The notes under the pieces were generated by a model. That model saw only the letters and a program-made list of their open reading frames with translations, was not told the origin of the DNA and did no database searches. Of a stretch of DNA of 64,000 nucleotides, positions 1 to 64,000 are shown piece after piece. The position numbers and the translations under genes are program-made. The stretch lies in NCBI RefSeq assembly GCF_000585375.1, contig NZ_KK073874.1, positions 4,929,251-4,993,250 of the forward strand, given 5' to 3'. Within the stretch, counting starts at the first letter, position 1, and each line of letters begins with the position of its first letter. The stretch comes from Cryptosporangium arvum DSM 44712 (lineage in GTDB: Bacteria > Actinomycetota > Actinomycetes > Mycobacteriales > Cryptosporangiaceae).

Positions 1-2
1 CG

Positions 3-713
3 CGCGAGTCCGAGGTGTACCTGGGGATGTGCCGCCGGTGGCGGGAGATCCCGAAGCCGATGATCGCGATGGTGCAGGGCGCGTGCATCGCCGGTGGGCT
101 GATGCTGGCCTGGTCGTGCGACTTCGTCGTCGCTTCCGAGGACGCGTTCTTCGCCGATCCGGTCGTGCGGATGAACATCCCGGGCGTGGAGTACTTCGCG
201 CACCCCTGGCAGATGAACCCCCGGGCGGCCAAGGAGTTCCTGTTCACCGGTGACCGGTTCCCGGCGGCGCGGGCGCTGGCCGTCGGCATGGTGAACCACG
301 TGGTGCCGCGCGACGAGCTCGAACCGACCGTGTTCGCGATGGCCGAGCGGATCGCGGCGATGCCCCGGCTCGGGCTCGCGCTGGCGAAGAAGGCCGTGAA
401 CCAGGCCGAGGACACGCAGGGCCTGCGCGTCGGCATGGACTCGGTGTTCGGCCTGCACCACGCCGCGCACGCGCACAACGCCGAGGTCTCCACCGACTCC
501 CTCGCCGGCCTCGACGCCCGCGCGATGGCCGCCTCCAACAAGGCCGCCGCCACCAAGACCACCGCCACCAAGACCACCGCCACCAAGACCACCGCCACCA
601 AGACCACCGCCACCAAGACCACCGCCACCAAGACCACCGCCACCAAGACCACCGCCGACGAGGCCACCGCCGCCGGAGCCGCGGCCGGCGAGAGCGGCGG
701 AGGCCGGGCATGA
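3..713 (+). CDS. Enoyl-CoA hydratase/isomerase (crotonase family), 5' partial, with repetitive Lys/Thr/Ala tail
   Basis: The reading frame is open to the window edge, so the N-terminus is missing. The visible part has the crotonase oxyanion region (AGGLMLAWSCDFVVAS) and the C-terminal helices, so it should hydrate or isomerise an enoyl-CoA in the cytoplasm. It overlaps the next dehydrogenase gene by ATGA and lies in a steroid-ring cluster, which suggests a ring C/D-derived CoA thioester as substrate (inference). The catalytic core ends near base 530. It is followed by about 60 residues that ordinary crotonases lack: seven exact 15-bp repeats (bases 555-659) encoding Lys-Thr-Thr-Ala-Thr units, then an Ala/Gly-rich end. 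The tail is highly basic at each Lys and probably disordered. The family call is firm; the exact substrate is not. Confidence 0.85.
   Translation, partial: RESEVYLGMCRRWREIPKPMIAMVQGACIAGGLMLAWSCDFVVASEDAFFADPVVRMNIPGVEYFAHPWQMNPRAAKEFLFTGDRFPAARALAVGMVNHVVPRDELEPTVFAMAERIAAMPRLGLALAKKAVNQAEDTQGLRVGMDSVFGLHHAAHAHNAEVSTDSLAGLDARAMAASNKAAATKTTATKTTATKTTATKTTATKTTATKTTATKTTADEATAAGAAAGESGGGRA
555..659 (+). repeat. 15-bp tandem repeat x7 inside the crotonase gene
   Basis: Seven identical in-frame copies of AAGACCACCGCCACC (the last ends GCCG) start at 555, 570, 585, 600, 615, 630 and 645. The lack of even synonymous differences suggests recent slippage expansion or gene conversion. It encodes the KTTAT tail of the crotonase. 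Confidence 0.95.
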
Positions 714-1966
714 CGAGCGGGCCGGGCACGACGAGCGGGCCGGTCTTCCTCGGCGATCCCGACGGGCTCGGCGACCCGGACTACTTCGGGCGGGCCACGC
801 CACCGCGCGGGCACGTCGCCGGGCTCGCGTTCACCGACGCGGAGGAGGCGTTCCGGCTCGAGGCGCGGCAGTGGCTGGCGGCCCACTCCCCGGGCCGGCT
901 GCCGTCGATGGACACCCCCGAGGGCGCCCGGGCCCACCGCGCCTGGGAGCGCGAACTGGCGTCGGCACGCTTCTCGGTCGTGGCGTGGCCACCCGAGTAC
1001 GGCGGACGGGACGCGTCGGTCGTCGACTGGGTGCTGTTCGAAGAGGAGTACTACGCCGCGGGCGCGCCGACACGGATCTCCCAGAACGGCATCTCGCTGC
1101 TGGCACCGATCCTGTTCACCCACGGCACCGCCGAACAGCGGGACCGCCTGCTGCCGGCGATGGCCGACGGCACCACGGTGTGGGCGCAGGCCTGGTCGGA
1201 GCCGGAGGCCGGCAGCGACCTCGCCGCCCTGCGTAGCCGGGCGGCCCGGGACGACGCCCGCGGCGGCTGGGTGCTGAACGGGCAGAAGACCTGGAGTTCG
1301 CGGGCGCCGTTCGCCGACGCCGCGTTCGGGCTGTTCCGCACCGACGCGTCGGCGGCGCGCCATCGCGGCCTGACCTACTTCCTGTTCCCGCTGGACGCGC
1401 CCGGGGTCACGGTGCGGCCGATTCCCCAGCTCGACGGCGACCCCGGCTTCGCCGAGATCTTCCTCGACGACGTGTTCGTGCCCGATCGGGACGTGCTGGG
1501 CGCGGTCGGCGAGGGTTGGCGGGTGGCGATGAGCACGGCCGGGAACGAACGCGGGCTCTCGCTGCGGGCGCCCGGCCGGTTCCTGGCCGCGGCCGACCGG
1601 CTGCTGGAGCTCTGGCACGACCGGGGCGCGGACCCAGCCCTGCGCGACCGGGTCGCCGACGCGTGGATCGGCGCGCAGGCCTACCGGTTCTACACCTGGG
1701 ACGCGGTCGACGCCGCCGATCGGGGCCACTCGACCGCCGAGGGAAGCGTCAACAAGCTGTTCTGGTCCGAGCTCGACGTGGCGCTGCACGAGACCGCGCT
1801 CGACGTCCTCGGCCCCGAGCAGGAAGTCGCCGGCGCCTGGACCGACGACTACCTGTTCGCGCTGGCCGGCCCGATCTACGCGGGCACGAACGAGATCCAG
1901 CGGACGATCGTGGCCGAGCGCGTGCTGGGGCTGCCCCGGGGCGACGATCGGAGGGCCCGCGGATGA
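710..1966 (+). CDS. Acyl-CoA dehydrogenase, larger subunit type (FadE30-like)
   Basis: Flavoprotein dehydrogenase of 418 residues that oxidises an acyl-CoA to an enoyl-CoA. Family marks are WSEPEAGSDLAALRSRA in the middle domain, LNGQKTWSSRA, and the C-terminal FAD/CoA segment GPIYAGTNEIQRTIVAERV. The residue aligned with the usual C-terminal catalytic Glu (YEGT) is Ala here. In steroid-type alpha2beta2 dehydrogenases the catalytic Glu sits elsewhere, so this fits that class. The gene overlaps the crotonase upstream and a second, smaller dehydrogenase downstream, both by ATGA, as expected for a heterotetramer encoded in one operon. The first 45 residues are poorly conserved, so an internal start is possible. 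Assignment to HIP catabolism rests on the adjacent kstR2 and fadD3. Confidence 0.82.
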   Translation: MTSGPGTTSGPVFLGDPDGLGDPDYFGRATPPRGHVAGLAFTDAEEAFRLEARQWLAAHSPGRLPSMDTPEGARAHRAWERELASARFSVVAWPPEYGGRDASVVDWVLFEEEYYAAGAPTRISQNGISLLAPILFTHGTAEQRDRLLPAMADGTTVWAQAWSEPEAGSDLAALRSRAARDDARGGWVLNGQKTWSSRAPFADAAFGLFRTDASAARHRGLTYFLFPLDAPGVTVRPIPQLDGDPGFAEIFLDDVFVPDRDVLGAVGEGWRVAMSTAGNERGLSLRAPGRFLAAADRLLELWHDRGADPALRDRVADAWIGAQAYRFYTWDAVDAADRGHSTAEGSVNKLFWSELDVALHETALDVLGPEQEVAGAWTDDYLFALAGPIYAGTNEIQRTIVAERVLGLPRGDDRRARG

Positions 1967-3114
1967 GGTTCGCGCTCACCGAGGAGCAACGGTCGTTCGG
2001 CGCGGCGATCGACGCGATGCTGGGCTCGGCCGACGTCGCCGGGGCGTGCCGGCAGTGGGCGTCCGGCGACTCCGCCGACGGGCTGCGGCTCTGGGGCCGC
2101 CTGGCCGAGCTGGGCGTCACCGGGCTGCGCGTGCCGGAGGAGTTCGGCGGCACCGGCGGCAGCCCGCTCGACCTGGCCGTGGTCTGCGAACGGCTCGGGT
2201 TCCACGGGGTACCGGGGCCCTATCTGGAGTCGGTGGCGCTGGCGCCCGCGTTGCCGATCGACGCGGCGGTGCTCACCGAGCTGGCGAAGGGCACGGCGCG
2301 GGTCAGCGTGGCCGCGCCGCCGCACTCCCCCTACGCGGTGGACGCGGCCACCGCGACCCACCGGTACCTGCTGACCGCGCGGACGGTGTCCTCGGCGCGG
2401 GTGGAGCGGAGCGTGCCGTCGATCGACCCGACGCGGCGGCTCGCGCTGCTGTCGCCGATCGAGGTCGTCGGGGTCGCGCGGGCGGACGTGCTCGACGAGG
2501 TGGTGCTCGCCGCCGCGGCGTGGCTCGTCGGTGCCGGTCGACGGCTGCTCGAGGACACGGTCGGGTACGTCGGCTCCCGCCGCCAGTTCGGCCGCCCGGT
2601 CGGCGAGTTCCAGGCCGTCAAACACGCGTTGGCCGACGTCAAGGTGGCGCTGGACTTCGCGGGGCCGCTGGTCCACGGTGCCGCCCGCGCGCTGACGGCC
2701 GACGTTCCGGCGCCCGGGCTTCCCGAGCCGGGCGCTGCGGGCGTGGCGGGCGTGCTGGACTCGGCGGGCTCAGCGAGCATGGCGGACTCGGCGGGCTCAG
2801 CGGGCTCGACGGGCTCGACGGGCTCGACGGGCTCGACGGGCTCGGCGGGACCGAGGGCGCCCGGCGTGCCTGCGGCCGGCGGCGGGGGGCGCGGTGCGGG
2901 GCCGGGGGCGCGGGACGTCTCGGCGGCCAAGGTGCTGGCGGGGCAGGCGGCGTACCGGGCGGCACGCACCGCGCTGCAGTTGCACGGCGCGGTCGGCTAC
3001 ACCCGCGAGCTCGACCTGAGCCGCTGGATCCTGCGCGTCCGCGCGCTGATCGGCGCCTGGGGCACCCCGGCGTACCACCGGGCCCGGGTGCTCGACGCCG
3101 TGGCCGGGAGCTGA
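1963..3114 (+). CDS. Acyl-CoA dehydrogenase, smaller partner subunit with Gly/Ser-repeat insertion
   Basis: A 383-residue acyl-CoA dehydrogenase-fold protein beginning MRFALTEEQRSF; the ATG overlaps the upstream stop (ATGA). It has the N-terminal helical domain with VPEEFGG, a short middle domain, and the C-terminal helices with RRQFGRPVGEFQAVKH and LQLHGAVGYTRELDLSRW. Such short proteins usually serve as the second subunit of alpha2beta2 steroid dehydrogenases, sharing FAD and CoA sites with the preceding gene product. Residues about 247-320 are an insertion absent from the family, with Gly-Ser-Thr and Ala-Gly-Ser repeats from a 9-bp minisatellite, then a Gly/Ala/Pro stretch. It falls between two helices of the C-terminal domain and probably loops out, so the fold can still close. 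Confidence 0.8.
   Translation: MRFALTEEQRSFGAAIDAMLGSADVAGACRQWASGDSADGLRLWGRLAELGVTGLRVPEEFGGTGGSPLDLAVVCERLGFHGVPGPYLESVALAPALPIDAAVLTELAKGTARVSVAAPPHSPYAVDAATATHRYLLTARTVSSARVERSVPSIDPTRRLALLSPIEVVGVARADVLDEVVLAAAAWLVGAGRRLLEDTVGYVGSRRQFGRPVGEFQAVKHALADVKVALDFAGPLVHGAARALTADVPAPGLPEPGAAGVAGVLDSAGSASMADSAGSAGSTGSTGSTGSTGSAGPRAPGVPAAGGGGRGAGPGARDVSAAKVLAGQAAYRAARTALQLHGAVGYTRELDLSRWILRVRALIGAWGTPAYHRARVLDAVAGS
2758..2848 (+). repeat. 9-bp minisatellite inside the dehydrogenase gene
   Basis: Units of GGCTCGACG (four exact copies at 2803-2838) are flanked by variants such as GGCTCAGCG and GGCTCGGCG. The period is in frame and encodes Gly-Ser-Thr or Gly-Ser-Ala. Confidence 0.85.
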
Positions 3115-3117
3115 CCG

Positions 3118-3456
3118 ATGGAGTGCGGTCCCACCGAGGAGCAGCGCGCGCTCGCCGACGCCGTCGACGACCTGGTCGCACGGCGCGCCCGCACGACCGA
3201 TCCCCGCGCCGCCCCGGGCACCGACCGGGGTCGCGACGAGACCGTCTGGCGCACCCTCGGCGACCAGATCGGCGCGGCCGGCCCGGCAATCGCCGAGGAG
3301 TACGGCGGCGCGGGCTACTTCCCCGCCGGGACGCACGTCGTCCTCGAACGCCTGGGCGAGGCGCGCGGACCCGTCGGCCGGGAACGCGCCCCGGCGGTCG
3401 ACCCCGCGCCGCGCCTCGACCCCCGCTCCACTCGCGACCGCGAGGTGCCGGGATGA
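3118..3456 (+). pseudogene. N-terminal fragment of a third acyl-CoA dehydrogenase
   Basis: It starts three bases after the preceding stop. Residues 1-85 (EEQRALADAVDDLV, then IAEEYGGAGYFPAGTHVVLERLGEA) match the N-terminal helical domain of acyl-CoA dehydrogenases. The frame then runs into about 30 Arg/Pro-rich residues without homology and stops at 112, where the family needs 370 or more. No middle or C-terminal domain follows before the convergent kstR2. I read this as a 3'-deleted pseudogene of the same operon. A domesticated helical-domain protein is a less likely alternative. Confidence 0.7.
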
Positions 3457-3460
3457 GCCG

Positions 3461-4090
3461 CTACCTCGGGAGCAGGCCGCCGAAGAGCATGGCGAGGAAC
3501 TGGTCGGCGACCGACTCGTGCGTCAGCTCGCCGTCCGGGTTGTACCAGCCGACCGTGCCCCACACGCTGTCGCGGATGAAACGGTACGTGACGCGGGCGT
3601 CGAGGTCGTCGCGGAAGTCCCCGGACGCGGCCCCGGCGTCGAGCACGTCGAGCCATTGGGTGGTGACGTCCTGGCTGATCGTCGCCACGTAGGAGAAGTC
3701 GGGCAGGTGCGTGACCAGCGCGGATTCGTTCTGGTAGAGCGCGACCGCGTGCGGGCTGCGGTGGATCGTCGCGAACGAGGACCGGATGAGTCCTTCGAGC
3801 ATCTCGCGCGGGGTGTCGCGGCCGGCGACGATCTCCGCGAACGACGCGTGCAGGCCGCCCATGAAGTCGCGCAGGATCTCGTCCAGCATCGCTTCTTTGG
3901 AGTCGAAGTGGTGGTACAGGCTGCCGGAGAGGATTCCGGCCGCGTCCCCGATGTCCCGCACGGTCGTCTGGGTGTAGCCCTTGGTGGCGAACAGCTCGGC
4001 CGCGATCGCCAGGAGCTCCGCGCGGCGGCCCTGGGTTCTGCCCGACGTGGCACGCCGCTTCGAGCGCGGAACGGACTCCGTGGTGGCCAT
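3461..4090 (-). CDS. kstR2: TetR-family repressor of ring C/D steroid catabolism (KstR2-like)
   Basis: A 209-residue regulator with a TetR helix-turn-helix at about residues 25-65 (TTVRDIGDAAGILSGSLYHHF). The C-terminal half carries segments I associate with KstR2: SKEAMLDEIL, FSYVATIS, VTYRFIRDSVWGTVGWY and a terminal FLAMLFGG. In mycobacteria and rhodococci KstR2 represses the HIP (methylhexahydroindanedione propionate) regulon and is released by HIP-CoA, the product of FadD3. Here it is divergent from fadD3, and a near-consensus KstR2 box lies in the 41-bp gap. It is convergent with the dehydrogenase operon, which ends 4 bp away. An N-terminal extension of about 20 basic residues precedes the DNA-binding domain. 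Confidence 0.82.
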   Translation of the reverse strand: MATTESVPRSKRRATSGRTQGRRAELLAIAAELFATKGYTQTTVRDIGDAAGILSGSLYHHFDSKEAMLDEILRDFMGGLHASFAEIVAGRDTPREMLEGLIRSSFATIHRSPHAVALYQNESALVTHLPDFSYVATISQDVTTQWLDVLDAGAASGDFRDDLDARVTYRFIRDSVWGTVGWYNPDGELTHESVADQFLAMLFGGLLPR

Positions 4091-4105
4091 GGGACAAGCT
4101 TACCG

Positions 4106-4119
4106 AACAAGCATTTGCT
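4106..4119. promoter_or_regulatory. KstR2-type operator
   Basis: AACAAGCATTTGCT matches the published mycobacterial KstR2 consensus AnCAAGnnCTTGnT at nine of ten fixed positions (T instead of C at the start of the right half). It sits in the only intergenic gap between divergent kstR2 (start 4090) and fadD3 (start 4132), 12 bp before the fadD3 ATG. It could therefore block both promoters, giving autoregulation and control of fadD3. Confidence 0.75.
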
Positions 4120-4131
4120 CAGGGAGGCGCG

Positions 4132-5997
4132 ATGCTGACCGTCGACACGGTGCCCGATCTGCTGCGTGGGGCGGCGGCCCGGTTCGGGCCCGCGACCGCG
4201 ATCGCCGACGGGGCGGAGCGGGTGAGCCACGTCGACCTGCTCGAGCGGGTCCGCGCGGCCGGCCGAGCGTATCTCGCCGCCGGCGTGCGCCCCGGTGACC
4301 GAATCGCGGTGTGGGCGAGAAACCGGCCGGAGTTCGTGGTCGCGCTGCTCGGCGCCGAGTACGTAGGGGTGGCGGTGGTTCCGCTGAACACCCGCTTCCG
4401 CGGCCACGAGGCGGCCCACATCCTGCGGCGCTCCCGCGCGGTCGCCCTGGTGGTGGACGACGGCTTCCTCGCCACCGACTACCTCGGCATGCTCCGCGCG
4501 GCCGCCGCGGAACCCTCCCCCGCCGGCGGAGAACAAGCGCCGCCCGCAGGCGGCGAACACCCGCCACCCGCAAGCGCAGAACATCCGCCGCCCGCCGAGA
4601 GCCGTCCCGCCGGTGCACGCGACCCGGCGGCGGTCGCCGCGGGTGCCGTCGCCGCCCGGGCCGCCGGCGCCGGAGCCGCCGCCGCACGCACCGCCCGCGC
4701 GGCGAGCGCAGGCGTCGCCGGAGGCGGAGACTCCCCGGTGGACGCGGCGCCCGCGAGCGCCGCGGCGGACGTGCCCGGCGAGGTGGGCGAACGCCTGCCG
4801 GTCCCCGGGCTGCCGCACCTGCGGGTGGTGGTCGAGCTGGGAAGCGAGGTCCCGGACGGCGCCGTCGGGTGGGAGGACTTTCTCGCCGCCGGAAACACCG
4901 TGCCGGCCGCTGACGTGGAGGCCGCCGCGGACGGGGTCACGCCGGAGACGGTGTGCGACGTGCTCTTCACCTCGGGCACCACCGGGGTGCCCAAAGGCGT
5001 CATGAGCAGCCATCGTCAGACGCTCAGCGTGGCCGCGGTCTGGGCGCGCGGCGCCGGGCTGAGCCCGGACGACCGGTACGCGATCGTGAACCCGTTCTTC
5101 CACAGCTTCGGCTACAAAGCCGGCATCGTCGCGGCGATCACCGGTGGGGCCACGATCCACCCGGTGCCGGTGTTCGACCCCGGGGCGGTGCTGAGCCTGA
5201 TCGAACGCGAGCGCATCACCGTGCTGCCGGGGGCGCCCACGATCTTCACGACGCTGATCAACCATCCGGACCGCGAGAGCTACGACCTCTCGAGCCTGCG
5301 TTTCTCGATCGCGGGCGCCGCGTCCGTTCCCGAGAACCTGTTCCCGAACATGCGTGAGATCCTCGGCTTCGATCAGGTCGCGCAGGCCTACGGGCTCACC
5401 GAGTGCGTCGTGGCGACCCAGTCACGGCCCGGCGAGGACCTGGCGCACATCGCCGAGACCACCGGGCCTGCGGTGCCGGGGCTGGAGATCCGCATCGTCG
5501 CCCCCGACGGCACCGAAGCGCCCACCGGCGCCGACGGGGAGATCCGGATCCGCGGCGCGAACGTCATGCTCGGCTACTTCGAGGACCCCGGGGCGACGAG
5601 CGCCGCGATCGACCCCGACGGCTGGCTCCACACCGGTGACCAGGGTCGCAAGGACGAGCACGGCTGCGTGACGATCACCGGCCGGATCAAGGACATGTAC
5701 ATCGTCGGCGGGTTCAACGTGTACCCGGCCGAGGTGGAGAACGTGCTCGCCGCGCATCCGGACGTGATGGAGGCGGCGGTCGTCGGGGTGCCGGACGCGC
5801 GGCTGGGGGCGGTCGGCCGTGCGTACGTCATCGCCCGGCCGGGTACCGCCCCGGCCGCGGAGGCGCTCGTCGCGTTCTGCCGCGAGCGGATCGCCAACTT
5901 CAAGGTGCCGAGCGAGGTCGTGTTCCTCGCCGAGCTCCCCCGCAACGCCGGCGGCAAGGTCCTCAAACGCGTCCTCGCCGGCGAGGACACCCCCTGA
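4132..5997 (+). CDS. fadD3: Acyl-CoA synthetase, FadD3-like (HIP-CoA ligase), with 90-residue insertion
   Basis: ANL-superfamily ligase of 621 residues. The AMP-binding P-loop LFTSGTTGVPKGV is at about 277-289, followed by NPFFHSFGYKAGIVAA (a FadD3-like stretch), the YGLTE motif, GWLHTGDQGRKDEHG, and a C-terminal catalytic Lys in NAGGKVLKR. FadD3 activates HIP with ATP and CoA and so starts C/D-ring degradation; its product is the KstR2 inducer. The usual length is near 510. The excess is an Ala/Pro/Gly-rich segment at about residues 124-213, between two beta-strands of the N-terminal domain, with imperfect repeats (PAGGEQAPP, PAGGEHPPP, PASAEHPPP). A GGGAGG-like Shine-Dalgarno precedes the ATG. 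Placement opposite kstR2 with a KstR2 box supports the symbol. Confidence 0.83.
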   Translation: MLTVDTVPDLLRGAAARFGPATAIADGAERVSHVDLLERVRAAGRAYLAAGVRPGDRIAVWARNRPEFVVALLGAEYVGVAVVPLNTRFRGHEAAHILRRSRAVALVVDDGFLATDYLGMLRAAAAEPSPAGGEQAPPAGGEHPPPASAEHPPPAESRPAGARDPAAVAAGAVAARAAGAGAAAARTARAASAGVAGGGDSPVDAAPASAAADVPGEVGERLPVPGLPHLRVVVELGSEVPDGAVGWEDFLAAGNTVPAADVEAAADGVTPETVCDVLFTSGTTGVPKGVMSSHRQTLSVAAVWARGAGLSPDDRYAIVNPFFHSFGYKAGIVAAITGGATIHPVPVFDPGAVLSLIERERITVLPGAPTIFTTLINHPDRESYDLSSLRFSIAGAASVPENLFPNMREILGFDQVAQAYGLTECVVATQSRPGEDLAHIAETTGPAVPGLEIRIVAPDGTEAPTGADGEIRIRGANVMLGYFEDPGATSAAIDPDGWLHTGDQGRKDEHGCVTITGRIKDMYIVGGFNVYPAEVENVLAAHPDVMEAAVVGVPDARLGAVGRAYVIARPGTAPAAEALVAFCRERIANFKVPSEVVFLAELPRNAGGKVLKRVLAGEDTP

Positions 5998-6007
5998 CCA
6001 GCGCGGG

Positions 6008-7039
6008 TCACATCGTCACGACGACCAGTGGCGCGCCCGGTGCGGCGGCCGCGTCCATCGCCGCCGGGAGTTCCGCCAGCGGGAAGGACGCGGCCGGGAT
6101 CGCCCCCAAATCGAGCAGACCGGCCGCGACCAGGGTCAGCAGGCGCGCCGGCGCGTCGTCGGGGTACATGAAGTTGCCGATGATCTCGGTGCCGGCGAGC
6201 ATCAGCGCCGTGTAGTCGATCGGCAGCGGGGCGCTCGCGCTGCCCATCAGCACGAGGCGGCCGGTTCGTCGCAGGGCGGCGAGGGCCGCGAGCGTGCTGT
6301 CCGGGCTGACGGCGCCGCCGACGAGATCGAGCGCGAGGTCGACCGGACCCCCGGCCGCCGCGCGCAGGGCGTCGGCATCAGCGGGAACGGAACCGGTGAG
6401 CCGGACCGGCACCACCCGCTCCAGCGCCGCGAGGCGCTCCAGGACGGCCGGGTTGCGCCCGGCGGCGACCACCCTGGCGGCGCCGAGAGCCTTCGCGACG
6501 TGGACGCCGGCCGAACCGAACGCGCCGGTGGCCCCGTTGACGACGACGGTCTCGCCCGGCGTGAGCCGTCCGCGCAGCAGGCCGCCGTACGGGACGAGGC
6601 AGCGGGTGACCGCGACGACGTCACCGAGCCCGGCGGGGACCGGGGTCACCGTCGACACCGGCGCGACGACCTTCTCGGCGAGCGTGCCGTCGCGCCACGT
6701 GTCGCGTACCGCCGGCGTCTCCGACGTGAGGCCGATCAGGCCCCGGGCGGGGTCCGGGACGTTCTCGGCCGCGGTGTAGTTGCCGGTGACCAGCACGCGC
6801 TGCCCGGTGGCCAGCGTGAACACACCCCGGCCGACCCGCTCGACGACGCCCACCCCGCTGGTGCCCGGCGTGAACGGGCCGGTGGGCCGGTGGTAGTGGC
6901 GCAGCGTCCCGGCCACGTACGCGCGGAAGTAGCTCAGGATCGGTGCCGCCTCCAGCCGCACCACGACCGCGCCGTCCGGTGGCTCCGGGTCGGGCACGTC
7001 GCCGAACGTGAGGGTCGCGTCGAGCCGCCAGGCTTTCAC
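6008..7039 (-). CDS. Zinc-independent MDR alcohol dehydrogenase / quinone oxidoreductase
   Basis: About 343 residues of the medium-chain dehydrogenase/reductase superfamily. There is a GroES-like N-terminal domain (PGTSGVGVVERVGRGV) and an NAD(P)-binding Rossmann domain with NGATGAFGSAGVHVAKALGA. The structural-zinc Cys cluster is not seen, which favours a quinone-oxidoreductase-like or zinc-free member. I chose the GTG giving VKAWRLDA because homologues begin here, although GGGAGG lies only one base from it; an in-frame ATG at 7078 would add 13 residues. It is divergent from a LysR regulator 73 bp away, so it is the likely target of that regulator. The substrate is unknown. It is convergent with fadD3 and probably not part of the steroid cluster. 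Confidence 0.75.
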   Translation of the reverse strand: MKAWRLDATLTFGDVPDPEPPDGAVVVRLEAAPILSYFRAYVAGTLRHYHRPTGPFTPGTSGVGVVERVGRGVFTLATGQRVLVTGNYTAAENVPDPARGLIGLTSETPAVRDTWRDGTLAEKVVAPVSTVTPVPAGLGDVVAVTRCLVPYGGLLRGRLTPGETVVVNGATGAFGSAGVHVAKALGAARVVAAGRNPAVLERLAALERVVPVRLTGSVPADADALRAAAGGPVDLALDLVGGAVSPDSTLAALAALRRTGRLVLMGSASAPLPIDYTALMLAGTEIIGNFMYPDDAPARLLTLVAAGLLDLGAIPAASFPLAELPAAMDAAAAPGAPLVVVTM

Positions 7040-7085
7040 GCCTCCCGACGCTAGAGCGGGCCGACGGCATGCGACCAACGAGACT

Positions 7086-7100
7086 TACGCAGGCCTGGTA
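7086..7100. promoter_or_regulatory. Possible LysR-type operator between divergent genes
   Basis: The short shared promoter region holds a perfect 8-bp palindrome CAGGCCTG (7090-7097) bracketed by TAC and GTA. Its position between the oxidoreductase and the LysR gene is where a LysR autoregulatory site is expected. The motif is too short to be diagnostic. Confidence 0.3.
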
Positions 7101-7112
7101 TTCCTGGAACGC

Positions 7113-8012
7113 ATGGATCTGTCCTCGGTGCCGACCGGGTCGCTGCGGGTGTTCGCGGAGGTCGCCGCGCGGGGCACGCTGACGGCCGCGGCGGCGGCAC
7201 TCGGCTACACGCAATCCGCGGTGTCCCGGCAGATCGCCGTGCTGGAACGCGCCGCCGGTGCCGCGCTGCTCGAACGACGGCGCGACGGCGTGCTGCTCAC
7301 CGGGGCCGGGCGCATCGTGCTCCGGCACGCGTCCGCGGTGCTGGACCGGGTGGCGGCCACTGAGCGGGAGCTGGCCGGTCTGCCGCCCCGGGCGGGCACG
7401 GTGCGCCTGGGCTGGTATCCCAGCGCGGGGGCCGTGCTGGTGCCGCGGGCGATCGCCGCGCTGCGCCGGTCGGATCCGGCCATCACCGTGACGACGCGCG
7501 AGGGCACGACGCCGGTGCTCGTGCGCGCGCTCCGGGCCGGAACCCTCGACCTCGCGGTGCTCGCCGCGCTCCCCCCGTTCCGGCCGTTCGACGCCGAGTC
7601 GCCGCCGTTCGTCGTCGAGACGCTGAGCGAGCGGGCGCTGTGCGTCGCGGTCGGGGCCGACCACCCGCTCGCCGCCCGGGACGCCGCCGACCCGGCCGAC
7701 CTGCGCGGGCAGCGGTGGATCGCCGGGCCGGGCGGGGACGGCCTCGGGGTCTGGCCCGGCCTCGACGAGCGGCCGGTGATCGCGCACACCGCCCGGGACT
7801 GGCTGGCGAAACTCCAGCTGGTCGCGGCCGGGTGCGGGGTGACGACCGCGCCGGTCGCGCTCGCGGGCGCCGCCCCGGCCGGGGTGCGGTTCGTGCCGGT
7901 GCGCGGCGGCGGGGAGGTCCGCCGCACGGTGCTGGCCCGCCGGCCGGGCCCACCCGACGATACGGTCTCGGCGCTGGCCGCCGCGCTCCGCGCCGCCGCC
8001 GCGCCGTCCTGA
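7113..8012 (+). CDS. LysR-family transcriptional regulator
   Basis: A 299-residue regulator. The winged helix-turn-helix is at residues 7-64 (SLRVFAEVAARGTLTAAAAALGYTQSAVSRQIAVLERAAG, split here by family position), followed by a periplasmic-binding-type effector domain (GWYPSAGAVLVPRAI, then LDLAVLAAL). The ATG at 7113 places the HTH at the usual N-terminal position; longer in-frame starts would overlap the divergent gene. It probably controls the divergent MDR oxidoreductase in response to a small aromatic or organic effector, which cannot be named from sequence. It ends 3 bp before the convergent permease gene. Confidence 0.85.
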   Translation: MDLSSVPTGSLRVFAEVAARGTLTAAAAALGYTQSAVSRQIAVLERAAGAALLERRRDGVLLTGAGRIVLRHASAVLDRVAATERELAGLPPRAGTVRLGWYPSAGAVLVPRAIAALRRSDPAITVTTREGTTPVLVRALRAGTLDLAVLAALPPFRPFDAESPPFVVETLSERALCVAVGADHPLAARDAADPADLRGQRWIAGPGGDGLGVWPGLDERPVIAHTARDWLAKLQLVAAGCGVTTAPVALAGAAPAGVRFVPVRGGGEVRRTVLARRPGPPDDTVSALAAALRAAAAPS

Positions 8013-8015
8013 GGC

Positions 8016-8837
8016 CTACCCCTTCAACCCCGTGTGCGCGAGGCCCTCCACGAACTGGCGTTGGGCGGCGACGAACACCGCCAGCACCGGGATCGCGGTC
8101 AGCGAGGCCGCGGCCAGCTGCACGTTCCACATCGGCCCGCCGTACGCGTCGACGTACTGCGTCAACGCCTGCGGCAGCGTGAACTTCGACGGTGTGGTCA
8201 GGTAGACGATCGGCTCCAGGTACAGGTTCCAGCTGTGCAGGAACGTGAAGATCGCGACCGCCCCGAGCGCCGGCCGGGCCAGCGGCAACCCGATCCGGAC
8301 GTACGTCCCGAACCGGCCCAGGCCGTCGACCCGGGCGGCCTCCTCGAGCTCACGCGGCAGCGCGAGGAAGAACTGACGCATGATGAACGTCGCCAGCACG
8401 CTCGGGGCGCCGAAGATCGGCACCAGGATCAGCGGCCAGTGCGTGTTCGTCAGCCCGAGTTTCAGGAACATCTGGAACAGCGGGACGATCGTCACCTCAC
8501 TCGGGATGAGCAGCCCGGTGAGGATCACCACGAACAGCACGTTGGCCCCGCGGAACGGGATCCGCGCGAACGCGTACCCGGCCAGCGACGAGACGACGAG
8601 CGTCCCGGCCGTGACGATCACCGCGATGGAGAGGCTGTTCCAGTACTGCTGCGCGAACGGCTGCAGCGCGAACACCCGCTCGTAGGCCTCGACGGTCGGC
8701 GAGGCCGGCCACAGCGCCGGGGGGAACGCGAAGATCTCACGCACCGGCTTGAACGACGACGTGACCATCCACCACGTCGGGAACACGAACGGCACGGCCA
8801 GCAGGCACACCGGCAGGTAGAGCCACCTACGACTCAT
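8016..8837 (-). CDS. Carbohydrate ABC transporter permease, MalG type
   Basis: A 273-residue integral membrane protein of the CUT1 sugar-uptake family with six predicted helices, beginning RRWLYLPVCLLAVPFVFPTWW. The permease coupling motif EEAARVDGLGRFGTYVRIGLPLARP (an EAA loop that contacts the ATPase) lies near residue 165. The start overlaps the end of the MalF-type permease by 11 bp. It is the last gene of the lacI - oxidoreductase - binding protein - permease operon. No ATPase is encoded here. As in other actinomycetes, a shared MsiK-like ATPase elsewhere would be required (inference). Confidence 0.88.
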   Translation of the reverse strand: MSRRWLYLPVCLLAVPFVFPTWWMVTSSFKPVREIFAFPPALWPASPTVEAYERVFALQPFAQQYWNSLSIAVIVTAGTLVVSSLAGYAFARIPFRGANVLFVVILTGLLIPSEVTIVPLFQMFLKLGLTNTHWPLILVPIFGAPSVLATFIMRQFFLALPRELEEAARVDGLGRFGTYVRIGLPLARPALGAVAIFTFLHSWNLYLEPIVYLTTPSKFTLPQALTQYVDAYGGPMWNVQLAAASLTAIPVLAVFVAAQRQFVEGLAHTGLKG

Positions 8838-9699
8838 CGAGCACCCACCTCCGGCGCATCCGCCACTGCACGAGCGTCAGGATGAGCACGATCGCGAACA
8901 GCAGCACCGACAACGCCGATCCGTAGCCGAAGTGGTGGAACTGGAACGCCTGCTGGTACAGGTAGTAGACGAGGACCGTCGTCGACGTCCCCGGCCCGCC
9001 CTGCGTCAGCACCGCGATCTGGGCGAACACCTGCAGCGAACCGACGACCGTGATGATCGAGGTCAGCAGCACGGTGGGGCTGATCATCGGCAGCGTGATC
9101 CGGCGGAACCGGGTCCAGGCCCCGGCTCCGTCGATCGTCGCGGCCTCGTACAGCTGCGCCGGAACGCCCTGCAGCGCGGCCAGGAACAACACCATGTTCA
9201 GCCCGACGTTCTTGAACACCTGCACCAGGACGACGGCGCCCATCGCGGTGCCGCCGCCACGCAGCCAGTTCGGGCCGTCGATCCCGGCCAGCCGCAGCAG
9301 CCCGTTGATGCCGCCGTCGTCCTGGAGCAGGAAACCCCAGACGATCGTCCACGCGACGAGCGACACCACGACCGGCGAGAAGAACAGCGTCCGGAAGACG
9401 ATCGTGCCGCGCAGCCTCTGGTTGAGCAGCACCGCGAGCAGCAGCGCCAGCCCGAGGTTGACCACGACGAGCCCCACCGAGAACAGGCCGGTCGCGCCCA
9501 GCACCCCGGGCAGCCGCGGATCGTCGACGAGCGCCGCGTAGTTCTCGGTGCCCACGAACGAGAACGAGTCCGCGAGGACGTTCCACTCGTGCAGGCTGTA
9601 CCAGACCACCAGCCCGAGCGGCACGAAGACGAACACCACGCTGCCGATCAGCTGGGGCGCGACGAACAGGTAGCCGACAAGGTGGTCGCGCTGCTTCAT
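8827..9699 (-). CDS. Carbohydrate ABC transporter permease, MalF type
   Basis: A 290-residue membrane protein, first permease of the sugar transporter, with an N-terminal helix GYLFVAPQLIGSVVFVFVPLG. The EAA motif is YEAATIDGAGAWTRFRRITLPMISP near residue 195. The ATG at 9699 overlaps the stop of the solute-binding protein (ATGA), indicating translational coupling. Upstream in-frame starts would run into that gene. It forms the channel with the MalG-type partner. Sugar specificity is set by the binding protein and is not evident. Confidence 0.88.
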   Translation of the reverse strand: MKQRDHLVGYLFVAPQLIGSVVFVFVPLGLVVWYSLHEWNVLADSFSFVGTENYAALVDDPRLPGVLGATGLFSVGLVVVNLGLALLLAVLLNQRLRGTIVFRTLFFSPVVVSLVAWTIVWGFLLQDDGGINGLLRLAGIDGPNWLRGGGTAMGAVVLVQVFKNVGLNMVLFLAALQGVPAQLYEAATIDGAGAWTRFRRITLPMISPTVLLTSIITVVGSLQVFAQIAVLTQGGPGTSTTVLVYYLYQQAFQFHHFGYGSALSVLLFAIVLILTLVQWRMRRRWVLDES

Positions 9700-10964
9700 T
9701 GCTTGAGCAGCGGCGCGATCGCCGCGCACACCGAGCCGAGCACCGCCGGGACGTCCGCGCCGGGCTTCCACAGCGGATCCAGCGCCGAGCGGACCTGCTG
9801 ACCGATCTCGGCCGACGAGACGTGGCTCGGCTTCACCGTGCCCGAGTCGATCCCGTCGATCACGACCGCCTGCAGCTGGTCGGGCTTGAGCAGCGGGTTG
9901 CCGGCCGCCAGCGTCTCGGTGTTCAGCTGCGACCTGCGCGGCGGCGGGAAGAACCGCGCGAGCTTCTTCGAGTTCGCGGGGTTGGTGAGGAACGCGAGGA
10001 AGTCCGTCGCGGCGTCGGCGTGCTTGCTCTTCTTGAGGACGCCGATCCCGGCCTGGCCGATCACGCTGTACTCCCCCGCCGGCCCGGACGGCAGCGGCAC
10101 GAGGTCCCAGCCGAACGTCTGGTCCTTCAGCAGCGACGCGCGGCTGATCTGCGTGATCGTCATCGCGGCGTCACCGGCGAAGAAGTCCGGCGCGGTACCG
10201 GGGCCCGGCAGCGCCTGGGCGGTGAAGATCGCGTCGTGGAGCGCGGTCATCGCGGCGACCATCTCGGGCTTGTCGAAGCCGCAGGTCCTGCCGTCCTCGC
10301 TCCAGGCCTCGGCGCCCCAGCCGCCCCACACCGTGGCCAGGTTGTCCCACGTCTTGTAGTCGAAGTCGCGGACGACGAGCCCGGCCTTCCCGGCCTTCGA
10401 CCGCACCGCCGACCCGAGCGCGAACGCCGCGTCCCACGTCCACTTGCCCTGGCTGATCAGCGCCGTCGGGGTCGGCTGCCCGGCCTTCGTCACCAGGTCG
10501 TTGTTCACGAACACGCCGAACGGCGACGTCGAGAATGGGTACGCGTAGAGATGGTCGTCCTGGGTCCAGAGTTTCGTCGTACTCGGCTGCAGGTCGTCGA
10601 ACTCGTATCCGGAGGCGGCGCCGAGGGTGTCCTCGAGCGGAACGAGCGCTCCGGACTCGACGAAGTCGGGTGCCGAGTTCTCCAGGATCCACGCCAGGTC
10701 GGGAGCATTGCCGCCGGCGAGCTGCGTGGTGAGCGTGGTCGTGTAGTTGTCCAGCGGCAGCGAGTCGAACGTGATCGCGGTGACGTCCGGATGGGCCTTC
10801 CGGTACTCGTCGGCGATGCCGTTGAGCAGAGCCAGGTGGTCGGGGCTGGAGGACCAGATCGTCATCCGCAGCGTCGCCGGGCCGTCGTCGGCGTCGCCGC
10901 CGCCGCACGCCGTCAGGGCCAGCAGGCTCGCGGCCGCCGCGACAGCGACAATTCTCAACCTCAT
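9696..10964 (-). CDS. Extracellular sugar-binding lipoprotein (ABC solute-binding protein)
   Basis: A 422-residue family-1 solute-binding protein. The N-terminus is a lipoprotein signal with lipobox LTAC (cleavage before Cys at about residue 21), so it is tethered to the outer face of the membrane. The mature part has the maltose-binding-protein-like start TLRMTIWSSSPDHLALLNGIADEYRK. The ATG at 10964 has AAAGGAG six bases upstream; a GTG one codon earlier is possible. It captures the sugar for the downstream MalF/MalG permeases. It follows the oxidoreductase gene by 27 bp in the LacI-controlled operon. Confidence 0.88.
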   Translation of the reverse strand: MRLRIVAVAAAASLLALTACGGGDADDGPATLRMTIWSSSPDHLALLNGIADEYRKAHPDVTAITFDSLPLDNYTTTLTTQLAGGNAPDLAWILENSAPDFVESGALVPLEDTLGAASGYEFDDLQPSTTKLWTQDDHLYAYPFSTSPFGVFVNNDLVTKAGQPTPTALISQGKWTWDAAFALGSAVRSKAGKAGLVVRDFDYKTWDNLATVWGGWGAEAWSEDGRTCGFDKPEMVAAMTALHDAIFTAQALPGPGTAPDFFAGDAAMTITQISRASLLKDQTFGWDLVPLPSGPAGEYSVIGQAGIGVLKKSKHADAATDFLAFLTNPANSKKLARFFPPPRRSQLNTETLAAGNPLLKPDQLQAVVIDGIDSGTVKPSHVSSAEIGQQVRSALDPLWKPGADVPAVLGSVCAAIAPLLKQ

Positions 10965-10991
10965 CACGTGCTCCTTTGCGGTGGTGGGGGC

Positions 10992-12626
10992 TCAGTAGCC
11001 GACGACGTCGGGCCAGCGCCGCTCGACGCCGTCGTCGTCGAGGCGGGCCTGGTATTCGCCGAGCAGCGCGGGCGTGGCGCGCACCGCCCGGGGTGCGACG
11101 TTCCGGTCGAGGCAGAACGCGGCGAGCGCACCGGCCGCCTCACCGACGTTCCACTCGACCGGGTGCAGCCGGTAGCAGCCGTTCGTGACGTGCGTGGCGC
11201 CCAGCGATTTGCCCGCCGCGAGCAGGTTCTCCATCCGCCGCGGGAGCAGCGCCCCGAGCGGGATCTCGAACGGGCACGACGGGACGTCGAGGTAGTTGTC
11301 GCCGCCGGTCGAGGGGTGCAGGTCGATGCGGTACATGCCGACGCCGACGCTGTCGTCGTAGGACACCGCACCCTTGTCGCCCCGGACGGCGAGCGACAGG
11401 TCCTGTTCGACGATCGTGTACTCGGCGCGGATCCGCCGTCCCTCGCGGATGTACGGGGCCTGGGCCAGCCCGTCGGCCGACCCGGTGACGTCGCCGCGCA
11501 GGCGTAGGCCGGGGTGGCCGGTGCCGCCGTCCTCGCGGGGCGCCTCGGTCTGGAGCCAGTAGAGCACCGAGCGGGACAGGTCCCTGGCCGCGTCGAGGTG
11601 CTTCACGGCGTCGGGGACGTCGATGACCGGGGCCTCGAAGTAGTCGATCATCGGCCAGTTCACCAGCGTGATGTCGCTGGCGTACGCCCCGGGCACGAAG
11701 TGCCGCCGGGCCGCGATCCGCCGGAATGTCCACAGGTTGCCGTCGCCGGGGCTCAGGCGCTGATCGGCGACGACGGCGAGCGGGTCGTCGTCGGGGTTGG
11801 GGGTGAAGGACCGGACGCTGGTCTCCAGCGTGCGGGGGTTCGGCGTCCGCCAGCCGAGGAGCGGACCACCCCAGAACTCCGGCCGGTACGCGCGCCAGAA
11901 GTCGTAGCTCGCCGGGCGGTCGATCGTGTGGTCGCCGTCGACGCGGTCGATCGCGAAGCAGACCGAGACCGCCTGCATGTTCGCCGGCTGTGCCTCGTCG
12001 GGAGCGCTGGGTTCGCCGGTGTCGTCCCGGGACTCGAAGCCGGTGACGTACTCGGTGCCGGTGAGCGGGAGCAGTTCCCCGGTCTCGGTGGCGTCCAGGA
12101 CGTACGCGGCGGCGGCGGTGACCGTGGTGCCGTCCCGGCCGGTCAGCTCGACCGCGGTGACGCGGTCGCCGTCGGTCTCCGCACCGGTCGGGCGGTAGGG
12201 CTGCAGAACGGTGAGCCGCCCGCTCCCCCGGTACGGCGCGAGCATCGCGTCGATCACCGCGACCGCGACCCGGGGTTCGGCACAGAGCCGGCTAACGTGC
12301 CCCGCGCCGGGATTGAGCTCGCGGGCGGCGCGCGACCGGGCCGTGAGCGGGTAGTAGCGGCGGTAGTAGTCGCGGATGCCGTCGCGCAGCGCCCGGTAGG
12401 ACGCGGTGACGCCGAAGCGCTCCACCCAGCTGTGCTCGTCGGGTGGGACGGCCTGGCTGGTCAGCTGCCCGCCGAGCCAGTCGAACTCCTCGCTGAGCAC
12501 GACGCTGCGCCCCGCGCGTAACGCCGCGAGCGCGGCGGCGACACCCCCTAACCCGCCGCCCACGATCAGTACGTCAGCGTGCACGTCCGCCACGGAAGCT
12601 CCTTCGGTCGGTTCGGTGGCCGTCAT
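10992..12626 (-). CDS. FAD-dependent oxidoreductase (FAD_oxidored family)
   Basis: A 544-residue flavoprotein with an N-terminal dinucleotide-binding motif DVLIVGGGLGGVAAALAALRAGRSVVL and a second FAD contact near the C-terminus (LLAAGKSLGATHVTNGCYR). It lacks a signal peptide, so it acts in the cytoplasm. Members of this family occur in glycan-utilisation gene clusters and are often loosely annotated with polysaccharide-lyase names, but their chemistry is mostly unproven. The gene lies between lacI (4-bp overlap) and the solute-binding protein in one operon. This suggests oxidation of the imported sugar or a derived sugar acid (inference). Confidence 0.8.
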   Translation of the reverse strand: MTATEPTEGASVADVHADVLIVGGGLGGVAAALAALRAGRSVVLSEEFDWLGGQLTSQAVPPDEHSWVERFGVTASYRALRDGIRDYYRRYYPLTARSRAARELNPGAGHVSRLCAEPRVAVAVIDAMLAPYRGSGRLTVLQPYRPTGAETDGDRVTAVELTGRDGTTVTAAAAYVLDATETGELLPLTGTEYVTGFESRDDTGEPSAPDEAQPANMQAVSVCFAIDRVDGDHTIDRPASYDFWRAYRPEFWGGPLLGWRTPNPRTLETSVRSFTPNPDDDPLAVVADQRLSPGDGNLWTFRRIAARRHFVPGAYASDITLVNWPMIDYFEAPVIDVPDAVKHLDAARDLSRSVLYWLQTEAPREDGGTGHPGLRLRGDVTGSADGLAQAPYIREGRRIRAEYTIVEQDLSLAVRGDKGAVSYDDSVGVGMYRIDLHPSTGGDNYLDVPSCPFEIPLGALLPRRMENLLAAGKSLGATHVTNGCYRLHPVEWNVGEAAGALAAFCLDRNVAPRAVRATPALLGEYQARLDDDGVERRWPDVVGY

Positions 12627-13654
12627 CGCGCCGCGGGGCGGGCGAGGGTCGCCCCCACGACGGGCTCGCAGGCGAGCAGGCGCTGCAGATCGGCGGTCTC
12701 ACCTTCGAGGGCCGCGGTGAGCACCTCGACGGCCTGCCAGCCCATCGCGCGGCGCGGGATCGAGAAGCCGGTGAAGTCGAGCCGGTCGGCCGGGTCGCCG
12801 TCGATCGGGCGGACCGGGTCGCCCAGCGTCAGCACCGACAGGTCGGCCGGGACGTCGAGGCCGCGTTCCCGGGCGAAGCCGACGAGCGCGACCGCGTCCG
12901 CGGGCTCCTCGACGAACAGCGCGGTGGCGCCGGCCGCGAGCAGCGCGTCGAGGGCGGAGGCGCTCACGTCGGCGGCGTGCAGCGGATCCCCCACGGCGGC
13001 GCCCTCGATCGTCTCCCGGTAGCCGCGCAGCCGATCGGCGGAGGACTCGGCGCCCGCGCCGGGCCCCACGTAGGCCGTCGTGCGGTGCCCGAGCGCGAGC
13101 GCGTCGCGCACCAGGGCGGCGGTCGCGGCGGCGTAACCCGCCCCGACGTAGGGCACCGCGTCGTGGTCCCGGCGCCCGACCGCGGCGATCGGATACCCGT
13201 CGGCGACCAGCTTGGACAGGTCGTCGGCGTCCATGTGACGACCGAGCAGCACCGAGCCGTCGGCCAGCCGCAGCCGGTTGTCCTCGTGCAGGATCCGCCG
13301 CCGCCCGTCGATCACCGGTGTGCTGGTGAACAGCAGCAGGTCGCACCCGAGCCGCTCGGCCGCCTCCTCGATCCCGACCAGGAACGGGTGGTAGAAGTCG
13401 CGCGTCGCGCTCGGGAACACCGGCTCGTAGGTGAACACGCCGATGATCCGGTTGCGACGGTCGACGAGCCGCCGGGCGATCGGGTCGGCCACGTACCCGG
13501 TCTCCCGGATCACCTCCAGCACCCGCTCCCGGGTCTCCGGGGCGATCCGCACCCCGGCGTCCGTGCGGTTGTTCAGCACCAGGGACACCGTCGCCTGGCT
13601 GACCCGGGCCAGGCGAGCGATGTCCCGCTGGGTGATGCGGCGCGGATTGCTCAC
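12623..13654 (-). CDS. LacI-family repressor of the sugar operon
   Basis: A 343-residue regulator with a LacI DNA-binding head at residues 7-60 (ITQRDIARLARVSQATVSLVLNNR) and a periplasmic-binding-like effector core (IIGVFTYEPVFPSATRDFYHPFLVGIEEAAERLG). The GTG start has AGGAG eight bases upstream. It overlaps the FAD oxidoreductase gene by 4 bp and heads the whole operon. Two near-palindromic sites with a central CG lie in the divergent promoter region: one 24 bp upstream of this start, one before the secreted beta-propeller gene. Autoregulation and control of both transcription units are therefore likely. Confidence 0.9.
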   Translation of the reverse strand: MSNPRRITQRDIARLARVSQATVSLVLNNRTDAGVRIAPETRERVLEVIRETGYVADPIARRLVDRRNRIIGVFTYEPVFPSATRDFYHPFLVGIEEAAERLGCDLLLFTSTPVIDGRRRILHEDNRLRLADGSVLLGRHMDADDLSKLVADGYPIAAVGRRDHDAVPYVGAGYAAATAALVRDALALGHRTTAYVGPGAGAESSADRLRGYRETIEGAAVGDPLHAADVSASALDALLAAGATALFVEEPADAVALVGFARERGLDVPADLSVLTLGDPVRPIDGDPADRLDFTGFSIPRRAMGWQAVEVLTAALEGETADLQRLLACEPVVGATLARPAAR

Positions 13655-13677
13655 GGATCGTGTCTCCTAGCGTGGAC

Positions 13678-13693
13678 GCTAATACGTATCAGC
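13678..13693. promoter_or_regulatory. LacI-type operator O1
   Basis: GCTAATACGTATCAGC is a 16-bp palindrome with a central CG and 14 of 16 positions symmetric, the usual shape of LacI-family sites. It lies 24 bp before the lacI start. The half-site GCTAATAC recurs in O2 85 bp away. Confidence 0.75.
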
Positions 13694-13765
13694 GCGATGG
13701 ACCGGAATCTTGGAGTGCGCGGTGCGCTCCCGTCAAGAGGGTCGGACCGATTCATGAATCCCCTT

Positions 13766-13783
13766 TGATAATTCGTATTAGCA
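13766..13783. promoter_or_regulatory. LacI-type operator O2
   Basis: TGATAATTCGTATTAGCA has a central CG and 14 of 18 symmetric positions. Its right half is the inverted form of the O1 half-site. It lies 77 bp before the divergent Tat-exported beta-propeller gene and is unusually AT-rich for this genome. Confidence 0.72.
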
Positions 13784-13859
13784 GCTTGACCGACGGTTTC
13801 TCGGGGCAGAACACTCGGGGCTTCCGGGGGCCACACACTCAGTGACGAGGAGATGGCAC

Positions 13860-14858
13860 ATGACGGGCGTCGACACGGGTTTTGACCGGCGGACGTTCCT
13901 GCGTGGCGCGGCCGCTCTCGGCGGTGGCGCCCTGCTGGGCGGGGGCGCGCTGGGCGCCGCCCCGGCTGCGGCCGCACCGGCCGGCTTCCCGAGCTACCAG
14001 TACCTCGGCGTGGCCTTCGACAAGACCGCGCTGCGCTACAACCCGACGAACGAGCTGATCTTCCCGTGCATCCGCGGGGTCTACGACAAACTCGGCACGC
14101 GCCTCGGGCGCTACTACCTCTACTACGCGCCGCACGACGCCCCGGGCGGGATCTGCCTCGCGTACGGCAACTCGCTGGCCGGGCCGTTCACCGAGTACGC
14201 GGCGAACCCGATCGTCGCGAACGTGTGGGCGCCGCACTATTCGGTCAACCACGTGTCGTCGCCGCACGTGATCTGGCAGGCGTCGGCCAAGCGGTTCCTG
14301 ATGTACTTCCACGGGGCCAACAACGCGACCCGGCTCGCCACGTCGGCGAACGGCGTGAACTGGTCGTACGTCGGCACGGTGCTGACCACCGCGAACATCA
14401 CCGGGCTCACCGAGACCTCCTACGCCCGGGTCTTCGAGCACCCGATCGCGTCGAAGGGCAGCACGTACGTGATGGTGTTCATGGGCGTGCTCGGCGGGAA
14501 GCGCTATCTGTACTGGGGCTGGTCGGCGGACGGGTTCTCCTGGACCTACGACCCGTCGCCGCTGGTGTCGCCGTCCGGGGACGGCCAGTCGGACCTGTCC
14601 GGACCGCACGTGCTGGAACGCAACGGCACGACGTACGTGGTGTACCACGGCGACTCGGGAAAGATGTTCCTCACCGAAGTGGGGCCGAGCTTCGACCGCG
14701 AGGTCCACCTGGGGGTCTTCCACACTCCGCTGAGCGGGGCGCCGGACAACAAGCGCTCGGCCGCGCCGTCGTTCGGCAGTGACGGTGGGGTGCAGTACAT
14801 GTTCTACGAGGCCGGCCAGCGCAGCGGAAGCACGATCGCGATCGCCCGGGCGGTGTGA
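13860..14858 (+). CDS. Tat-exported beta-propeller protein, glycosidase-like (GH43/GH117-like fold)
   Basis: A 332-residue secreted protein. It begins with a twin-arginine signal (DRRTFLRGAAALGGGALLGGG) and an Ala-rich cleavage region near residue 40. The rest has repeating blade-like segments, for example YYLYYAPHD, KRFLMYFHG, STYVMVFMG, RYLYWGWSADGFSW, TTYVVYHGD and QYMFYEAGQ. This is characteristic of five-bladed propeller glycosidases and related sugar-binding propellers. I cannot place it in a numbered family or name the acid residues confidently. GAGGAG precedes the ATG by about eight bases; an upstream in-frame GTG at 13842 is less likely. The divergent sugar operon and shared LacI sites suggest it releases the imported sugar from an extracellular glycan. 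Confidence 0.7.
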   Translation: MTGVDTGFDRRTFLRGAAALGGGALLGGGALGAAPAAAAPAGFPSYQYLGVAFDKTALRYNPTNELIFPCIRGVYDKLGTRLGRYYLYYAPHDAPGGICLAYGNSLAGPFTEYAANPIVANVWAPHYSVNHVSSPHVIWQASAKRFLMYFHGANNATRLATSANGVNWSYVGTVLTTANITGLTETSYARVFEHPIASKGSTYVMVFMGVLGGKRYLYWGWSADGFSWTYDPSPLVSPSGDGQSDLSGPHVLERNGTTYVVYHGDSGKMFLTEVGPSFDREVHLGVFHTPLSGAPDNKRSAAPSFGSDGGVQYMFYEAGQRSGSTIAIARAV

Positions 14859-15389
14859 GGTGGGGTGAGGTAGGCGCGAAGCGGAAGGCCGCGGGTCGAC
14901 GCTGTGGGGCGGTCGGTGCGGCAGCGGTTCGTGCGGCAGCGGTTCGTGCGGCAGCGGTCGTTTCGGCAGCCGCCCATGCGACACCGGTCGGTGCGCAGCC
15001 GACTGTGCGGCTCGGTCGGTGCGCAGCCGAAACCTCGGCTACCGATGCAGCGCAGTGGCAGCCGACTCGGCGCCCGTCGGCGCCGGGGCGTTCGGCGGAG
15101 CGGCGGCGTTCAGCAGGGCGGCGGCAGCACCGGTGGTGCGGTGACCGTCCAGCGGGCCGAGCCGGGGCGGCGGTGTGGAGGACACCACCACCGAACCGGC
15201 GGTTCCCAGCGCTGTGGTCGGGGCACGGCGTCGACCAGAGCGGGCAGCACGGTGCCGGTGCTGGTGCTGGTGCACGGCGAGGAGCGGGCCGGGTACCAGC
15301 GGCAGACAACTCGCCGTACGCGGCCGGCCGGCGAGACCGCCAGCACGCGCCGTGGCTTCTGCCACCAGCACCGCGGGGCCGAGAAGGAT

Positions 15390-15704
15390 CGCGGCACGGC
15401 GCGGCGCGCGGGCGGCACGAAGCGGCGCGCGGGCAGTACGAAGCGGCGCGCGGGCGGCACGAAGCGGCGCGCGGGCGGCTCGAAGCGGTGCGAGGGCGGC
15501 ACGAAGCGGCGCGAGGGCGGCACGAAGCGGCGCGAGGGCGGCACGAAGCGGCTCGAGGGCGGCACGAAGCGGCGCGAGGGCGGCACGGAGCGGCGCGAGG
15601 GCGGCACGAAGCGGCGCGAGGGCGGCACGAAGCGGCGCGAGGGCGGCACGAAGCGGCGCGAGGGCGGCACGGAGCGGCGCGAGGGCGGTACGGAGCGGCG
15701 CGAG
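15390..15704 (+). repeat. 21-bp minisatellite, about 14-15 copies
   Basis: Fourteen contiguous 21-bp units (starts every 21 bases from 15411 to 15684) share the core GGCGGCACGAAGCGGCGC followed by GAG or GCG, with one degenerate unit in front. Unit variants include GGCAGTACG, GGCGGCTCG and CACGGAG. There are no spacers, so it is not CRISPR. Confidence 0.92.
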
Positions 15705-16389
15705 GGTGCTGCCGCACGGTGCGGTGCCGCACGGCGCGCCTTGGAGCGGCCTGGCGCCGAGTGGGGCGGGGCGAGGTTGCCCGGCACCGAGCGGGGTGGG
15801 GTGGGGTGACGCGGGGATGCGGCGCGGGATCGGCGCGAGGCGATGCGGTGTGCGGCGCGACGAGAATGTGAGGCCCGGCAGGATGCGATGCGGGCGGGCG
15901 GCACAGCGATCCGATGCCACACTCTGCGATTGCAGGGCGGGGCGGGGCGGCGCGAGGCGTGCGGCGCGAGGCAAGGCAATGCGGGCCGCGCAGCACAATC
16001 CGATGCCACACGATGCGATCCGGGGCGGCGGGGTGCGACGGGGCGGCGGGCGGAGCGCGGCGGTAGGGCGCGGCGGGTGGCGACGAGGGGCTGTCAACGG
16101 GCGGTTGGTGATGAACGGTGCGGTCAGCTCGCCCGCCTTAGACCGGTCGCGAGTGGATCGCGGCCGCGAGCACGGGCGGCAGCACGAAGAGGGTTCCCGT
16201 AAGCGTGATGGTCACGGCACCGCGCGCGCCGACTGTCCTCCACCGGCCCGGGGACCGGCACCGGCGCCGTGCGCGCCGATGCCGCAGGCGCCCCTCGCGG
16301 CTGCCGCGACGTTCGCACCGGCCGGTCGCCGAGCGGGTGCTCGGAACCGACCGGCCGATGGTCGGGCGGCGCCGCCGGGACTCGGGCCG

Positions 16390-16461
16390 GCGCTGTGCCG
16401 CGTCCTCGGGCCCGCGCTGTGCCGCGTCCTCGGGCCCGGGCTATGCCGAGTCCTCGGGCCC
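16390..16461 (+). repeat. 24-bp direct repeat x3
   Basis: Two identical 24-bp copies (16390 and 16414; core GCGCTGTGCCGCGTCCTCGG) are followed by a diverged third copy (GGGCTATGCCGAGTCCTCGG). They lie just beyond the end of the MMPL gene. Confidence 0.85.
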
Positions 16462-16484
16462 CGAAGCACCCCGGGCACCACCAC

Positions 16485-18593
16485 TCAGTGGAGGCGCACC
16501 TCCGGGAGGCGGGCCAGCCTCCGCGGGAACCACCAGGCGTGTTCGCCGGCCAGGGCGAAGAACGCCGGAACCACCAGGCAGCGGACGACTATCGCGTCGA
16601 CGAGGACGGCGGCGGCGAGGCCCAGTCCCAGCTGGCCGAGCATGCGGTCGCCGGAGAAGATGAACGAGCCGAAGACGACGACCATGATCGCGGCGGCGGC
16701 GGTGATGACGCCGCCGGTCGTGGCCAGGCCCTCGCGGAGCGCGGCGGCGGCGTCGAGGCCCCGGCGCCACTCCTCGTGCACGCGGCTGACCAGGAAGACC
16801 TCGTAGTCCATCGAGAGGCCGAACACCACGGCGAAGACGATCACCGGCAGGAAGGCCTCGATCGGGCCGGGCTGGGCGCCGAGGTTGCCGTCACCGTAGA
16901 CGAACGTCATGACGCCGAGCGCGGCGCCGATGCTCAGCAGGTTGGACACGGCGGCCTGGAGGGGCACCAGCACCGAGCGGAACACGACGAGCAGCATCAG
17001 CGCGGAGAGGCCGACGACCGCGCCGACGAACCAGGGCAGGCGGGCGGAGACGGTCTCGGCGAAGTCGATCGCGCCCGGCACGGAGCCGCCGACGGCGTAC
17101 CGCGGGCCGAGTTCGGCGCGCAGGGAGTGGACGAGGTCCGCGGTGCGCTCGTCGGCCGGGCCCCACTCGGGGATCACGAGCACCGCGTTCGGGGCCGGGG
17201 TGGCGGGCACCACCGCGGCGACTCCGCGCACCGAGCGCGCCACGGCGACGGCGTCCTCCACGTCCGCACCGTCCGCGGCGAGCACGACGAGCGGACCGTT
17301 CGTGCCGGGGCCGAACGCCGACGCCACCAGGTCGTACGCCCGGCGGCTGGTCGAGTCCGTCGCGTCGGTGCCGGCGTCGGCGAACCCGAGACGCAGGCCC
17401 GCGGCCGGCAACGCCAGCACGACGAGCACGAGCACCCCGCCGACGAGCGCCGGGACCGGCGCCCGCTGCACCCCCCGCGCCAACGCCCGCCACCGTCCAC
17501 CCGAGACCCCCGCGCCCCGCCCGCCGCGCCCCCCGGCCCCACCCGCCGCGGACCCACTCGCCCCGCCCCCACCCGCCCCGGACCAGATCCCGATCCCGGC
17601 GCGACGAACGATGCGTGCCTCCAGACGACGCCCGAACAGGGTCAGCAACGCCGGGAGCAGCGTGATCGACGCGAGCATTGTCGCCAGCACGGTCAGCGCC
17701 ACGCTCACCGCGAGCGCGTCGAACGCGGCCAGGCGGAGCGTCAGCATGCCGAGCAGCGCCAGGATCACGATCGCCCCGGCCAGCAGCACCGAGCGGCCGG
17801 CGGTGTCCAGCGCCCGTTCGGTCGCCGCGGACCGCTCGGCCCCCGACCGGATCTCGTGCCGGTAGCGCACGAACACCAGCAGCGCGTAGTCGATGCCGAC
17901 ACCGAGCCCGACCAGCGCCATCATCGCGGTCGCGTAGCTCGGGACGGTCAGCAGGTGCGACAGCAGGATCACCGCGCTCACCGCGCTGCCCACCGCGCAG
18001 ATCGCGGTGACCAGCGGGAGCGTCGCCGCGAGCAGCGACCCGAACAGCGGCACGAGGATGATCAGCGCGGCCAGGAGCCCGATCCCTTCGGCCGGCCCGC
18101 CGGCCTCGTTCGCGGCCCGGACCGAGTCGCCGCTCCACTCGACCTGGTACCCGTCCAGCGTCCGGCCGGTCAGGTCCCCGATCGTGTCGGCCGGGGTCTC
18201 GCCGGGTGGATGGTCGAGCGTCACGGTGGCGAGGACCGTCCGGCCGTCCGACGACACCGACCCGGGGGTCGCGAAGGGATCGGTCACCGCCGGTCCCAAC
18301 CCGTCCAGGAACTCCCCCACCGCGGCCCGGTCCGCGGCCCCCGACGCGCGGTGCAGCACGACCGTGACCTCGTCACGGGCCGGTGCGTCGACGGCAAGCG
18401 CGTCCGCCACCCGCTGCGACTCGCTCCCCGGCAACGTCGTGTCGTCGGCGAACGCGCTGCCGACCCGTCCGGCGACCAGGGCCAGCGCGCCCACGATCAC
18501 CACCCACGCCACGAGCGCGGCCCAGTGGTGCCGCAGCGACCACCCGGCGAACCGGCTCAGCACCCCACGCGTACGAACTTCGGTGTCAGTCAC
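16485..18593 (-). CDS. MMPL/RND-family membrane transporter
   Basis: A 702-residue exporter with two copies of an extracytoplasmic loop followed by helices, the RND architecture. An N-terminal helix (HWAALVAWVVIVGALALVAG) precedes the first loop. Membrane segments include YATAMMALVGLGVGIDYALLVFVRYRHE and PVIVFAVVFGLSMDYEVFLVSRVHEEW, which carry the paired GxxxDY proton-relay motifs typical of MMPL proteins. It exports lipids or hydrophobic compounds using the proton gradient. Between the two halves, near residues 345-372, is a Gly/Ala/Ser-rich insertion. It is divergent from a DesK-type kinase gene 137 bp away, which makes that two-component pair its likely regulator. Confidence 0.9.
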   Translation of the reverse strand: MTDTEVRTRGVLSRFAGWSLRHHWAALVAWVVIVGALALVAGRVGSAFADDTTLPGSESQRVADALAVDAPARDEVTVVLHRASGAADRAAVGEFLDGLGPAVTDPFATPGSVSSDGRTVLATVTLDHPPGETPADTIGDLTGRTLDGYQVEWSGDSVRAANEAGGPAEGIGLLAALIILVPLFGSLLAATLPLVTAICAVGSAVSAVILLSHLLTVPSYATAMMALVGLGVGIDYALLVFVRYRHEIRSGAERSAATERALDTAGRSVLLAGAIVILALLGMLTLRLAAFDALAVSVALTVLATMLASITLLPALLTLFGRRLEARIVRRAGIGIWSGAGGGGASGSAAGGAGGRGGRGAGVSGGRWRALARGVQRAPVPALVGGVLVLVVLALPAAGLRLGFADAGTDATDSTSRRAYDLVASAFGPGTNGPLVVLAADGADVEDAVAVARSVRGVAAVVPATPAPNAVLVIPEWGPADERTADLVHSLRAELGPRYAVGGSVPGAIDFAETVSARLPWFVGAVVGLSALMLLVVFRSVLVPLQAAVSNLLSIGAALGVMTFVYGDGNLGAQPGPIEAFLPVIVFAVVFGLSMDYEVFLVSRVHEEWRRGLDAAAALREGLATTGGVITAAAAIMVVVFGSFIFSGDRMLGQLGLGLAAAVLVDAIVVRCLVVPAFFALAGEHAWWFPRRLARLPEVRLH

Positions 18594-18730
18594 GACGGCA
18601 ACGCTAAGTAACCGGCCCGCCGCACCGCATCGCTCCGGGGTCGGCGCCCGGATCGCCCGTCGACGTAGCGCCGTACGTCCGGAAGCGACACTTCTCCGGG
18701 CACCGCCCGGACCGCCGTTACGCTCGTCTG

Positions 18731-19807
18731 ATGACCCCGCGGGAACGATTGCTCGACGCCGCGCTCGCCGCCTTCACGACCACCGCGGTGTCGGTCGCGA
18801 TCGCCGCCGACCTCGGCTCGCACCGCGGGCCCGACGTCCTCGCGTACGGCGCCGCGGTCGTGCTGGGGGCGGTGCTGCTCGTCCGCCGCCGGTTCCCCCG
18901 CGGTGTCCTCCTGGTCAGCGCCGCGCTGCTGATCGCGTACTACGTGCGCGACTACCCGCCGATCGGCCTTCCGGTCCCGCTCGGCGCGGCCCTCTACACC
19001 GCGGCCGAGGCCGGGTTCAGCGGCTGGGCGATCGCCGTCAGCACCGGACTGTTGAGCATCTCCACCTACGCCCGCCTGCACGACGGAGAGGATCCGGCCT
19101 ACCTGTTCGGCTACGAGATCCTGGTGACCGGCGCCGCGATGGCCGCCACGATCGCGCTCGGCGACGGCATCCGCTCGCGCCGCCTGCTCCGGGCCGAGCA
19201 GCGTGAACGGCTCGCCCGGGAACGCACGGCGCACGAGCAGGCGCTCTCCGGGGCGCTGCAGGCCGAGCGGCTGGAGGTGGCGCGCGACGTCCACGACGCG
19301 GTCGGCCACACGCTCACCGTGGTCTCGCTCCACACCGACGTGGCGCTCGAGGCCGTCGACGACGACCCGGCCGCGACCCGCCGCGCGCTGGAGAACGTCC
19401 GGGCCGCGTGCGACACCGCCAGCGCGGAACTGCGCCGCGCGCTCGGCCTGATCCGCGACGCCACCCCGCCGGGCCTGGACGAGTTGCGTGAGCTGGGCGT
19501 GGAGGTGCCGCCCGGCCTAGGACCGCTGCCGCCCACCGTCGAGGCGGCGGTGTTCCGCATCGTGCAGGAGGCGGTCACGAACGCTCGCCGCTACAGCGGT
19601 GGTTCGCCGATCAGCGTCGATCTGCGTACGACGGAAACCAGTGTGGTGGTGGAAGTCCGCGACGGCGGCGACGGACCGCCTGCCGACCCGGGTACCGGTT
19701 TCGGGTTGGTGGGGTTGCGTGAGCGGGTCGCGCTGCTCGGCGGGCGCACGGAGATCGGCCCGCGACCCGAGGGCGGGTTCCGGGTCTGGGTGGCGCTGCC
19801 GCGATGA
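18731..19807 (+). CDS. Sensor histidine kinase, DesK/NarL-partner type
   Basis: A 358-residue kinase with about five N-terminal membrane helices (residues 10-140) and no extracellular domain, so it probably senses membrane state or an intramembrane ligand. The HisKA_3 phosphoacceptor is in ERLEVARDVHDAVGHTLTVVSLH, followed by an ATPase domain with FRIVQEAVTNARRYSGG (N box) and GTGFGLVGLRERVALLGG (G box). It overlaps the response-regulator gene by ATGA. Divergence from the MMPL transporter suggests it senses a compound that the pump exports. Confidence 0.9.
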   Translation: MTPRERLLDAALAAFTTTAVSVAIAADLGSHRGPDVLAYGAAVVLGAVLLVRRRFPRGVLLVSAALLIAYYVRDYPPIGLPVPLGAALYTAAEAGFSGWAIAVSTGLLSISTYARLHDGEDPAYLFGYEILVTGAAMAATIALGDGIRSRRLLRAEQRERLARERTAHEQALSGALQAERLEVARDVHDAVGHTLTVVSLHTDVALEAVDDDPAATRRALENVRAACDTASAELRRALGLIRDATPPGLDELRELGVEVPPGLGPLPPTVEAAVFRIVQEAVTNARRYSGGSPISVDLRTTETSVVVEVRDGGDGPPADPGTGFGLVGLRERVALLGGRTEIGPRPEGGFRVWVALPR

Positions 19808-20445
19808 TCCGGATCGTGCTCGTCGACGACCAGGACCTGGTGCGTGCCGGGCTGCGTGCGCTGCTGACCCACGACGACGACCTGACGGTCGTCGGGGAGG
19901 CCGCCGACGGCGCGTCCGGCGTGGAGGTGGTGCGCCGGCTGCGTCCGGACGTCGTGCTGATGGACGTGCGGATGCCGGGCGTGGACGGGGTCGCGGCGAC
20001 CGCACGGATCACCGCCGAACTCCCGGCGGTGCGCGTCGTCGTGCTCACCACGTTCGACACCGACGAGCACCTGTTCGACGCGCTGCGCGCGGGCGCGTCG
20101 GGGTTCCTGCTCAAGGACATCCGGCCGGGGCCGCTGCGCGAGGCGGTGCGCACGGTCGCCGCCGGGGAGGCGCTGCTGGCTCCGGCGGTGACGCGCCGGG
20201 TGATCGCGGCCGCGGCCGTGCACCGGCCCGGGTCGGACACCCGGCTGGACGCGCTCACCGGGCGGGAGCGGGAGGTGCTCGCCGAGGTCGCGACCGGCCG
20301 GTCGAACGACGAGGTGGCGGCCGTGCTGTACCTGAGCCCGGCCACCGTGCGCACGTACGTCAGCCGGCTGCTGACGAAGCTCGGCGCACGGGACCGGGCC
20401 GGGCTGGTCGTGGTGGCCTACGAGACCGGCCTCGTGCCCCGCTGA
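19804..20445 (+). CDS. Response regulator, NarL/LuxR family
   Basis: A 213-residue regulator. The receiver domain has the acidic pair VDDQ, the phosphoacceptor Asp in VVLMDVRMPG and Lys in GFLLKDIRP. The C-terminal LuxR helix-turn-helix has LTGREREVLAEVATGRSNDEVA. It is coupled to the kinase gene by ATGA. It probably controls the divergent MMPL gene. The 3' end overlaps the convergent small membrane-protein gene by 28 bp. Confidence 0.92.
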   Translation: MIRIVLVDDQDLVRAGLRALLTHDDDLTVVGEAADGASGVEVVRRLRPDVVLMDVRMPGVDGVAATARITAELPAVRVVVLTTFDTDEHLFDALRAGASGFLLKDIRPGPLREAVRTVAAGEALLAPAVTRRVIAAAAVHRPGSDTRLDALTGREREVLAEVATGRSNDEVAAVLYLSPATVRTYVSRLLTKLGARDRAGLVVVAYETGLVPR

Positions 20446-20636
20446 CGGCGGTTCTCGACGACCATGGCGGCGGCCGCGAAGATCAGCGCGGCGGCGATCC
20501 AGGTGACGTGCACACCCAGGATCCCGGCGAGCAGCGCCGCCTGGGCGACGACGACCAGCACGACGGCCGCGACCGACGGGCGGCGGCGGGCGGCGCGGCG
20601 ACGCGGAATGGCGTAGCGGGCAGGGGCGATTGGCAT
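20418..20636 (-). CDS. Small two-helix membrane protein
   Basis: 72 residues: a basic N-terminus, then two hydrophobic segments (AAVVLVVVAQAALLAGILG and VTWIAAALIFAAAAMVV) and a basic C-terminus, consistent with a hairpin in the membrane with both ends inside. No family is recognised. The gene is credible because AAGGAG stands five bases before the ATG. It overlaps the response-regulator 3' end on the opposite strand by 28 bp. A strong hairpin separates it from the STAS gene upstream. Confidence 0.65.
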   Translation of the reverse strand: MPIAPARYAIPRRRAARRRPSVAAVVLVVVAQAALLAGILGVHVTWIAAALIFAAAAMVVENRRQRGTRPVS

Positions 20637-20662
20637 GGCAACTCCTTCCCAGGGTTGCGCTG

Positions 20663-20713
20663 GGGTCCGCCCGCGGCCCGGGAGGGGGTGGACTGACGGC
20701 CGCGGGCGGACCC
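20663..20713 (-). terminator. 16-bp perfect hairpin
   Basis: GGGTCCGCCCGCGGCC (20663-20678) is exactly complementary to 20698-20713 across a 19-nt loop. It starts four bases after the STAS gene stop (minus strand) and has no U-tract, as is common for actinomycete terminators. It also lies upstream of the small membrane-protein gene, so attenuation is an alternative. Confidence 0.7.
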
Positions 20714-20716
20714 GGT

Positions 20717-21028
20717 CTAGAGGGCGCTCAGCTCGGGCTGGTCGCCGTGGACGGGCAGGATGCGATCGAGGCGGACGTGCTGCAGCACCCGCCGCACCCG
20801 GGGGGTGGGGTGCTGCAGCTCCAGCCGGTTGCCTTCGCGGCGCATCCGCCGGTGGAGGTCGAGCAGGTAGGCGATGCCCGCCGCGTCGACGGACGCACAG
20901 TCGCGCAGGTCGAGCGTGAGGACGCTCGGTTCGAGCGCGAGCACCTCGGCCACCGACTCGCGGATGGAGGACAGACCGGCGCCGGTGAACGACTCGGCCA
21001 CGCGTAGCTCGATCACTGGAATACCCAT
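20717..21028 (-). CDS. STAS-domain protein (anti-sigma-factor antagonist type)
   Basis: About 103 residues forming a single STAS domain: PVIELRVAESFTGAGLSSIRE, then VLTLDLRDCASVDAAGIAYLLDLHRRM. The segment DCASVDAAG corresponds to the loop with the regulatory Ser/Thr in SpoIIAA/RsbV proteins; here Ser is followed by Val-Asp. Such proteins bind anti-sigma kinases and release a sigma factor when unphosphorylated. No kinase of that type is adjacent. The ATG giving MGIPVIEL is chosen because the domain begins there, although no clear Shine-Dalgarno is visible; longer in-frame starts reach 21118 and would overlap the divergent regulator promoter. Confidence 0.75.
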   Translation of the reverse strand: MGIPVIELRVAESFTGAGLSSIRESVAEVLALEPSVLTLDLRDCASVDAAGIAYLLDLHRRMRREGNRLELQHPTPRVRRVLQHVRLDRILPVHGDQPELSAL

Positions 21029-21148
21029 GTGACCAGCGTGATCGTCAACCGTGGAGGTCTCTGGGCAGCTGTGTGACGGTTGCGTGACAATCGCCGCTTC
21101 CCTCCGGGGCCCCGGCATTCTGTCGGTGGCTCCGGGGAGGATGGGGCC

Positions 21149-21823
21149 ATGCCGTCAGTGTTGGTGATCGAAGACGACGACCGGATCCGCCTCGCTCTCC
21201 TGCTCGCGCTCGAGGAGGAGGGCTTCGAGGCCGACGGCGCCGGCACGGCCGAGGAAGGGCTGCGGCGTCAGCGCCGTTCCCCGGCCGACGTGGTGATCGT
21301 CGACCTGATGCTGCCCGGCCTCGACGGGTTCGACTGCATCCGCGAACTGCGCCGTACCGACGACGTGCCGGTGCTCGTGGTCAGCGCGCGCGACGCCACC
21401 CAGGACATCGTCACGGCGCTGGAGGCCGGCGCGGACGACTACGTGGTGAAGCCGGTGCCGATCCTCGAACTCGTCGCCCGGCTGCGTGCGTTGCGCCGGC
21501 GGGCCGCGTCCCCGGTGCCCGCCGCCGGCGGCTGGACGTTCGGTGAGCTGGCGATCCGCCCCGAGGCCGGTGAGGTGACGCTGGCCGACCGGCCGGTCGC
21601 GTTGACGCGCACCGAGTTCCGGCTTCTCTGCGAGCTCGCCGAGAACGCCGGGCGGGTGCTCTCGCGCCGCCAGCTGCTGCAGCAGGTCTGGGAGTACGAG
21701 ATCGGCGACGAGCGGCTGGTCGACGTGCACGTCGGGCGCCTGCGTCAGAAGATCGAGCCGGATCCGCGGCGGCCCCGCTACCTGGTCACGGTGCGGGGCA
21801 TGGGCTACAAGCTGTCCGGATGA
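21149..21823 (+). CDS. Response regulator, OmpR/PhoB family
   Basis: A 224-residue regulator. The receiver domain has EDDD, the phosphoacceptor in VVIVDLMLPGLDG and Lys in DDYVVKPVP. The winged-helix domain ends with DVHVGRLRQKIEPDPRRPRY and VRGMGYKL. GGGAGG precedes the ATG at 21149 by about eight bases. It overlaps the kinase gene by ATGA, and the kinase overlaps a GerMN lipoprotein gene. This order resembles the actinobacterial MtrA-MtrB-LpqB and CseB-CseC arrangements, which respond to envelope stress. Confidence 0.92.
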   Translation: MPSVLVIEDDDRIRLALLLALEEEGFEADGAGTAEEGLRRQRRSPADVVIVDLMLPGLDGFDCIRELRRTDDVPVLVVSARDATQDIVTALEAGADDYVVKPVPILELVARLRALRRRAASPVPAAGGWTFGELAIRPEAGEVTLADRPVALTRTEFRLLCELAENAGRVLSRRQLLQQVWEYEIGDERLVDVHVGRLRQKIEPDPRRPRYLVTVRGMGYKLSG

Positions 21824-23136
21824 AGCTGCGGACGCGGGTCACCGCGGTCTTCACGGTCGGGGCGCTGCTGCTCTCGGCCGTGATGGCGCTGCTGTCCTAC
21901 CAGCTGGTGCGGGTGTCGCTCACCGAGGAGCGGGAGCGGGCCGCGGTGCGCGCGGCGTACTACAACGCATCGGTCGTGCGATCCGGTCTGGCCGCGGACG
22001 CTCCCGACGTCGCCGAGATCCTGCGGTCGCTCGAGACCACCGAGAACCGGCAGGTGCTCGTCCAGCGCAACGCGGTCTGGTACTCGCGCACCGCCGACGA
22101 GGGCCGGACCAGCGCGATCCCCACCGCGCTGCAGGAGCGCGTCCGCGACGGGGAGGCCTCGGTGCAGCGGGTACGTGCCGCCGGGCGCCCGATGGTGGTG
22201 GTCGGGGTGCCGCTGCCCGACGGCACCGCGTTCTACGAGCTCGATTCGCTGGAGGAGCTGGAGCGCACGTTCTCCACGCTCGCGCTGGTACTCACCGTGG
22301 TGGCGCTGCTGACCGCGGTGGCCGGTGCGGCGCTCGGCCGGTACGCCACCCGGTCGGTGCTGCGGCCGCTGACCCGGGTCGCGGAGGCCTCCGAGCAGAT
22401 CGCCGCCGGGCAGGTCCGCACCCACCTCGACCCGGCGGCCGAGCCGGACCTGGCCCGCCTGACCGGGTCCTTCAACCGCATGGTCGAGGAGCTGGCCGAC
22501 CGGGTGGAACGCGACCGGCGCTTCGCCGCCGACGTGAGCCACGAACTGAAATCCCCGTTGCAGACGCTGGCCGCGGCGGCCTCGGTGCTCCACCGGCGCG
22601 CCGCCTCGCTCGACGAACGCAGCGCCGCCGCGGCCACGCTCGTCGTCGAGGAGGTCGACCGGTTCGGGCGGCTGGTCAACGACCTGCTGGAGCTCGCCCG
22701 CGGCGACCGGGCGCTGGAACGCACCGAGGTCGACGTGGAGGCGATGGCCCGGGAGATCTGCCGGTCCCGCGGGGTCTCGCCGGACGTGGTGGTGGCCGAC
22801 GCCGGCACCTGGTACGTCGATCGGCGCCGAGTGGAGGGCATCCTGGTGAACCTCGTCGACAACGCGGTGAAGTACGGCGGTGGTCCGGTGGCGGTTCGCA
22901 TCGGCGACCACGAGCTGGTCGTCGAGGACGAAGGCCCGGGCATCCGCCCCGAGGACCGCGAGACCGTGTTCCACCGGTTCGTGCGTGGCCACACCGCCTC
23001 CGACCGCGCCACCGGCAGCGACGGCACCGGGCTCGGGTTGTCGCTGGTCGCCGCACACGCCGCGGCGCACGGCGGGGCGGCGTCGGTGGAGGATCGCCCC
23101 GACGGAGGGGCGCTGTTCCGGGTGCGGGTGCCATGA
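21820..23136 (+). CDS. Sensor histidine kinase with extracytoplasmic domain
   Basis: A 438-residue kinase. The first helix is at residues 8-28, an extracytoplasmic sensor runs to about 140, and a second helix follows (LALVLTVVALLTAVAGAALG). Next come a HAMP domain, the phosphoacceptor in FAADVSHELKSPLQTLAAAA, N box LVNLVDNAVKYGG and G box GTGLGLSLVAAHAAAHGG. It is translationally coupled to the regulator upstream and to the lipoprotein downstream, both by ATGA. The lipoprotein may modulate its sensor domain, as LpqB is thought to do for MtrB (inference). Confidence 0.92.
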   Translation: MKLRTRVTAVFTVGALLLSAVMALLSYQLVRVSLTEERERAAVRAAYYNASVVRSGLAADAPDVAEILRSLETTENRQVLVQRNAVWYSRTADEGRTSAIPTALQERVRDGEASVQRVRAAGRPMVVVGVPLPDGTAFYELDSLEELERTFSTLALVLTVVALLTAVAGAALGRYATRSVLRPLTRVAEASEQIAAGQVRTHLDPAAEPDLARLTGSFNRMVEELADRVERDRRFAADVSHELKSPLQTLAAAASVLHRRAASLDERSAAAATLVVEEVDRFGRLVNDLLELARGDRALERTEVDVEAMAREICRSRGVSPDVVVADAGTWYVDRRRVEGILVNLVDNAVKYGGGPVAVRIGDHELVVEDEGPGIRPEDRETVFHRFVRGHTASDRATGSDGTGLGLSLVAAHAAAHGGAASVEDRPDGGALFRVRVP

Positions 23137-23678
23137 GGCGGCTGCTCGTGCTCGTCGCGGTGGCCCTCGGCGTGGCCGGCTGCGGCGTCCCGCTCGACTC
23201 CGAGCCCCGCGCGGCGCAGCCGATGGCCACCGCGGCGGCCACCCCCGGCGGCGGGGCCACTCCCGGCACCGCCACCGAACGCATCTGCCTGGTCCGCGAC
23301 TCGCAGCTCGCGCCGGTGCCCCGCCGGGTGACGACGCCCCTGAGCGCCGACGCCCACCTCCGGCTGCTGCTCGACGGCCCCACCCGGGCCGAGCGCAACG
23401 AGGGGTACACGAGCGCGCTGACCGGCGCGACCCTGGTGACCGGGGCCACCCAGGACGGCGGCCTGGTGACGGTGGAGACCGGTTCGCAGGAACTCGGCCG
23501 CGCCGACGACGTGCTGGTGTTCGGCCAGGTCGTGTGCACGCTGTCGTCCCGGCTACCGGTGGGGGCGGTGGAGTTCGTGCACGACGGGTCGCGCCTGCGG
23601 GTGCCGCGGGGGGATGGTTCGCTCACCGCGGGTCCGCTGACGATCGCTGACTACGCGGGGTTGCTCGCGACGGAGTGA
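23133..23678 (+). CDS. GerMN-domain lipoprotein next to the two-component pair
   Basis: 181 residues. The N-terminal lipoprotein signal has lipobox VAGC at residues 14-17, a Pro/Ala/Gly-rich spacer follows, then a GerMN (sporulation/spore germination) domain: DAHLRLLLDGPTRAERNEGY, VTVETGSQELG, FGQVVCTLSSRLPVGAVEF. The domain occurs in LpqB, the lipoprotein partner of MtrAB, but LpqB is about 580 residues with extra domains and this protein is a minimal version. It is coupled by ATGA to the kinase, so it is probably an accessory of that sensor. Its mature form would lie on the outer leaflet. Confidence 0.8.
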   Translation: MRRLLVLVAVALGVAGCGVPLDSEPRAAQPMATAAATPGGGATPGTATERICLVRDSQLAPVPRRVTTPLSADAHLRLLLDGPTRAERNEGYTSALTGATLVTGATQDGGLVTVETGSQELGRADDVLVFGQVVCTLSSRLPVGAVEFVHDGSRLRVPRGDGSLTAGPLTIADYAGLLATE

Positions 23679-23768
23679 GGCCGCGCCCACCCCTCGGCCG
23701 TGAATCGCATTCACTCACCTAAGTAGGCCTTAAACCAGCCAGATCGGTACTTTGACTGCGGATCGGGG

Positions 23769-23799
23769 TGAAGGTCCGGGGCCTGAAGGTCCGGGGCCT
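23769..23799 (+). promoter_or_regulatory. Direct-repeat operator upstream of the chitinase
   Basis: TGAAGGTCCGGGGCC is repeated exactly and without a gap at 23769 and 23784. Pairs of short direct repeats containing a GGTCC core are known at Streptomyces chitinase promoters, where they mediate induction and glucose repression. The position here, about 42-72 bp before the chitinase start, is compatible with such a role. The functional match is inferred. Confidence 0.5.
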
Positions 23800-23840
23800 A
23801 GCGTCGCTGATAACACCGGATGACCCCAGGAGTCGCGATC

Positions 23841-25478
23841 GTGCCGTCCGTTCCCGCGCGTGAGCAGCGTCCCGCTGGATTTCGTGGTGGCCACCGGCTG
23901 CGGCGGTCCCGCCGACCGATCAAGCGCCTCGGTGCCGCGGGTGTGCTCGCGACCGTCGCCGCGGTGGCCGTCGGGACGCTCACCGCCGGGCAGGCGCAGG
24001 CCGCCGGGTTCGCGGTGAACTACGTGCAGACGGCGCGCTGGGACAGCGGGTACACCGGCACCTACACGCTCACGAACACCAGCGCGAACGCGGTCGACGG
24101 CTGGTCGCTGGAGTTCACGCTACCGGCGGGGGCGCGCATCACGAGCCTGTGGAACGGGAACGCCGAAACGACCGGCACGAAGGTCACCGTGCGCAACGAG
24201 ACCTGGAACGCCGAGCTCGCGCCGAAGCAGTCGGTGGTGGTCGGGTTCGTCGCCGACGCGGCCGGTGCGCAGCAGAAACCGCCGGACGGGTGCACGATCA
24301 ACGGCGTGACGTGCGGGAACGAATCACCGCCGCCGAAGGCCGGCACCGCGGTCCCGAAGAAGCCGGAGCCGACGCGGGCGCTCGCGACGTCCACCCCGGG
24401 AGCCCCGGCGGCGGGCGGCGCCTCGGAACCGGAGACCGAGGCCCCGGAGACCGAAACCCCGGACGCCGACGCCGAGGCTTCCGGGACCGAGGCTTCCGGG
24501 ACCGACGCCGCCGACCCCGACGCCCCGGAGACCGACGCCCCCGAGCCGAAGTCCGGCGCCACCGAAACCCCGAGCCTGGACGGCACCGAGTTCTCCCCCT
24601 ACGTCGACGTTCTGCTGTACCCGCCGTTCGACCTGGCCGCGGCGGCCGCGCAGACCGGCGTCCGCCAGTACACGCTCGCGTTCGTCGTCGGCGCCGGGGG
24701 TTGCACCCCCACCTGGGGTGGTGTGCTTCCGGTCGAGGACCCGGGTGTCACCGGCCGGGTCGCCGACCTGCGTGCGGCCGGGGGCGACGTGCGGCTCTCG
24801 TTCGGCGGCGCGAACAGCACCGAGCTCGCGACGGTCTGCGACAGCCCCGAGACCCTGGCCGCCGCCTACCAGCGCGCGATCGACGCCTACGACGCCACCC
24901 GGATCGACTTCGACGTCGAGGGCTCCGCGCTCGGCGACCGCGCGGCGAACCGGCGGCGGGCCGAGGCCGTGACGATCCTGCGCCGGGAGAACCCGTCGCT
25001 GGACGTCTCGATCACACTGCCCGCGCTCCCCCAGGGACTCACCCAGGGTGGCGTCGACCTGCTCGCCGACGCGCGCGCCGCCGGCGTCGAGTTCGACGCG
25101 GTGAACCTGATGGCGATGGACTACGGCGACGCCGCCGCGCCCGACCCCGAAGGGCAGCTGGGCCGCTTCGCCATCGACGCGGTCACCGCGGCCCAGGCGC
25201 AGGTCAAGGGCGTGTTCGAGCTGTCGGACGAGGACGCCTGGGGGCTGCTCGCGGTGACGCCGATGATCGGGGTGAACGACGTCGCCACCGAGGTGTTCAC
25301 GGTCGCCGACGCCCGCGAGGTGGGCGCGTTCGCCCGGGAGAAGGGGCTGGCCTGGCACGGGATGTGGTCGGCGACCCGGGACCGGCCGTGCCCCGGCGGG
25401 CCGAAGCCCACCGCCGACGCCGCCTGCTCGAGCGTCGACCAGGAGCCGTTCGACTTCACCCGCGCCTTCACCCGATGA
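23841..25478 (+). CDS. Secreted chitinase: CBM2 - acidic linker - GH18
   Basis: About 545 residues. A long basic n-region and hydrophobic core lead to an AQA-type cleavage site near residue 55. Residues about 56-155 are a family-2 carbohydrate-binding module (FAVNYVQTARWDSGYTGTYTLTN, VDGWSLEFTLP). A Glu/Thr/Pro/Asp-rich linker of about 75 residues follows, then a family-18 catalytic domain with the acidic signature IDFDVEG; the general acid is Glu about 360 and the Asp residues are about 356 and 358. It hydrolyses chitin outside the cell. GTG 23841 is preferred because AGGAG stands eight bases before it; an ATG at 23820 is the alternative. Gene order gives no operon partner. The linker is itself repetitive (ETEAPETETP, EASGTEASGTD). 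Confidence 0.88.
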   Translation: MPSVPAREQRPAGFRGGHRLRRSRRPIKRLGAAGVLATVAAVAVGTLTAGQAQAAGFAVNYVQTARWDSGYTGTYTLTNTSANAVDGWSLEFTLPAGARITSLWNGNAETTGTKVTVRNETWNAELAPKQSVVVGFVADAAGAQQKPPDGCTINGVTCGNESPPPKAGTAVPKKPEPTRALATSTPGAPAAGGASEPETEAPETETPDADAEASGTEASGTDAADPDAPETDAPEPKSGATETPSLDGTEFSPYVDVLLYPPFDLAAAAAQTGVRQYTLAFVVGAGGCTPTWGGVLPVEDPGVTGRVADLRAAGGDVRLSFGGANSTELATVCDSPETLAAAYQRAIDAYDATRIDFDVEGSALGDRAANRRRAEAVTILRRENPSLDVSITLPALPQGLTQGGVDLLADARAAGVEFDAVNLMAMDYGDAAAPDPEGQLGRFAIDAVTAAQAQVKGVFELSDEDAWGLLAVTPMIGVNDVATEVFTVADAREVGAFAREKGLAWHGMWSATRDRPCPGGPKPTADAACSSVDQEPFDFTRAFTR

Positions 25479-25486
25479 ACCCGCGT

Positions 25487-26470
25487 TCACCGGACGAACG
25501 GCAGCACCTCCTCGGCGAGACGTGCGATGCAGTCCAGCGTGCGGCCGCGGTCGCCGCCGGCCTCCACCGCGAGCAGCAGCCGCCCGGCGCCGGTGATCTC
25601 GCGCGACCGCCGGAGCCGCTCGACGCAGAGCCCGGCGTCGCCGACCGGGTGCAGGTCGACCAGCCGGTCGGCGTAGGCGTCCGGGTCGCGGCCGGTGCCG
25701 TCGGCGCCGTCCAGCCGGACGTACTCCGCGGTGCGCGCGAGCCAGGCCCGTAGCGGCGCGTGGACCGCGGCCCGCGCCTGGTCGACCGTGTCGGCGACGT
25801 ACGCGAGGTGGGCGACCGCCGGTGGCGGCACGGTACCGCCGGTGTACGCCGCGTACCGGTCGAGCAGGACCCGGTGTTCGGCCGGTGCGGCGTGCATACC
25901 GAGCAGGAGCGGCAGGCCGCGGGCGGCGGCGACGTCGACCGACGCGGCCGTGGTCGCCGCGATGCGCACCCGCGGCGGCGTGGTGGGGCGGGGTACCACG
26001 CGCACCGGCCGGAACCGGTGCGCTACGCCGTCGGCGCCGACCCTGCGCGCACCGGACAGCCACTCCAGCAGCAGGTCGAGCGACTCCGCGAACCCCTCGG
26101 TGTAGCGGGGCAGGCCGGTGCCGAGCACCTCCAGGTCGACCCACGGCCCGCCCCGGCCGACGCCCAGCTCGAACCGGTCCCCGGCCACGGCCGCCAGCAG
26201 CGCGGTCTCCTCGGCGAGCGCGACCGGGTGCCGCGCCGGGAGGATCGCGGCCGCGGTGCCGACCGTGATCCGCCGGGTGCGGCCGAGCACGTACGCGGCC
26301 AGCGCGACCGCGGAGGGGCAGGCGCCGTAGGTCAGGAAGTGGTGCTCGGCCAGCCAGACGCCGTCGAACCCGGCGTCCTCGGCGGCGACCGCGTAGTCGA
26401 CGGTGTCGCGCAGCGCATCGCCGTGCCGGTCGCCGCCGTGCACCCCGGCCAGGAGGAACAGATCGATCAT
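25487..26470 (-). CDS. LLM-class flavin-dependent oxidoreductase (luciferase-like)
   Basis: 327 residues of the bacterial luciferase-like TIM-barrel family that uses FMN or F420. Family marks are EDAGFDGVWLAEHHFLTYGACPS, LGRTRRITVGTAAAILPARHPVALAEE and DRFELGVGRGG. The EHHF segment and the size are closer to FMN-dependent monooxygenases of the luxAB-like group. The ATG overlaps the stop of an eight-codon leader frame (see that entry). It lies 67 bp downstream of the amidohydrolase-like gene in the same direction, suggesting an operon for an unknown degradation pathway. Confidence 0.82.
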   Translation of the reverse strand: MIDLFLLAGVHGGDRHGDALRDTVDYAVAAEDAGFDGVWLAEHHFLTYGACPSAVALAAYVLGRTRRITVGTAAAILPARHPVALAEETALLAAVAGDRFELGVGRGGPWVDLEVLGTGLPRYTEGFAESLDLLLEWLSGARRVGADGVAHRFRPVRVVPRPTTPPRVRIAATTAASVDVAAARGLPLLLGMHAAPAEHRVLLDRYAAYTGGTVPPPAVAHLAYVADTVDQARAAVHAPLRAWLARTAEYVRLDGADGTGRDPDAYADRLVDLHPVGDAGLCVERLRRSREITGAGRLLLAVEAGGDRGRTLDCIARLAEEVLPFVR

Positions 26471-26493
26471 TCGATGATGAATATCATGTTCAT
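26467..26493 (-). CDS. Possible eight-codon leader peptide coupled to the LLM gene
   Basis: On the minus strand, GGAAGG lies six bases before an ATG that encodes MNMIFIIE and stops in TGA overlapping the LLM start codon (ATGA). The LLM gene has no Shine-Dalgarno of its own, so translation through this mini-frame would deliver ribosomes to it. The region is strikingly AT-rich and also forms an inverted repeat (GATGAA at 26476, TTCATC at 26489), so it may serve as an operator instead. Confidence 0.4.
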   Translation of the reverse strand: MNMIFIIE

Positions 26494-26537
26494 CCGAAGC
26501 CTTCCGACCTCGACACGGGAAGAAGCGCGCCCACCGC

Positions 26538-27437
26538 TCAGCGCACGAGCCGGTTCGAGTTCGTCACCGCCATCACCCGGACCTCCTCGGCGCTGAACCC
26601 ATGGGCCAGCAGCCCGTCGGCGAGCAGCGCGAGGCCGTCCTCCACCGGTGGGTTGAACGGCTGCCCCAGGTCGCTGGAGAGCACCGAATGTTCCGGCCCG
26701 ACCGCCCGGATGTGCGCGTAGAACGTCTCCCACGCCACTTTGCCGGTGTGCGGCGTCGTGAAGCAGCGTTCCAGCAGCGCGCCCCGGGCGGCCAGCCGCC
26801 GCTGCACCTCCACCGGGACGCGCTGCGACGTGAACTCCGGGTGCGTGACGACGATCCGGCGCACGCCCGCGTCGACCGCCGCGTCCACCGCCGCGAGGAT
26901 CTCGTCGCCGGACAGATGGCCGGTCGCGAGCGCCATGTCGTGTTTCGCGACGAGCGTCAGCACGTTCAGCAGTTCCGGGACGACCCGGCCGCGCGCGTCG
27001 ACCACCGCGACCGCCGGAGCGAGAATGCCCTGGTCGGAGAGTTCCTGCTGCACCTGGGCCCACATCGGCGGGGTGGCGCCCTCCGGCGCTCGGGCCTGAT
27101 CCGTGCGCTGGTTGGCACTGTCCACGGTGGGCAGCCACACCACCCGCGCGCCCTGGCGCCCGGCGATCTCCACCGCGACCGGGTTGAGCCCACCCACCGA
27201 CGCGTTCAGCGTGATCGCGCCGACCGTGTCGACCTCGGGAACGACACCGCGCACGACCGCGGCGCGCTCGGCCGTCGGCGCGTAGTGCGACTTCAGAACC
27301 ACCCCCGCCAGTCCGACGTCGTGCAGCCGCCGGGCGAGCGTCACGTCGTCGATCCGGCGCTCCACGACGTCCGGCGCGACGTGGACATGGGTGTCGTACG
27401 CGCCACGCACGAGCTCGCGCGCCTGAGCACTCGGCAT
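26538..27437 (-). CDS. Amidohydrolase-like protein (DUF6282 type)
   Basis: 299 residues with a metal-dependent hydrolase look: an N-terminal YDTHVHVAPD motif (HxH metal ligands), a Lys in VVLKSHYAPT, a His in VTHPEFTS and an Asp in VLSSDLGQP. This pattern fits the amidohydrolase superfamily, and the sequence most resembles the uncharacterised DUF6282 group. It is cytoplasmic and lacks a signal peptide. The substrate is unknown. The flavin oxidoreductase 67 bp downstream may act on the same compound. It is divergent from the DUF998 protein gene. Confidence 0.7.
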   Translation of the reverse strand: MPSAQARELVRGAYDTHVHVAPDVVERRIDDVTLARRLHDVGLAGVVLKSHYAPTAERAAVVRGVVPEVDTVGAITLNASVGGLNPVAVEIAGRQGARVVWLPTVDSANQRTDQARAPEGATPPMWAQVQQELSDQGILAPAVAVVDARGRVVPELLNVLTLVAKHDMALATGHLSGDEILAAVDAAVDAGVRRIVVTHPEFTSQRVPVEVQRRLAARGALLERCFTTPHTGKVAWETFYAHIRAVGPEHSVLSSDLGQPFNPPVEDGLALLADGLLAHGFSAEEVRVMAVTNSNRLVR

Positions 27438-27526
27438 CTGTCCTCACCTCACGGAGGGCTGGGTCTACCCCGACGCGATACCTGTCCCCCGTGCCGCGGC
27501 GGCCGACGCCTGATGAGCTGTGCGGT

Positions 27527-28063
27527 ATGAAACGAATCCTCGGGGCGGTCGCGCTGGCCACCGCCGGCGCCGCGTTCTTCGTCGGCCAATGGGTGGTGCA
27601 GTGGGCCTGGACCGAACCGTTCAGCTGGGCCGACAACAACATCAGTGACCTCGGCGAGGTGAGCGCGCCGTGGCACCAGCTGATGAACACCGTGTTCGTG
27701 CTCAACGGCGTGCTGGTGGCCGCCGGAGCGGTGACGCTGTTCCGGGGCGTCGTGCGGTACCTGCTGCTGGCCGCGGCCGTCGGCTGCGTCCTGGTCGGCC
27801 TGGCGCCGGCCGACGTCGACGAGAACACGCACGTGGTCGGCGCGGCGCTGGTGTTCGTACTCGGCAACCTCGGGCTGATCGCCACCCGGCGCCGGCTGGC
27901 GGTGCTCTTCGGCGTCGTGGGGCTGATCGCGACCGGGCTGCACGTGACGCGGCACGGCCTCGGGATCGGGGTCGCGGGCATGGAGCGGGTCGCGGTCTAC
28001 CCACTGTTCGTCTGGTTCCTCATCGAGGGCGTGACGCGTCTGCGCGAAAAATCCGCTTCGTAG
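27527..28063 (+). CDS. DUF998 integral membrane protein
   Basis: 178 residues with six hydrophobic helices. The pattern NNISDLGEVSAPWHQLMNTVFVLNGVL after the first helix is typical of DUF998 proteins, whose function is unknown. The ATG at 27527 follows a weak Shine-Dalgarno and directly precedes the first helix. The stress-protein gene follows 14 bp later in the same direction, so the two may be co-transcribed. Confidence 0.75.
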   Translation: MKRILGAVALATAGAAFFVGQWVVQWAWTEPFSWADNNISDLGEVSAPWHQLMNTVFVLNGVLVAAGAVTLFRGVVRYLLLAAAVGCVLVGLAPADVDENTHVVGAALVFVLGNLGLIATRRRLAVLFGVVGLIATGLHVTRHGLGIGVAGMERVAVYPLFVWFLIEGVTRLREKSAS

Positions 28064-28077
28064 GTGATCATCGGAGT

Positions 28078-28947
28078 ATGTCCGATGCACCAGGGATCAC
28101 GGTGGGCGTCGACGGCTCGGCGCCGGCGAGGACGGCCCTCGACTGGGCCGTGGGGTACGCCCGGGTCCGTTCGCTGCCGCTGGCCGTGGTCACCGGGGTC
28201 GGTTGGCCCGGGGAACCGTCGGCGTTCGGCGCCCGGCGCGTCGCGCGGCTGAAGGACGCGGCCCGGACCGACGGCGAGCACCTGCTCGCGCGGACGGTCG
28301 ACGACGTGCGGGCCGAGTTCCCGGAGCTTCCGGTCACCGGGCAGGTGAGCGACGAGACCGGTGTCCGGGCGCTGCTGGCCGCGGCGCCGTCGAGCGACAC
28401 GGTCGTGGTCGGCAGCTGGGGCCTGGACCCGGCGGCGGGCCTGCTGCTCGGCTCGGTGTCGGCCGCGGTCGCGGCGCACTCCCCCGTCCCGGTGGTCGTC
28501 GTGCACGACGACCGGCGGCCCGGCCCCGACGCGCCGGTCGTCGCCGGCATCGACGGCTCCGCGCCGGACGACACGACCCTCGGTACCGCATTCGCCGAGG
28601 CCGAACGGTGGGCCGCGCCGCTGGTCGTGGTGCACGCGTGGAGCGACGTCAGCGTCGTCGGCATGTTCGGTTCGGCCGCGGTCCCGAGCTGGATCGAGGC
28701 CCGGCACGAGGCCGACGAGCTGATCGAACACCAGGTCGGCCCGTGGCGGGCGAAGTACCCCGGGGTGCGTGTCGGCACGGTGGCCGAACGCGAACAACCG
28801 GCACGGGTGCTCGAAAGGCTCTCCGCTACCGCGGGCCTCACCGTGGTGGGTGCGCACGGGCGGGGCGGGTTCAGCGGGATGCGGCTCGGGTCGGTGGCCC
28901 GGCGGCTGGTGCACCACGCCGACGGTCCGCTGCTGGTGGTGCGCTAG
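28078..28947 (+). CDS. Universal stress protein, tandem UspA domains
   Basis: 289 residues made of two Usp domains. Domain 1 (about 6-145) starts TVGVDGSAPARTALDWAV and ends in the ATP-binding pattern VVVGSWGLDPAAGLLLGSVSAAVAAHSPVPV. Domain 2 (about 155-288) starts VAGIDGSAPDDTT and ends GAHGRGGFSGMRLGSVARRLVHHADGPLLVV. Both keep the G-x2-G-x9-G-S/T-type nucleotide site. Such proteins accompany hypoxia or dormancy responses in actinobacteria. It is convergent with an Acg-type nitroreductase (4-bp overlap), and decayed copies of both families lie just beyond, so the locus looks like part of a DosR/DevR-type stress regulon. Confidence 0.9.
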   Translation: MSDAPGITVGVDGSAPARTALDWAVGYARVRSLPLAVVTGVGWPGEPSAFGARRVARLKDAARTDGEHLLARTVDDVRAEFPELPVTGQVSDETGVRALLAAAPSSDTVVVGSWGLDPAAGLLLGSVSAAVAAHSPVPVVVVHDDRRPGPDAPVVAGIDGSAPDDTTLGTAFAEAERWAAPLVVVHAWSDVSVVGMFGSAAVPSWIEARHEADELIEHQVGPWRAKYPGVRVGTVAEREQPARVLERLSATAGLTVVGAHGRGGFSGMRLGSVARRLVHHADGPLLVVR

Positions 28948-29882
28948 CCGGCGATCACGTCGGCCCGGCGCGGGGTCGGCGGCACCGCGTCGCTGGTCGC
29001 CGGCACCCCGATCCGCAGGGCGACCTGGGCCTCGCCGAGGTTGTCGAGCAGCCGGTGGAGCATCGCCCGGGACGCGGGCACCTCGACCACGTCGGTCATC
29101 GGGGACACGGCCAGGCCGGCGGCGGTGGTCGCCAGCAGCGCGGCGCTCATCGCCTCGCCCGCGGCCAGCCAGTCGGCCGGGCTGTCGCCGACCGTCCACA
29201 GCACCAGGTAGCGGGCGCCGCCGTCGTGGCCGGGCCCGGGGAGGAGGCCCTCCGCGCCGTCCGGGAAGAACGACCGGAGCGGCACCTTGCGCGGCGTCGG
29301 CGCGACCGTGGACCCCGGTGCGACCCCGTCGGCCGACGACGCCGGGCGGTGCGTCCACTCGGCGAGTTCGGCCTGGTAGGCGACGTCGTTCTCGTCGAGC
29401 TCCCCGGCTCGGGCCGCGGTCACCTGGAACCGCACGAGCGAGTCGGCGTCGAGCTCGGCGACGTACACACCCCGGGCCTCGGCGACGTCGCGCAGCCGGT
29501 CGACGAACCCGTCCGGCACCGGGGTGTCGGCGAACGGGCGCCGGTCGGTGTGCCGCTCCGGGATCGCGTCGCGCAGGTTCGTGCCGGTGGGCTGCGCGGT
29601 GCCGGTGACCGTGATCCGGGCCAGCAGGTCGCCGTCGACGCCGCGCTCGACGCTGGTGCGGTGCCCCTCGGCGGCCAGCGCCACCAGCGCGTGGTGCAGG
29701 GCCACCCCGCAGCTGACGGTCAACATGCGGCCCTCGGGGTCGGTCACCGGGAGCAGGCGGCTGCGGTCGGCGTGCAGTTCCAGCGCGTCGCCGCGGACCT
29801 CCCAGCGCCACGGCTGGGTGTTGAAGATCGACGGGGCGTGCCGGGCGGTCTCCGCCGCGCTCCGCAGGATGGTGCTGGTCAT
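28944..29882 (-). CDS. Acg-family nitroreductase-like protein
   Basis: 312 residues of the two-domain nitroreductase family represented by mycobacterial Acg (Rv2032). Marks are ARHAPSIFNTQPWRWEV at the N-terminus, IPERHTDRRPFADTPVP in the middle and DSPADWLAAGEAMSAALLATTAAGLAVSP in the C-terminal half. Acg proteins bind FMN but appear to sequester it rather than reduce nitro compounds, and they belong to the DosR dormancy regulon. Usual length is about 330. A DosR-box-like sequence lies about 64 bp upstream, and a universal stress protein gene is convergent with it. Confidence 0.85.
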   Translation of the reverse strand: MTSTILRSAAETARHAPSIFNTQPWRWEVRGDALELHADRSRLLPVTDPEGRMLTVSCGVALHHALVALAAEGHRTSVERGVDGDLLARITVTGTAQPTGTNLRDAIPERHTDRRPFADTPVPDGFVDRLRDVAEARGVYVAELDADSLVRFQVTAARAGELDENDVAYQAELAEWTHRPASSADGVAPGSTVAPTPRKVPLRSFFPDGAEGLLPGPGHDGGARYLVLWTVGDSPADWLAAGEAMSAALLATTAAGLAVSPMTDVVEVPASRAMLHRLLDNLGEAQVALRIGVPATSDAVPPTPRRADVIAG

Positions 29883-29932
29883 CGCCGGTCCCCTTGGCTC
29901 GGTGGGTCTGTCGCGCCCAGCGTCGGCCCGGA

Positions 29933-30672
29933 TCACCGGTGCGGAGCAGGGTCGGAAGTCCCGAAAACGTCGGTCACCTGGTCGGCCGGGCGCCGCGGGG
30001 GTCGGTTCGTAGCCGAACCGCAGCACCATCTGCGGGGTTCCACCCTCCGACCAGCGGCGAGCCGCGCGCGGACGGCCGCCACCGCGATCGGCTGGGAGGA
30101 GATCGACGCGGTCAGGTCGGCCGCGGTCAGGTCGGCCGCGGTCGCGCGGAGCAGGACGTGCTGCCGCGCCTGCCGGTACGCACGTCCGCGGACCGGGTGG
30201 TCCCGCTGCTCGACAGTACGGCCAGGCACGGGTCGCTCTCGTGCGGCCGGCGCGGGGTGCCCAGGTGCGCGCCGTGGTCACGGCGCCGGAGCCGTTCGTC
30301 GGGGTTCGGTGCGCGGCGAGTCGGTCCGCGCGGATCCCGCTCGGTCGCCGGGCGCTCGCGCAGCCAGCGGCGGCGCTCCGCCGCGTACCCCGGGCGGCGG
30401 TCGAGTTCGTCGTCGTCGTCGGCGATCAGGTCGGCCACGGCGATCATCGCCGCCGGGCCCCGGACCGTCAGCAGGCACGCCTCGGCCGCGGCCGCGTCCA
30501 CGAGCGCGGCATCGGGCCCCGCCGCGTCCTCGTACGGACGCCGGTTCGAGTGCCGGTGCGGGATCGCGTCGATCAGCGCACGTTTGGCCGGGGTGACCGG
30601 GCGTTCACCCACCGGACGAACCCGGACCACGACGTGGTCGTCCGGGAATGCGTCGGTGACGGCGATCAAGCC
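29933..30672 (-). pseudogene. Decayed second Acg-family nitroreductase
   Basis: Three minus-strand frames carry collinear Acg-family segments: ALIDAIPHRHSNRRPYEDAAG with ECLLTVRGPA-like context (about 30600-30450), ESDPCLAVLSSSGTT (about 30240), then VLLRATAADLTA and SSQPIAVAAVRARL (about 30165-30080), and PQMVLRFGYEP (about 30040). At least two frameshifts are needed to join them. The first 60 or so residues are missing, their place taken by the 28-bp repeat array. It follows the decayed stress-protein gene in the same direction and precedes the intact nitroreductase. Confidence 0.72.
29946..29965 (-). promoter_or_regulatory. Possible DosR/DevR box
   Basis: Read on the minus strand, TTCGGGACTTCCGACCCTGC matches the left half of the mycobacterial DosR consensus (TTSGGGACTWW...) exactly and the right half in part (GACCC for GTCCC), 14 of 20 positions in all. 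It stands 64 bp before the nitroreductase start, a normal distance. It also coincides with the tail of a pseudogene, so chance is not excluded. Confidence 0.4.
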
Positions 30673-30758
30673 CGACCTCGGCGAAACCGAGGCGGACGTT
30701 GCCGGCCGCCGCCCCGGGGGCGAGCCGCGCGGCCCGGCCGGTGAGGTCGCCGGGGATG

Positions 30759-30936
30759 GGGCGGGGCGTAGTGCATTCTCGCCGCTGGGCGGGGCGTAGT
30801 GCATTCTCGCCGCTGGGCGGGGCGTAGTGCATTCTCGCCGCTGGGCGGGGCGTAGTGCATTCTCGCCGCTGGGCGGGGCGTAGTGCATTCTCGCCGCTGG
30901 GCGGGGCGTAGTGCATTCTCGCCGCTGGGCGGGGCG
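30759..30936 (+). repeat. 28-bp perfect tandem repeat, six copies plus a partial
   Basis: Six identical contiguous 28-bp units start at 30759, 30787, 30815, 30843, 30871 and 30899, with ten bases of a seventh. The unit begins GGGCGGGGCGTAGTGCATTC and ends TCGCCGCT. There are no spacers. All frames are open through it on the minus strand. Perfect identity in otherwise decaying DNA implies very recent expansion. Confidence 0.96.
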
Positions 30937-30947
30937 CGCTCGATCGC

Positions 30948-31400
30948 CAGGTGGCGCGGATGACCTTGCCGGCTTCGACCGGACCGTCGTTCACCACGAC
31001 GAGCGGGCACGGCGCCGACGCCGCCGCCGGCTCGACCCCGACCGGGCCGACGATCAGCCCGGTGACCGGGTCGAGCCGTCGGGATCCGATGACCAGCAGG
31101 TCGGCGTCGTCGGCCTCGGCGTGCAGCGCCGGAGTCCGAACGGGAGCGCGGTGCTCATGCGCAGGCCGGGCAGCATCATCTCCGCCCGGGTGGGCGCAGC
31201 GGCCGGCAACCACCGGGCGGCCGCCTCCGGCCCGGACCGTTCGATGCCCGGCACGGACGCGGTCGGGACGCGCAGCAACGGCCAGCTGAACCGTGCACGA
31301 TCCGGAGTTCGTGTCCACGCCGCGCGGCTTCCGCCGCCGCCCGATCGACAGCCCCATCGGTCTGGCCGGACCCGTCGGTGCCGACCACTACCGAGGTCAT
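30948..31400 (-). pseudogene. Decayed universal stress protein gene
   Basis: The start is intact: GAGGAG seven bases before an ATG and a Usp N-terminus MTSVVVGTDGSGQTDGAVDR followed by AAAEAARRGHELRIVH. The homology then moves to a second frame (SWPLLRVPTASVPGIERSG, PGLRMSTALPFG) and to a third (DLLVIGSRRLDPVTGLIVGP, PLVVVNDGPVEAGK), so there are at least two frameshifts. Only one Usp domain is represented before the repeat array. It pairs with the decayed nitroreductase downstream, mirroring the intact pair next door. Confidence 0.78.
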
Positions 31401-31781
31401 CGCGGATCTCCTCTCGTGGGTCCGAGCGTGCGGTGCGGCGGACGGGTTCGGGCAGGGCCGCGGGACCACTGCGGGAAGGACCAACGTCCCGTGGGTCGAC
31501 CTCGGATCCGAGCGCCGCCCTGCGGGCCATCCGGCCGGCGACGTGGATAGCGGAGTCCGCCGGTGGCCGCGCAGGCCGTGGCCGCTGGGGTCGAGACGGC
31601 GGAGTTCGGTGAGGGGCGGGGATCCGGGCCGTGACTGACCCGGGTGGGGCGCCGGACGGTACTTCGGGCTCGGAGGCTGGTGGCGGGAGACCGCCTTGGT
31701 GAAACGTCTGAAGCCCGCTGGAGAACGCCGGAGCTTCCGGGTGCCGTCGTGGCCGCACCCGGCTGGGGGTCGCGGGTGGGG
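31401..31781. other. Intergenic remnant without a recognisable gene
   Basis: About 380 bp between the decayed stress-protein gene and the insertion sequence. It contains the Shine-Dalgarno region of that pseudogene but no homologous coding segment, repeat or RNA gene that I can recognise. Confidence 0.5.
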
Positions 31782-31804
31782 CTAGGGCCTGTTTGAAAAG
31801 CTGG

Positions 31805-32257
31805 TCACCGTAGCCATTCGTTGATCGCGGCGATGTGCAGCGTCGTGAGAAAGCGGACGGCGAGTTTGTCGTAGCGAGTCGCGACCGCCCGGTAGCGCTT
31901 GAGGCGGTTGATCCCGCACTCGACCGCGTGGCGCTGCTTGTAGGTCTCGGCGTTGAACGTCGGTGGGCGGCCGCCGGCGCTGCCGCGACGTCGGCGGTGG
32001 GCCAACCGGTCGGCTGGTTCGGGGATGGTGGCGCGGATTCCGCGTCGGCGCAGGTAGACGCGGTTGGCGCGGGATCCGTAGGCCTTATCGGCTAGGACCC
32101 GCGCCGGCCGTGTCCTGGGCCTGCCGACTCGACCGGGGACACCGATCGCGTTGATCACCGGCTGGAACTGCGGCGCGTCTCCGGCCTGCCCGGCGGTGAC
32201 CAGCAGCGACAGCGGACGCTGTCCGCCCTCGGCCGCGAGATGGATCTTGGTGCTCAA
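31805..32257 (-). CDS. IS5-family transposase, OrfB part
   Basis: 150 residues from an in-frame TTG, but the frame is open upstream to about 32338, so it is probably made as an OrfA-OrfB fusion by minus-one frameshifting. It carries the second catalytic Asp ([15 protein letters not shown]) and the Glu ([27 protein letters not shown]) of the DDE triad. It ends 19 bp before the left end of the element. Confidence 0.88.
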
Positions 32258-32676
32258 CCCGCCGCGTGACCGTCCCAGACCATGGTCGTTGGGCTCTGCG
32301 GTGCACCCTCCCGGCGGTTGTTTCTGATCGACCCCCTTTTACGGGCGCCCGCGGCGTGCTGGTGAGCCCGGACCACGGTGGAGTCGACGGACACGTCCCA
32401 GGTGATCAGCCCCCGGGCCTGGGCGCGGGACTGCAGATCGGACACGATGCGCGCCCAGGTCCCGTCCCGCTGCCAGTCCCGGAACAGCGCATACGCGGTC
32501 TCCCACGGCCCATACCGTTCGGGCAGGTCCCGCCACGGCGCCCCGGTCCTCACCCGCCACCGGATCCCATCAATGACCTGCCGCCGCGAACGCGGCGGCC
32601 GACCACCCGGCTTAGCCGACGGCAACACCGCCGACAAGACTTCCCACTCCGCATTCGTCAGATCACCACGAGCCAC
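32254..32676 (-). CDS. IS5-family transposase, OrfA part
   Basis: 140 residues: the N-terminal part of an IS5/IS427-like transposase ([42 protein letters not shown]) up to the first catalytic Asp region [22 protein letters not shown]. After this, an A4G5 tract (32332-32340 region, read on the minus strand as AAAAGGGGG) provides a slip site. The minus-one frame is blocked by TAA just before the tract and open after it, continuing without a break into OrfB through [19 protein letters not shown]. The frame-zero protein ends about 28 residues later. Confidence 0.88.
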
Positions 32677-32713
32677 GCATCACCCAACGAACGAAGCGCT
32701 TTTCAAACACGCC

Positions 32714-33436
32714 CTAGGTCGTGAGGGCCCGGGCTATCAGGAGGACGGCGGCGGCCGCGGAGACGGCCAGGGTCGCGTGGCGTTGGACCGCTGGGGGGAT
32801 CGCGCCGGGGTGGCGGTGGGCGGCGGCCAGGCCGAGGACGGCTCCGGGGACGAGGAGCGGGGTCCAGCGCAGCGTGGTCAGCGCGGCGGGGGTCGTCACC
32901 GCGCCGCAGGCCAGCGTGAGGGCGGTGAGGACGGCGCCGCTGGCCGCTACCGCCGCGCGGCGGCGGGCCGGGGGCTCGGCGCCCAATGCGAGCGCGACCG
33001 GCGGACCGGTGAGCGCGGTGGTGCTCGCGAGCAGCCCGGCGGCCACGCCCGCGATCGGGAGGGTCGCGGGGCGCGTGTGCGCCGCGGGTCGCCGCAGACT
33101 CAGTGCGACCGCCACGAGCACGAACCCCCCACCCGACACCGCGAGCGATCGTGCGCCGATCAGCGTAGACACAAAGACGCCGAGCACGACGCCGGGGAAG
33201 CCGGTGACGGTGAGCAACCACAGCAGACGGCGGTCGAGGTCGTGGCGGTCGGTGCGGGCGACGACGGCGGACACCGCGCCGTTCACCACGAGCGCGGGCA
33301 GCGGCACCAGCGGCGGAGCGAGCAGCAGCGCGCACGGCACCAGCAGCAGGTTGAGCCCGAAACCGATCGACGCCTGCACGTAGGCACCGGCCGCGACCAC
33401 GACGGTGAGCAGGGCGAGAACCGCCCAGTCAGTCAC
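32714..33436 (-). CDS. TauE/SafE (TSUP) family permease
   Basis: 240 residues with about seven to eight hydrophobic helices; the N-terminal half contains VQASIGFGLNLLLVPCALLL and the glycine-rich TGFPGVVLGVFVSTLIG typical of TSUP anion exporters. Members move sulfite, sulfonates or organosulfur anions; the substrate here is unknown. Its TAG stop lies in the target duplication of the IS element. The start overlaps the small membrane-protein gene by 8 bp, so the two form an operon. Confidence 0.8.
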   Translation of the reverse strand: MTDWAVLALLTVVVAAGAYVQASIGFGLNLLLVPCALLLAPPLVPLPALVVNGAVSAVVARTDRHDLDRRLLWLLTVTGFPGVVLGVFVSTLIGARSLAVSGGGFVLVAVALSLRRPAAHTRPATLPIAGVAAGLLASTTALTGPPVALALGAEPPARRRAAVAASGAVLTALTLACGAVTTPAALTTLRWTPLLVPGAVLGLAAAHRHPGAIPPAVQRHATLAVSAAAAVLLIARALTT

Positions 33437-33845
33437 GGCTCGAGCGCGGCGAGGACGGCTGGGCGGGGCCGAACGTGCGCCAGGCCGTGGTCAGCAGGAG
33501 CGCACCGGCCACCGCTCCGACGGCGGGCGAGCCGACGAGCAGGCAGACCACGGCCACGATCAGGCCGAGCCAGACGACGATCCGGGCCGCGACGTCCAGG
33601 AGCGCGATGCCGGTCAGGTGGCCGCGGGTCCAGAACGGCAGCCACACGGACGCGACCGCGAGGAAGATCGCGCCGAACACCGCGAACATGATGACGACGG
33701 CCTCCGGCCACCCGATGTGACGGGTGAACGCGTACAGACCGGAGAGCAGGCAGCCGAGCCAGACCTTCGCGAACACCCAGCGACCGGCGCGTCCGACCAG
33801 GTCATCGCTCCCCGGATCGGGGTCGCTGCGCAATTGCGTGCTCAT
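33429..33845 (-). CDS. Small membrane protein of unknown function
   Basis: 138 residues. The ATG (GAGGAG four bases upstream) gives MSTQLRSDPDPG. Four hydrophobic segments follow: KVWLGCLLSGLYAFT, AVVIMFAVFGAIFLAVASVWL, TGIALLDVAARIVVWLGLIVAVVCLL and AVGAVAGALLLTTAW. No family is recognised. It overlaps the TauE/SafE gene and is probably co-translated with it. Confidence 0.7.
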   Translation of the reverse strand: MSTQLRSDPDPGSDDLVGRAGRWVFAKVWLGCLLSGLYAFTRHIGWPEAVVIMFAVFGAIFLAVASVWLPFWTRGHLTGIALLDVAARIVVWLGLIVAVVCLLVGSPAVGAVAGALLLTTAWRTFGPAQPSSPRSSRD

Positions 33846-33938
33846 CGCACTCCTCGGAGAACGGCTCTTGCCGTTCTCACCGATCGTGACATCAACCGTC
33901 AAGGAGCGCGACCGGATCGTCGCGGTTCGTGGCCGGGT

Positions 33939-34412
33939 CTAGCGGCCGGTCGTGCCGTCGAGTTGCTCGCGGAGGATGTCGGCGTGACCGGCGTGCCGTC
34001 CGGTCTCCTCGATCAGGTGCGTGAGCAGCCAGCGCATCGACGCGGGTTTGCGGGCGCCGGGCGGCGGCTGGGTGAGGTCGTCGCACGCGTCGATCACCGC
34101 GTTCGCGTCGGCGACCGCGGCCCGGTAACCGGCCAGCACGGCCTCGGCCGTCTCGTCGGCGGTGGGGTGGAAGGTCGCGGGCCAGCTGCGCACCTCTTCG
34201 CCGAGGAAGTAGAACCGCTCGACCGCGGTGAGGTGCTTGATCAGCCCGAGAAGGTTCGTGCCCGACGGCACGCCGGGCGTGCGGACCTGCGGTTCGGGCA
34301 CGCCCTCGGCCTTGGCGGCGATCGCGTCGCGCAGGTAGTCGAGGAAGCCCTGGAGCGTGGCCTTCTCGTCGGCGGTGATGCCCGGTGGTTTGTGGTCCGT
34401 CACCGTCGTCAC
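33939..34412 (-). CDS. DinB-superfamily protein (DUF664 type)
   Basis: 157 residues with the four-helix DinB fold signature: GTNLLGLIKHLTAVERFYFLGE, with the first His, and RWLLTHLIEETGRHAGHADILREQLDG with the paired C-terminal His residues. Together these usually form a metal site. Actinobacterial members include mycothiol-dependent transferases and maleylpyruvate isomerases. The GTG start has no strong Shine-Dalgarno. It is divergent from the hydrolase gene 30 bp away. Confidence 0.82.
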   Translation of the reverse strand: MTTVTDHKPPGITADEKATLQGFLDYLRDAIAAKAEGVPEPQVRTPGVPSGTNLLGLIKHLTAVERFYFLGEEVRSWPATFHPTADETAEAVLAGYRAAVADANAVIDACDDLTQPPPGARKPASMRWLLTHLIEETGRHAGHADILREQLDGTTGR

Positions 34413-34442
34413 TCTAGGTGGTGTGCACTACGGTCGCCTCTC

Positions 34443-36314
34443 GTGCGGGTCCTCTTGGTGCTGGCGTTGGTGGCTCTCGGTGCGGGGATCGGCGTGTTGC
34501 CCCGGGATGATCTCCCGCGGCGGCACACCGTCGTGCACGGTGTTCCGTTGGACGAGGTCCACCCCGGTACCGAGGGGAAACACCCCGGGGTGGTCGTCGC
34601 GCACGGGTTCGCCGGGTCGGCGCGGCTGATGATGCAGTTCGGCGACGTGCTCGCGGCTCGTGGGTACGTGGTGGTGCTGCTGGACTTCTCGGGGCACGGG
34701 GCGAACGCCCGTCCGCTGGGGGACTCCGCCGGGCTGCAGCGAGACCTCGACGTGGCGATGACGCACCTGCGGGGGTTAGCGGACGTCGACGGGTCGCGGG
34801 TGGCGGTGGTGGGGCACTCGATGGGGGCCGGCGCCGCGGTGAGGTACGGCGCGGCGCATCCGGAGCTGGCCGCGACGGTCGCGATCTCGCTTCCCGACGC
34901 ATCGGACGTGCGGGCGGACCGGCCGCGGCGGTTGCTGTCGCTGGTCGGGGCGGCGGAGTTCACCGGTTTCCGCGACGCGTCGGCGCGGGCGGCGGACGTG
35001 AGCGGCGGCCGGGAGGTGGTGGTGCCGGGGGTGGAGCACGTGTCGATCCTGTGGTCGCCACGGACGCATCGTGAGGTGGTGGGGTGGCTGGATGCTGCGT
35101 TCGGGGTGAGTGGGGGGACGGGGGTGCCGTCGCCGGTGCGGCGGTTGGTGGGGGCGGGGTTGTTGGTGGTGGGGTTCGTGCTCGGGTTCGCGCCGGTGGT
35201 TCGGTTGGTGGCGGGGGGTGGGTGGCGACGGAGGGCTGGGGCTGGTGTGGAGCCGGGGTCCGGTGTGGAGCCGGGGTCCGGCGTGGAGCCTGGGTTTCGG
35301 TCCGAGGTGGGTACCGAGGCGGTGTCGGGTCCGGGTGGGGCGGGGTTCGAGGCGGGGTCCAGGGCCGGGTCCGGGGCTGGGTCCGGGGCCAGGGCTGGGT
35401 CCGGGGCCGGGTCCGGGGCTGGGGCTGGGGCCGGGGCCGGGGCTGGGGCTGGGGCCGGGGCTCGTGTGGGCGTGGGGCGGGCTGTGGCGGTGGCCGGGGT
35501 CGCGGCGGTGGTGGCGGCGGTGATCGCGGCTGTTCTGCCGACGGGCTTGGTGCCCCTTGCCATCGGGGGCTATCTGATCGCGTTCACGACGCTGATCGGC
35601 CTCGCGCTGGCCGGGTATTCCGGGTGGCGCGGCCGCCGTACCTCGGCGAACGTCGTCACCGCTCCGGCGGAGTCGATCGGCGGTGCTTCGGCGGGATCAG
35701 GCGGCAGTGGTTCGGCGGGGGCGGACGGCGGTGTGTCGGCCCGGGCGGACGGTAGTGGTTCGGCCCGAGCGGACGGCAGTGGATCGGCCGGGGCGGACGG
35801 CAGTGGATCGGCCGGGGCGGACGGCGGTGTGTCGGCGGAGGTGGGCGGGCGGGGCTCGGCGGGGCAGGTTCGGGCGGGGTGGGTTCGGGCGGGGTGGGTT
35901 CGGGCGGGGCTCGCGGGGGGCGTGCTGATCGGGTACGCCGGGGTGGCGATCGCGGTGCCGCTGCAGGTGGGGGTCACGCAGGCGGTGCCGGTCGGACCGC
36001 GGTGGTGGCTGCTCGTCCTGATCTGGCTGGGCTTCACGGTGCTCGCGTACGGCGCCGGGCGCCTCACCGGGGGACGCGGTCTCGGGCTGCTCGCTGTGTC
36101 GGCGGTGGTCACGCTCGTGCTCACCGCCGCCGCGGTCGGAGGGCTCACGAACGGCTTCGTGCTGCTGGTCGTGCCGCTGCTGGCGGTGCTCATGGTGTGG
36201 CAAGCGGCCTGGGCGGAGGTCCTCCACCGCTTCCGCGCACCACTGTGGATCGCCGCCCCGATCGGCGCCGTGGTCGTCGCCTGGCCGGTCGCCGTGACCC
36301 TCCCGCTCACCTGA
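34443..36314 (+). CDS. Membrane-anchored alpha/beta-hydrolase with polytopic C-terminus
   Basis: 623 residues. An N-terminal helix VRVLLVLALVALGAGIGVLP precedes an alpha/beta-hydrolase domain (about 30-225) with VVVAHGFAGSARLMMQFGD (oxyanion region), nucleophile elbow VAVVGHSMGAGAAVRYG and a late His in PGVEHVSILW. The C-terminal half has about seven hydrophobic helices. Two low-complexity segments interrupt it: residues about 260-340 (EPGSGV repeats, then alternating Gly-Ala) and about 415-485 (GADGSGSA repeats, VRAGW repeats). The frame is open far upstream, but homology begins at this GTG. The coding strand is extremely G-rich across both segments. It is divergent from the DinB gene. Confidence 0.78.
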   Translation: MRVLLVLALVALGAGIGVLPRDDLPRRHTVVHGVPLDEVHPGTEGKHPGVVVAHGFAGSARLMMQFGDVLAARGYVVVLLDFSGHGANARPLGDSAGLQRDLDVAMTHLRGLADVDGSRVAVVGHSMGAGAAVRYGAAHPELAATVAISLPDASDVRADRPRRLLSLVGAAEFTGFRDASARAADVSGGREVVVPGVEHVSILWSPRTHREVVGWLDAAFGVSGGTGVPSPVRRLVGAGLLVVGFVLGFAPVVRLVAGGGWRRRAGAGVEPGSGVEPGSGVEPGFRSEVGTEAVSGPGGAGFEAGSRAGSGAGSGARAGSGAGSGAGAGAGAGAGAGAGARVGVGRAVAVAGVAAVVAAVIAAVLPTGLVPLAIGGYLIAFTTLIGLALAGYSGWRGRRTSANVVTAPAESIGGASAGSGGSGSAGADGGVSARADGSGSARADGSGSAGADGSGSAGADGGVSAEVGGRGSAGQVRAGWVRAGWVRAGLAGGVLIGYAGVAIAVPLQVGVTQAVPVGPRWWLLVLIWLGFTVLAYGAGRLTGGRGLGLLAVSAVVTLVLTAAAVGGLTNGFVLLVVPLLAVLMVWQAAWAEVLHRFRAPLWIAAPIGAVVVAWPVAVTLPLT

Positions 36315-36349
36315 CCCGCCCGGAGAGACCTTCTGCTCACCTCGAGCCC

Positions 36350-36405
36350 CGAGCCACGAGCCACGAGCCACGAGCCACGAGCCACGAGCCACGAGCCACG
36401 AGCCA
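36350..36405 (+). repeat. 7-bp tandem repeat CGAGCCA x8
   Basis: Eight perfect contiguous copies, preceded by one variant (CGAGCCC). The array lies 36 bp downstream of the hydrolase stop. Confidence 0.95.
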
Positions 36406-37060
36406 CGAGAGAGTGTTCTCCCGGCCGCGCAGGTAGGCTCGCTCACCCGCGCAGCGGACGATGCCCCGCGTAGAGAAGGGCCTCCCGCTCCCCTGGATCC
36501 GCGGCGCTCAGGTGGCCGCCCCGCTCCCCCTGGGCCGTCTGAGGCACGCCTCCGGCTCGGGATCAGCCTCGCGAGAAGACGGCCCCACCAGCTGTCGGTC
36601 ATCGGAGCAGGATCGCGGCGAGGATGCATCCTGACTGGTAGTACGAGGCCGGGCACGGTTGTGCCTTGACCACCGACGCCGGGCGGCTTCGCCGCCGTGG
36701 CACCGACGAGTCTCGGTGGCCTCGACCGGTTCTCGGGCATACGCAGGCTGCGGCAGGCCCGCGAAGTCGGCGTAGACCCGGGAAGCTGCCGCCGGCCAGG
36801 AAACCGGCTAGGCCCAGGAAGCTGTCGCCGGGCCAGGAAGCACCGGCCCAGTCTTGGCCGCACGCCGGGCAAGCTGGTCGGACCATTCAGGAAAGACGAA
36901 CGGCATCCGCCGCCCGCGCATCACCGCACGGGGTAGGACCGCAGAAGAAAGCCCTGTCCGCGATCACCCCGACCGCGAATCGTCCTTGACGATCGCGTGA
37001 TCGAGGACCTTCTGGCCGGTGCCATCGGCGGCCGGGCGCGCAGAGCAACCTCGGCCCGAG

Positions 37061-37113
37061 CGACCAGCGGAACCGGCCCACGCGACCAGCGGAACCGGCC
37101 CACGCGACCAGGG
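37061..37113 (+). repeat. 22-bp direct repeat, two full copies and a partial
   Basis: CGACCAGCGGAACCGGCCCA plus CG occurs at 37061 and 37083 exactly, followed by CGACCAGGG at 37105. It lies just downstream of the Hsp70-fusion gene (minus strand). Confidence 0.9.
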
Positions 37114-37174
37114 ACTCAGCGCGGCCCCCGGCCGGGTCCGCGCGGCCACACCCCCGCTTACGCGGCGCGGCGCG

Positions 37175-39913
37175 TCACCGGGTGAGTTTGCCGGTGCTGG
37201 TGAAGGCGTTCGCGTCGGCCTCGTAGAGCCACATCGTCGGCACGGCCAGGTCGCCCAGCTCGTTGAACTTCAGGCGCTTGGTCAGCCCGTCGGCGTCGTA
37301 GCGGTTGACGAAGTCGAGCATGTCCTTCCTGGTCTGCTTGCCGGCCGCGATGCCGTCGAGCATGATCGTCGCCGCGTCGTAGGCCTCGGCGGCGTAGCGT
37401 CCCGGCTCGGTGCCGTACTTCGCGGCGTAGGCGACCCGGAACTCGGCCGGGACCTCCTTCTCCGGCATGTACGGGCCGAAGAGCACGGTGCCGGCCGCGG
37501 AGTCCCCGGCCTCGGTGAAGAACGCCGGGTCGTCGATCTCGGAGGTCCCGACGAGCCGGATGTCCCGCCCGCCGACCTCGGTGAGCGCCCTCCGGAGCTG
37601 CCCGGCGAGGGCCGGCGCTCCGACGTAGACCACGGCCGTGGCCCCGGACCGGATGATCTTCGCCGCGGACCCGCCGAGCCCGTCCCGGCTCACGGTCTCC
37701 GAACCGGCCCAGGCCCGCGCCTCCTCCAGGCCGCCGCGAAAATATCCGGCGAGCTTGCGGCCGTGCGCGGAGCCGTCGTCGGTGAGGTAGACCTTTGTCG
37801 CCTTCAGCGTGTCGACCAGGTACTTGCGCGCGAACAGGTTGGGGGAATCCTCGTCGCCGATGACCTGGTGGAACGTCTTCCACTGGGCGAGCGCGTCGGC
37901 GTCGCCGACCGGCGTGATCTGGGCGAGCCCGGCCGCGTCGTAGACCTTGCCGGCGGCCGCGAGCTCCGCGGGGCGCAGTGGCCCGACCACGCCGACCGTG
38001 GTGGGGTTCCCGGCGACGTTCGCCGCGAACTCGGCGGCTTTCTTCTCGTCGCCGGCGGTGTCGAAGCTGGTGAGCGTGACGGCACAGTCGGCGCTCTTCG
38101 CGTTGTGGTCGGCGACCGCGAGCTCGACGCCGTTGCGGATCCGGAGGCCGAGGTCGGCGCCGTCGCCGGTCGACGCGCCGATGAAGGCCAGCTCGGCGGC
38201 GCAGGGCGGGGCTCCGGCGTCGTAGGCGTTGGTGTCGCCGCTGTCGTTCTCGGCCGCGAACATGTCGCGGAGGAACAGCCCGCCGCCGCAGAGCACGAGG
38301 ACCAGCACCATGGCCGCCGCGACGATCGCGACGATCCGCCCCGCCCCCGCTTTCCGGCGCGGCCGCTCCCCTCCCGGCGCCCCGCCGGCCGCCGCCCCGT
38401 GCACCCCCGCCCCCGACCCGGCCCCGTGCGCACCCGGCTCCTGCGCGCCCGACTCATGCGCGCCCGACGCGTGCGCACCCGACTCGCGCACCCCGGACCC
38501 GGACCCGCGCACCCCGGACCCAGGCACCCCGGACCCAGGCACCCCGGACCCAGGCCCTCCGCCCCCGTGCACCCCGGACCCGGCACCCTGCGCACCGGAA
38601 CCACCCCCGTGCGCACCCGCCCCCGACACCCCGCCGTGCGCCCCGGCACCCTGCGGCCGCGCGATGATCGGCGGCCGGGGCGGCGGCACCGGCGCCCCGG
38701 AGGCCGCAGAAGTCCCCCCGGCCCCGGACCCGGGCACCGTTCCGTACGCATCCGAGATCCGCCCCGGCCGGGGCGGCGCCCCACCCGCCCCCACCCCCGG
38801 CGGCGACACCGGCGGAGACATCGGCGGAGCGACCGGCGCGGCCGCGCCGACGATGATCGCGCCCTGCGCGACCACGAGCTCCGGGTTCTCCACCACCGTC
38901 GGCGCGATCCCGAGGTACTCGTGCAGCAGCGCCGACACCAGCGGTATCCGGCTCGACCCACCCACCAGCAGCACCGCCGCCAGTCCACCGGACGGCGTCT
39001 CGGCGGCACGCAGCGACTCCAGCGTCGTGCCGACGGTCTGGTTCAGCAGCGGCCGCGCGAGCGCGTCGAGCTGCTCCCGGCCGAGCGGCAGGTCGTCGTC
39101 GAGCAGCGGCACGTGGATGTGGACGGACGTCGTGCGCGAGAGCGTCTCCTTGGCTTGCCGCACGTCCTCCCAGAGCAGCCGCGACTCGCGCCGGTCGGAC
39201 GCGGTCATCGGCGTCTTCAGCCGCTCCCAGACCGGCGCGGCCCGGTCGCCGAGCAGTACGCCGAGGTGCTCGAAGATCGCAGCGTCGACGTCGAGCCCGC
39301 CGACGTCGTCGAGCCCCTGGTAGGCCACGACGTCGAAGCCCATCGGCGTCCGGCGCACGACGGTGGCGTCGAACGTGCCGCCGCCGAAGTCGTAGACGAC
39401 CATGCTCTGCCCCGGCGCCACCGACACCCGCGGCAGCGCCACGAAGCTGTACGCGGCCGCGACCGGCTCCGGCACCAGCAGCGCCGACGGGATCCCGGCG
39501 ATCGCCGCCGCCTGACGCAGCAGATCGAGCCGGCGGGGGCCCCAGGCCACCGGGTGGGTCAGCACGACCTGTTCGGGCTGGCGGCCCTTGGCCCGGCGCG
39601 CCTCGGCCATCACCCGCGAGAGCACCGCGGCCAGCAGTTGCGGCACCGGCACCTCGTGCCCGCCGAGCAGCACGGTGCCGTCGTCGATGCGCCGCTTCGG
39701 GTTCGGTTCGAACGCCTCGGGCCGGGTGCGTGCGACGTGGGCGGCGTCCCGGCCGGTCAGGAACTGCCCGTTCTCGTCCAGGCAGACGCCGGAGAGCAGC
39801 ATCGGCGAGCCGTCGAACAGCAGGGATTCGCTCCTGCCGTCGGGATACCGGAGCACACCGACGGTGTTCGACGTCCCGAAGTCGATCCCGATCAAGTACC
39901 CGGATAACGGCAT
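37175..39913 (-). CDS. Hsp70 (DnaK-like) ATPase - membrane helix - extracellular substrate-binding domain fusion
   Basis: 912 residues. Residues 5-372 form an Hsp70/actin-type nucleotide-binding domain: GIDFGTSNTVGV (phosphate-1), MVVYDFGGGTFDATVV (phosphate-2), VLLVGGSSRIPLVSALLHEYLG (adenosine). The peptide-binding domain of DnaK is absent. A Pro/Gly/Ser/His-rich linker (about 375-520; GAHGGGSGAQG, PGSGVPGSGV units) leads to one membrane helix (about 526-547, VAIVAAAMVLVLVLCGGGLFL). Outside the cell, residues about 565-905 resemble branched-chain-amino-acid-type binding proteins (IRNGVELAVADHNAK, VGVVGPLRPAELAAAGKVYDAAGLAQITP, AAEAYDAATIMLDGIAAGK). This looks like a transmembrane receptor that couples ligand binding outside to an Hsp70-type ATPase inside. 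The ATG at 39913 puts the first strand of the ATPase at residue 6. It is divergent from the CBS/FHA-fusion operon. Confidence 0.85.
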   Translation of the reverse strand: MPLSGYLIGIDFGTSNTVGVLRYPDGRSESLLFDGSPMLLSGVCLDENGQFLTGRDAAHVARTRPEAFEPNPKRRIDDGTVLLGGHEVPVPQLLAAVLSRVMAEARRAKGRQPEQVVLTHPVAWGPRRLDLLRQAAAIAGIPSALLVPEPVAAAYSFVALPRVSVAPGQSMVVYDFGGGTFDATVVRRTPMGFDVVAYQGLDDVGGLDVDAAIFEHLGVLLGDRAAPVWERLKTPMTASDRRESRLLWEDVRQAKETLSRTTSVHIHVPLLDDDLPLGREQLDALARPLLNQTVGTTLESLRAAETPSGGLAAVLLVGGSSRIPLVSALLHEYLGIAPTVVENPELVVAQGAIIVGAAAPVAPPMSPPVSPPGVGAGGAPPRPGRISDAYGTVPGSGAGGTSAASGAPVPPPRPPIIARPQGAGAHGGVSGAGAHGGGSGAQGAGSGVHGGGGPGSGVPGSGVPGSGVRGSGSGVRESGAHASGAHESGAQEPGAHGAGSGAGVHGAAAGGAPGGERPRRKAGAGRIVAIVAAAMVLVLVLCGGGLFLRDMFAAENDSGDTNAYDAGAPPCAAELAFIGASTGDGADLGLRIRNGVELAVADHNAKSADCAVTLTSFDTAGDEKKAAEFAANVAGNPTTVGVVGPLRPAELAAAGKVYDAAGLAQITPVGDADALAQWKTFHQVIGDEDSPNLFARKYLVDTLKATKVYLTDDGSAHGRKLAGYFRGGLEEARAWAGSETVSRDGLGGSAAKIIRSGATAVVYVGAPALAGQLRRALTEVGGRDIRLVGTSEIDDPAFFTEAGDSAAGTVLFGPYMPEKEVPAEFRVAYAAKYGTEPGRYAAEAYDAATIMLDGIAAGKQTRKDMLDFVNRYDADGLTKRLKFNELGDLAVPTMWLYEADANAFTSTGKLTR

Positions 39914-40068
39914 ACCCGGCAGCTTATCGACTACTCGCTGCTCAACTTTCACGGATGCCACAGCATGAATCAGCCGCGCATCGTCCGAAAGGTCGCTTGT
40001 CCTCACCGCCCCGGCGACGCACGCTGGACCGGCCACTCCCCGACAGTCCGGGCCGTCCAGGGGGAAAC

Positions 40069-40512
40069 GTGCTGGTGCGGGACGTCATGACCAGATTTCC
40101 GGCGTGCATCCATCTCGGTGCGGACATCCGCCGCGCCGCCGAGCTGGTCAGCGTCTCCCAGATCAGCGAGCTGATGGTGCTCGACCACGACGACGCGTTC
40201 GTCGGCGCGCTCAGCGAGGGCGATCTGATCCGGGCGGTGCTGCCGAGCTACGACGAGGCCCTGCGCGCGGGCGGGTCGCTCGACGACGCGTTCGGCGATC
40301 TGAGCCGCAAAGCCCGCGACCTCGCCGACCGCCCGATCGACCCGCTCGTCGTCCGCGACGCGATCACGCTGCGCCCCGACGACGACGTGGCCCGGGCCGC
40401 GGTCGTGATGACCGAGAAACAGATCCGCCGCCTGCCGGTCGTCGAGGGACGCACGCTGCACGGCACGGTGGCCCGCTCCGACATCTGCCGCGCCGTCATC
40501 TACCACGCCTGA
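40069..40512 (+). CDS. Tandem CBS-domain protein
   Basis: 147 residues forming a CBS pair: VRDVMTRFPACIHLGADIRRAAELV with SELMVLDHDDAFVGALSEGDLIRAVLP, then VRDAITLRPDDDVARAAVVMTEKQIRRLPVVEGRTLHGTVARSDICRAV. Between them are about 30 residues (YDEALRAGGSLDDAFGDLSRKARDLADRP) also seen in other stand-alone actinobacterial CBS proteins. Such pairs bind adenosine nucleotides and act as energy sensors. The GTG is preceded by GGGGGA. The stop overlaps the next start (TGATG), so it is co-translated with the FHA-heme-reductase fusion and may regulate it. Confidence 0.85.
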   Translation: MLVRDVMTRFPACIHLGADIRRAAELVSVSQISELMVLDHDDAFVGALSEGDLIRAVLPSYDEALRAGGSLDDAFGDLSRKARDLADRPIDPLVVRDAITLRPDDDVARAAVVMTEKQIRRLPVVEGRTLHGTVARSDICRAVIYHA

Positions 40513-43500
40513 TGACGCGCCTGCGGCTGGTGTTCACGAACCGGCGTACCGGTGCGGTCGCCGAGCACACCGGGGAGCTGCCGCTCTCGGTGGGCCGCGA
40601 CGCGACACGCAGTGACGTCGCGATCGACGACCGGTCGGTGTCGCGCCGCCACGCGCGGTTCGAGCTCGACGGCGACGACCTGGTCGTCACCGACCTGGAC
40701 AGCTCCAACGGGACGTTCGTCAACGGCGGCTGGATCCGCAGGCACGTGCTGCGGACCGGCGACCGCCTCGGCATCGGCGCCAGCACCGTCGAGTGGACGC
40801 TCGTCGTCGAACCGGAGCCGCTCAGCGACGAGACCCGCATCGGCGCGGGCATGACGATGATCGCGCCCTTCCTCCCGCCGGCCCCGGGTCGCCGCGTCTC
40901 CCCCGCCCGGCGGGTCGTCGAGGCCGCCGAGGCCTACAACCGCGAGCAGGGCCACGAGCTCGACGGCTTCCTCTCGCTCGAGTACGGGTTCCTCCCGGTC
41001 GAGCCACCGCTGCGGGCGCTGCCGGAGTCGCACCGGGCCTGGGACGACCTCGTCGACCGGCTCCCCGCCCTGTACGCGAGCCTCGAGCTGCGGGCCGAGT
41101 TCGACCGGCTGCCGGTGCTGGACGCCGACGCGCTGCCCGACAAGTACCTGCTCCGCGCGTCGGTCCTGCTCGGCGTGTTCGCGCACGCCTACCAGTACGT
41201 GCGCACCGAGCCGCCGCCCGCGCTACCGCCGAGCATCCTGCTCCCCTGGCGGCAGGTGTCGCGGCGGCTGGGCAAGGACGTCCCTTCGGTCTCCTACATC
41301 GACCTGTTCTTCTACAACTGGAAGCTGCGCGAGGACACCGGGCCCCGGCGCCTGGCCAACCTGGAGCTGCTCGTCCCGGCCTGGCGCAACCGGGCCGAGG
41401 AAGTCTTCTACCTGGTCACGACCGAGTTCGCGATGGAGCTCACCCCAGTTCTCGACGCGATGCTGCGGGCCCAGGACGCCGTGCTCGCCGAGGACGCCAC
41501 GGCCCTGGAACCGGCGTTGCTGACGATGCTCGAGCGCCTGCACCACGTCACGCGGACCATCTATCCGCAGATCGACCCGAACCCGCGGTCGGAGTCGCAT
41601 CTCGACCTGGTGCTGTGGGCGAAGACCGTCGGCACGTCGGGGGTACCGATCTTCGACGGCGCGCCGAGCCCGGCCGGCACCGCCCAGCCGCAGATCCACG
41701 CGCTCGACGCGTTCTTCGGCCGGGCGTCGTACTCGTCCACGGTCGGGCAGCAGAGCCTCGCCCTGCGCGCGCAGATGCCCCGGCACTGGCGGGAGCTCGT
41801 CGAGGCGCTCGGCGCGGTCTCGGTGCGCGACTTCGTGGAGCGGCCCGGGAACACCGCGCTGCGCGGGCTGTACGCGGCGGTGCTCGACGCGTATCTCGGG
41901 GACCGGGGCTGGATGGGCCTGCACCGGATCAAGGCCTACGGGTTCCTCGAGGTCGCGTTCAAGGTCGGCCGGTCGGTCACCACCGGCGCGAAGTTCACCG
42001 GCCTGTTCCGCGACAAGACGTGGGAGGCGATCGACCGCGAGCTCGCCGAGGTCCGCGACGAACGCTGGCCGGCCGGCAACCAGCAGGTCTACTTCGGCCG
42101 GGTCCGGCGCGGCACCACCACGACCGATCCCGGCTCCGCGGCCTGGACCACCCACCTGCGCCTCGACGTCGCCGGGCAAGGCATCCGGTACCAGCCCGGC
42201 GACCGGCTCGGCGTACTGCCCGAGAACGACGACGCGCTGGTGCGCGCCACGCTGCGCGCGCTGCGGGCCACCGGCGACGAGCTCGTGCAGCTGCCGGCCG
42301 AGTGGCGCGAGGCGGTGCGCTTCCGCGCGGGCTACGAGGACGGCACCGAGGTGCTGCCGCTCGCGACGCTGCTCACGTTCGGGCGCATCCGGCCGGTGGG
42401 CCGCACCAACGCCAAACGCCTGCTCGCGCTCTCCGGCGCCGGGGCGCTGGCGCGGATCGTCGCCGCGCGGATGGAGGACCAGTGGGAGCTGTGGGACGTC
42501 CTGGACCTGGTGCGCACGGCCGGCTACGACGTCACCCGGCTCTGGTCGGCGGGCGCCGGTGAGGCCGAGAACATCGGCCGGATCGTGCCGCCGGAGGTGT
42601 TCCGGCTGTACTCGATCGCGTCGGCCGCCGACGGGCCCGCGGAGTCGATCGACCTGGTCGTCGGCGGCCTGACCTACACCAGCCCGCACACCACCGTCTC
42701 CTACGAGCGGCGCCGGACCGGCAGCGCGTCGCACTTCCTGCGGCGCATGTCCAGCGACGTGCGGTACCGCGAGAAGCGACTGTCGCTCACGATCGTGCCG
42801 ACGCCCCGGTTCCGGCTGCCGGCCGACCCGGCCACCCCGGTCGTGATGTTCGCCGCCGGCTCCGGGGTGGCGCCGTTCCACGGGTTCGCGCGGGCCCGCG
42901 CGGCCGGCCCCGGTCCGAACTGGCTGTTCCTGGGGCTGCGCCGGCCGGACGACTTCGTGCACCCGGAGGACTTCGCCCGGCTCGCGGCGGACGGCCGGCT
43001 CGAGCTGCGGGCGGCGTTCTCCCAGGCCGACAACGCGCTGCGCTACGACGTCGGCACCGGCGCTTTTGTAGTGGGAGACGGAACCCGGCAGCGCGTGGAC
43101 CGGCTGATGACCGCGGAGGCCGACGCCCTGCGCGCGGCCGTGGACGGCGACGCGCACCTGTACGTGTGCGGGAGCGCCGGGTTCGCCGGTTCGGTACTGG
43201 ACACCCTGCGCGAACTCGGGGTCGACGTCCGGCAGCTGATCGCGCGGGGACGGCTCGGGCTCGACATCTTCACGACCTACCGCGGCCACGCGCAGCAGGG
43301 CGCCCGGTACGACATCTCGGCGTTGATCGAGCACAACACCGCCGAGGCCGGTTTCTGGATGGGGGTCGGCGGCAAGGTCTACGACGTCTCGGAGTTCATC
43401 CACCTGCACGTGGGTGGGCCGCAGATCATCCAGCACTACGTCGGGATGGACGCGACCTCGGCGTACCGGGGGGTGCTGCACGACCAGAACTCCGAAGTCG

Positions 43501-44234
43501 ACGCCCAGCTGAGCCTGTACGAGCTCGGCCACCTGCGCCGCCTGGACTTCGGCGGGCGCTGGGGCGTGGTGCTGGGCGCGGACGGGCTGCGCTTCGCCGG
43601 CCTCGAGGAGCTGTTCACGACCTGGGTGCGGTACGTGTACCTGGTCGTGGCGATGGAGAACGCGCTCGTCAACGACTACGGGTTCGCCGGGACCGCGGCC
43701 ACCGCCGGGCCGCCGCCCTCCGAGCTGACGCCGTTCAAGCTGCAGTTCCTCCTGGAGGCCCACCGCCGGTTCCGGGTGAGTTACCTCGCCGGGCTGGTCG
43801 GTGAGGATCTGACCGCGCTCTGGCGGATGACCGTGGGGTTCTGCGCGCCGGACCGGGACGTGCGTGCGCTGCGCGGCGTCGAGCCGGTGCCCGACGCCGG
43901 GGCGTCCGTGCGGGACCTGCTCACCAGCGGGGCCGACCGGGCCCGTGTGGTGGAGGTGGTGCAGGGGTACGCGGCCGCGGACCAGGCCGTGCTCCACGCG
44001 GTGAAGGGCGCGTTACGCGACGGGATCCGCGCGTTCGAGGAGTGCGAGGCCACGGTGGTCGAACGGGCCGGTGGCCGGCTGCTCGCGGCGATCGAGGCGG
44101 TGCTCGACGCGGTCGAGGACTACCACCGGCGGCTGGACACCATGGTCGGAGCCCACGGCTTCACGCCGGCCGCCGACCCGCCGATCCCCCCGGATCGCGG
44201 TGTCCCCGGCCACGGCACGCCGCGGGCCCACTGA
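40512..44234 (+). CDS. FHA - IDO/PrnB-like heme domain - FAD/NADPH reductase - cytochrome b5 multidomain protein
   Basis: 1240 residues. FHA domain, 1-100: GR at 28-29, SRRH at 44-47, N66-G-T. A linker with DETRIGAGMT follows. Residues about 135-510 resemble the IDO/TDO superfamily, nearest PrnB: SYIDLFFYNWKL, LERLHHVTRTIYPQIDPNP, VGQQSLALRAQMP and LHRIKAYGFLEVAFKVG, with His471 a candidate proximal heme ligand. Residues about 523-900 form a CPR/FNR-type reductase: YQPGDRLGVLPEN, RLYSIAS (698-704, FAD), GSGVAP (783-788, NADPH), YVCGSAGF (884). No flavodoxin domain is present. Residues about 925-1000 are cytochrome b5-like: GGKVYDVSEFIHLHVGG and H990; His966 and His990 are 24 apart as in microsomal b5. 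A helical C-terminus ends it. Electrons could pass NADPH-FAD-b5-heme within one chain. The substrate is unknown; the IDO/PrnB call is the least certain. Confidence 0.78.
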   Translation: MTRLRLVFTNRRTGAVAEHTGELPLSVGRDATRSDVAIDDRSVSRRHARFELDGDDLVVTDLDSSNGTFVNGGWIRRHVLRTGDRLGIGASTVEWTLVVEPEPLSDETRIGAGMTMIAPFLPPAPGRRVSPARRVVEAAEAYNREQGHELDGFLSLEYGFLPVEPPLRALPESHRAWDDLVDRLPALYASLELRAEFDRLPVLDADALPDKYLLRASVLLGVFAHAYQYVRTEPPPALPPSILLPWRQVSRRLGKDVPSVSYIDLFFYNWKLREDTGPRRLANLELLVPAWRNRAEEVFYLVTTEFAMELTPVLDAMLRAQDAVLAEDATALEPALLTMLERLHHVTRTIYPQIDPNPRSESHLDLVLWAKTVGTSGVPIFDGAPSPAGTAQPQIHALDAFFGRASYSSTVGQQSLALRAQMPRHWRELVEALGAVSVRDFVERPGNTALRGLYAAVLDAYLGDRGWMGLHRIKAYGFLEVAFKVGRSVTTGAKFTGLFRDKTWEAIDRELAEVRDERWPAGNQQVYFGRVRRGTTTTDPGSAAWTTHLRLDVAGQGIRYQPGDRLGVLPENDDALVRATLRALRATGDELVQLPAEWREAVRFRAGYEDGTEVLPLATLLTFGRIRPVGRTNAKRLLALSGAGALARIVAARMEDQWELWDVLDLVRTAGYDVTRLWSAGAGEAENIGRIVPPEVFRLYSIASAADGPAESIDLVVGGLTYTSPHTTVSYERRRTGSASHFLRRMSSDVRYREKRLSLTIVPTPRFRLPADPATPVVMFAAGSGVAPFHGFARARAAGPGPNWLFLGLRRPDDFVHPEDFARLAADGRLELRAAFSQADNALRYDVGTGAFVVGDGTRQRVDRLMTAEADALRAAVDGDAHLYVCGSAGFAGSVLDTLRELGVDVRQLIARGRLGLDIFTTYRGHAQQGARYDISALIEHNTAEAGFWMGVGGKVYDVSEFIHLHVGGPQIIQHYVGMDATSAYRGVLHDQNSEVDAQLSLYELGHLRRLDFGGRWGVVLGADGLRFAGLEELFTTWVRYVYLVVAMENALVNDYGFAGTAATAGPPPSELTPFKLQFLLEAHRRFRVSYLAGLVGEDLTALWRMTVGFCAPDRDVRALRGVEPVPDAGASVRDLLTSGADRARVVEVVQGYAAADQAVLHAVKGALRDGIRAFEECEATVVERAGGRLLAAIEAVLDAVEDYHRRLDTMVGAHGFTPAADPPIPPDRGVPGHGTPRAH

Positions 44235-44237
44235 GGC

Positions 44238-44333
44238 TCAGTCGTCCAGACAGGCCAGATCTTCCGGGTCCACGTAGGCGCCGTCGTCGGCGATGTCCTC
44301 GGGGTCGGGGCGCCACGCGGGCGGAGTGATCAT
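44238..44333 (-). CDS. 31-residue acidic peptide
   Basis: The minus strand carries AAGGAG four bases before an ATG and 31 codons: it begins MITPPAWRPDPEDIADD and ends PEDLACLDD, rich in Asp/Glu/Pro with a single Cys near the C-terminus. Third positions are almost all G/C, as in genes here. It ends 4 bp after the FHA-fusion stop on the other strand and is divergent from nsrR, sharing its promoter region and operator. No family is recognised; a modified-peptide precursor or a small regulatory protein are both possible. Confidence 0.6.
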   Translation of the reverse strand: MITPPAWRPDPEDIADDGAYVDPEDLACLDD

Positions 44334-44409
44334 CGTGCTCCTTCTCGTCGAACGGCCTCTGCTTTGTACCCTCCCCGCGCGAACTCACACCGAGTGACCC
44401 TCACCATAA

Positions 44410-44432
44410 AAGGGGAATCTCAGAGTCCTGTT
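44410..44432. promoter_or_regulatory. NsrR-like operator
   Basis: An 11-1-11 imperfect palindrome: AAGGGGAATCT, a central C, then AGAGTCCTGTT. Seven of eleven pairs are complementary, including the inner TCT/AGA. This spacing is the form of known NsrR sites, and it lies 17 bp before the nsrR start. It is also within the shared region for the divergent 31-residue peptide gene. Confidence 0.6.
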
Positions 44433-44448
44433 TGACTACTGTCGAGTC

Positions 44449-44868
44449 GTGCGCCTCAACCGCTCCACCGACATCGGCCTGCGTGTCCTGATGCTCGGCG
44501 CCGCCCGTGACCGGCTGCTGACCATCGACGAACTGGCCGAATCCCTCGACGTACCGCGCCACCACCTGGCCAAGGTGGTCCAGCGCCTGCAGCACCTGGA
44601 GCTGCTGGAGACCGTGCGCGGCCGCAGCGGCGGGGTCCGGCTCGCCGCCGCGGCCCGCTCGGCGTCGGTCGGTGGCATCGTGCGCGAGCTGGAGGGCGAG
44701 ACGGAGGTCGTCGACTGCGACGGCTGTCCGCTCAACTCCGGCTGCCGGCTGCGCCGGGCGCTGCGAGCCGCGCAGGAGGCGTTCTACGTCAGCCTCGACC
44801 CGATCACGGTCGAGGAACTCACCGGGCCACCGACCGAGCAGATCCTGCTCGCGCTCGGCCGGGCCTGA
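44449..44868 (+). CDS. nsrR: Rrf2-family iron-sulfur repressor NsrR
   Basis: 139 residues with an Rrf2 winged helix (RSTDIGLRVLMLGAARDRLLTIDELAESLDVPRHHLAKVVQRLQ, by position 5-48), wing LETVRGRSGGVRLA and a C-terminal cluster-binding loop VDCDGCPLNSGC. NsrR binds an iron-sulfur cluster that reacts with nitric oxide, releasing DNA and derepressing NO-detoxification genes. The Cys spacing here is C-x2-C-x5-C, tighter at the first pair than the spacing I associate with IscR-type members. Context is decisive: the NO dioxygenase gene follows 18 bp later and an NsrR-like palindrome precedes. The GTG has no clear Shine-Dalgarno, so the transcript may be leaderless. Confidence 0.88.
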   Translation: MRLNRSTDIGLRVLMLGAARDRLLTIDELAESLDVPRHHLAKVVQRLQHLELLETVRGRSGGVRLAAAARSASVGGIVRELEGETEVVDCDGCPLNSGCRLRRALRAAQEAFYVSLDPITVEELTGPPTEQILLALGRA

Positions 44869-44886
44869 ATCCCACCGGGAGGATCC

Positions 44887-46077
44887 ATGCTCTCCGCTGC
44901 CAGCGCCCCGATCGTCGAGGCGACGCTGCCGATCGTCGGCGCGCACCTCGGCGCGATCTCCGGTGTCTTCTACGACACCATGCTGGCCGAGAACCCCGAG
45001 CTGCGGAATCTGTTCAGCCGCAGCGCCCAGGCGACCGGCGAGCAGAAGAACGCGCTCGCCGGGGCGGTCGCGGCCTACGCGGCCCACCTGACCGGCACCG
45101 GCCCCGACGCGCGGGTGTTCGACCACCTCGTCGAGCGGATCGCCCAGCGGCACTGCGCGCTCGGCATCCGCGCCGAGCAGTACACGCTGGTCGGGCGGTA
45201 CCTGCTCGGCGCCGTCCACACCGTGCTGGGCGACGCGGTGACGCCGGAGATCGCCGCGGCCTGGGACGAGGTCTACTGGCTGTTCGCGACCCGGCTGATC
45301 GGCCGCGAGGCACGTCTCTACGCCCGGGCCGACGTCGACACCGGGTCACCGTGGCAGGAGTACACGGTCGTCACCACGGTCGCCGAGGCCCACGACACGG
45401 TCTCGTTCGTGCTGGCGCGCTCCGACGGCGCACCGGCCCCGGCGTTCCGCCCCGGTCAGTACGTCACGGTCGCGGCCGACCTGCCCGACGGCACCCGTCA
45501 GCTGCGTCAGTATTCGCTCTCGCAGGCGCCCGGGCACACGCTGCGCATCACGGTCCGCCACGTCCCCGGCGGCGCCGTGTCCGGCTACCTGCACGAGCAC
45601 GTGTCGGCCGGCGACACCCTGCGGCTGAGCCGCCCGTTCGGCGACCTCGTCCTGCGCGACGACGACTCGCCGCTGGTGCTGGTCAGCGCGGGCGTCGGAA
45701 TCACGCCGATGGCCTCGATGCTCGACCACGTGGCCCGCAGCCGGCCGTCGCGCGAGGTCGTCGCGGTACACGCCGACCGCAGCCCGGACCGGCACGCGCT
45801 GCGTACCGAGCTGGCCGCGTCCGGCGCCCGGCTGCGCTCGTTCCGGAGCCTGACCTGGTACGAGGAGTCCGGTGTCCCGGGAGCCCGGACGGGGCTCGTC
45901 GACCCCGACGCCATCCCGGTGCCCGACGACGCCGAGGTGTACCTGTGCGGGCCGGTGCCGTTCATGGCCGCGGTGCGGGCGGGGCTGCGCAGCCGCGGCG
46001 TCTCCGAGGACCGCATCCGGTACGAGGTGTTCGGCTCCGAGCAGTGGAACACCACGCCGCGCGCGGTGCCGGCCTGA
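44887..46077 (+). CDS. hmp: Flavohemoglobin / nitric oxide dioxygenase
   Basis: 396 residues. The N-terminal globin (1-138) has the proximal His in LVERIAQRHCALGI and the distal region ISGVFYDTML. The FAD domain (about 150-255) has FRPGQYVTVAAD and RQYSLSQAP. The NAD domain has LVSAGVGITPMASML and VYLCGPVPFMAAV. Length and order are those of Hmp, which turns NO plus O2 into nitrate with NAD(P)H. GGGAGG precedes the ATG. It is the second gene of the nsrR-hmp operon, which ends at a strong hairpin shared with the convergent TPR gene. Confidence 0.93.
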   Translation: MLSAASAPIVEATLPIVGAHLGAISGVFYDTMLAENPELRNLFSRSAQATGEQKNALAGAVAAYAAHLTGTGPDARVFDHLVERIAQRHCALGIRAEQYTLVGRYLLGAVHTVLGDAVTPEIAAAWDEVYWLFATRLIGREARLYARADVDTGSPWQEYTVVTTVAEAHDTVSFVLARSDGAPAPAFRPGQYVTVAADLPDGTRQLRQYSLSQAPGHTLRITVRHVPGGAVSGYLHEHVSAGDTLRLSRPFGDLVLRDDDSPLVLVSAGVGITPMASMLDHVARSRPSREVVAVHADRSPDRHALRTELAASGARLRSFRSLTWYEESGVPGARTGLVDPDAIPVPDDAEVYLCGPVPFMAAVRAGLRSRGVSEDRIRYEVFGSEQWNTTPRAVPA

Positions 46078-46080
46078 ACC

Positions 46081-46115
46081 CGCGCGGGGCGGCCCCCCTC
46101 CGGCCGCCCCGCGCG
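46081..46115. terminator. Bidirectional hairpin between convergent genes
   Basis: CGCGCGGGGCGGCC (46081-46094) is perfectly complementary to 46102-46115 with a 7-nt loop. It sits between the hmp stop and the convergent TPR gene stop and would serve both. Confidence 0.8.
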
Positions 46116-46123
46116 ACTCCGGC

Positions 46124-47062
46124 TCAGGCCACCAGCGCGTCCAACCGGGTCGTCTCCACGGCGCGGGCGGACAGCTCGTCGCGGAGCTCACGCAGCTCGG
46201 TGACGATGCGGGTGCTCGCGACCCGGTCCGCCGCGAGGCCGAGCGCGGTCTCCCCGAGCCGGACCGCGCCCTCGGCGTCGCCCGCCGCCAGGCGGACCCG
46301 GGCGAGCCGCACGGTGTAGAGCGACAGGTTGCGGGTCATGCCGTCGCGCTGCTGCCCGCAGGCCCGGTCGAGCAGGGCCGACGCCCGGGCCAGACGGCCG
46401 AGGTCGTTCTCGCACATGCCCTCGTTCCCGGCCAGTTCGGCGTCGTCGAGGAACCGCGTCCACTCGGGTGCGGACCCGGCGGTGTCGCCCCGCGCCTCGA
46501 ACGCCGTCCAGGCGCGGTCCATCGCCGCGCGCATCCCGGCCGGGTCGCCCAGCTTGGCGTACGCCCGGGCCTGACGCATCGCGGCGACGGCCGCGAGCAG
46601 CGGGTGCGGGCGGCGGAGCAGCAGGTGCTCGGCCGCCTGGGCCAGCGCCAGCGCGTCCCGGGGCCGGTCGGTCGCGACGCCCTGCATGCTCATGCTGACC
46701 AACGCGTGGAACTCCAGCCAGGGGTCGTCGGCGATCCGCGCGAGGGTCAGCGCCTCGGTGTAGGACCGGCGGGCCTGCGGGTGGCGGCCGGCGTCGAAGG
46801 CCAGCCAGCCGGCGCACATGCCCAGCTCGCCGACGGCGGAGTGCAGCCGTGGCCCGACCTGGCCGCTGTAGGTGCCGAAGCGCAGCAGCTGGTGTGCTTC
46901 CCGCACCCGCGTCTCGGCCCGGTCCCAGAGCGTGTCGCCGCCGACGTCGTAGTCGAGGTCGTAGAGCTCGCCGGCGAGCGCGACGATACGCCGCACCTGC
47001 GCGTCGCCGATCCGGGCGGGACGCGGTCGCGCGGTCGGCGCCAGGTGCTGCGGGCGGGCCAT
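46124..47062 (-). CDS. TPR protein related to the sensory half of XRE-TPR regulators, lacking an HTH
   Basis: About 312 residues of helical TPR-like repeats: LYDLDYDVGGDTLWDRAE, LHSAVGELGMCAGWLAFDAGRHPQARRSYTEALTLAR, DDAELAGNEGMCENDLGR. The same segments occur in the C-terminal half of the 630-residue XRE protein three genes away, so this is a paralogue without DNA-binding domains. In streptomycetes such TPR parts bind signalling partners. The start is uncertain: ATG 47062 leaves a short basic N-terminus, and one at 47095 is possible. It may be a truncated duplicate or a modulator of the XRE paralogue. Confidence 0.65.
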   Translation of the reverse strand: MARPQHLAPTARPRPARIGDAQVRRIVALAGELYDLDYDVGGDTLWDRAETRVREAHQLLRFGTYSGQVGPRLHSAVGELGMCAGWLAFDAGRHPQARRSYTEALTLARIADDPWLEFHALVSMSMQGVATDRPRDALALAQAAEHLLLRRPHPLLAAVAAMRQARAYAKLGDPAGMRAAMDRAWTAFEARGDTAGSAPEWTRFLDDAELAGNEGMCENDLGRLARASALLDRACGQQRDGMTRNLSLYTVRLARVRLAAGDAEGAVRLGETALGLAADRVASTRIVTELRELRDELSARAVETTRLDALVA

Positions 47063-47162
47063 GCCCCGATGGTGGGACCCGGCCGGCGTCCGCATCCAGG
47101 GGCGGGGAACACGGCGGTGGCCGGGGCACCCGGCTCAACGGCCGGGACGCCGTGCGCCGGCG

Positions 47163-48104
47163 TCACGCGAACCGAACAACCAGCAGCTCCCGGGTCGCCC
47201 GGGCCCAGGCCGGGTGGTAGCCCGGATCGCGGGCCCCGATCGCGGACACGGCCCGGGTCAGCCGTGCCCGCACCCGGGCCGAGTCGGGCAGCCCCCCGGC
47301 GACGACGCCGTCGACCAGGCCGCGCGCCTCGTCCAGCTCCCCCCGCGCGGCGACCAGGCCGGCCAGCAGCCCCTGGTACAACGTCGCGTTGCGGCGCTGC
47401 GCGGCGGGCACCCCGGCGACGGCCTCCCGGGCCGCCCGCTCGGCGCCGGGCCGGTCCCCCAGCGCGGCGAGCGCCTTCGCCCGGTGGCACGCCAGGTCGG
47501 CCGGGCCCCAGAACCGCAGCCAGCTCTCCTCCGCGTCACCGCGGGCGGCGCCGAGCGCGCTCTCGGCCGCGCCCAGCGCCACCCGGGTGCCCTCGCCGTC
47601 GCGGCGGTGGCCGTGGCCGAGCGCGGCCCGGGCGGACAGCAGCGAGGCCAGGTGCGCCGGCGCGTCCGGACGCACCCTCCGCGCCGCCCGGGCCTGGCGC
47701 ACCGCGGCCACCCCGTCGCCGGTGTCGGCGGCGGCCAGCGCCATCGACGCCCGGGCCCGGGCCGCGGTCGCCCGGTCGTGGTGGCGCACGGCCAGGACGA
47801 GCGCGACGTCCCACCGGCGCAGCGCGAGCGCGGGCAGGCCGGCGTCGAACGCGGTCCAGGCCGCGTTCTCGGCCGCGGCGCCGGCGAGACGCCCGAACGC
47901 CGGGTCGGCGTCCGCACGGCCGCACAGCGCGGCGGCCAGCTCCCGGCTGGTGCCGACCAGCCCGGCCGAGCCGTGCCGCTCGTCGACCGCCTCGAGCCTC
48001 TCGACCCGGGCACGCAACGCCGTACCGCCGCACGGGGCGCGGCCAGGCAGCACCGGCGACGCGGCGAGACCGGCCAGTGCCAGCAGGAATTGTGCGCGCA
48101 GCAT
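47163..48104 (-). CDS. TPR-like helical protein with signal-like N-terminus
   Basis: 313 residues. The first 20 (MLRAQFLLALAGLAASPVLP) look like a short signal or anchor. The rest is Ala/Arg-rich helical repeats (NAAWTAFDAGLPALALRRWDVAL, ARASMALAAADTGDGVAAVRQARAARR, RNATLYQGLLAGLVAARGELDEARGL) with TPR spacing. It is distantly related to the flanking TPR genes. No DNA-binding domain is present. Function is unknown; linkage suggests the same regulatory system. Confidence 0.6.
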   Translation of the reverse strand: MLRAQFLLALAGLAASPVLPGRAPCGGTALRARVERLEAVDERHGSAGLVGTSRELAAALCGRADADPAFGRLAGAAAENAAWTAFDAGLPALALRRWDVALVLAVRHHDRATAARARASMALAAADTGDGVAAVRQARAARRVRPDAPAHLASLLSARAALGHGHRRDGEGTRVALGAAESALGAARGDAEESWLRFWGPADLACHRAKALAALGDRPGAERAAREAVAGVPAAQRRNATLYQGLLAGLVAARGELDEARGLVDGVVAGGLPDSARVRARLTRAVSAIGARDPGYHPAWARATRELLVVRFA

Positions 48105-48176
48105 CCGATCTCACTCCCGTCGGCGTGCGCCCCCGGTCGGGATGGATGACCCGACTTCACTGTAATGGCCCACGGG

Positions 48177-50069
48177 CTAGGAAGCCTGTTGTGCGCTCAT
48201 CGCCTGACTCATGATGCATCGGAACTGGCTCTCGAACCGGTCCGACACGGCGCGGCGCAGCCGTCCGGAGAGGTCCGCACGCAGATCGGCCAGTTCCTCG
48301 ACCACCCGGGCGCTCAGCACCGACGCCTCGCACATCAACGTCGCCGCGTCGGCGCCGGCCTCCTCGGCGTCGGCCAGGTCGCCGCACGCGAGGTGGGCGG
48401 CGCCGACCCGCACCGCGTAGAGGGCCCGGTTGCGGTCGCTGGCCCGCACGCCCCCCGACGCACGGCGCAGCAGCGGCCGGGCGTCGCGGGCCCGGCCGAG
48501 GTCGAGCAGGCAGGTGCCCTCCATGCCGTCGAGCTCGTTCTCGTCGAGGTGTGCGAGCCACTCGGGCGTCGGCGCGTGGTCGGTGTGCCGCCGCCCCACC
48601 GCGGTCCGGGCCCGGTCGAGGGCCAGCCGGCTGCGGCGCTCCTCGCCGAGCATCGCGTGGGCGCGCGCCTCCCGCAGCGCGATCAGCGCGGTGCGGTCGG
48701 CGAACGCGCCGGGGTCGGCCCGGCGGGCGGCGGCCGCGGTGCCCAGGCCGAGCTGCGGGCTGTGCTGGGTGGTCTCCAGGTAGCTCAGGTCGGTCAGCGC
48801 GTGCGCCTCCAGCGGGGCCGAGCCCAGCGTGCGTGCGGTCGTCAGTGCTTCGGTGAACCAGTGCCGCGCGGTCTCCAGCCGCCGGGCGTCGAACGCGGTC
48901 CAGCCCGCGCACATGCTCAGGTCCCCGGCGGCCAGGCGCAGCGCCGTCTCGACCGGGCGCGGCAGGCTCTCCTCGGCCAGCCGCCGCTCGAGCACCGCCA
49001 GCAGCACCTCGGCCTCGCGGTGGGCCACGTCGCCGCCGACGTCGTAGTCCAGCCGGTAGAGCCGGGCGATCGACCGGCGCACGCCGTCGGCCAGCTCGTC
49101 GGGGGGCAGCGTGGCCAGCAGCTGGGAGTCGGGGGGTTCCACCGGGCGCCCCGGCGGCACGGCCGGCGGTCCGGCCACCTCTCCGTGGCGCAGCACCAGG
49201 CCGGACGGGATCCGTAGCCCGCCCACGAACTGCGCCAGCAGCGCCGGCGTCGGCGCGAGCCGCCCGTTCTCCAGCCGCGAGATCGTGCCCTGGGAGACGC
49301 CGACCAGCTGCGCCAGCGCGCGCTGCGTCGAGATCTCCGTGCCGGCCCGGTAGAGCCGGGACACCGCGCCGAGGTCGTGGCTCACCAGCGCCTCGCGCAT
49401 CGGCGGGGCCCACCAGAACACGAACGGCTTCGACACGGCCACCGGCGCGGTGCGCCCGGGGATCCGGGGCTCGTCGCCGGGGATCAGGTCCCACAGCGCC
49501 AGCCACGCCGCCCGGTCGACGTCGTCGAGGAACGTGTCGGAGAGCAGATCGACGAGCATGTCGCGGCGGAACGGGCGCCGGCCGGTCAGCGCCTGGCTCA
49601 GCGTGCTCACCGGATACCCGAGGCGTGCCGCCCGCCCGCGCAGCGTCACGCCTTCGAGCTCGACGAGCGCGCGCAGGTGCTGGGCGTACGTGGCCCGGCG
49701 GGCGTCGGCGGCCGGCAGCGTGCGCAGGAGCTGGCGGACCTTGGTCTGCAACCGGCGCGCCTCCGCGTCGACCGGTGCCGGCCGCAGCCCGGCGCGGGCC
49801 CGTTCCCAGCGCGACCGCCAGAGCGGCAGGTCCTTGGGCGGCGCACCGCAGGCCCGGACGAACGCCGCGGTCACCTCCCAGGTGGGCAGGTGGTGTCCGG
49901 CCGCGGCCTCGGACAGCCGGGAGGGCGCGTAGTGGGCGCGGGCGGCGATCGTCCGGTAGGTCGGCGCACCGGCACCGGCGCGCAGCCGGCGCAACGCACC
50001 GGCGAAGCCGGCCAGCGCACCGTTCTCGGACGGAATCGGATTCTCCGGTCGGGGCACGGCGTCACCCAC
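48177..50069 (-). CDS. XRE-family regulator with three HTH domains and a TPR sensor
   Basis: 630 residues. Three helix-turn-helix units precede the TPR part: residues about 20-95 (TYRTIAARAHYAPSRLSEAAAG), about 130-195 (TLRGRAARLGYPVSTLSQALTG) and about 225-300 (STQRALAQLVGVSQGTISRLENG, the most canonical). The C-terminal half (about 330-600) is the TPR-like sensor with YRLDYDVGGD and LRLAAGDLSMCAGWTAFDARRLETARHWFTEALTTAR. Most actinomycete relatives have a single N-terminal HTH. The GTG start is at 50069. A long intergenic region with a palindrome separates it from the peptide-LLM operon, its probable target. Confidence 0.75.
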   Translation of the reverse strand: MGDAVPRPENPIPSENGALAGFAGALRRLRAGAGAPTYRTIAARAHYAPSRLSEAAAGHHLPTWEVTAAFVRACGAPPKDLPLWRSRWERARAGLRPAPVDAEARRLQTKVRQLLRTLPAADARRATYAQHLRALVELEGVTLRGRAARLGYPVSTLSQALTGRRPFRRDMLVDLLSDTFLDDVDRAAWLALWDLIPGDEPRIPGRTAPVAVSKPFVFWWAPPMREALVSHDLGAVSRLYRAGTEISTQRALAQLVGVSQGTISRLENGRLAPTPALLAQFVGGLRIPSGLVLRHGEVAGPPAVPPGRPVEPPDSQLLATLPPDELADGVRRSIARLYRLDYDVGGDVAHREAEVLLAVLERRLAEESLPRPVETALRLAAGDLSMCAGWTAFDARRLETARHWFTEALTTARTLGSAPLEAHALTDLSYLETTQHSPQLGLGTAAAARRADPGAFADRTALIALREARAHAMLGEERRSRLALDRARTAVGRRHTDHAPTPEWLAHLDENELDGMEGTCLLDLGRARDARPLLRRASGGVRASDRNRALYAVRVGAAHLACGDLADAEEAGADAATLMCEASVLSARVVEELADLRADLSGRLRRAVSDRFESQFRCIMSQAMSAQQAS

Positions 50070-50654
50070 TGCAAACAGTCACGAGTGCTCCAGCATTGTG
50101 GTCCGGACGAACAATTGACGAGGCGCCTGCGGTGATTTTCGCGAACTCGTCCCAGTGCTCGCCACTCCCCACGGCCGCACCACCCGATCGGACGCAATTG
50201 CGGTACGTCGAACAATCGCCGTCCGGCGGCCGGGTCACCGCTGGTCGGGAACGCGACGCCGACGGAGAGGGCGGACGCGCAGGTCGGATGGGCACCGTCC
50301 GGTGGTCACCGGGTGATGCGCCACGCATCAGGACGGCGCGCTGCCATCCGGATCAATCCGGGCCACATTTCCCGCCGCCGACCGGTGAATGCGCCTAACA
50401 CAAATGGGTATACGCGCGGTCGGTGTAATGCCGAAAGCGATTCCGCGACGACGATTCGGCGCACGTCATCGGGCGGTCGGGCCATTTCCCCGGCGCGTCA
50501 CCGGTGCCTCCCGACGCACCTCGGGAAACACTCACAGGCATTATTTGGACAAATACCCCCCGGACCGCGGGCCGCCCGTGATCCACTGCACCCGGCCCCC
50601 GTGCACCCGGCCCCTGTGCACCCACGGCCAGCGACGACCGATGAGGAGGCGACA
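50070..50654. other. 585-bp divergent intergenic region
   Basis: It separates the XRE regulator from the peptide-LLM operon. It contains AT-richer stretches unusual here (around 50090-50160 and 50390-50560), a perfect palindrome at 50542-50555 and, just before the peptide gene, a short tandem (CCCGTGCACCCGGCCCCTGTGC). No additional gene is supported. Confidence 0.5.
50542..50555. promoter_or_regulatory. Perfect 14-bp palindrome, candidate operator
   Basis: TATTTGGACAAATA is a perfect 6-2-6 inverted repeat in an AT-rich patch, 99 bp before the 56-codon peptide gene. In a genome of this composition such a site is unlikely by chance, so it probably binds a regulator; the divergent XRE-TPR protein is the nearest candidate. 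Confidence 0.55.
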
Positions 50655-50825
50655 GTGACCAGCACCGACACGATCAACCATCCACATGGTCCGGACCGGG
50701 ACGACCACCGTGGACACAACGGCCGCGAGCGCCCGTCCGCTCCGCCCGAGCCCGACGAACCGCCGGGTCCGGGGCCGATCACACCGGAGAAGGCGCCGGA
50801 CCCGCTGACCGAGAGCCGCCAGTGA
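50655..50825 (+). CDS. 56-residue hydrophilic Pro-rich peptide
   Basis: The GTG start has GAGGAGG five bases upstream. The peptide begins MTSTDTINHPHGPDRDD, has RPSAPPEPDEPPGPGP in its middle and ends DPLTESRQ; it has no hydrophobic segment and no Cys. The stop overlaps the GTG of the LLM gene (GTGA), and the LLM gene lacks its own Shine-Dalgarno, so the two are coupled. It could be a short leader, a scaffold or a modified-peptide precursor. No family is recognised. Confidence 0.6.
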   Translation: MTSTDTINHPHGPDRDDHRGHNGRERPSAPPEPDEPPGPGPITPEKAPDPLTESRQ

Positions 50826-51691
50826 AGCTCGGACTCGCACTCGACCTCGGCTCGGCGGCCCTGGTCGCCGACCAAGTCGGCGACGCGCTGCCGGTGCTCC
50901 GTACCGCGGAAGACGTCGGCGTCGACGCCGTCTGGATCGGGGAGAGCTACCACCGCCGGCCGGAACCGTTCCACCTGCCGTCCGCGCTGCTCGTGCTCGC
51001 GCACCTGGCCGCGCGGACGTCGCTGCGCCTGGGTACCGGTGTGCTGCTGCTGCGCGCCTACGACCCGCTGCGCCTGGCCTACGAGACCGCGCTGCTCGAC
51101 CAGCTCTCCGGCGGCCGGCTGACCGTCGGCATCGGCCTGGGCCCCGCCGACCTGCGGACGCGGTTCGGCACCAGCACCCGCCCCGACGCCGCGCTCGAGA
51201 CGCTGCGGAAAGCCTGGAACGAGGTGGCGCCCGCCCCGGTGAGCGGGCCCCGGCTGCTCGTCGGCGGTGGCGCCGAGGTGGCGGTGCGCCGGGCGGCCAC
51301 CTACGGCGACGGGTACTACGCCGCCACCAACTACACCGACCGGCTGCTGGCGCGGCAGGCCTCGGCGTACCGCGAACTGGTGCCCGGCGGCAAGGTCGTC
51401 GCCAACCGGCTGTGCCTGGTGCACCCGGACGGGTCGCGGGCCCGGGAGCTCGCCGAGCAGTACTTCGCCCCGGTCGCCGGCTACTACTCGTCCCGGGGGC
51501 TGTGGGAGTCCGTGCCGGGCGACCCGGCGGCCCCGTCGACGCTCGTCGGCACGCCCGCCGAGGTGGGGGCGGCGCTGCGCGGCTACGCCGAGGCCGGCGT
51601 CACCACCGTCAACCTGCGGGTGAAGCCGTTCGGTACGCCGCCGGACGTCGCCCGCCGCACCCTGGAACTCGTCACCGCCGCCATCGGCTGA
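50822..51691 (+). CDS. LLM-class (F420/FMN-dependent) oxidoreductase
   Basis: 289 residues of the luciferase-like TIM-barrel family: AEDVGVDAVWIGESYHRRPEPFHLPSALLVLAHLAARTSLRLGTGVLLL (by position 27-75) and LSGGRLTVGIGLGPADLRTRFG. The WIGE-type segment and length fit F420-dependent members, though the cofactor is not proven. It is translationally coupled to the 56-residue peptide. Its 3' end overlaps the convergent cysteine hydrolase gene by 20 bp. Confidence 0.82.
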   Translation: MKLGLALDLGSAALVADQVGDALPVLRTAEDVGVDAVWIGESYHRRPEPFHLPSALLVLAHLAARTSLRLGTGVLLLRAYDPLRLAYETALLDQLSGGRLTVGIGLGPADLRTRFGTSTRPDAALETLRKAWNEVAPAPVSGPRLLVGGGAEVAVRRAATYGDGYYAATNYTDRLLARQASAYRELVPGGKVVANRLCLVHPDGSRARELAEQYFAPVAGYYSSRGLWESVPGDPAAPSTLVGTPAEVGAALRGYAEAGVTTVNLRVKPFGTPPDVARRTLELVTAAIG

Positions 51692-52313
51692 CCAGTTCGT
51701 CGGCGGTCGTCAGTACCGCGACGTGGAGCGCGAGCTGGGCCAGCGCGGCCTCGTGCGTCGCGACGTCGTACGCGGCGACCGCGTCGGCCGGGACGAGCAC
51801 CGGCCAGCCGAGCTGGAACGCGTCGGTCGCGGTGGCCGCCACGCAGCAGTCGCTGGTGAGCCCGGCCACGGCCGTCCATCCGACCCCGGCGTCCCGGAGC
51901 GCCTCGGCCAGCCCGGTGCCCAGGAACCCGCTGTATCCCCGCTTGACCACCTGCGTCTCGTCGTCGGCCGGGGTGAGGCCGTACCAGTCCGCGCCCGGCG
52001 TCCCGCGGACGCACGGTTCATCCGGCCCGTAGGGCGCGCCGGGGTCGCCGGTACGCAACCAGAGGCTGGCACGCCAGGGGGTGGCCGGGTCGGTGCCGAG
52101 CCCGACCCAGAACACCGGCACGCCGGCCGCGCGCGCCGCGTCGACCAGTGCGCCGGTCCTCCGCACGGCGGCGGCGACCGCGGCCGACGCGTCCGGCGCC
52201 AGTTGGTAGCCGACGAGGTACTCCGGGTCGGCGAACGAGCGCTGGACGTCGACGACGATCAGCGCCGGCCGCCCGCCGCGCAGAGCCGCCAGCTGTCGTT
52301 CGCGCAGGGTCAC
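51672..52313 (-). CDS. Cysteine hydrolase (isochorismatase family)
   Basis: 213 residues of the isochorismatase-like fold. The catalytic Asp is in ALIVVDVQRSFADPEYL, the Lys in TQVVKRGYSGFLGTGLAEAL and the Cys in VAGLTSDCCVAATATDAFQLG. The family cleaves amide or ester bonds (nicotinamidase, N-carbamoylsarcosine amidase, isochorismatase); the substrate here is not evident. The GTG at 52313 begins MTLRERQLAAL, just before the first strand; longer starts would add unconserved residues. It is divergent from the SDR gene. Confidence 0.82.
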   Translation of the reverse strand: MTLRERQLAALRGGRPALIVVDVQRSFADPEYLVGYQLAPDASAAVAAAVRRTGALVDAARAAGVPVFWVGLGTDPATPWRASLWLRTGDPGAPYGPDEPCVRGTPGADWYGLTPADDETQVVKRGYSGFLGTGLAEALRDAGVGWTAVAGLTSDCCVAATATDAFQLGWPVLVPADAVAAYDVATHEAALAQLALHVAVLTTADELVSRWRR

Positions 52314-52424
52314 GTGCCGACCGTGCCATGCGCCGCCGCGAAGGAACAGTGCGCCGCGGCGAAAGATCCGCGCCGGCCGGACGGGGACAGTGGACGGGCC
52401 AGAACGTTCCAGGAGAGGAAACAC

Positions 52425-53165
52425 GTGAGCGAGAAGGTTCTGTCCGGCAAGGTGGCGATCGTGACCGGCGGCAGCCGGGGCATCGGGGCCGCGACCGCCC
52501 GGCGGCTGGCGCGGCTGGGCGCGGACGTGGCCATCACCTACGCCATCGAGGCGGAGAAGGCCAAAGCGGTCCTCGACGACCTGCGCGCGGAAGGCGTACG
52601 CGCCGAGGCGATCCAGGCCGACCAGGCCGACCGCGCCCAGGTGACCGCGATGGTCGACGCGGTGGCCCGGCAGTTCGGCCGGATCGACATCCTGGTCAAC
52701 AACGCGGGGGTGTTCCGGCCCGGCGAGCTGTCCGGCGCCGACCGGGACGCGCAGGCGGCCGTGAACGTGACCGGCGTGGCCGACACGACCTACCAGGCCC
52801 TGCGCTACCTGAGCGACGGCGGTCGCGTGATCAGCCTGTCCTCGGGGCTCGCGACCCGGGCCGGCACCCCGGGCGTGGCCGACTACGCGGCGGGCAAGGC
52901 GGCCGTCGCCGGGTACACCCGGGCCTGGGCCAACGACGTCGCGCCCCGGCGGATCACCGTCAACGTCATCGAGTGCGGCCTGGTCGACACCGACATGGCG
53001 GTGCCCGCCGACTCCGAGCTGGGCCGGGTGTTCGTGCAGATGATCCCGCTGCGCCGGTACGCGAGCGCGGACGAGGTCGCGGGCGCGGTCGCGTTCCTCG
53101 CCGGCCCCGACGCCGACTACATCACCGGCAGCACGCTGCGCGTCGACGGCGGCGCGCTCGCCTGA
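52425..53165 (+). CDS. Short-chain dehydrogenase/reductase
   Basis: 246 residues of the classical SDR family: cofactor motif TGGSRGIG at 15-22, NNAG at about 90-93, catalytic Ser in ISLSSGLATRAG and YAAGK (Tyr-x3-Lys), and the C-terminal ITGSTLRVDGG. The GTG start follows AGGAG. It reduces or oxidises a carbonyl/alcohol with NAD(P)H. The first loop (TYAIEAEKAKAV) lacks the Arg pair common in NADPH-dependent members. Its 3' end overlaps the convergent AraC gene by 49 bp. Confidence 0.88.
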   Translation: MSEKVLSGKVAIVTGGSRGIGAATARRLARLGADVAITYAIEAEKAKAVLDDLRAEGVRAEAIQADQADRAQVTAMVDAVARQFGRIDILVNNAGVFRPGELSGADRDAQAAVNVTGVADTTYQALRYLSDGGRVISLSSGLATRAGTPGVADYAAGKAAVAGYTRAWANDVAPRRITVNVIECGLVDTDMAVPADSELGRVFVQMIPLRRYASADEVAGAVAFLAGPDADYITGSTLRVDGGALA

Positions 53166-54073
53166 CGGGTCTCCCGGGGGGTCAGCCCGAACTCGCGCCG
53201 GTACGCGGTGGCGAACGACGAGTGGCTGGTGAATCCGCAGGCGTACGCGATCTGCGTGATCGACCGGTGGCGCCAGTTCGGGCTGGTCAGCCGGGTGCGC
53301 GCGGCGCGCAGCCGTTCGGTGCGGATGAGGTCGCGCGAGGTGGTGCCGGCCGCCTGCAGGACGTCCTGGATGTAGCGCGTCGACCAGCCGAGCGCCCGCG
53401 CGATCCCGGCGACCGTGAGGCCGGAGTCGGCCGCGTGACGCCGCACGTACCGCCGGATCTGGGCCTCGACCTCCGCCCGCTGGGCCGGGGGCGCCGAATC
53501 GACGGCGCCCTCCGCCGCCAGCCCGACCAGGTCGAGCAGCTGGTCACAGGCGACGTCGAACGCCGCACCGGTGAGCTGCTCGCGCTCCTCCTGCAGGGTG
53601 AGCACCATGCGCCGGATCACCCGGCCCAGCCCGGCGGTGCCGTCGAACGCCAGGGACTCGCGCGTCGCGGTGCGGCGGTGGACCGCATCGGTGGGGATCA
53701 GCACCGCGGTCGAGACGAAGTCCTCGGCGTGGGCGAACGTGAACGGGCGGTCCACATCGCACAGCGCGAGCGTCCCCGGCCGGATCACGCTCTCGGCGCC
53801 GGCCTGCGTGACCTGGGCGCTGCCGACCATGGGGACCAGCAGCTCGAACACGCCCCGGGTGTCGGCCCGGATGTGCCTGCCCTGCCGGACGAACTCCTCA
53901 CGGACGTTGCCGCAGAGCGCGATGCCGTAGGACGTCGACCGCTGCCATTCCAGCCGGCCGGCCCAGGGACCGGTCTCGGTGAGGGTGACCCGGCTCTCCC
54001 CGTGCAGGTCGATGAACGCGTCCCGCCAGGTCCGCGCGTCGGGGGTCGAGCCCGGATCGTTCCAGTGGTACAT
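53117..54073 (-). CDS. AraC-family regulator with AraC_binding_2-type sensor
   Basis: 318 residues. The N-terminal half resembles the AraC_binding_2 ligand domain (LVPMVGSAQVTQAGAESVIRPGTLALCDVDRPF). The C-terminal double HTH has GLTVAGIARALGWSTRYIQDVLQAAG and SITQIAYACGFTSHSSFATAYRREFGLTPRE. It is convergent with the SDR gene with a 49-bp antisense overlap, so transcription of one may impede the other. The inducer is unknown; the nearby SDR, hydrolase and LLM genes are candidate targets. Confidence 0.88.
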   Translation of the reverse strand: MYHWNDPGSTPDARTWRDAFIDLHGESRVTLTETGPWAGRLEWQRSTSYGIALCGNVREEFVRQGRHIRADTRGVFELLVPMVGSAQVTQAGAESVIRPGTLALCDVDRPFTFAHAEDFVSTAVLIPTDAVHRRTATRESLAFDGTAGLGRVIRRMVLTLQEEREQLTGAAFDVACDQLLDLVGLAAEGAVDSAPPAQRAEVEAQIRRYVRRHAADSGLTVAGIARALGWSTRYIQDVLQAAGTTSRDLIRTERLRAARTRLTSPNWRHRSITQIAYACGFTSHSSFATAYRREFGLTPRETRQASAPPSTRSVLPVM

Positions 54074-54091
54074 GCCGACAGGCTAAACGAC

Positions 54092-55159
54092 CTAATCGAG
54101 ACCCTGACCGGGGCCGAGGGCACCCAGGAACTCGACGAACCGCTCCCGGGTGAACAGATTCGGCTCACGCGTCTCGACGTTCACCACGACGCCGTTCGCC
54201 AGCCGGACCCAGCCGTACCAGAGCCGCTGCGCCGCGGTACCGGCCTCGGCGATCTCGCCCTCGCGACCGTTCACCGTGACCGGTGCGCGTCGCACGCCGC
54301 TGCGCCGGTCACGCCACCACTCGCCGGGCTCGACGTGCTGCCAGTACACCTGCACGGCCGCGTTGTCGGGCACCGCGGGCAGAGTGCCGTTCAGCGCGAC
54401 CGGAAGGTTCTTCACCCGCGGGTCGCAGAGCGCCACCTGCGACGTGTCGAACTCCTGCCCGGACCCGTCGTGGCTCGCGCACAGCACCAGCGGGGAGGGG
54501 ACCGCGGCGAACCGGATCAGCTCCTGCACCGCGGTCGGCTCGTCGGTGAGCCCACGGGCGACGCCGAAGAGCTCGTCCCGGCTGACCGCCGAGTACGGGT
54601 CCTCGTCGCCCCGGGTGACGACCGACACCGCGACCCAGAGCGCGGGCCCGCGCTGGAAGGCCAGCGTGGCCATCGAGTCCCCGTCGTTGATCGGAAGCGC
54701 GGTGAGCGTCGCCGGCCGCCCGTCGAACGCCACCTTCTCCGGCTCGACGCCCGGCCAGGTGGAGCCGTTCGGCTCGGTCGAGTCGATCGACACCTCCAGC
54801 TCCGCTTCGGGGTTCTCACGGGTGGACCAGATCCGCCACCGCCCGGTGTCGAAGATCGACACCCGGGGCCGGCCGAAACCGTCCGGCAACTCGCCGAGGC
54901 CCAGCGGCGCCGGCGGCAACCCACTGTCGGTCAGCGGCGGTGCGGCGACCTGCAGGGTGGTGTCCGGCTCGCGCAGCTGCACGGTGGCGACGCCCGCGGC
55001 CAGCACGACCGCCGCGACCGCGGCCGCACCCACGGCCAACCGGCGGCGGCGGACCCGCCGCTGCCGGCCCCGGACGGCGCCGACGAGGCCGGCCGGGGGC
55101 GGAGCGCCGTCAGCCAGTTCGGAGAGCACCGAGCGCACGTGGGTTTCGACGTCGTTCAT
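54092..55159 (-). CDS. Membrane-anchored anti-sigma-like protein of the SigE-family pair
   Basis: 355 residues. A short cytoplasmic N-terminus (MNDVETHVRSVLSELADGAPPPAGL, by position 1-25, the type of segment that contacts sigma) precedes a basic stretch and one helix (LAVGAAAVAAVVLAAGVATVQL). About 290 extracytoplasmic residues without known fold follow, containing two Cys (VLCASHD, VALCDPR) that may pair. The ATG overlaps the sigma-factor stop (ATGA). This gene order is standard for SigE-family ECF sigma factors in actinomycetes. It probably holds the sigma factor until an envelope signal arrives. Confidence 0.72.
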   Translation of the reverse strand: MNDVETHVRSVLSELADGAPPPAGLVGAVRGRQRRVRRRRLAVGAAAVAAVVLAAGVATVQLREPDTTLQVAAPPLTDSGLPPAPLGLGELPDGFGRPRVSIFDTGRWRIWSTRENPEAELEVSIDSTEPNGSTWPGVEPEKVAFDGRPATLTALPINDGDSMATLAFQRGPALWVAVSVVTRGDEDPYSAVSRDELFGVARGLTDEPTAVQELIRFAAVPSPLVLCASHDGSGQEFDTSQVALCDPRVKNLPVALNGTLPAVPDNAAVQVYWQHVEPGEWWRDRRSGVRRAPVTVNGREGEIAEAGTAAQRLWYGWVRLANGVVVNVETREPNLFTRERFVEFLGALGPGQGLD

Positions 55160-55668
55160 GAGAAACGCTCCTCGAGCAACGGGGACGCCCCGCGTAAACG
55201 GGCCAGTGCCCGGCTGGCGTGGGACCGGACTGTGGGTGCCGAACAGCCGATGATCGCGGCGATCTCGTCGTCGTCGAGATCCTCGTAGAACCGGAGCACG
55301 AGCACCGCGCGCTGACGCGGGGGCAGCCCGGCGACGGCGATCCGCACCGCGTCGCGGTCGGCCACGCTGTCGGCGTGGTCGGGACGACCGTCCTGGTTGG
55401 TGTCGGCGTCGGGGAGGGCAGGCACCTCCGCCGACGCTCTCCGCCGGCGCCACGACAGGTACTGCCGCAGGATCGTCTTGCGCACGTAGGCCGCAGGCTG
55501 CTCGGAGCGCACCTTCGGCCAGCGCCGGTGCACCCGCACGAACGACTCCTGGACGAGGTCCTCGGCCAGGTGGTAGTCACCGCACAACACGTACGCGAAC
55601 CGCAGGAACGTCCGCCCGTGCTCAGCGACGTAACTGTCGAACGCCACCTCGTCGAGGTTGCTCGCCAC
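55156..55668 (-). CDS. ECF sigma factor, SigE family
   Basis: 170 residues. Region 2 has FLRFAYVLCGDYHLAEDLVQESFVRVHRRW and region 4 has LPPRQRAVLVLRFYEDLDDDEIAAIIGCSAPTVRSHASRALARLR. The linker contains an Asp-rich stretch (DADTNQDGRPDHAD). The GTG start at 55668 has AAGGAG nine bases upstream; a TTG three codons earlier is too close to that site. It is coupled to its membrane anti-sigma factor by ATGA. The signal is not known; relatives answer envelope stress. Confidence 0.9.
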   Translation of the reverse strand: MASNLDEVAFDSYVAEHGRTFLRFAYVLCGDYHLAEDLVQESFVRVHRRWPKVRSEQPAAYVRKTILRQYLSWRRRRASAEVPALPDADTNQDGRPDHADSVADRDAVRIAVAGLPPRQRAVLVLRFYEDLDDDEIAAIIGCSAPTVRSHASRALARLRGASPLLEERFS

Positions 55669-55739
55669 AATCTCCAACTCCTTCGACCGGGCTCATCCGT
55701 ATCAACGCGCTCCGATCGCGATCTGTGGAGTCGTGCGGC

Positions 55740-56348
55740 CTACCGGGGTCGGCGGCAGTGGTAGACGAGGGCGGGAGGCACGTTGGCCCAGACCGTCCGG
55801 CCCACCACGACCTCCTCGAAGCGGGTGTCCAGGAGACGGCGGAAACGGCGGGCCGGGCCCGACCACCGCGCGTGCACGTACGCGAACGTCGTGAACGCGC
55901 CCCCGGGCTGCAGGGCGCCGGTGATCGCGTCGAGGATCCCGGTCTGCTGCTGCGCCCCGAACGCCGCCCACGGCAGGCCGCTCACCACGACGTCGGCGCG
56001 GTCGATGCCCCGGCCGCCGAGGACCTCGGGCAGGTCACGCGCGTCGGCCGGGATCACGTCGACGCCGGGGAAGCGCGCGGCGAGCAAGCGGGTGAACTGC
56101 TCGTTCACCTCCAGCGCGAGGTGAAGCCCCCGGCCGCCGAGCGCCGCCTGGATGACGCGGGTGAACGCCCCGGTGCCCGGCCCGAGCTCCACGACCACCG
56201 GCTGACCCGACGCCGCGATCGGCGCGGTGACCCGGCGGGCCAGCGCTCCCCCGCTCGGCACCAGCGAGGCCACCCCGAGCGGGTCACGCACGAACTCCCG
56301 GACGAAGGGCATCGTGTCGCCGTCGCAGTGCGTGTGGAGCGTTGTCAT
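55740..56348 (-). CDS. SAM-dependent methyltransferase, phospholipid N-methyltransferase-like
   Basis: 202 residues of a class I methyltransferase with motif I VVELGPGTGAFTRVIQAAL, an acidic residue in LALEVNEQF and motif IV DVVVSGLPWAAF. The opening FVREFVRDPLGVASLVPSGGALARRV is the pattern of PmtA-like and rRNA-adenine-dimethylase-related proteins. The substrate may be phosphatidylethanolamine or another lipid amine. The gene stands alone between the sigma factor and the RNA repair operon. Confidence 0.72.
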   Translation of the reverse strand: MTTLHTHCDGDTMPFVREFVRDPLGVASLVPSGGALARRVTAPIAASGQPVVVELGPGTGAFTRVIQAALGGRGLHLALEVNEQFTRLLAARFPGVDVIPADARDLPEVLGGRGIDRADVVVSGLPWAAFGAQQQTGILDAITGALQPGGAFTTFAYVHARWSGPARRFRRLLDTRFEEVVVGRTVWANVPPALVYHCRRPR

Positions 56349-56411
56349 GAGACTGAAGTGTGCGGGTGTTCCCGGTGGTGAACCAGGGACCGCCGATCCC
56401 CGGTTCCGCGG

Positions 56412-58952
56412 TCACAGGCGCGGGTCGGTCGGCTCCGACTCCAGCGCCAGCACCGCGAACACCGCCTCGTGCACCCGCCACAGCGGCTCACCGCGGGCCA
56501 CCCGCTCGAGCGCCTCGACGCCGAGGGCGTACTCGCGCAGCGCGAGCGACTGTTTGCGCCCGAGCCCCCGTTCACGCAGCCGCTCGAGGTTCGCCGGCTC
56601 GGTGTAGTCGGGCCCGTAGATGATCCGGAGGTACTCGCGGCCACGCACCTTGATTCCCGGCTGCACGCGCCGGCCGACCGCCCCGTTGGCCAGCGGCTTC
56701 ACCACCATGCCCTCGCCGCAGGCCCCGGTCAGCTCCTCCCACCACGCCACCCCGGCCGCGCTCGAGTCCGGGTCGTCCACGTCGACGACGAGCCGGCGGG
56801 TGCGCCGCACGAGCGCCGGGTCGGCCGCGGCCAGCCGGTCGGCCACCTCGAGGTGCCAGCCGTGGTCGTGGTCGGCCCAGGTGCGGCCCTCGCCCTCCGC
56901 GGGGCCCGACGCCAGCAACTGGAACGGCGCGACCTCGACGCCGCTCAAGCCGGCCGTCGGCCACACGTACCGGCGGTACGCGTCGCTGAACGCCTCGGCG
57001 TTGTGGACCCGGGCGGTGGCCCGCCCCAGCAGCTCACCGACGTCGACGCCCCGGGCCGCCACCGCCGAGAGCACGTCCACCGCGGCCGGGGTCGCGGCCC
57101 TGGCGGCGGCGCCGACGGCCGCGTACTGCCCGCGGAGCAGCTCGTCGGCCTTCGCCGACCAGGGCAGGATCTCCGCGTCGAACAGCAGCCAGTCGGCGTC
57201 GTTCCACAGGCCGGCGGTTTCGGCCGCACCCCGCAGCCGGCCCAGCAGCTCCTCGGTCAGCGGCGCGGGGAAGAACGCCCGGCCGGTGCGGGTCCAGACG
57301 GCTCCGCTCGCGCCCGGCTCGGCGTCGAACCGGGTGTGGGCGACCCCGGCGCTGCGACCGAGCAGCACCACCGCGCGGGAGCCCATGTGCTTCTCCTCGC
57401 AGATCACCCGGTCGACGCCCGCCGAGCGGTAGGCGTCGAACGCCGCGGCGGGGTGTTCCAGCAGATCGCCGGTGGACGCGGTGGCGCACGGGGCCATCGT
57501 CGGCGGCAGGTACATCAGCCAGCGGGGGTCGAGCGCGAACCGGCTCATCACCTCGAGCGCGCCGGCCGCGTTCTCCTCCCGGACGGTCACCCGGCCGGCC
57601 AGCCGGGTCTCGACGCCGCGGCGTCCGGTGACGTCGGTGATCGCCAGCTCGTCGGGGCGGCGGGCCGCCTCCGGGGACAGCGGCCGGACCGGCTCGTACC
57701 AGACCCGCTCGGCCGGGACGCTCACCAGTTCCCGCTCCGGGTAGCGCAGCGCGGTGAGGGCGCCGCCGAACACGCACCCGGTGTCGAGGCAGAGCGTGTT
57801 GTTGACCCACTGGGGCCTGGGCACCGGCGTGTGCCCGTAGAGCACCGTCGCGCGGCCCCGGTACTCCTCGGCCCACGGGTAGCGGACCGGCAGCCCGTAC
57901 TCGTCGGTCTCGCCGGTGGTGTCGCCGTAGAGGGCGAAGCCACGCACCCGGGCGGACGCCCGGCCGTGGTACTCCTCCTTGAGCCCGGCGTGCGCGACGA
58001 CCAGCTTGCCGTCGTCGAGGACGAGGTGCGACACCAGCCCGTAGCAGAACTCCTCGACCGCCGCGACGAACTCCGGCGGCTGCCCGGCGAGCTGCTCGAG
58101 CGTCTCGGCCAGCCCGTGGGTGCGCTGCACGTCGCGGCCCCGGAGCGCGCGGACCAGCTTGTTCTCGTGGTTGCCGGGGACGCAGCGGGCGTGGCCGGCC
58201 GCGACCATGCCCATCACCAGCCGCAGCACGCCGGGGGCGTCGGGACCGCGGTCGACGAGGTCGCCGACGAACACCGCCCGGCGCCCGGCCGGGTGCACGG
58301 CGTCGACCGGGCGACCCTCGTCGTCGTGCACGAGCGTGTAGTCCAGCCGGGTCAGCAGGGCCTCGAGTTCGCGACGGCACCCGTGGACGTCGCCGACGAC
58401 GTCGAACGGGCCGTGGTCGTCGCGGAAGTCGTTGAGCAGTCTCTCCCGGACGATCACCGCGTCGGCGATCTCGTCCTCGCCGCGGAGCACGTGGACGGTG
58501 CGGAAGCCCTCCTTGCGCAGCGACCGCAGCGAGCGGCGCAGCTGGTCGCTCTGGCGCCGGATCACCGGTGCGCCGAAGTCGCGGTCGGTGCGCCCGGCGT
58601 TGCGGGCGAGGCACACCTTCTCGGGCACGTCGAGGACGATCGCGACCGGCAGGACGTCGTGCGCCCGGGCCAGCTCGACCAGCGCCTTCCGGGCCTGGGC
58701 CTGGGTGTTCGTGGCGTCCACGACGGTCAGCCGGCCCCCGGCCAGCCGGACGCCGGCGATGTGGTGCAGGACGTCGAACGCGGCCCCGGTGGCGCTCTGG
58801 TCGTTCTCGTCGTCGGCGACCAGCCCGCGGCAGAAGTCGCTGGAGAGCACCTCGAACCGTCCGAAGTGGGTGCGCGCGAACGTCGACTTGCCCGAACCGC
58901 TGACCCCGACCAGGCACACCAGCGACAGCGTGGGAATCGTCAGCGTGCTCAT
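56412..58952 (-). CDS. pnkp: Bacterial RNA repair protein Pnkp (kinase-phosphatase-ligase)
   Basis: 846 residues with the three Pnkp domains. The 5'-polynucleotide kinase (1-170) has P-loop GVSGSGKST at 16-24. The metallophosphoesterase (about 180-470) has DVVGDVHGCRRE, GDLVDRGPDAPG, GNHENK and a late GHTPVPR. The ligase-type adenylyltransferase (about 490-846) has nucleotidyl Lys521 in VICEEKHMGSRAV and a distal EGMVVKPL motif. Pnkp repairs RNA cut by ribotoxins: it phosphorylates the 5' end, removes the 2',3'-cyclic phosphate and seals together with Hen1. The start overlaps the Hen1 stop (ATGA), matching the known two-gene cassette. Confidence 0.93.
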   Translation of the reverse strand: MSTLTIPTLSLVCLVGVSGSGKSTFARTHFGRFEVLSSDFCRGLVADDENDQSATGAAFDVLHHIAGVRLAGGRLTVVDATNTQAQARKALVELARAHDVLPVAIVLDVPEKVCLARNAGRTDRDFGAPVIRRQSDQLRRSLRSLRKEGFRTVHVLRGEDEIADAVIVRERLLNDFRDDHGPFDVVGDVHGCRRELEALLTRLDYTLVHDDEGRPVDAVHPAGRRAVFVGDLVDRGPDAPGVLRLVMGMVAAGHARCVPGNHENKLVRALRGRDVQRTHGLAETLEQLAGQPPEFVAAVEEFCYGLVSHLVLDDGKLVVAHAGLKEEYHGRASARVRGFALYGDTTGETDEYGLPVRYPWAEEYRGRATVLYGHTPVPRPQWVNNTLCLDTGCVFGGALTALRYPERELVSVPAERVWYEPVRPLSPEAARRPDELAITDVTGRRGVETRLAGRVTVREENAAGALEVMSRFALDPRWLMYLPPTMAPCATASTGDLLEHPAAAFDAYRSAGVDRVICEEKHMGSRAVVLLGRSAGVAHTRFDAEPGASGAVWTRTGRAFFPAPLTEELLGRLRGAAETAGLWNDADWLLFDAEILPWSAKADELLRGQYAAVGAAARAATPAAVDVLSAVAARGVDVGELLGRATARVHNAEAFSDAYRRYVWPTAGLSGVEVAPFQLLASGPAEGEGRTWADHDHGWHLEVADRLAAADPALVRRTRRLVVDVDDPDSSAAGVAWWEELTGACGEGMVVKPLANGAVGRRVQPGIKVRGREYLRIIYGPDYTEPANLERLRERGLGRKQSLALREYALGVEALERVARGEPLWRVHEAVFAVLALESEPTDPRL

Positions 58953-60322
58953 CGGACCTCCTCGCGCCGGAAGATCGCCAGCTGGGTGGGCGGGCCGATC
59001 TCGGGGTCGTCGTCGCCGACCGGCGCGTGGTGCACGGAGTAGCCGTGCTCGTGCGCGACCGCCGCGGCCCACTGCGCGAACTCGGAGCGGGTCCACTCGA
59101 ACCGGTGGTCGGGATGGCGGAACGCCCCGGGGCGCAGGCCGGCGTAGCGGACGTTGTACTCGGCGTTGGGCGTGGTGACGAGCACGGTCCTGGGCCTCGC
59201 GGCACCGAACAGCGTGCGCGCGAGCGCGGGCAGGCGCGGCGGATCGAGGTGCTCGATCACCTCCATCAGCACGACCGCGTCGTAGTCGCGCAACCGGTCG
59301 TCCCGGTAGGTGAGCGAGGACTGGATCAGCTCGATCCGCGCCCGCACGTGGTCGGACATCCGGTCGAAGTTCAGGCGGCGGGCCGCGGTCTCCAGCGCGC
59401 GGGCCGAGACGTCGACGCCGAGGACCCGGGCGAACCGGGGATCGTTGAGCAGCGCGCGCAGCAGAGCGCCCTCCCCGCAACCGAGGTCGACGACGCTCGA
59501 CGCGCCCTCGGCGGCCAGCGCGGCGACGACCGCGTCGACGCGGCGGCGGGCCAGCGGGCGCGCCCCGGCGGCGACCGCGTTGTCGAGCGTCTCGGGCTCG
59601 GTGTCGTCGATCTCGGCCAGCCGGCCGACGGCGGAGAGCACCAGCTCGCGGCGGTGACGCAGGTACCGGCGGGTGATCAGGTCACGTTCGGGGTGCGTGG
59701 CCAGCCAGCGCCCACCGGCGCGCAGCAGCTTGTCGACCTCCTCCTGGCTGACCCAGTAGTGCTTGGTGTCGTCGAGCACCGGGAGCAGGACGTAGAGCTG
59801 GGTCAGCGCGTCGGCCAGGCGCACCTCGCCGGTGAGCTCCAGCGCGACGTACCGCGACGCGCCCCAGTCCGGTACCCGCGGGTCGAGCGGGATCGGCGTG
59901 GCGCGCACGCTCCAGCCCAGCGGCGCGAACAGCCGCTCGAGAAGCTCGGGGCCGCCCTGGCTGGGCACCGCGGGCAACCGGATCTCCAGCGGCAGCGGAC
60001 GCTCGGCGAGGTCGGGACGCGCGTCGCAGCGGCCGTTGAGCGCGGTGCGGAAGACCTTGCCCAGCGCGACCGCGAGCAGCGACGAGGCCACGTACGGCCG
60101 GTCGTTGACGTACTGGCTCAGCGACGCCTGCGCCGGGCCGCGCACCAGCGCGACCGGGTCGACCTCGAGCAGGAGCGCGACCGTGCTGCGCTCGGGCGTC
60201 GCTTCCGGCCACACCACGTGCGCGGCGCCGGCGGCGACGTCGAAGCGCAACGCCTTGTCGGGGTGCTTGTGCAGCAGGTACCCGAGGTCGGTGGCGGGCC
60301 GGTGGGTCGTGGACAGCGTCAT
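58949..60322 (-). CDS. hen1: 3'-terminal RNA ribose 2'-O-methyltransferase Hen1
   Basis: 457 residues. The N-terminal half (about 1-240) is the bacterial-specific Hen1 domain that activates Pnkp ligase (TDLGYLLHKHPDKALRFD, LEVDPVALVRGP, HYWVSQEEVDKLLRAG). The C-terminal methyltransferase has SAM motif VVDLGCGEGALLRALL and the metal ligands EVIEHLDPPRLPAL, with a further His in FRHPDHRFEWTRSEF. It 2'-O-methylates the 3' end at the break before sealing, which protects the repaired RNA from being cut again. ATG 60322 is preferred; a GTG two codons earlier is possible. Confidence 0.93.
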   Translation of the reverse strand: MTLSTTHRPATDLGYLLHKHPDKALRFDVAAGAAHVVWPEATPERSTVALLLEVDPVALVRGPAQASLSQYVNDRPYVASSLLAVALGKVFRTALNGRCDARPDLAERPLPLEIRLPAVPSQGGPELLERLFAPLGWSVRATPIPLDPRVPDWGASRYVALELTGEVRLADALTQLYVLLPVLDDTKHYWVSQEEVDKLLRAGGRWLATHPERDLITRRYLRHRRELVLSAVGRLAEIDDTEPETLDNAVAAGARPLARRRVDAVVAALAAEGASSVVDLGCGEGALLRALLNDPRFARVLGVDVSARALETAARRLNFDRMSDHVRARIELIQSSLTYRDDRLRDYDAVVLMEVIEHLDPPRLPALARTLFGAARPRTVLVTTPNAEYNVRYAGLRPGAFRHPDHRFEWTRSEFAQWAAAVAHEHGYSVHHAPVGDDDPEIGPPTQLAIFRREEVR

Positions 60323-60368
60323 GAGCACCGCGACAGTGTCGCGTGCCCCACCGACGATCTCGCCCCAA

Positions 60369-61073
60369 TTACGCCCCGGCCAGCGCGTCGAGCCCGGCCC
60401 GCGTGCCGATCCCGGCGCGGGCCGCCGGGTTCTCCCGGTAGTGGCGGATCGCGGCCGCGAGGAACTCCACGTCGACGAGCTCGTCGTGCACGGTGATGCT
60501 CTTCCAGCCGTCGTACCGGGTGAGCAGCCAGATCGTCCGCCCCTGGACGTGCTCGGGGTAGGGACCGCCGGGTTCGAGCACGTCCCAGACCACCCGGTGC
60601 CGGGGCGAGATCCGCAGACCGTCGGGGGTGAGCCGGAGAGGCCCCGACCGGAACAGCGCCCACACCATCAGCGGCACGACGAGCACCGCGACGACACGCA
60701 GCGCCAGGGAGTCCAGCTCCGGCTGGACGATCAGGTTCGCCACGATCGGCGCCTGCAGCACGAACACCGCGCCGAACCACGGCACGCCCCGGGGCAGCCG
60801 GAACTCCCCGGCGCCGACCACGAACGTCACCCGGGTCCACCGCCGGGCCAGCCGGAACAGCAGCAGGTAGAGCAGCGGCACCGCGAACAGGACGAGGAAC
60901 CCGGTGAGGAGCAGCCAGAGCGGCAGCTCGGACGCCGGCAGCGACCCGATCCAGGTGTACAGCGCGGCCGACACCGCGCCCAGCACCAGCGCCCCGAACC
61001 GCGCGCCGTGCACCAGCGCCGCGAACGGCATCATCGACGCACTCCGCTGCGTTCGGGCGAGAGGCTGCTCCAC
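60369..61073 (-). CDS. Membrane protein of unknown function
   Basis: 234 residues with four hydrophobic helices in two pairs (about 17-40, 52-72, 100-118 and 124-140), then a soluble beta-rich C-terminus (LRLTPDGLRISPRHRVVWDVL, GRTIWLLTRYDGWKSITV). This resembles PH-domain-like membrane proteins, but I cannot assign a family. It ends 46 bp before the Hen1 start in the same direction and may be co-transcribed. Confidence 0.65.
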   Translation of the reverse strand: MEQPLARTQRSASMMPFAALVHGARFGALVLGAVSAALYTWIGSLPASELPLWLLLTGFLVLFAVPLLYLLLFRLARRWTRVTFVVGAGEFRLPRGVPWFGAVFVLQAPIVANLIVQPELDSLALRVVAVLVVPLMVWALFRSGPLRLTPDGLRISPRHRVVWDVLEPGGPYPEHVQGRTIWLLTRYDGWKSITVHDELVDVEFLAAAIRHYRENPAARAGIGTRAGLDALAGA

Positions 61074-61094
61074 AGCGCCGACCCTAGCGGCCGC

Positions 61095-62312
61095 TCACCC
61101 GGCGAGCTGGTCGCGTCGGCGAACGAGGTAGGAGATCTCGCCGGCGTTGGTGGCCAGCGCGATCGCCCGGTCGTACGCGGCCCGCGCCGGCGCGCTGCGC
61201 CCCAGCCGGCGCAGCAGCTCGGCCCGGGTCGCGTGGAACGTGTGGTAGCCCTCGAGCGGCAGCCCGTCCACCTGCGCCAGCGCGACCTGCGGGCCGTCGA
61301 CCTCGGCGACCGCGATCGCCCGGTTGAGCCGGACGACCGGCGAGGGATCCAGGCGCGCCAGCTGGTCGTAGAGCGCGACGATCTGCGGCCAGGCGGTGTC
61401 CCGGACGTCCGGGGCGTCGGTGTGGACGGCGTTGATCGCGGCCAGGAGCTGGTAGCGCCCGGGGGCCTCGCCGGCGGCCAGCCGCGCCCGGACCAGGGCG
61501 TGGCCTTCGGCGACGAGCTCCCGGTCCCAGGCGCCGCGGTCCTGCTCGCCGAGCGCGACCAGTTCGCCGCCCGCCGTCACCCGCGCGGCCCGGCGCGCCT
61601 GCGTCAGCACCATCAGCGCCAGCAGCCCGGCGACCTCGCCGTCGGCGGGGAGCAGGCCGTGGACCAGCCGGGTCAACCGGACCGCCTCGTCGGCCAGGTC
61701 GTCGCGCAGGGGTGACCGGTCGGGGTCCGAGGCCAGGTAGCCCTCGTTGAAGATCAGGTAGAGCACGGCGAGGACGCCGGTGACGCGGGCCGGGAGGTCC
61801 TCGCGCAGCGGCACGCCGTACGGGATCCGCGCCGCCCGGATCTTCGCCTTCGCGCGGGTGATCCGCCGCGCCATCGCGGGCTCCTCGACCAGGAACCCGC
61901 GGGCGATCTCGGGCACGGTCAACCCGCCGACCAGGCGCAGGGTCAGCGCGATCCGGGCCTCCATCGCCAGCGCGGGGTGGCAGCAGGTGAAGACCAGCCG
62001 GAGCCGGTCGTCGTCGATCGCGCCGAGCGGCTCGGGGGTGTCGGTGAGCATCAGCGCCTCCTGGTGCTTCTCGTCGCGCCGGACCTCGCGGCGCAGGCGG
62101 TCGACGGCCTTGCGGTAGGCGGTGGTGGTGAGCCAGGCGCCGGGGTTGGCCGGGACGCCCTCGTCCGGCCAGCGTTCGACCGCGGTGGCGAACGCCTCCG
62201 CCGCCATCTCCTCGGCGACGTCGAGGTCGCCGAGGCGCCGGGCCAGGGTGGCGACCACCCGGGCCCACTCGTCACGGTGGACCCGGGTGATCGTGTCGGC
62301 GACGCCGGTCAT
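61095..62312 (-). CDS. ECF sigma factor, ECF42 type with C-terminal extension
   Basis: 405 residues. Region 2 (ARVVATLARRLGDLDVAEEMAAEAFATAVERW) and region 4 (ALTLRLVGGLTVPEIARGFLVEEPAMARRITRAKAKI) are followed by the long helical C-terminal extension of ECF42 proteins (YLIFNEGYLASD, RYQLLAAINAVHTDA, GYHTFHATRAELLRRLGR). The extension replaces an anti-sigma factor. The start overlaps the stop of the YCII/DGPF gene by ATGA, the hallmark pairing of this group. Confidence 0.9.
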   Translation of the reverse strand: MTGVADTITRVHRDEWARVVATLARRLGDLDVAEEMAAEAFATAVERWPDEGVPANPGAWLTTTAYRKAVDRLRREVRRDEKHQEALMLTDTPEPLGAIDDDRLRLVFTCCHPALAMEARIALTLRLVGGLTVPEIARGFLVEEPAMARRITRAKAKIRAARIPYGVPLREDLPARVTGVLAVLYLIFNEGYLASDPDRSPLRDDLADEAVRLTRLVHGLLPADGEVAGLLALMVLTQARRAARVTAGGELVALGEQDRGAWDRELVAEGHALVRARLAAGEAPGRYQLLAAINAVHTDAPDVRDTAWPQIVALYDQLARLDPSPVVRLNRAIAVAEVDGPQVALAQVDGLPLEGYHTFHATRAELLRRLGRSAPARAAYDRAIALATNAGEISYLVRRRDQLAG

Positions 62313-62641
62313 TCGCTGTGCGTCGGTCGGAGCTCGATCCGGCGGTTGCAGGCCTTCGACGCCTCGGTGGCCAGCCGCAGCGCGACGTCGAGATGCGGTG
62401 CGGTGATGATCCACAGGCCGACGACGTACTCCTTCGTCTCCACGTACGGCCCGTCGGTGAGCACGGGCTCGTCGCCGCGGTTGTCGACGACGGTGGCCGT
62501 GCCGGGCGCGCCGAGGCCGTCGGCGAACACCCAGTGGCCGCCGGTCCGCAATTTCTCGTTGAAGACGTCGATCGCGGCCTGCTCCTCCGGCGTGCCGGGG
62601 TGGGTGCCGTCGTCGAGCACGGACATCAGGTACTGCGCCAT
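62309..62641 (-). CDS. YCII/DGPF-domain protein
   Basis: 110 residues: MAQYLMSVLDDG at the start, then TDGPYVETKEYVVGLWIITAPHLDVALRLA with the DGPF-like motif (DGPY). These proteins are always next to ECF42 sigma factors and are thought to modulate them. The ATG at 62641 has GGGAG nine bases upstream; another ATG three codons earlier is directly on that site. Confidence 0.85.
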   Translation of the reverse strand: MAQYLMSVLDDGTHPGTPEEQAAIDVFNEKLRTGGHWVFADGLGAPGTATVVDNRGDEPVLTDGPYVETKEYVVGLWIITAPHLDVALRLATEASKACNRRIELRPTHSE

Positions 62642-62859
62642 CCGGATCATCTCCCGAGGTGTGCGGGGTGCGAGTCAACCCTGCTACGAACGGCGCCCGC
62701 CCGATCGGACACCCCCGCCGGGATCTTCTCGACACCGCCATCGACGGCTGGCGCCCACTGCCCTCAGCTTTCCGCGGAAACGGCCGATTTACTGCTCAAG
62801 CCAGGCTCTCGGACACCTGACGCGAGCCCACCGTTAGAGCGAGAGCCCGAGGACCCGCG

Positions 62860-63804
62860 ATGAAATTCCGCCTGGTGACCCGCAGCGACTTCGACGGACT
62901 GGTGTGCGCTGTCCTCCTGCGTCACCTGGACCTGATCGACGAGATCGTGTTCGTGCACCCCAAGCCGGTGCAGGACGGGCTGCTCGAGATCACCGAGCGC
63001 GACATCCTCACGAACCTCCCCTACTCGCCCGACGCGCACCTGGTCTTCGACCACCACCGCTCGGAGACCCTCCGCGTCGGCGCGAACTCGGCCAACCACG
63101 TCATCCGGCCGGACGCCCCGTCCGCGGCGCGCGTGGTCTACGAGTACTACGGCGGCCGGAAGGCGTTCCCGACGGTCTCCGACGACATGATGGAGGCCGT
63201 CGACGCCGGCGACTCCGGCGCGTACGACCTCGAGGACATCTTTTATCCCGAGGGCTGGACGCTGCTGAACTTCCTGATGGACAGCCGCACCGGCCTCGGA
63301 CGCTTCCGGCACTTCAAGATCTCGAACTACCAGCTGATGATGAAGCTGATCGGCGTCTGCGCGGAGAGCCCGACGGTCGACGACATCCTCGCCCAGCCCG
63401 ACGTCGCCGAGCGCGTGGACGTCTACCGCAAGCAGGCGAACGCGTTCACCGAGCAGCTGCGCCGCCTCGGTCGTCAGCACGACGACGTCGTGGTGGTCGA
63501 CTTCCGTCGCGAGCAGGTCATCCACGCCGGCAACCGGTTCATGGTCTACGCGCTGTTCCCGCAGGCACGGGTGTCGATCCACGTGCTGCCCGGCCGCGGC
63601 GGCACGAACACGGTGCTGGCGGTGGGCAAGTCGATCCTCGACCGCACGTCCCCCACCGACATCGGCGCGGTCATGCTGCGCCACGGCGGCGGCGGGCACC
63701 GGGCGGCCGGCAGCTGCCAGGTCGAGAACGAGCGCGCCGACTCGTTGCTGGCGCAGGTGATCACCGAAGTCGCGGCGAAACGGGAACCCGCATTGACTAC
63801 ATGA
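62860..63804 (+). CDS. DHH-family phosphoesterase
   Basis: 314 residues of the DHH/DHHA1 family: VTRSDFDGLVCAVLL (metal Asp residues), VFDHHRSETLRVG (DHH), VDAGDSGAYDLEDI, and a C-terminal DHHA1-type substrate loop LRHGGGGHRAAGSCQV. Relatives hydrolyse exopolyphosphate, pAp, oligoribonucleotides or cyclic dinucleotides; which applies here cannot be told. GAGGA precedes the ATG. Its stop codon lies inside a palindrome that fronts the next gene. Confidence 0.85.
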   Translation: MKFRLVTRSDFDGLVCAVLLRHLDLIDEIVFVHPKPVQDGLLEITERDILTNLPYSPDAHLVFDHHRSETLRVGANSANHVIRPDAPSAARVVYEYYGGRKAFPTVSDDMMEAVDAGDSGAYDLEDIFYPEGWTLLNFLMDSRTGLGRFRHFKISNYQLMMKLIGVCAESPTVDDILAQPDVAERVDVYRKQANAFTEQLRRLGRQHDDVVVVDFRREQVIHAGNRFMVYALFPQARVSIHVLPGRGGTNTVLAVGKSILDRTSPTDIGAVMLRHGGGGHRAAGSCQVENERADSLLAQVITEVAAKREPALTT

Positions 63805-63809
63805 TGTAG
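63797..63809. promoter_or_regulatory. Palindrome before the terminal hydrolase gene
   Basis: CTACATGATGTAG is a perfect 6-1-6 inverted repeat, AT-rich for this genome, ten bases before the GTG of the hydrolase. Its form (GACTACA...TGTAG) resembles BlaI/MecI-type operators. It overlaps the stop of the DHH gene. Confidence 0.45.
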
Positions 63810-63818
63810 ACAGATCGG

Positions 63819-64000
63819 GTGACCGACTTCTCGTCCGCGTACGACGCGGTCCTGGCGCAGTGGCCGGCCGGAACCGAGGCCGTCGACCTCCCGACACCGG
63901 TGGGGCGCACGCGTGTCCACGCGAGCGGCCGGGGCCGTCCGCTGGTGCTGCTGCACGGCGGTGGCGCGACCTCGACGGCCTGGTTCGCGCTGGCGTCCGC
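63819..64000 (+). CDS. Alpha/beta-hydrolase, 3' partial
   Basis: The first 60 residues are visible. A GTG start gives MTDFSSAYDAVLAQWPAG, then PTPVGRTRVHASGRGRPLVLLHGGGATSTAWFALAS, with the oxyanion motif LLHGGG of alpha/beta-hydrolases. The nucleophile lies beyond the window. A palindromic operator candidate stands ten bases upstream. The substrate is unknown. Confidence 0.75.
   Translation, partial: MTDFSSAYDAVLAQWPAGTEAVDLPTPVGRTRVHASGRGRPLVLLHGGGATSTAWFALAS

Follow-up and report, generated by a model that had tools for sequence, protein, structure and literature searches.

A fusion of an IDO-type heme domain with an NADPH–FAD reductase and cytochrome b5 suggests a self-sufficient, signal-gated, heme-dependent aromatic oxygenase in Cryptosporangium arvum

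A single gene of Cryptosporangium arvum DSM 44712 encodes, on one chain, an FHA domain, a heme domain of the IDO (indoleamine 2,3-dioxygenase) family, an NADPH–FAD reductase, a cytochrome b5 and a C-terminal helical domain. In humans, IDO is an immune enzyme. On the basis of sequence and a structural model, we consider it reasonably probable that the product is an IDO-family aromatic oxygenase that depends on heme, is gated by signals and is self-sufficient, carrying its own NADPH–FAD–b5 electron supply. The domains and their order, the conserved ligands, the predicted fold, the neighbouring CBS gene, the loss of Arg231 (in an alignment) and the co-occurrence with TDO-family genes were computed from the analysed stretch of 64,000 nucleotides, hereafter the window, and from related genomes. 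Apart from the C-terminal helical domain, every module falls in a known family, and it is their fusion that appears to be new. No such fusion was found described in the literature searched, most subscription papers lying outside its reach, in agreement with the initial annotation, which knew of no characterised protein with this order.

The reading frame was confirmed at the positions first proposed (Table 1). It runs from the ATG at 40512 to the stop codon at 44232–44234, encoding 1240 residues with no internal stops. A Pfam scan of this protein returned nine rows at E ≤ 1, and the four domains originally claimed were all recovered in the same order and above their curated cut-offs (FHA, 26–89; IDO, 155–350; FAD_binding_1, 523–597; NAD_binding_1, 779–895; and Cyt-b5, 939–994). 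AlphaFold2 was run on residues 121–1217 with a 41-row alignment, the FHA domain being omitted for length, and gave a mean pLDDT of 88.9 and a pTM of 0.88. The full-length gene is present in two of the four genomes of the genus, the window genome counted. Since a full-length orthologue in the genus is 78% identical to the window protein and 54 related loci occur elsewhere, the architecture is far beyond chance.

Table 1. Features of the fusion gene and its upstream neighbour (window positions; residues are those of the fusion protein)
Feature	Position	Strand	Evidence
CBS-domain protein gene, 147 aa from GTG	40069..40512	+	PF00571, two stretches
Fusion gene, FHA–IDO–reductase–cytochrome b5–C-terminal helical domain	40512..44234	+	Open frame, 1240 aa; Pfam domains; orthologue
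FHA domain, residues 26–89	40587..40778	+	PF00498, 64.5 bits (cut-off 20.7)
IDO domain, residues 132–508	40905..42035	+	PF01231, 115.3 bits (cut-off 26); profile and model matches to IDO1/IDO2
FAD/NADPH reductase module, CysJ/CPR type, residues 523–915	42078..43256	+	PF00667, PF00175 and CysJ matches
Cytochrome b5 domain, residues 934–1010	43311..43541	+	PF00173, 47.1 bits (cut-off 23.7); conserved His pair
C-terminal helical domain, residues ~1030–1200	43599..44111	+	Conserved in alignment; AlphaFold2 model; no Pfam family

PF01231 was rare in the sampled genomes, with matches in 14 of 394 in the class and 4 of 396 in the phylum, canonical stand-alone IDOs included. A scan of genome contigs with the IDO-domain alignment recovered at least 54 related loci in five phyla, a lower bound given that a single peptide pattern was used. 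Domains in these loci were called with profiles built from eight members, three of which are apparently identical with L047, L052 and L094, loci that therefore score well by construction. The complete order FHA–IDO–reductase–b5–C-terminal domain was found in 25 loci, 24 of them (L041–L064) from Ktedonospora and from Streptosporangiaceae-type and Micromonosporaceae-type genera and one (L066) from an Anaerolineae MAG. Twenty loci showed the same order with no recognised FHA domain, including one (L087) that starts inside the IDO domain, and six consisted of IDO, b5 and C-terminal domains with no reductase. The cytochrome b5 was not judged in the other three, two of which stop at a contig edge (L079 and L088) and one of which has a broken frame (L080). 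Where the frame extends as far as the C-terminal domain (51 loci), the order is IDO–reductase–b5 in 45 and IDO–b5 in six. The b5 domain is therefore present in 51 of 51, even where the reductase is missing, so its association with the IDO domain is stricter than that of the reductase. As labelled in the records and the tree, the loci come from genera of Streptosporangiaceae and Micromonosporaceae, Geodermatophilaceae, Streptomyces, Nitriliruptoraceae, Ktedonospora and Anaerolineae-type Chloroflexota, Myxococcota, Aquimarina and Saprospiraceae MAGs, and one Pseudomonadota MAG. A gamma-glutamyl-cyclotransferase-like (GGACT/AIG2) domain occupies the N-terminus in three of the loci from Myxococcota (L065, L084 and L091). 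No plasmid-borne relative was found at E 1e-20 in the plasmid collection searched.

The family placement of the heme domain was evaluated by both sequence and fold. The PF01231 match covers only profile positions 8–207 of 412, reaching 337–341 in some relatives, so the C-terminal part of the domain is strongly diverged. In the AlphaFold2 model, residues 5–402 (protein 125–522) matched IDO2 with a VIA Z of up to 36.1 (2.3 Å over 345 residues) and the IDO part matched IDO1 with a Z of up to 34.9; the IDO chains among the fold matches listed gave Z values of 34.3–36.1 and 2.2–2.9 Å over 338–354 residues. The IDO/TDO-like region recognised in the initial annotation is thus supported by both the Pfam score and the model, and the part of the protein with the IDO fold match, 125–522, takes in residues 135–510, the span that it had singled out. 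A profile of eight family IDO domains retrieved IDO2 and IDO1 from PDB sequences at E 1.5e-30 to 2.7e-25 (93–110 bits), and only IDO1/IDO2 chains scored better than E 0.2, whereas a profile of six canonical bacterial IDOs scored the same chains at 316–337 bits. Comparison of the two profiles using hhalign gave a probability of 100 and an E value of 2.5e-41. In the tree, 28 family rows were separated from the six canonical bacterial IDO rows by long branches with 100/100 support; the reductase-free clade had a support of 81/94, and the deep branches were without resolution, so that the reductase may have been lost in that clade or gained elsewhere. Judged by the profile scores, the tree and the profile comparison, the fusion family belongs to the IDO family as a diverged branch.

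Residue conservation was assessed in alignment A3, which contains 41 of 58 loci (the 54 plus the window, L031, L038 and L039); like A4 (36 rows) and A5 (28 of 58), it was picked to cut near-copies and broken rows. The proximal heme ligand position, His471 (41922–41924), is His in all 41 rows, window protein included. Also invariant are Asp264, Asn269, Trp270, Phe299, Val367, Trp369, Lys371, Val373, Gly389, Asp399, Gly486, Arg487, Thr490 and, in the b5 domain, His966, and Glu305 is kept in 40 rows. Position 374, which aligns with Arg231 of IDO1, is Ala in 28 rows and Gly in 13, an equivalence taken from a short, gap-adjacent stretch of the profile alignment and not from superposed coordinates. 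There, the family motif D-L/P-V-L/V-W-A-K-T-V-G/A aligns on the canonical D-H/P-Y-x-x-x-H-R-x-R, and the equivalent Arg is invariant in six of six canonical bacterial IDOs. In IDO1, Arg231 binds the carboxylate of L-Trp; its role in substrate binding and the role of Thr379 are described in PMC5758539. Thr490 stands in a T-x-G-G/A setting that the hhalign alignment does not cover, and it may be the counterpart of Thr379, preceded by a shorter loop. As we read the alignments, Thr490 and Gly389-Thr390-Ala391 (41, 39 and 30 of 41 rows) resemble two elements of IDO1: Thr379, in its GTGG motif, and the distal Gly-Ser-Ala loop. Trp369, Lys371, Thr490 and Glu305 probably line the distal pocket. If the proximal heme ligand of IDO1 is His346, as we take it to be, the spacing to the Thr is 19 residues in the fusion versus 33 in IDO1 (His346–Thr379), and the loop between His471 and Thr490 is consequently much shorter.

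The reductase module corresponds to the CPR/FNR-type FAD–NADPH reductase lacking a flavodoxin that had been proposed. PF00667 (FAD_binding_1) scored 46.2 bits (cut-off 32.3) and PF00175 (NAD_binding_1) 31.8 bits (cut-off 22), and no flavodoxin (FMN) family was among the Pfam rows at E ≤ 1. The nearest relatives of the module are CysJ and NADPH-cytochrome P450 reductase (CPR), CysJ being the best PDB sequence match (E 1.7e-25) and matching model residues 345–800 (protein 465–920) with a Z of 36.7. Among the 35 reductase-bearing rows of A3, Arg698, Gly783, Gly785, Phe789, Cys886 and Gly887 are kept in all 35, and Tyr700, Ser701 and Pro788 in 34. At the positions of the Ser–Arg pair that presumably binds the NADPH phosphate in CPR, 29 rows have Ser and six Thr, and 30 have Arg and five Gln, the window protein being one of those with Gln.

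The cytochrome b5 assignment, with His966 and His990 spaced 24 residues apart, was likewise upheld by its Pfam score and by these expected heme ligands, of which His966 (43407–43409) is present in 41 of 41 rows and His990 (43479–43481) in 40, L081 being gapped at this position. His966, Gly968 and Gly969 of the H-x-G-G motif are each found in all 41 rows. The FHA domain of the window protein keeps GR, SRRH and SNGT, which we take to be the usual FHA motifs. The tie to Ser/Thr phosphorylation suggested earlier is probable for this protein but cannot hold for the whole family, an FHA domain being recognised by the profile in only 25 of 54 loci. The C-terminal helical domain had been missed in the earlier reading. 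It is conserved across 36 aligned rows, has no Pfam row in the scan, and was modelled (residues 1004–1217) with a pLDDT of 91.8 and a pTM of 0.88; Foldseek gave no PDB match for its fold at E ≤ 0.001, and the best VIA Z was 8.0, a value that says little for helical bundles.

The TGA stop of the upstream CBS gene (40510–40512) overlaps the ATG of the fusion (40512–40514) by one base. A tblastn comparison placed a CBS-domain gene upstream, in the same orientation, in 40 of the 58 loci. The 18 loci with no CBS match comprise six reductase-free loci, three GGACT fusions, seven Bacteroidota loci and two (L081 and L087) in which the IDO domain is preceded by only 342 and 2 bases, so that such a gene could hardly show. 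The Bacteroidota loci have a DsbA-like gene nearby in place of the CBS gene, directly upstream and on the same strand in six of the seven. In the Chloroflexota locus L070 the upstream gene encodes a receiver-CBS protein. At a greater distance upstream, 11 of 58 loci, L070 and L071 among them, have a gene of the RidA type. Neighbours typical of secondary metabolism were found in three of the six reductase-free loci: HpaB and FAD_binding_3 oxygenases in L094, a ketosynthase piece, NmrA and a member of the arylamine N-acetyltransferase family in L082, and a P450, TauD and a type I PKS in L085. None was recognised, by eye only, in L083, L086 and L092. A role in defence was also considered and set aside, since PADLOC matched neither the fusion nor the CBS protein.

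No other protein of the window genome matches PF01231, but the genome also contains a TDO-family gene with a kynureninase-like gene directly after it (236.8 bits, just below the curated cut-off of 246.4). A PF03301 (TDO family) match, which alone does not prove TDO activity, was present in 16 of 18 further genomes, 13 of 14 with the reductase form and three of four with the reductase-free form; these genomes were hand-picked, not random (those of 15 of the 54 loci plus G001, G554 and G574). G554 and G796 have the fusion family and no PF03301 match, and G574 also has a canonical IDO. According to a review, TDO and IDO in bacteria are exclusive of each other (PMC4191572). With TDO-family genes in the same genomes, the fusion family breaks this exclusivity, as an enzyme with another job would. 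A kynurenine-pathway role is unlikely given the TDO-family and kynureninase-like genes of the window genome and the PF03301 matches in 16 of 18 others, although G554 and G796 are contrary. From this gene content, the fusion protein is most likely not the kynurenine enzyme.

From the features described above we infer an electron path, an electron use per turnover, a substrate class and a mode of gating. NADPH would reduce the FAD of the CysJ-like module, and electrons would move singly to the heme of cytochrome b5, which would stand in for the FMN domain found in diflavin reductases. The b5 heme would then reduce the His471-ligated IDO heme, keeping it in or returning it to the ferrous state, in which it would bind O2 and oxidise an aromatic substrate, probably indole-like, that presumably does without the clamp by which IDO1 holds the tryptophan carboxylate. 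Since the protein contains its own electron chain, it probably spends electrons at each turnover, in monooxygenation or a similar reaction, and not for priming only. When the enzyme works is probably set by its FHA domain and by the CBS gene that overlaps the start of the fusion. FHA domains are associated with Ser/Thr phosphorylation signals and CBS domains with adenine-nucleotide-type ligands, an analogy that suggests control through both, and FHA gating cannot be general because the domain is recognised in 25 of 54 loci.

An NADPH–FAD–b5 route on the same chain as an IDO-type heme domain, the central idea of the initial annotation, is supported by the Pfam order and the AlphaFold2 model, and the order recurs in 25 loci. 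Its premise, that canonical IDO and TDO enzymes can do without a continuous supply of electrons, holds for dioxygenation, which needs the first electron only. Its further step from a need for electrons to PrnB-type chemistry could not be retained, because a recently reported monooxygenase path of human IDO also needs re-reduction at turnover (PMC12921851), so that electron need alone does not point to PrnB. A covalent NADPH–FAD–b5 chain fits either upkeep of the ferrous state or the supply of electrons at each turnover, and we favour the second with moderate confidence; the built-in reductase could instead serve only the priming or repair of an autoxidised heme.

The latter role would make the protein a self-sufficient indole/tryptophan-type dioxygenase, whose chain only primes or re-reduces the heme for ordinary 2,3-dioxygenation to a formylkynurenine-like product. 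Membership of PF01231, the likeness of Thr490 and Gly389-Thr390-Ala391 to the IDO1 elements in the alignment, and the ability of CPR with or without b5 to support IDO1 in vitro (PMC13142367) all agree with such an enzyme, which we nevertheless hold to be rather unlikely in view of the Ala or Gly at the Arg231 position in 41 of 41 rows, the shortened loop, and the TDO-family genes in its own genome and in 16 of 18 others. A PrnB-type rearrangement is hardly credible. The heme region had been called closest to PrnB of pyrrolnitrin synthesis, and PMC11791213 does describe PrnB and IDO among the closest members of one superfamily. However, kinship by sequence was rejected, no PrnB family being among the Pfam rows at E ≤ 1 and no chain so named among the 28 PDB sequence matches of the family profile up to E 10; PrnB was also absent among the 50 fold matches listed, an absence that excludes nothing. 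In addition, cytochrome b5 and P450 reductase were among the systems that gave no detectable PrnB product in PMC11791213.

The IDO domain might also bind O2 or NO in the manner of a globin, with the reductase keeping it ferrous, in an NO dioxygenase or an O2, NO or redox sensor whose output would involve FHA and CBS. The combination of heme and reductase follows the logic of flavohemoglobin, an abalone myoglobin homologous to IDO is known (PMC4191572), signalling domains surround the fusion family, and in the window the fusion is followed directly by genes for an Rrf2 regulator and a flavohemoglobin. Inspection by eye of the four predicted genes that follow the orthologue in L031 did not, however, show this pair, for which reason NO detoxification was rejected as a reading of the pair, and the window already encodes a flavohemoglobin. 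The probable distal-pocket residues are kept across phyla (Trp369, Lys371 and Thr490 in 41 of 41 rows and Glu305 in 40), as for an organic substrate, and the reductase-free L082 and L085 lie near PKS genes; a globin-like role thus appears quite improbable. The same retention of heme ligand and pocket-type residues across phyla argues against an NADPH oxidase-like protein or redox sensor that makes superoxide or peroxide from O2, and against a non-catalytic IDO domain that only relays electrons; no acceptor is known either. Despite the NADPH–FAD–heme–heme content and the signalling partners that such proteins would share with the fusion, we regard these roles as very improbable.

If the preferred reading of a self-sufficient aromatic oxygenase is extended to the relatives, the family may form a natural class of electron-driven, signal-gated IDO-type monooxygenases in at least five bacterial phyla, with b5 as the dedicated donor of the IDO heme and as an ancestral or recurrent IDO partner. 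We put this broader proposal forward tentatively, as a possibility and not as the expected outcome; if it is true, the class would stand to IDO as P450 BM3 stands to the P450s. The fusion bears on the question of the electron source for IDO enzymes, since a bacterial CPR-like FAD module and cytochrome b5 fused to an IDO domain constitute comparative evidence for that pairing. Electron transfer into an IDO heme can be followed here within one protein, and IDO-type monooxygenation can be tested under a controlled electron supply (cf. PMC12921851). The IDO family also gains a branch that is regulated and apparently lies outside the kynurenine pathway.

Compared with known systems, the fusion resembles TDO, MarE, PrnB, SfmD and TyrH of the heme-dependent aromatic oxygenase superfamily in its His-ligated heme and IDO-type fold; in the accessible part of PMC11791213, this superfamily has members in natural-product biosynthesis, and an NADPH–FAD–b5 chain of their own is not described for these enzymes. 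With the IDO family itself (PF01231; human IDO1/IDO2 and bacterial IDO) it shares the fold, the family score and the proximal His (41 of 41), but it differs in its separate clade, its lower match to IDO1/IDO2, the Ala or Gly at Arg231, and the added reductase, b5 and C-terminal domain. Its FAD/NADPH half is alike to that of CysJ and CPR, the best PDB match by sequence and fold, whereas the FMN/flavodoxin domain is missing and a cytochrome b5 follows the reductase instead. Flavohemoglobin likewise joins a heme domain to an FAD–NAD(P)H reductase; in the fusion, however, no globin family was among the Pfam rows at E ≤ 1, and the reductase is of the FAD_binding_1 and not the FAD_binding_6 type. 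P450 BM3 is a self-sufficient P450 that combines oxygenase and NADPH reductase in one chain. The fusion shares this arrangement, and the BM3 FAD domain was among its fold matches, but it contains a His-ligated IDO-type heme in place of the Cys-ligated P450 heme and cytochrome b5 in place of FMN.

The full FHA form of the fusion protein is also encoded by Ktedonospora formicarum (L041), a Chloroflexota isolate. In the tree, L041 fell within a seven-row FHA clade together with the window protein and the Streptosporangiaceae and Micromonosporaceae rows (support 100/100), and this placement of a Chloroflexota protein suggests horizontal transfer. At three Myxococcota loci (L065, L084, and L091), a GGACT/AIG2 (gamma-glutamyl cyclotransferase-like) domain replaces FHA at the N-terminus of the IDO–reductase–b5 chain, which may be a clue that the substrate is a gamma-glutamyl compound or an amine. 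At the other end of the fusion, the C-terminal helical domain matched no Pfam family, and Foldseek and VIA structure searches found no clear solved relative.

The gene order RidA-type gene, CBS gene, fusion was found in L070, where the CBS gene product is a receiver–CBS protein, and in ten further loci; these loci are for the most part from Chloroflexota, with L073 and L038 also among them. RidA is an imine/enamine deaminase family. In L027, L028, and L029, a stop lies within the last part of the CBS gene, and the fusion frame opens past it with neither ATG nor GTG at that point; the start codon is perhaps ATT. The Rrf2–flavohemoglobin pair was not seen beside the orthologue in L031 when its neighbours were read by eye. 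The C-terminal stretch of the Hsp70-like protein weakly resembles ligand-binding receptors, with an ANF_receptor match under the family cut-off.

Locations of the fusion-associated features and other genes
Feature	Location	Remark
GGACT/AIG2 domain	N-terminal ~200 residues of L065, L084, L091 proteins	
Helical domain of fusion	residues ~1030-1200; window 43599-44111	confident structure prediction
RidA-type gene, then receiver–CBS protein gene	L070 5707-6977	ahead of fusion
Hsp70-like protein gene	window 37175-40036	(-) strand
Rrf2-family regulator, then flavohemoglobin gene	window 44449-46077	just downstream of fusion
TDO-family gene, kynureninase-like gene directly after	own genome C1:2431813-2433808	

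Among the reductase-free IDO–b5 relatives, L082 has a ketosynthase and an arylamine-N-acetyltransferase family gene nearby, L085 a type I PKS and a P450, and L094 HpaB and FAD_binding_3 genes. These three IDO–b5 proteins may be tailoring oxygenases of natural products yet to be characterised.
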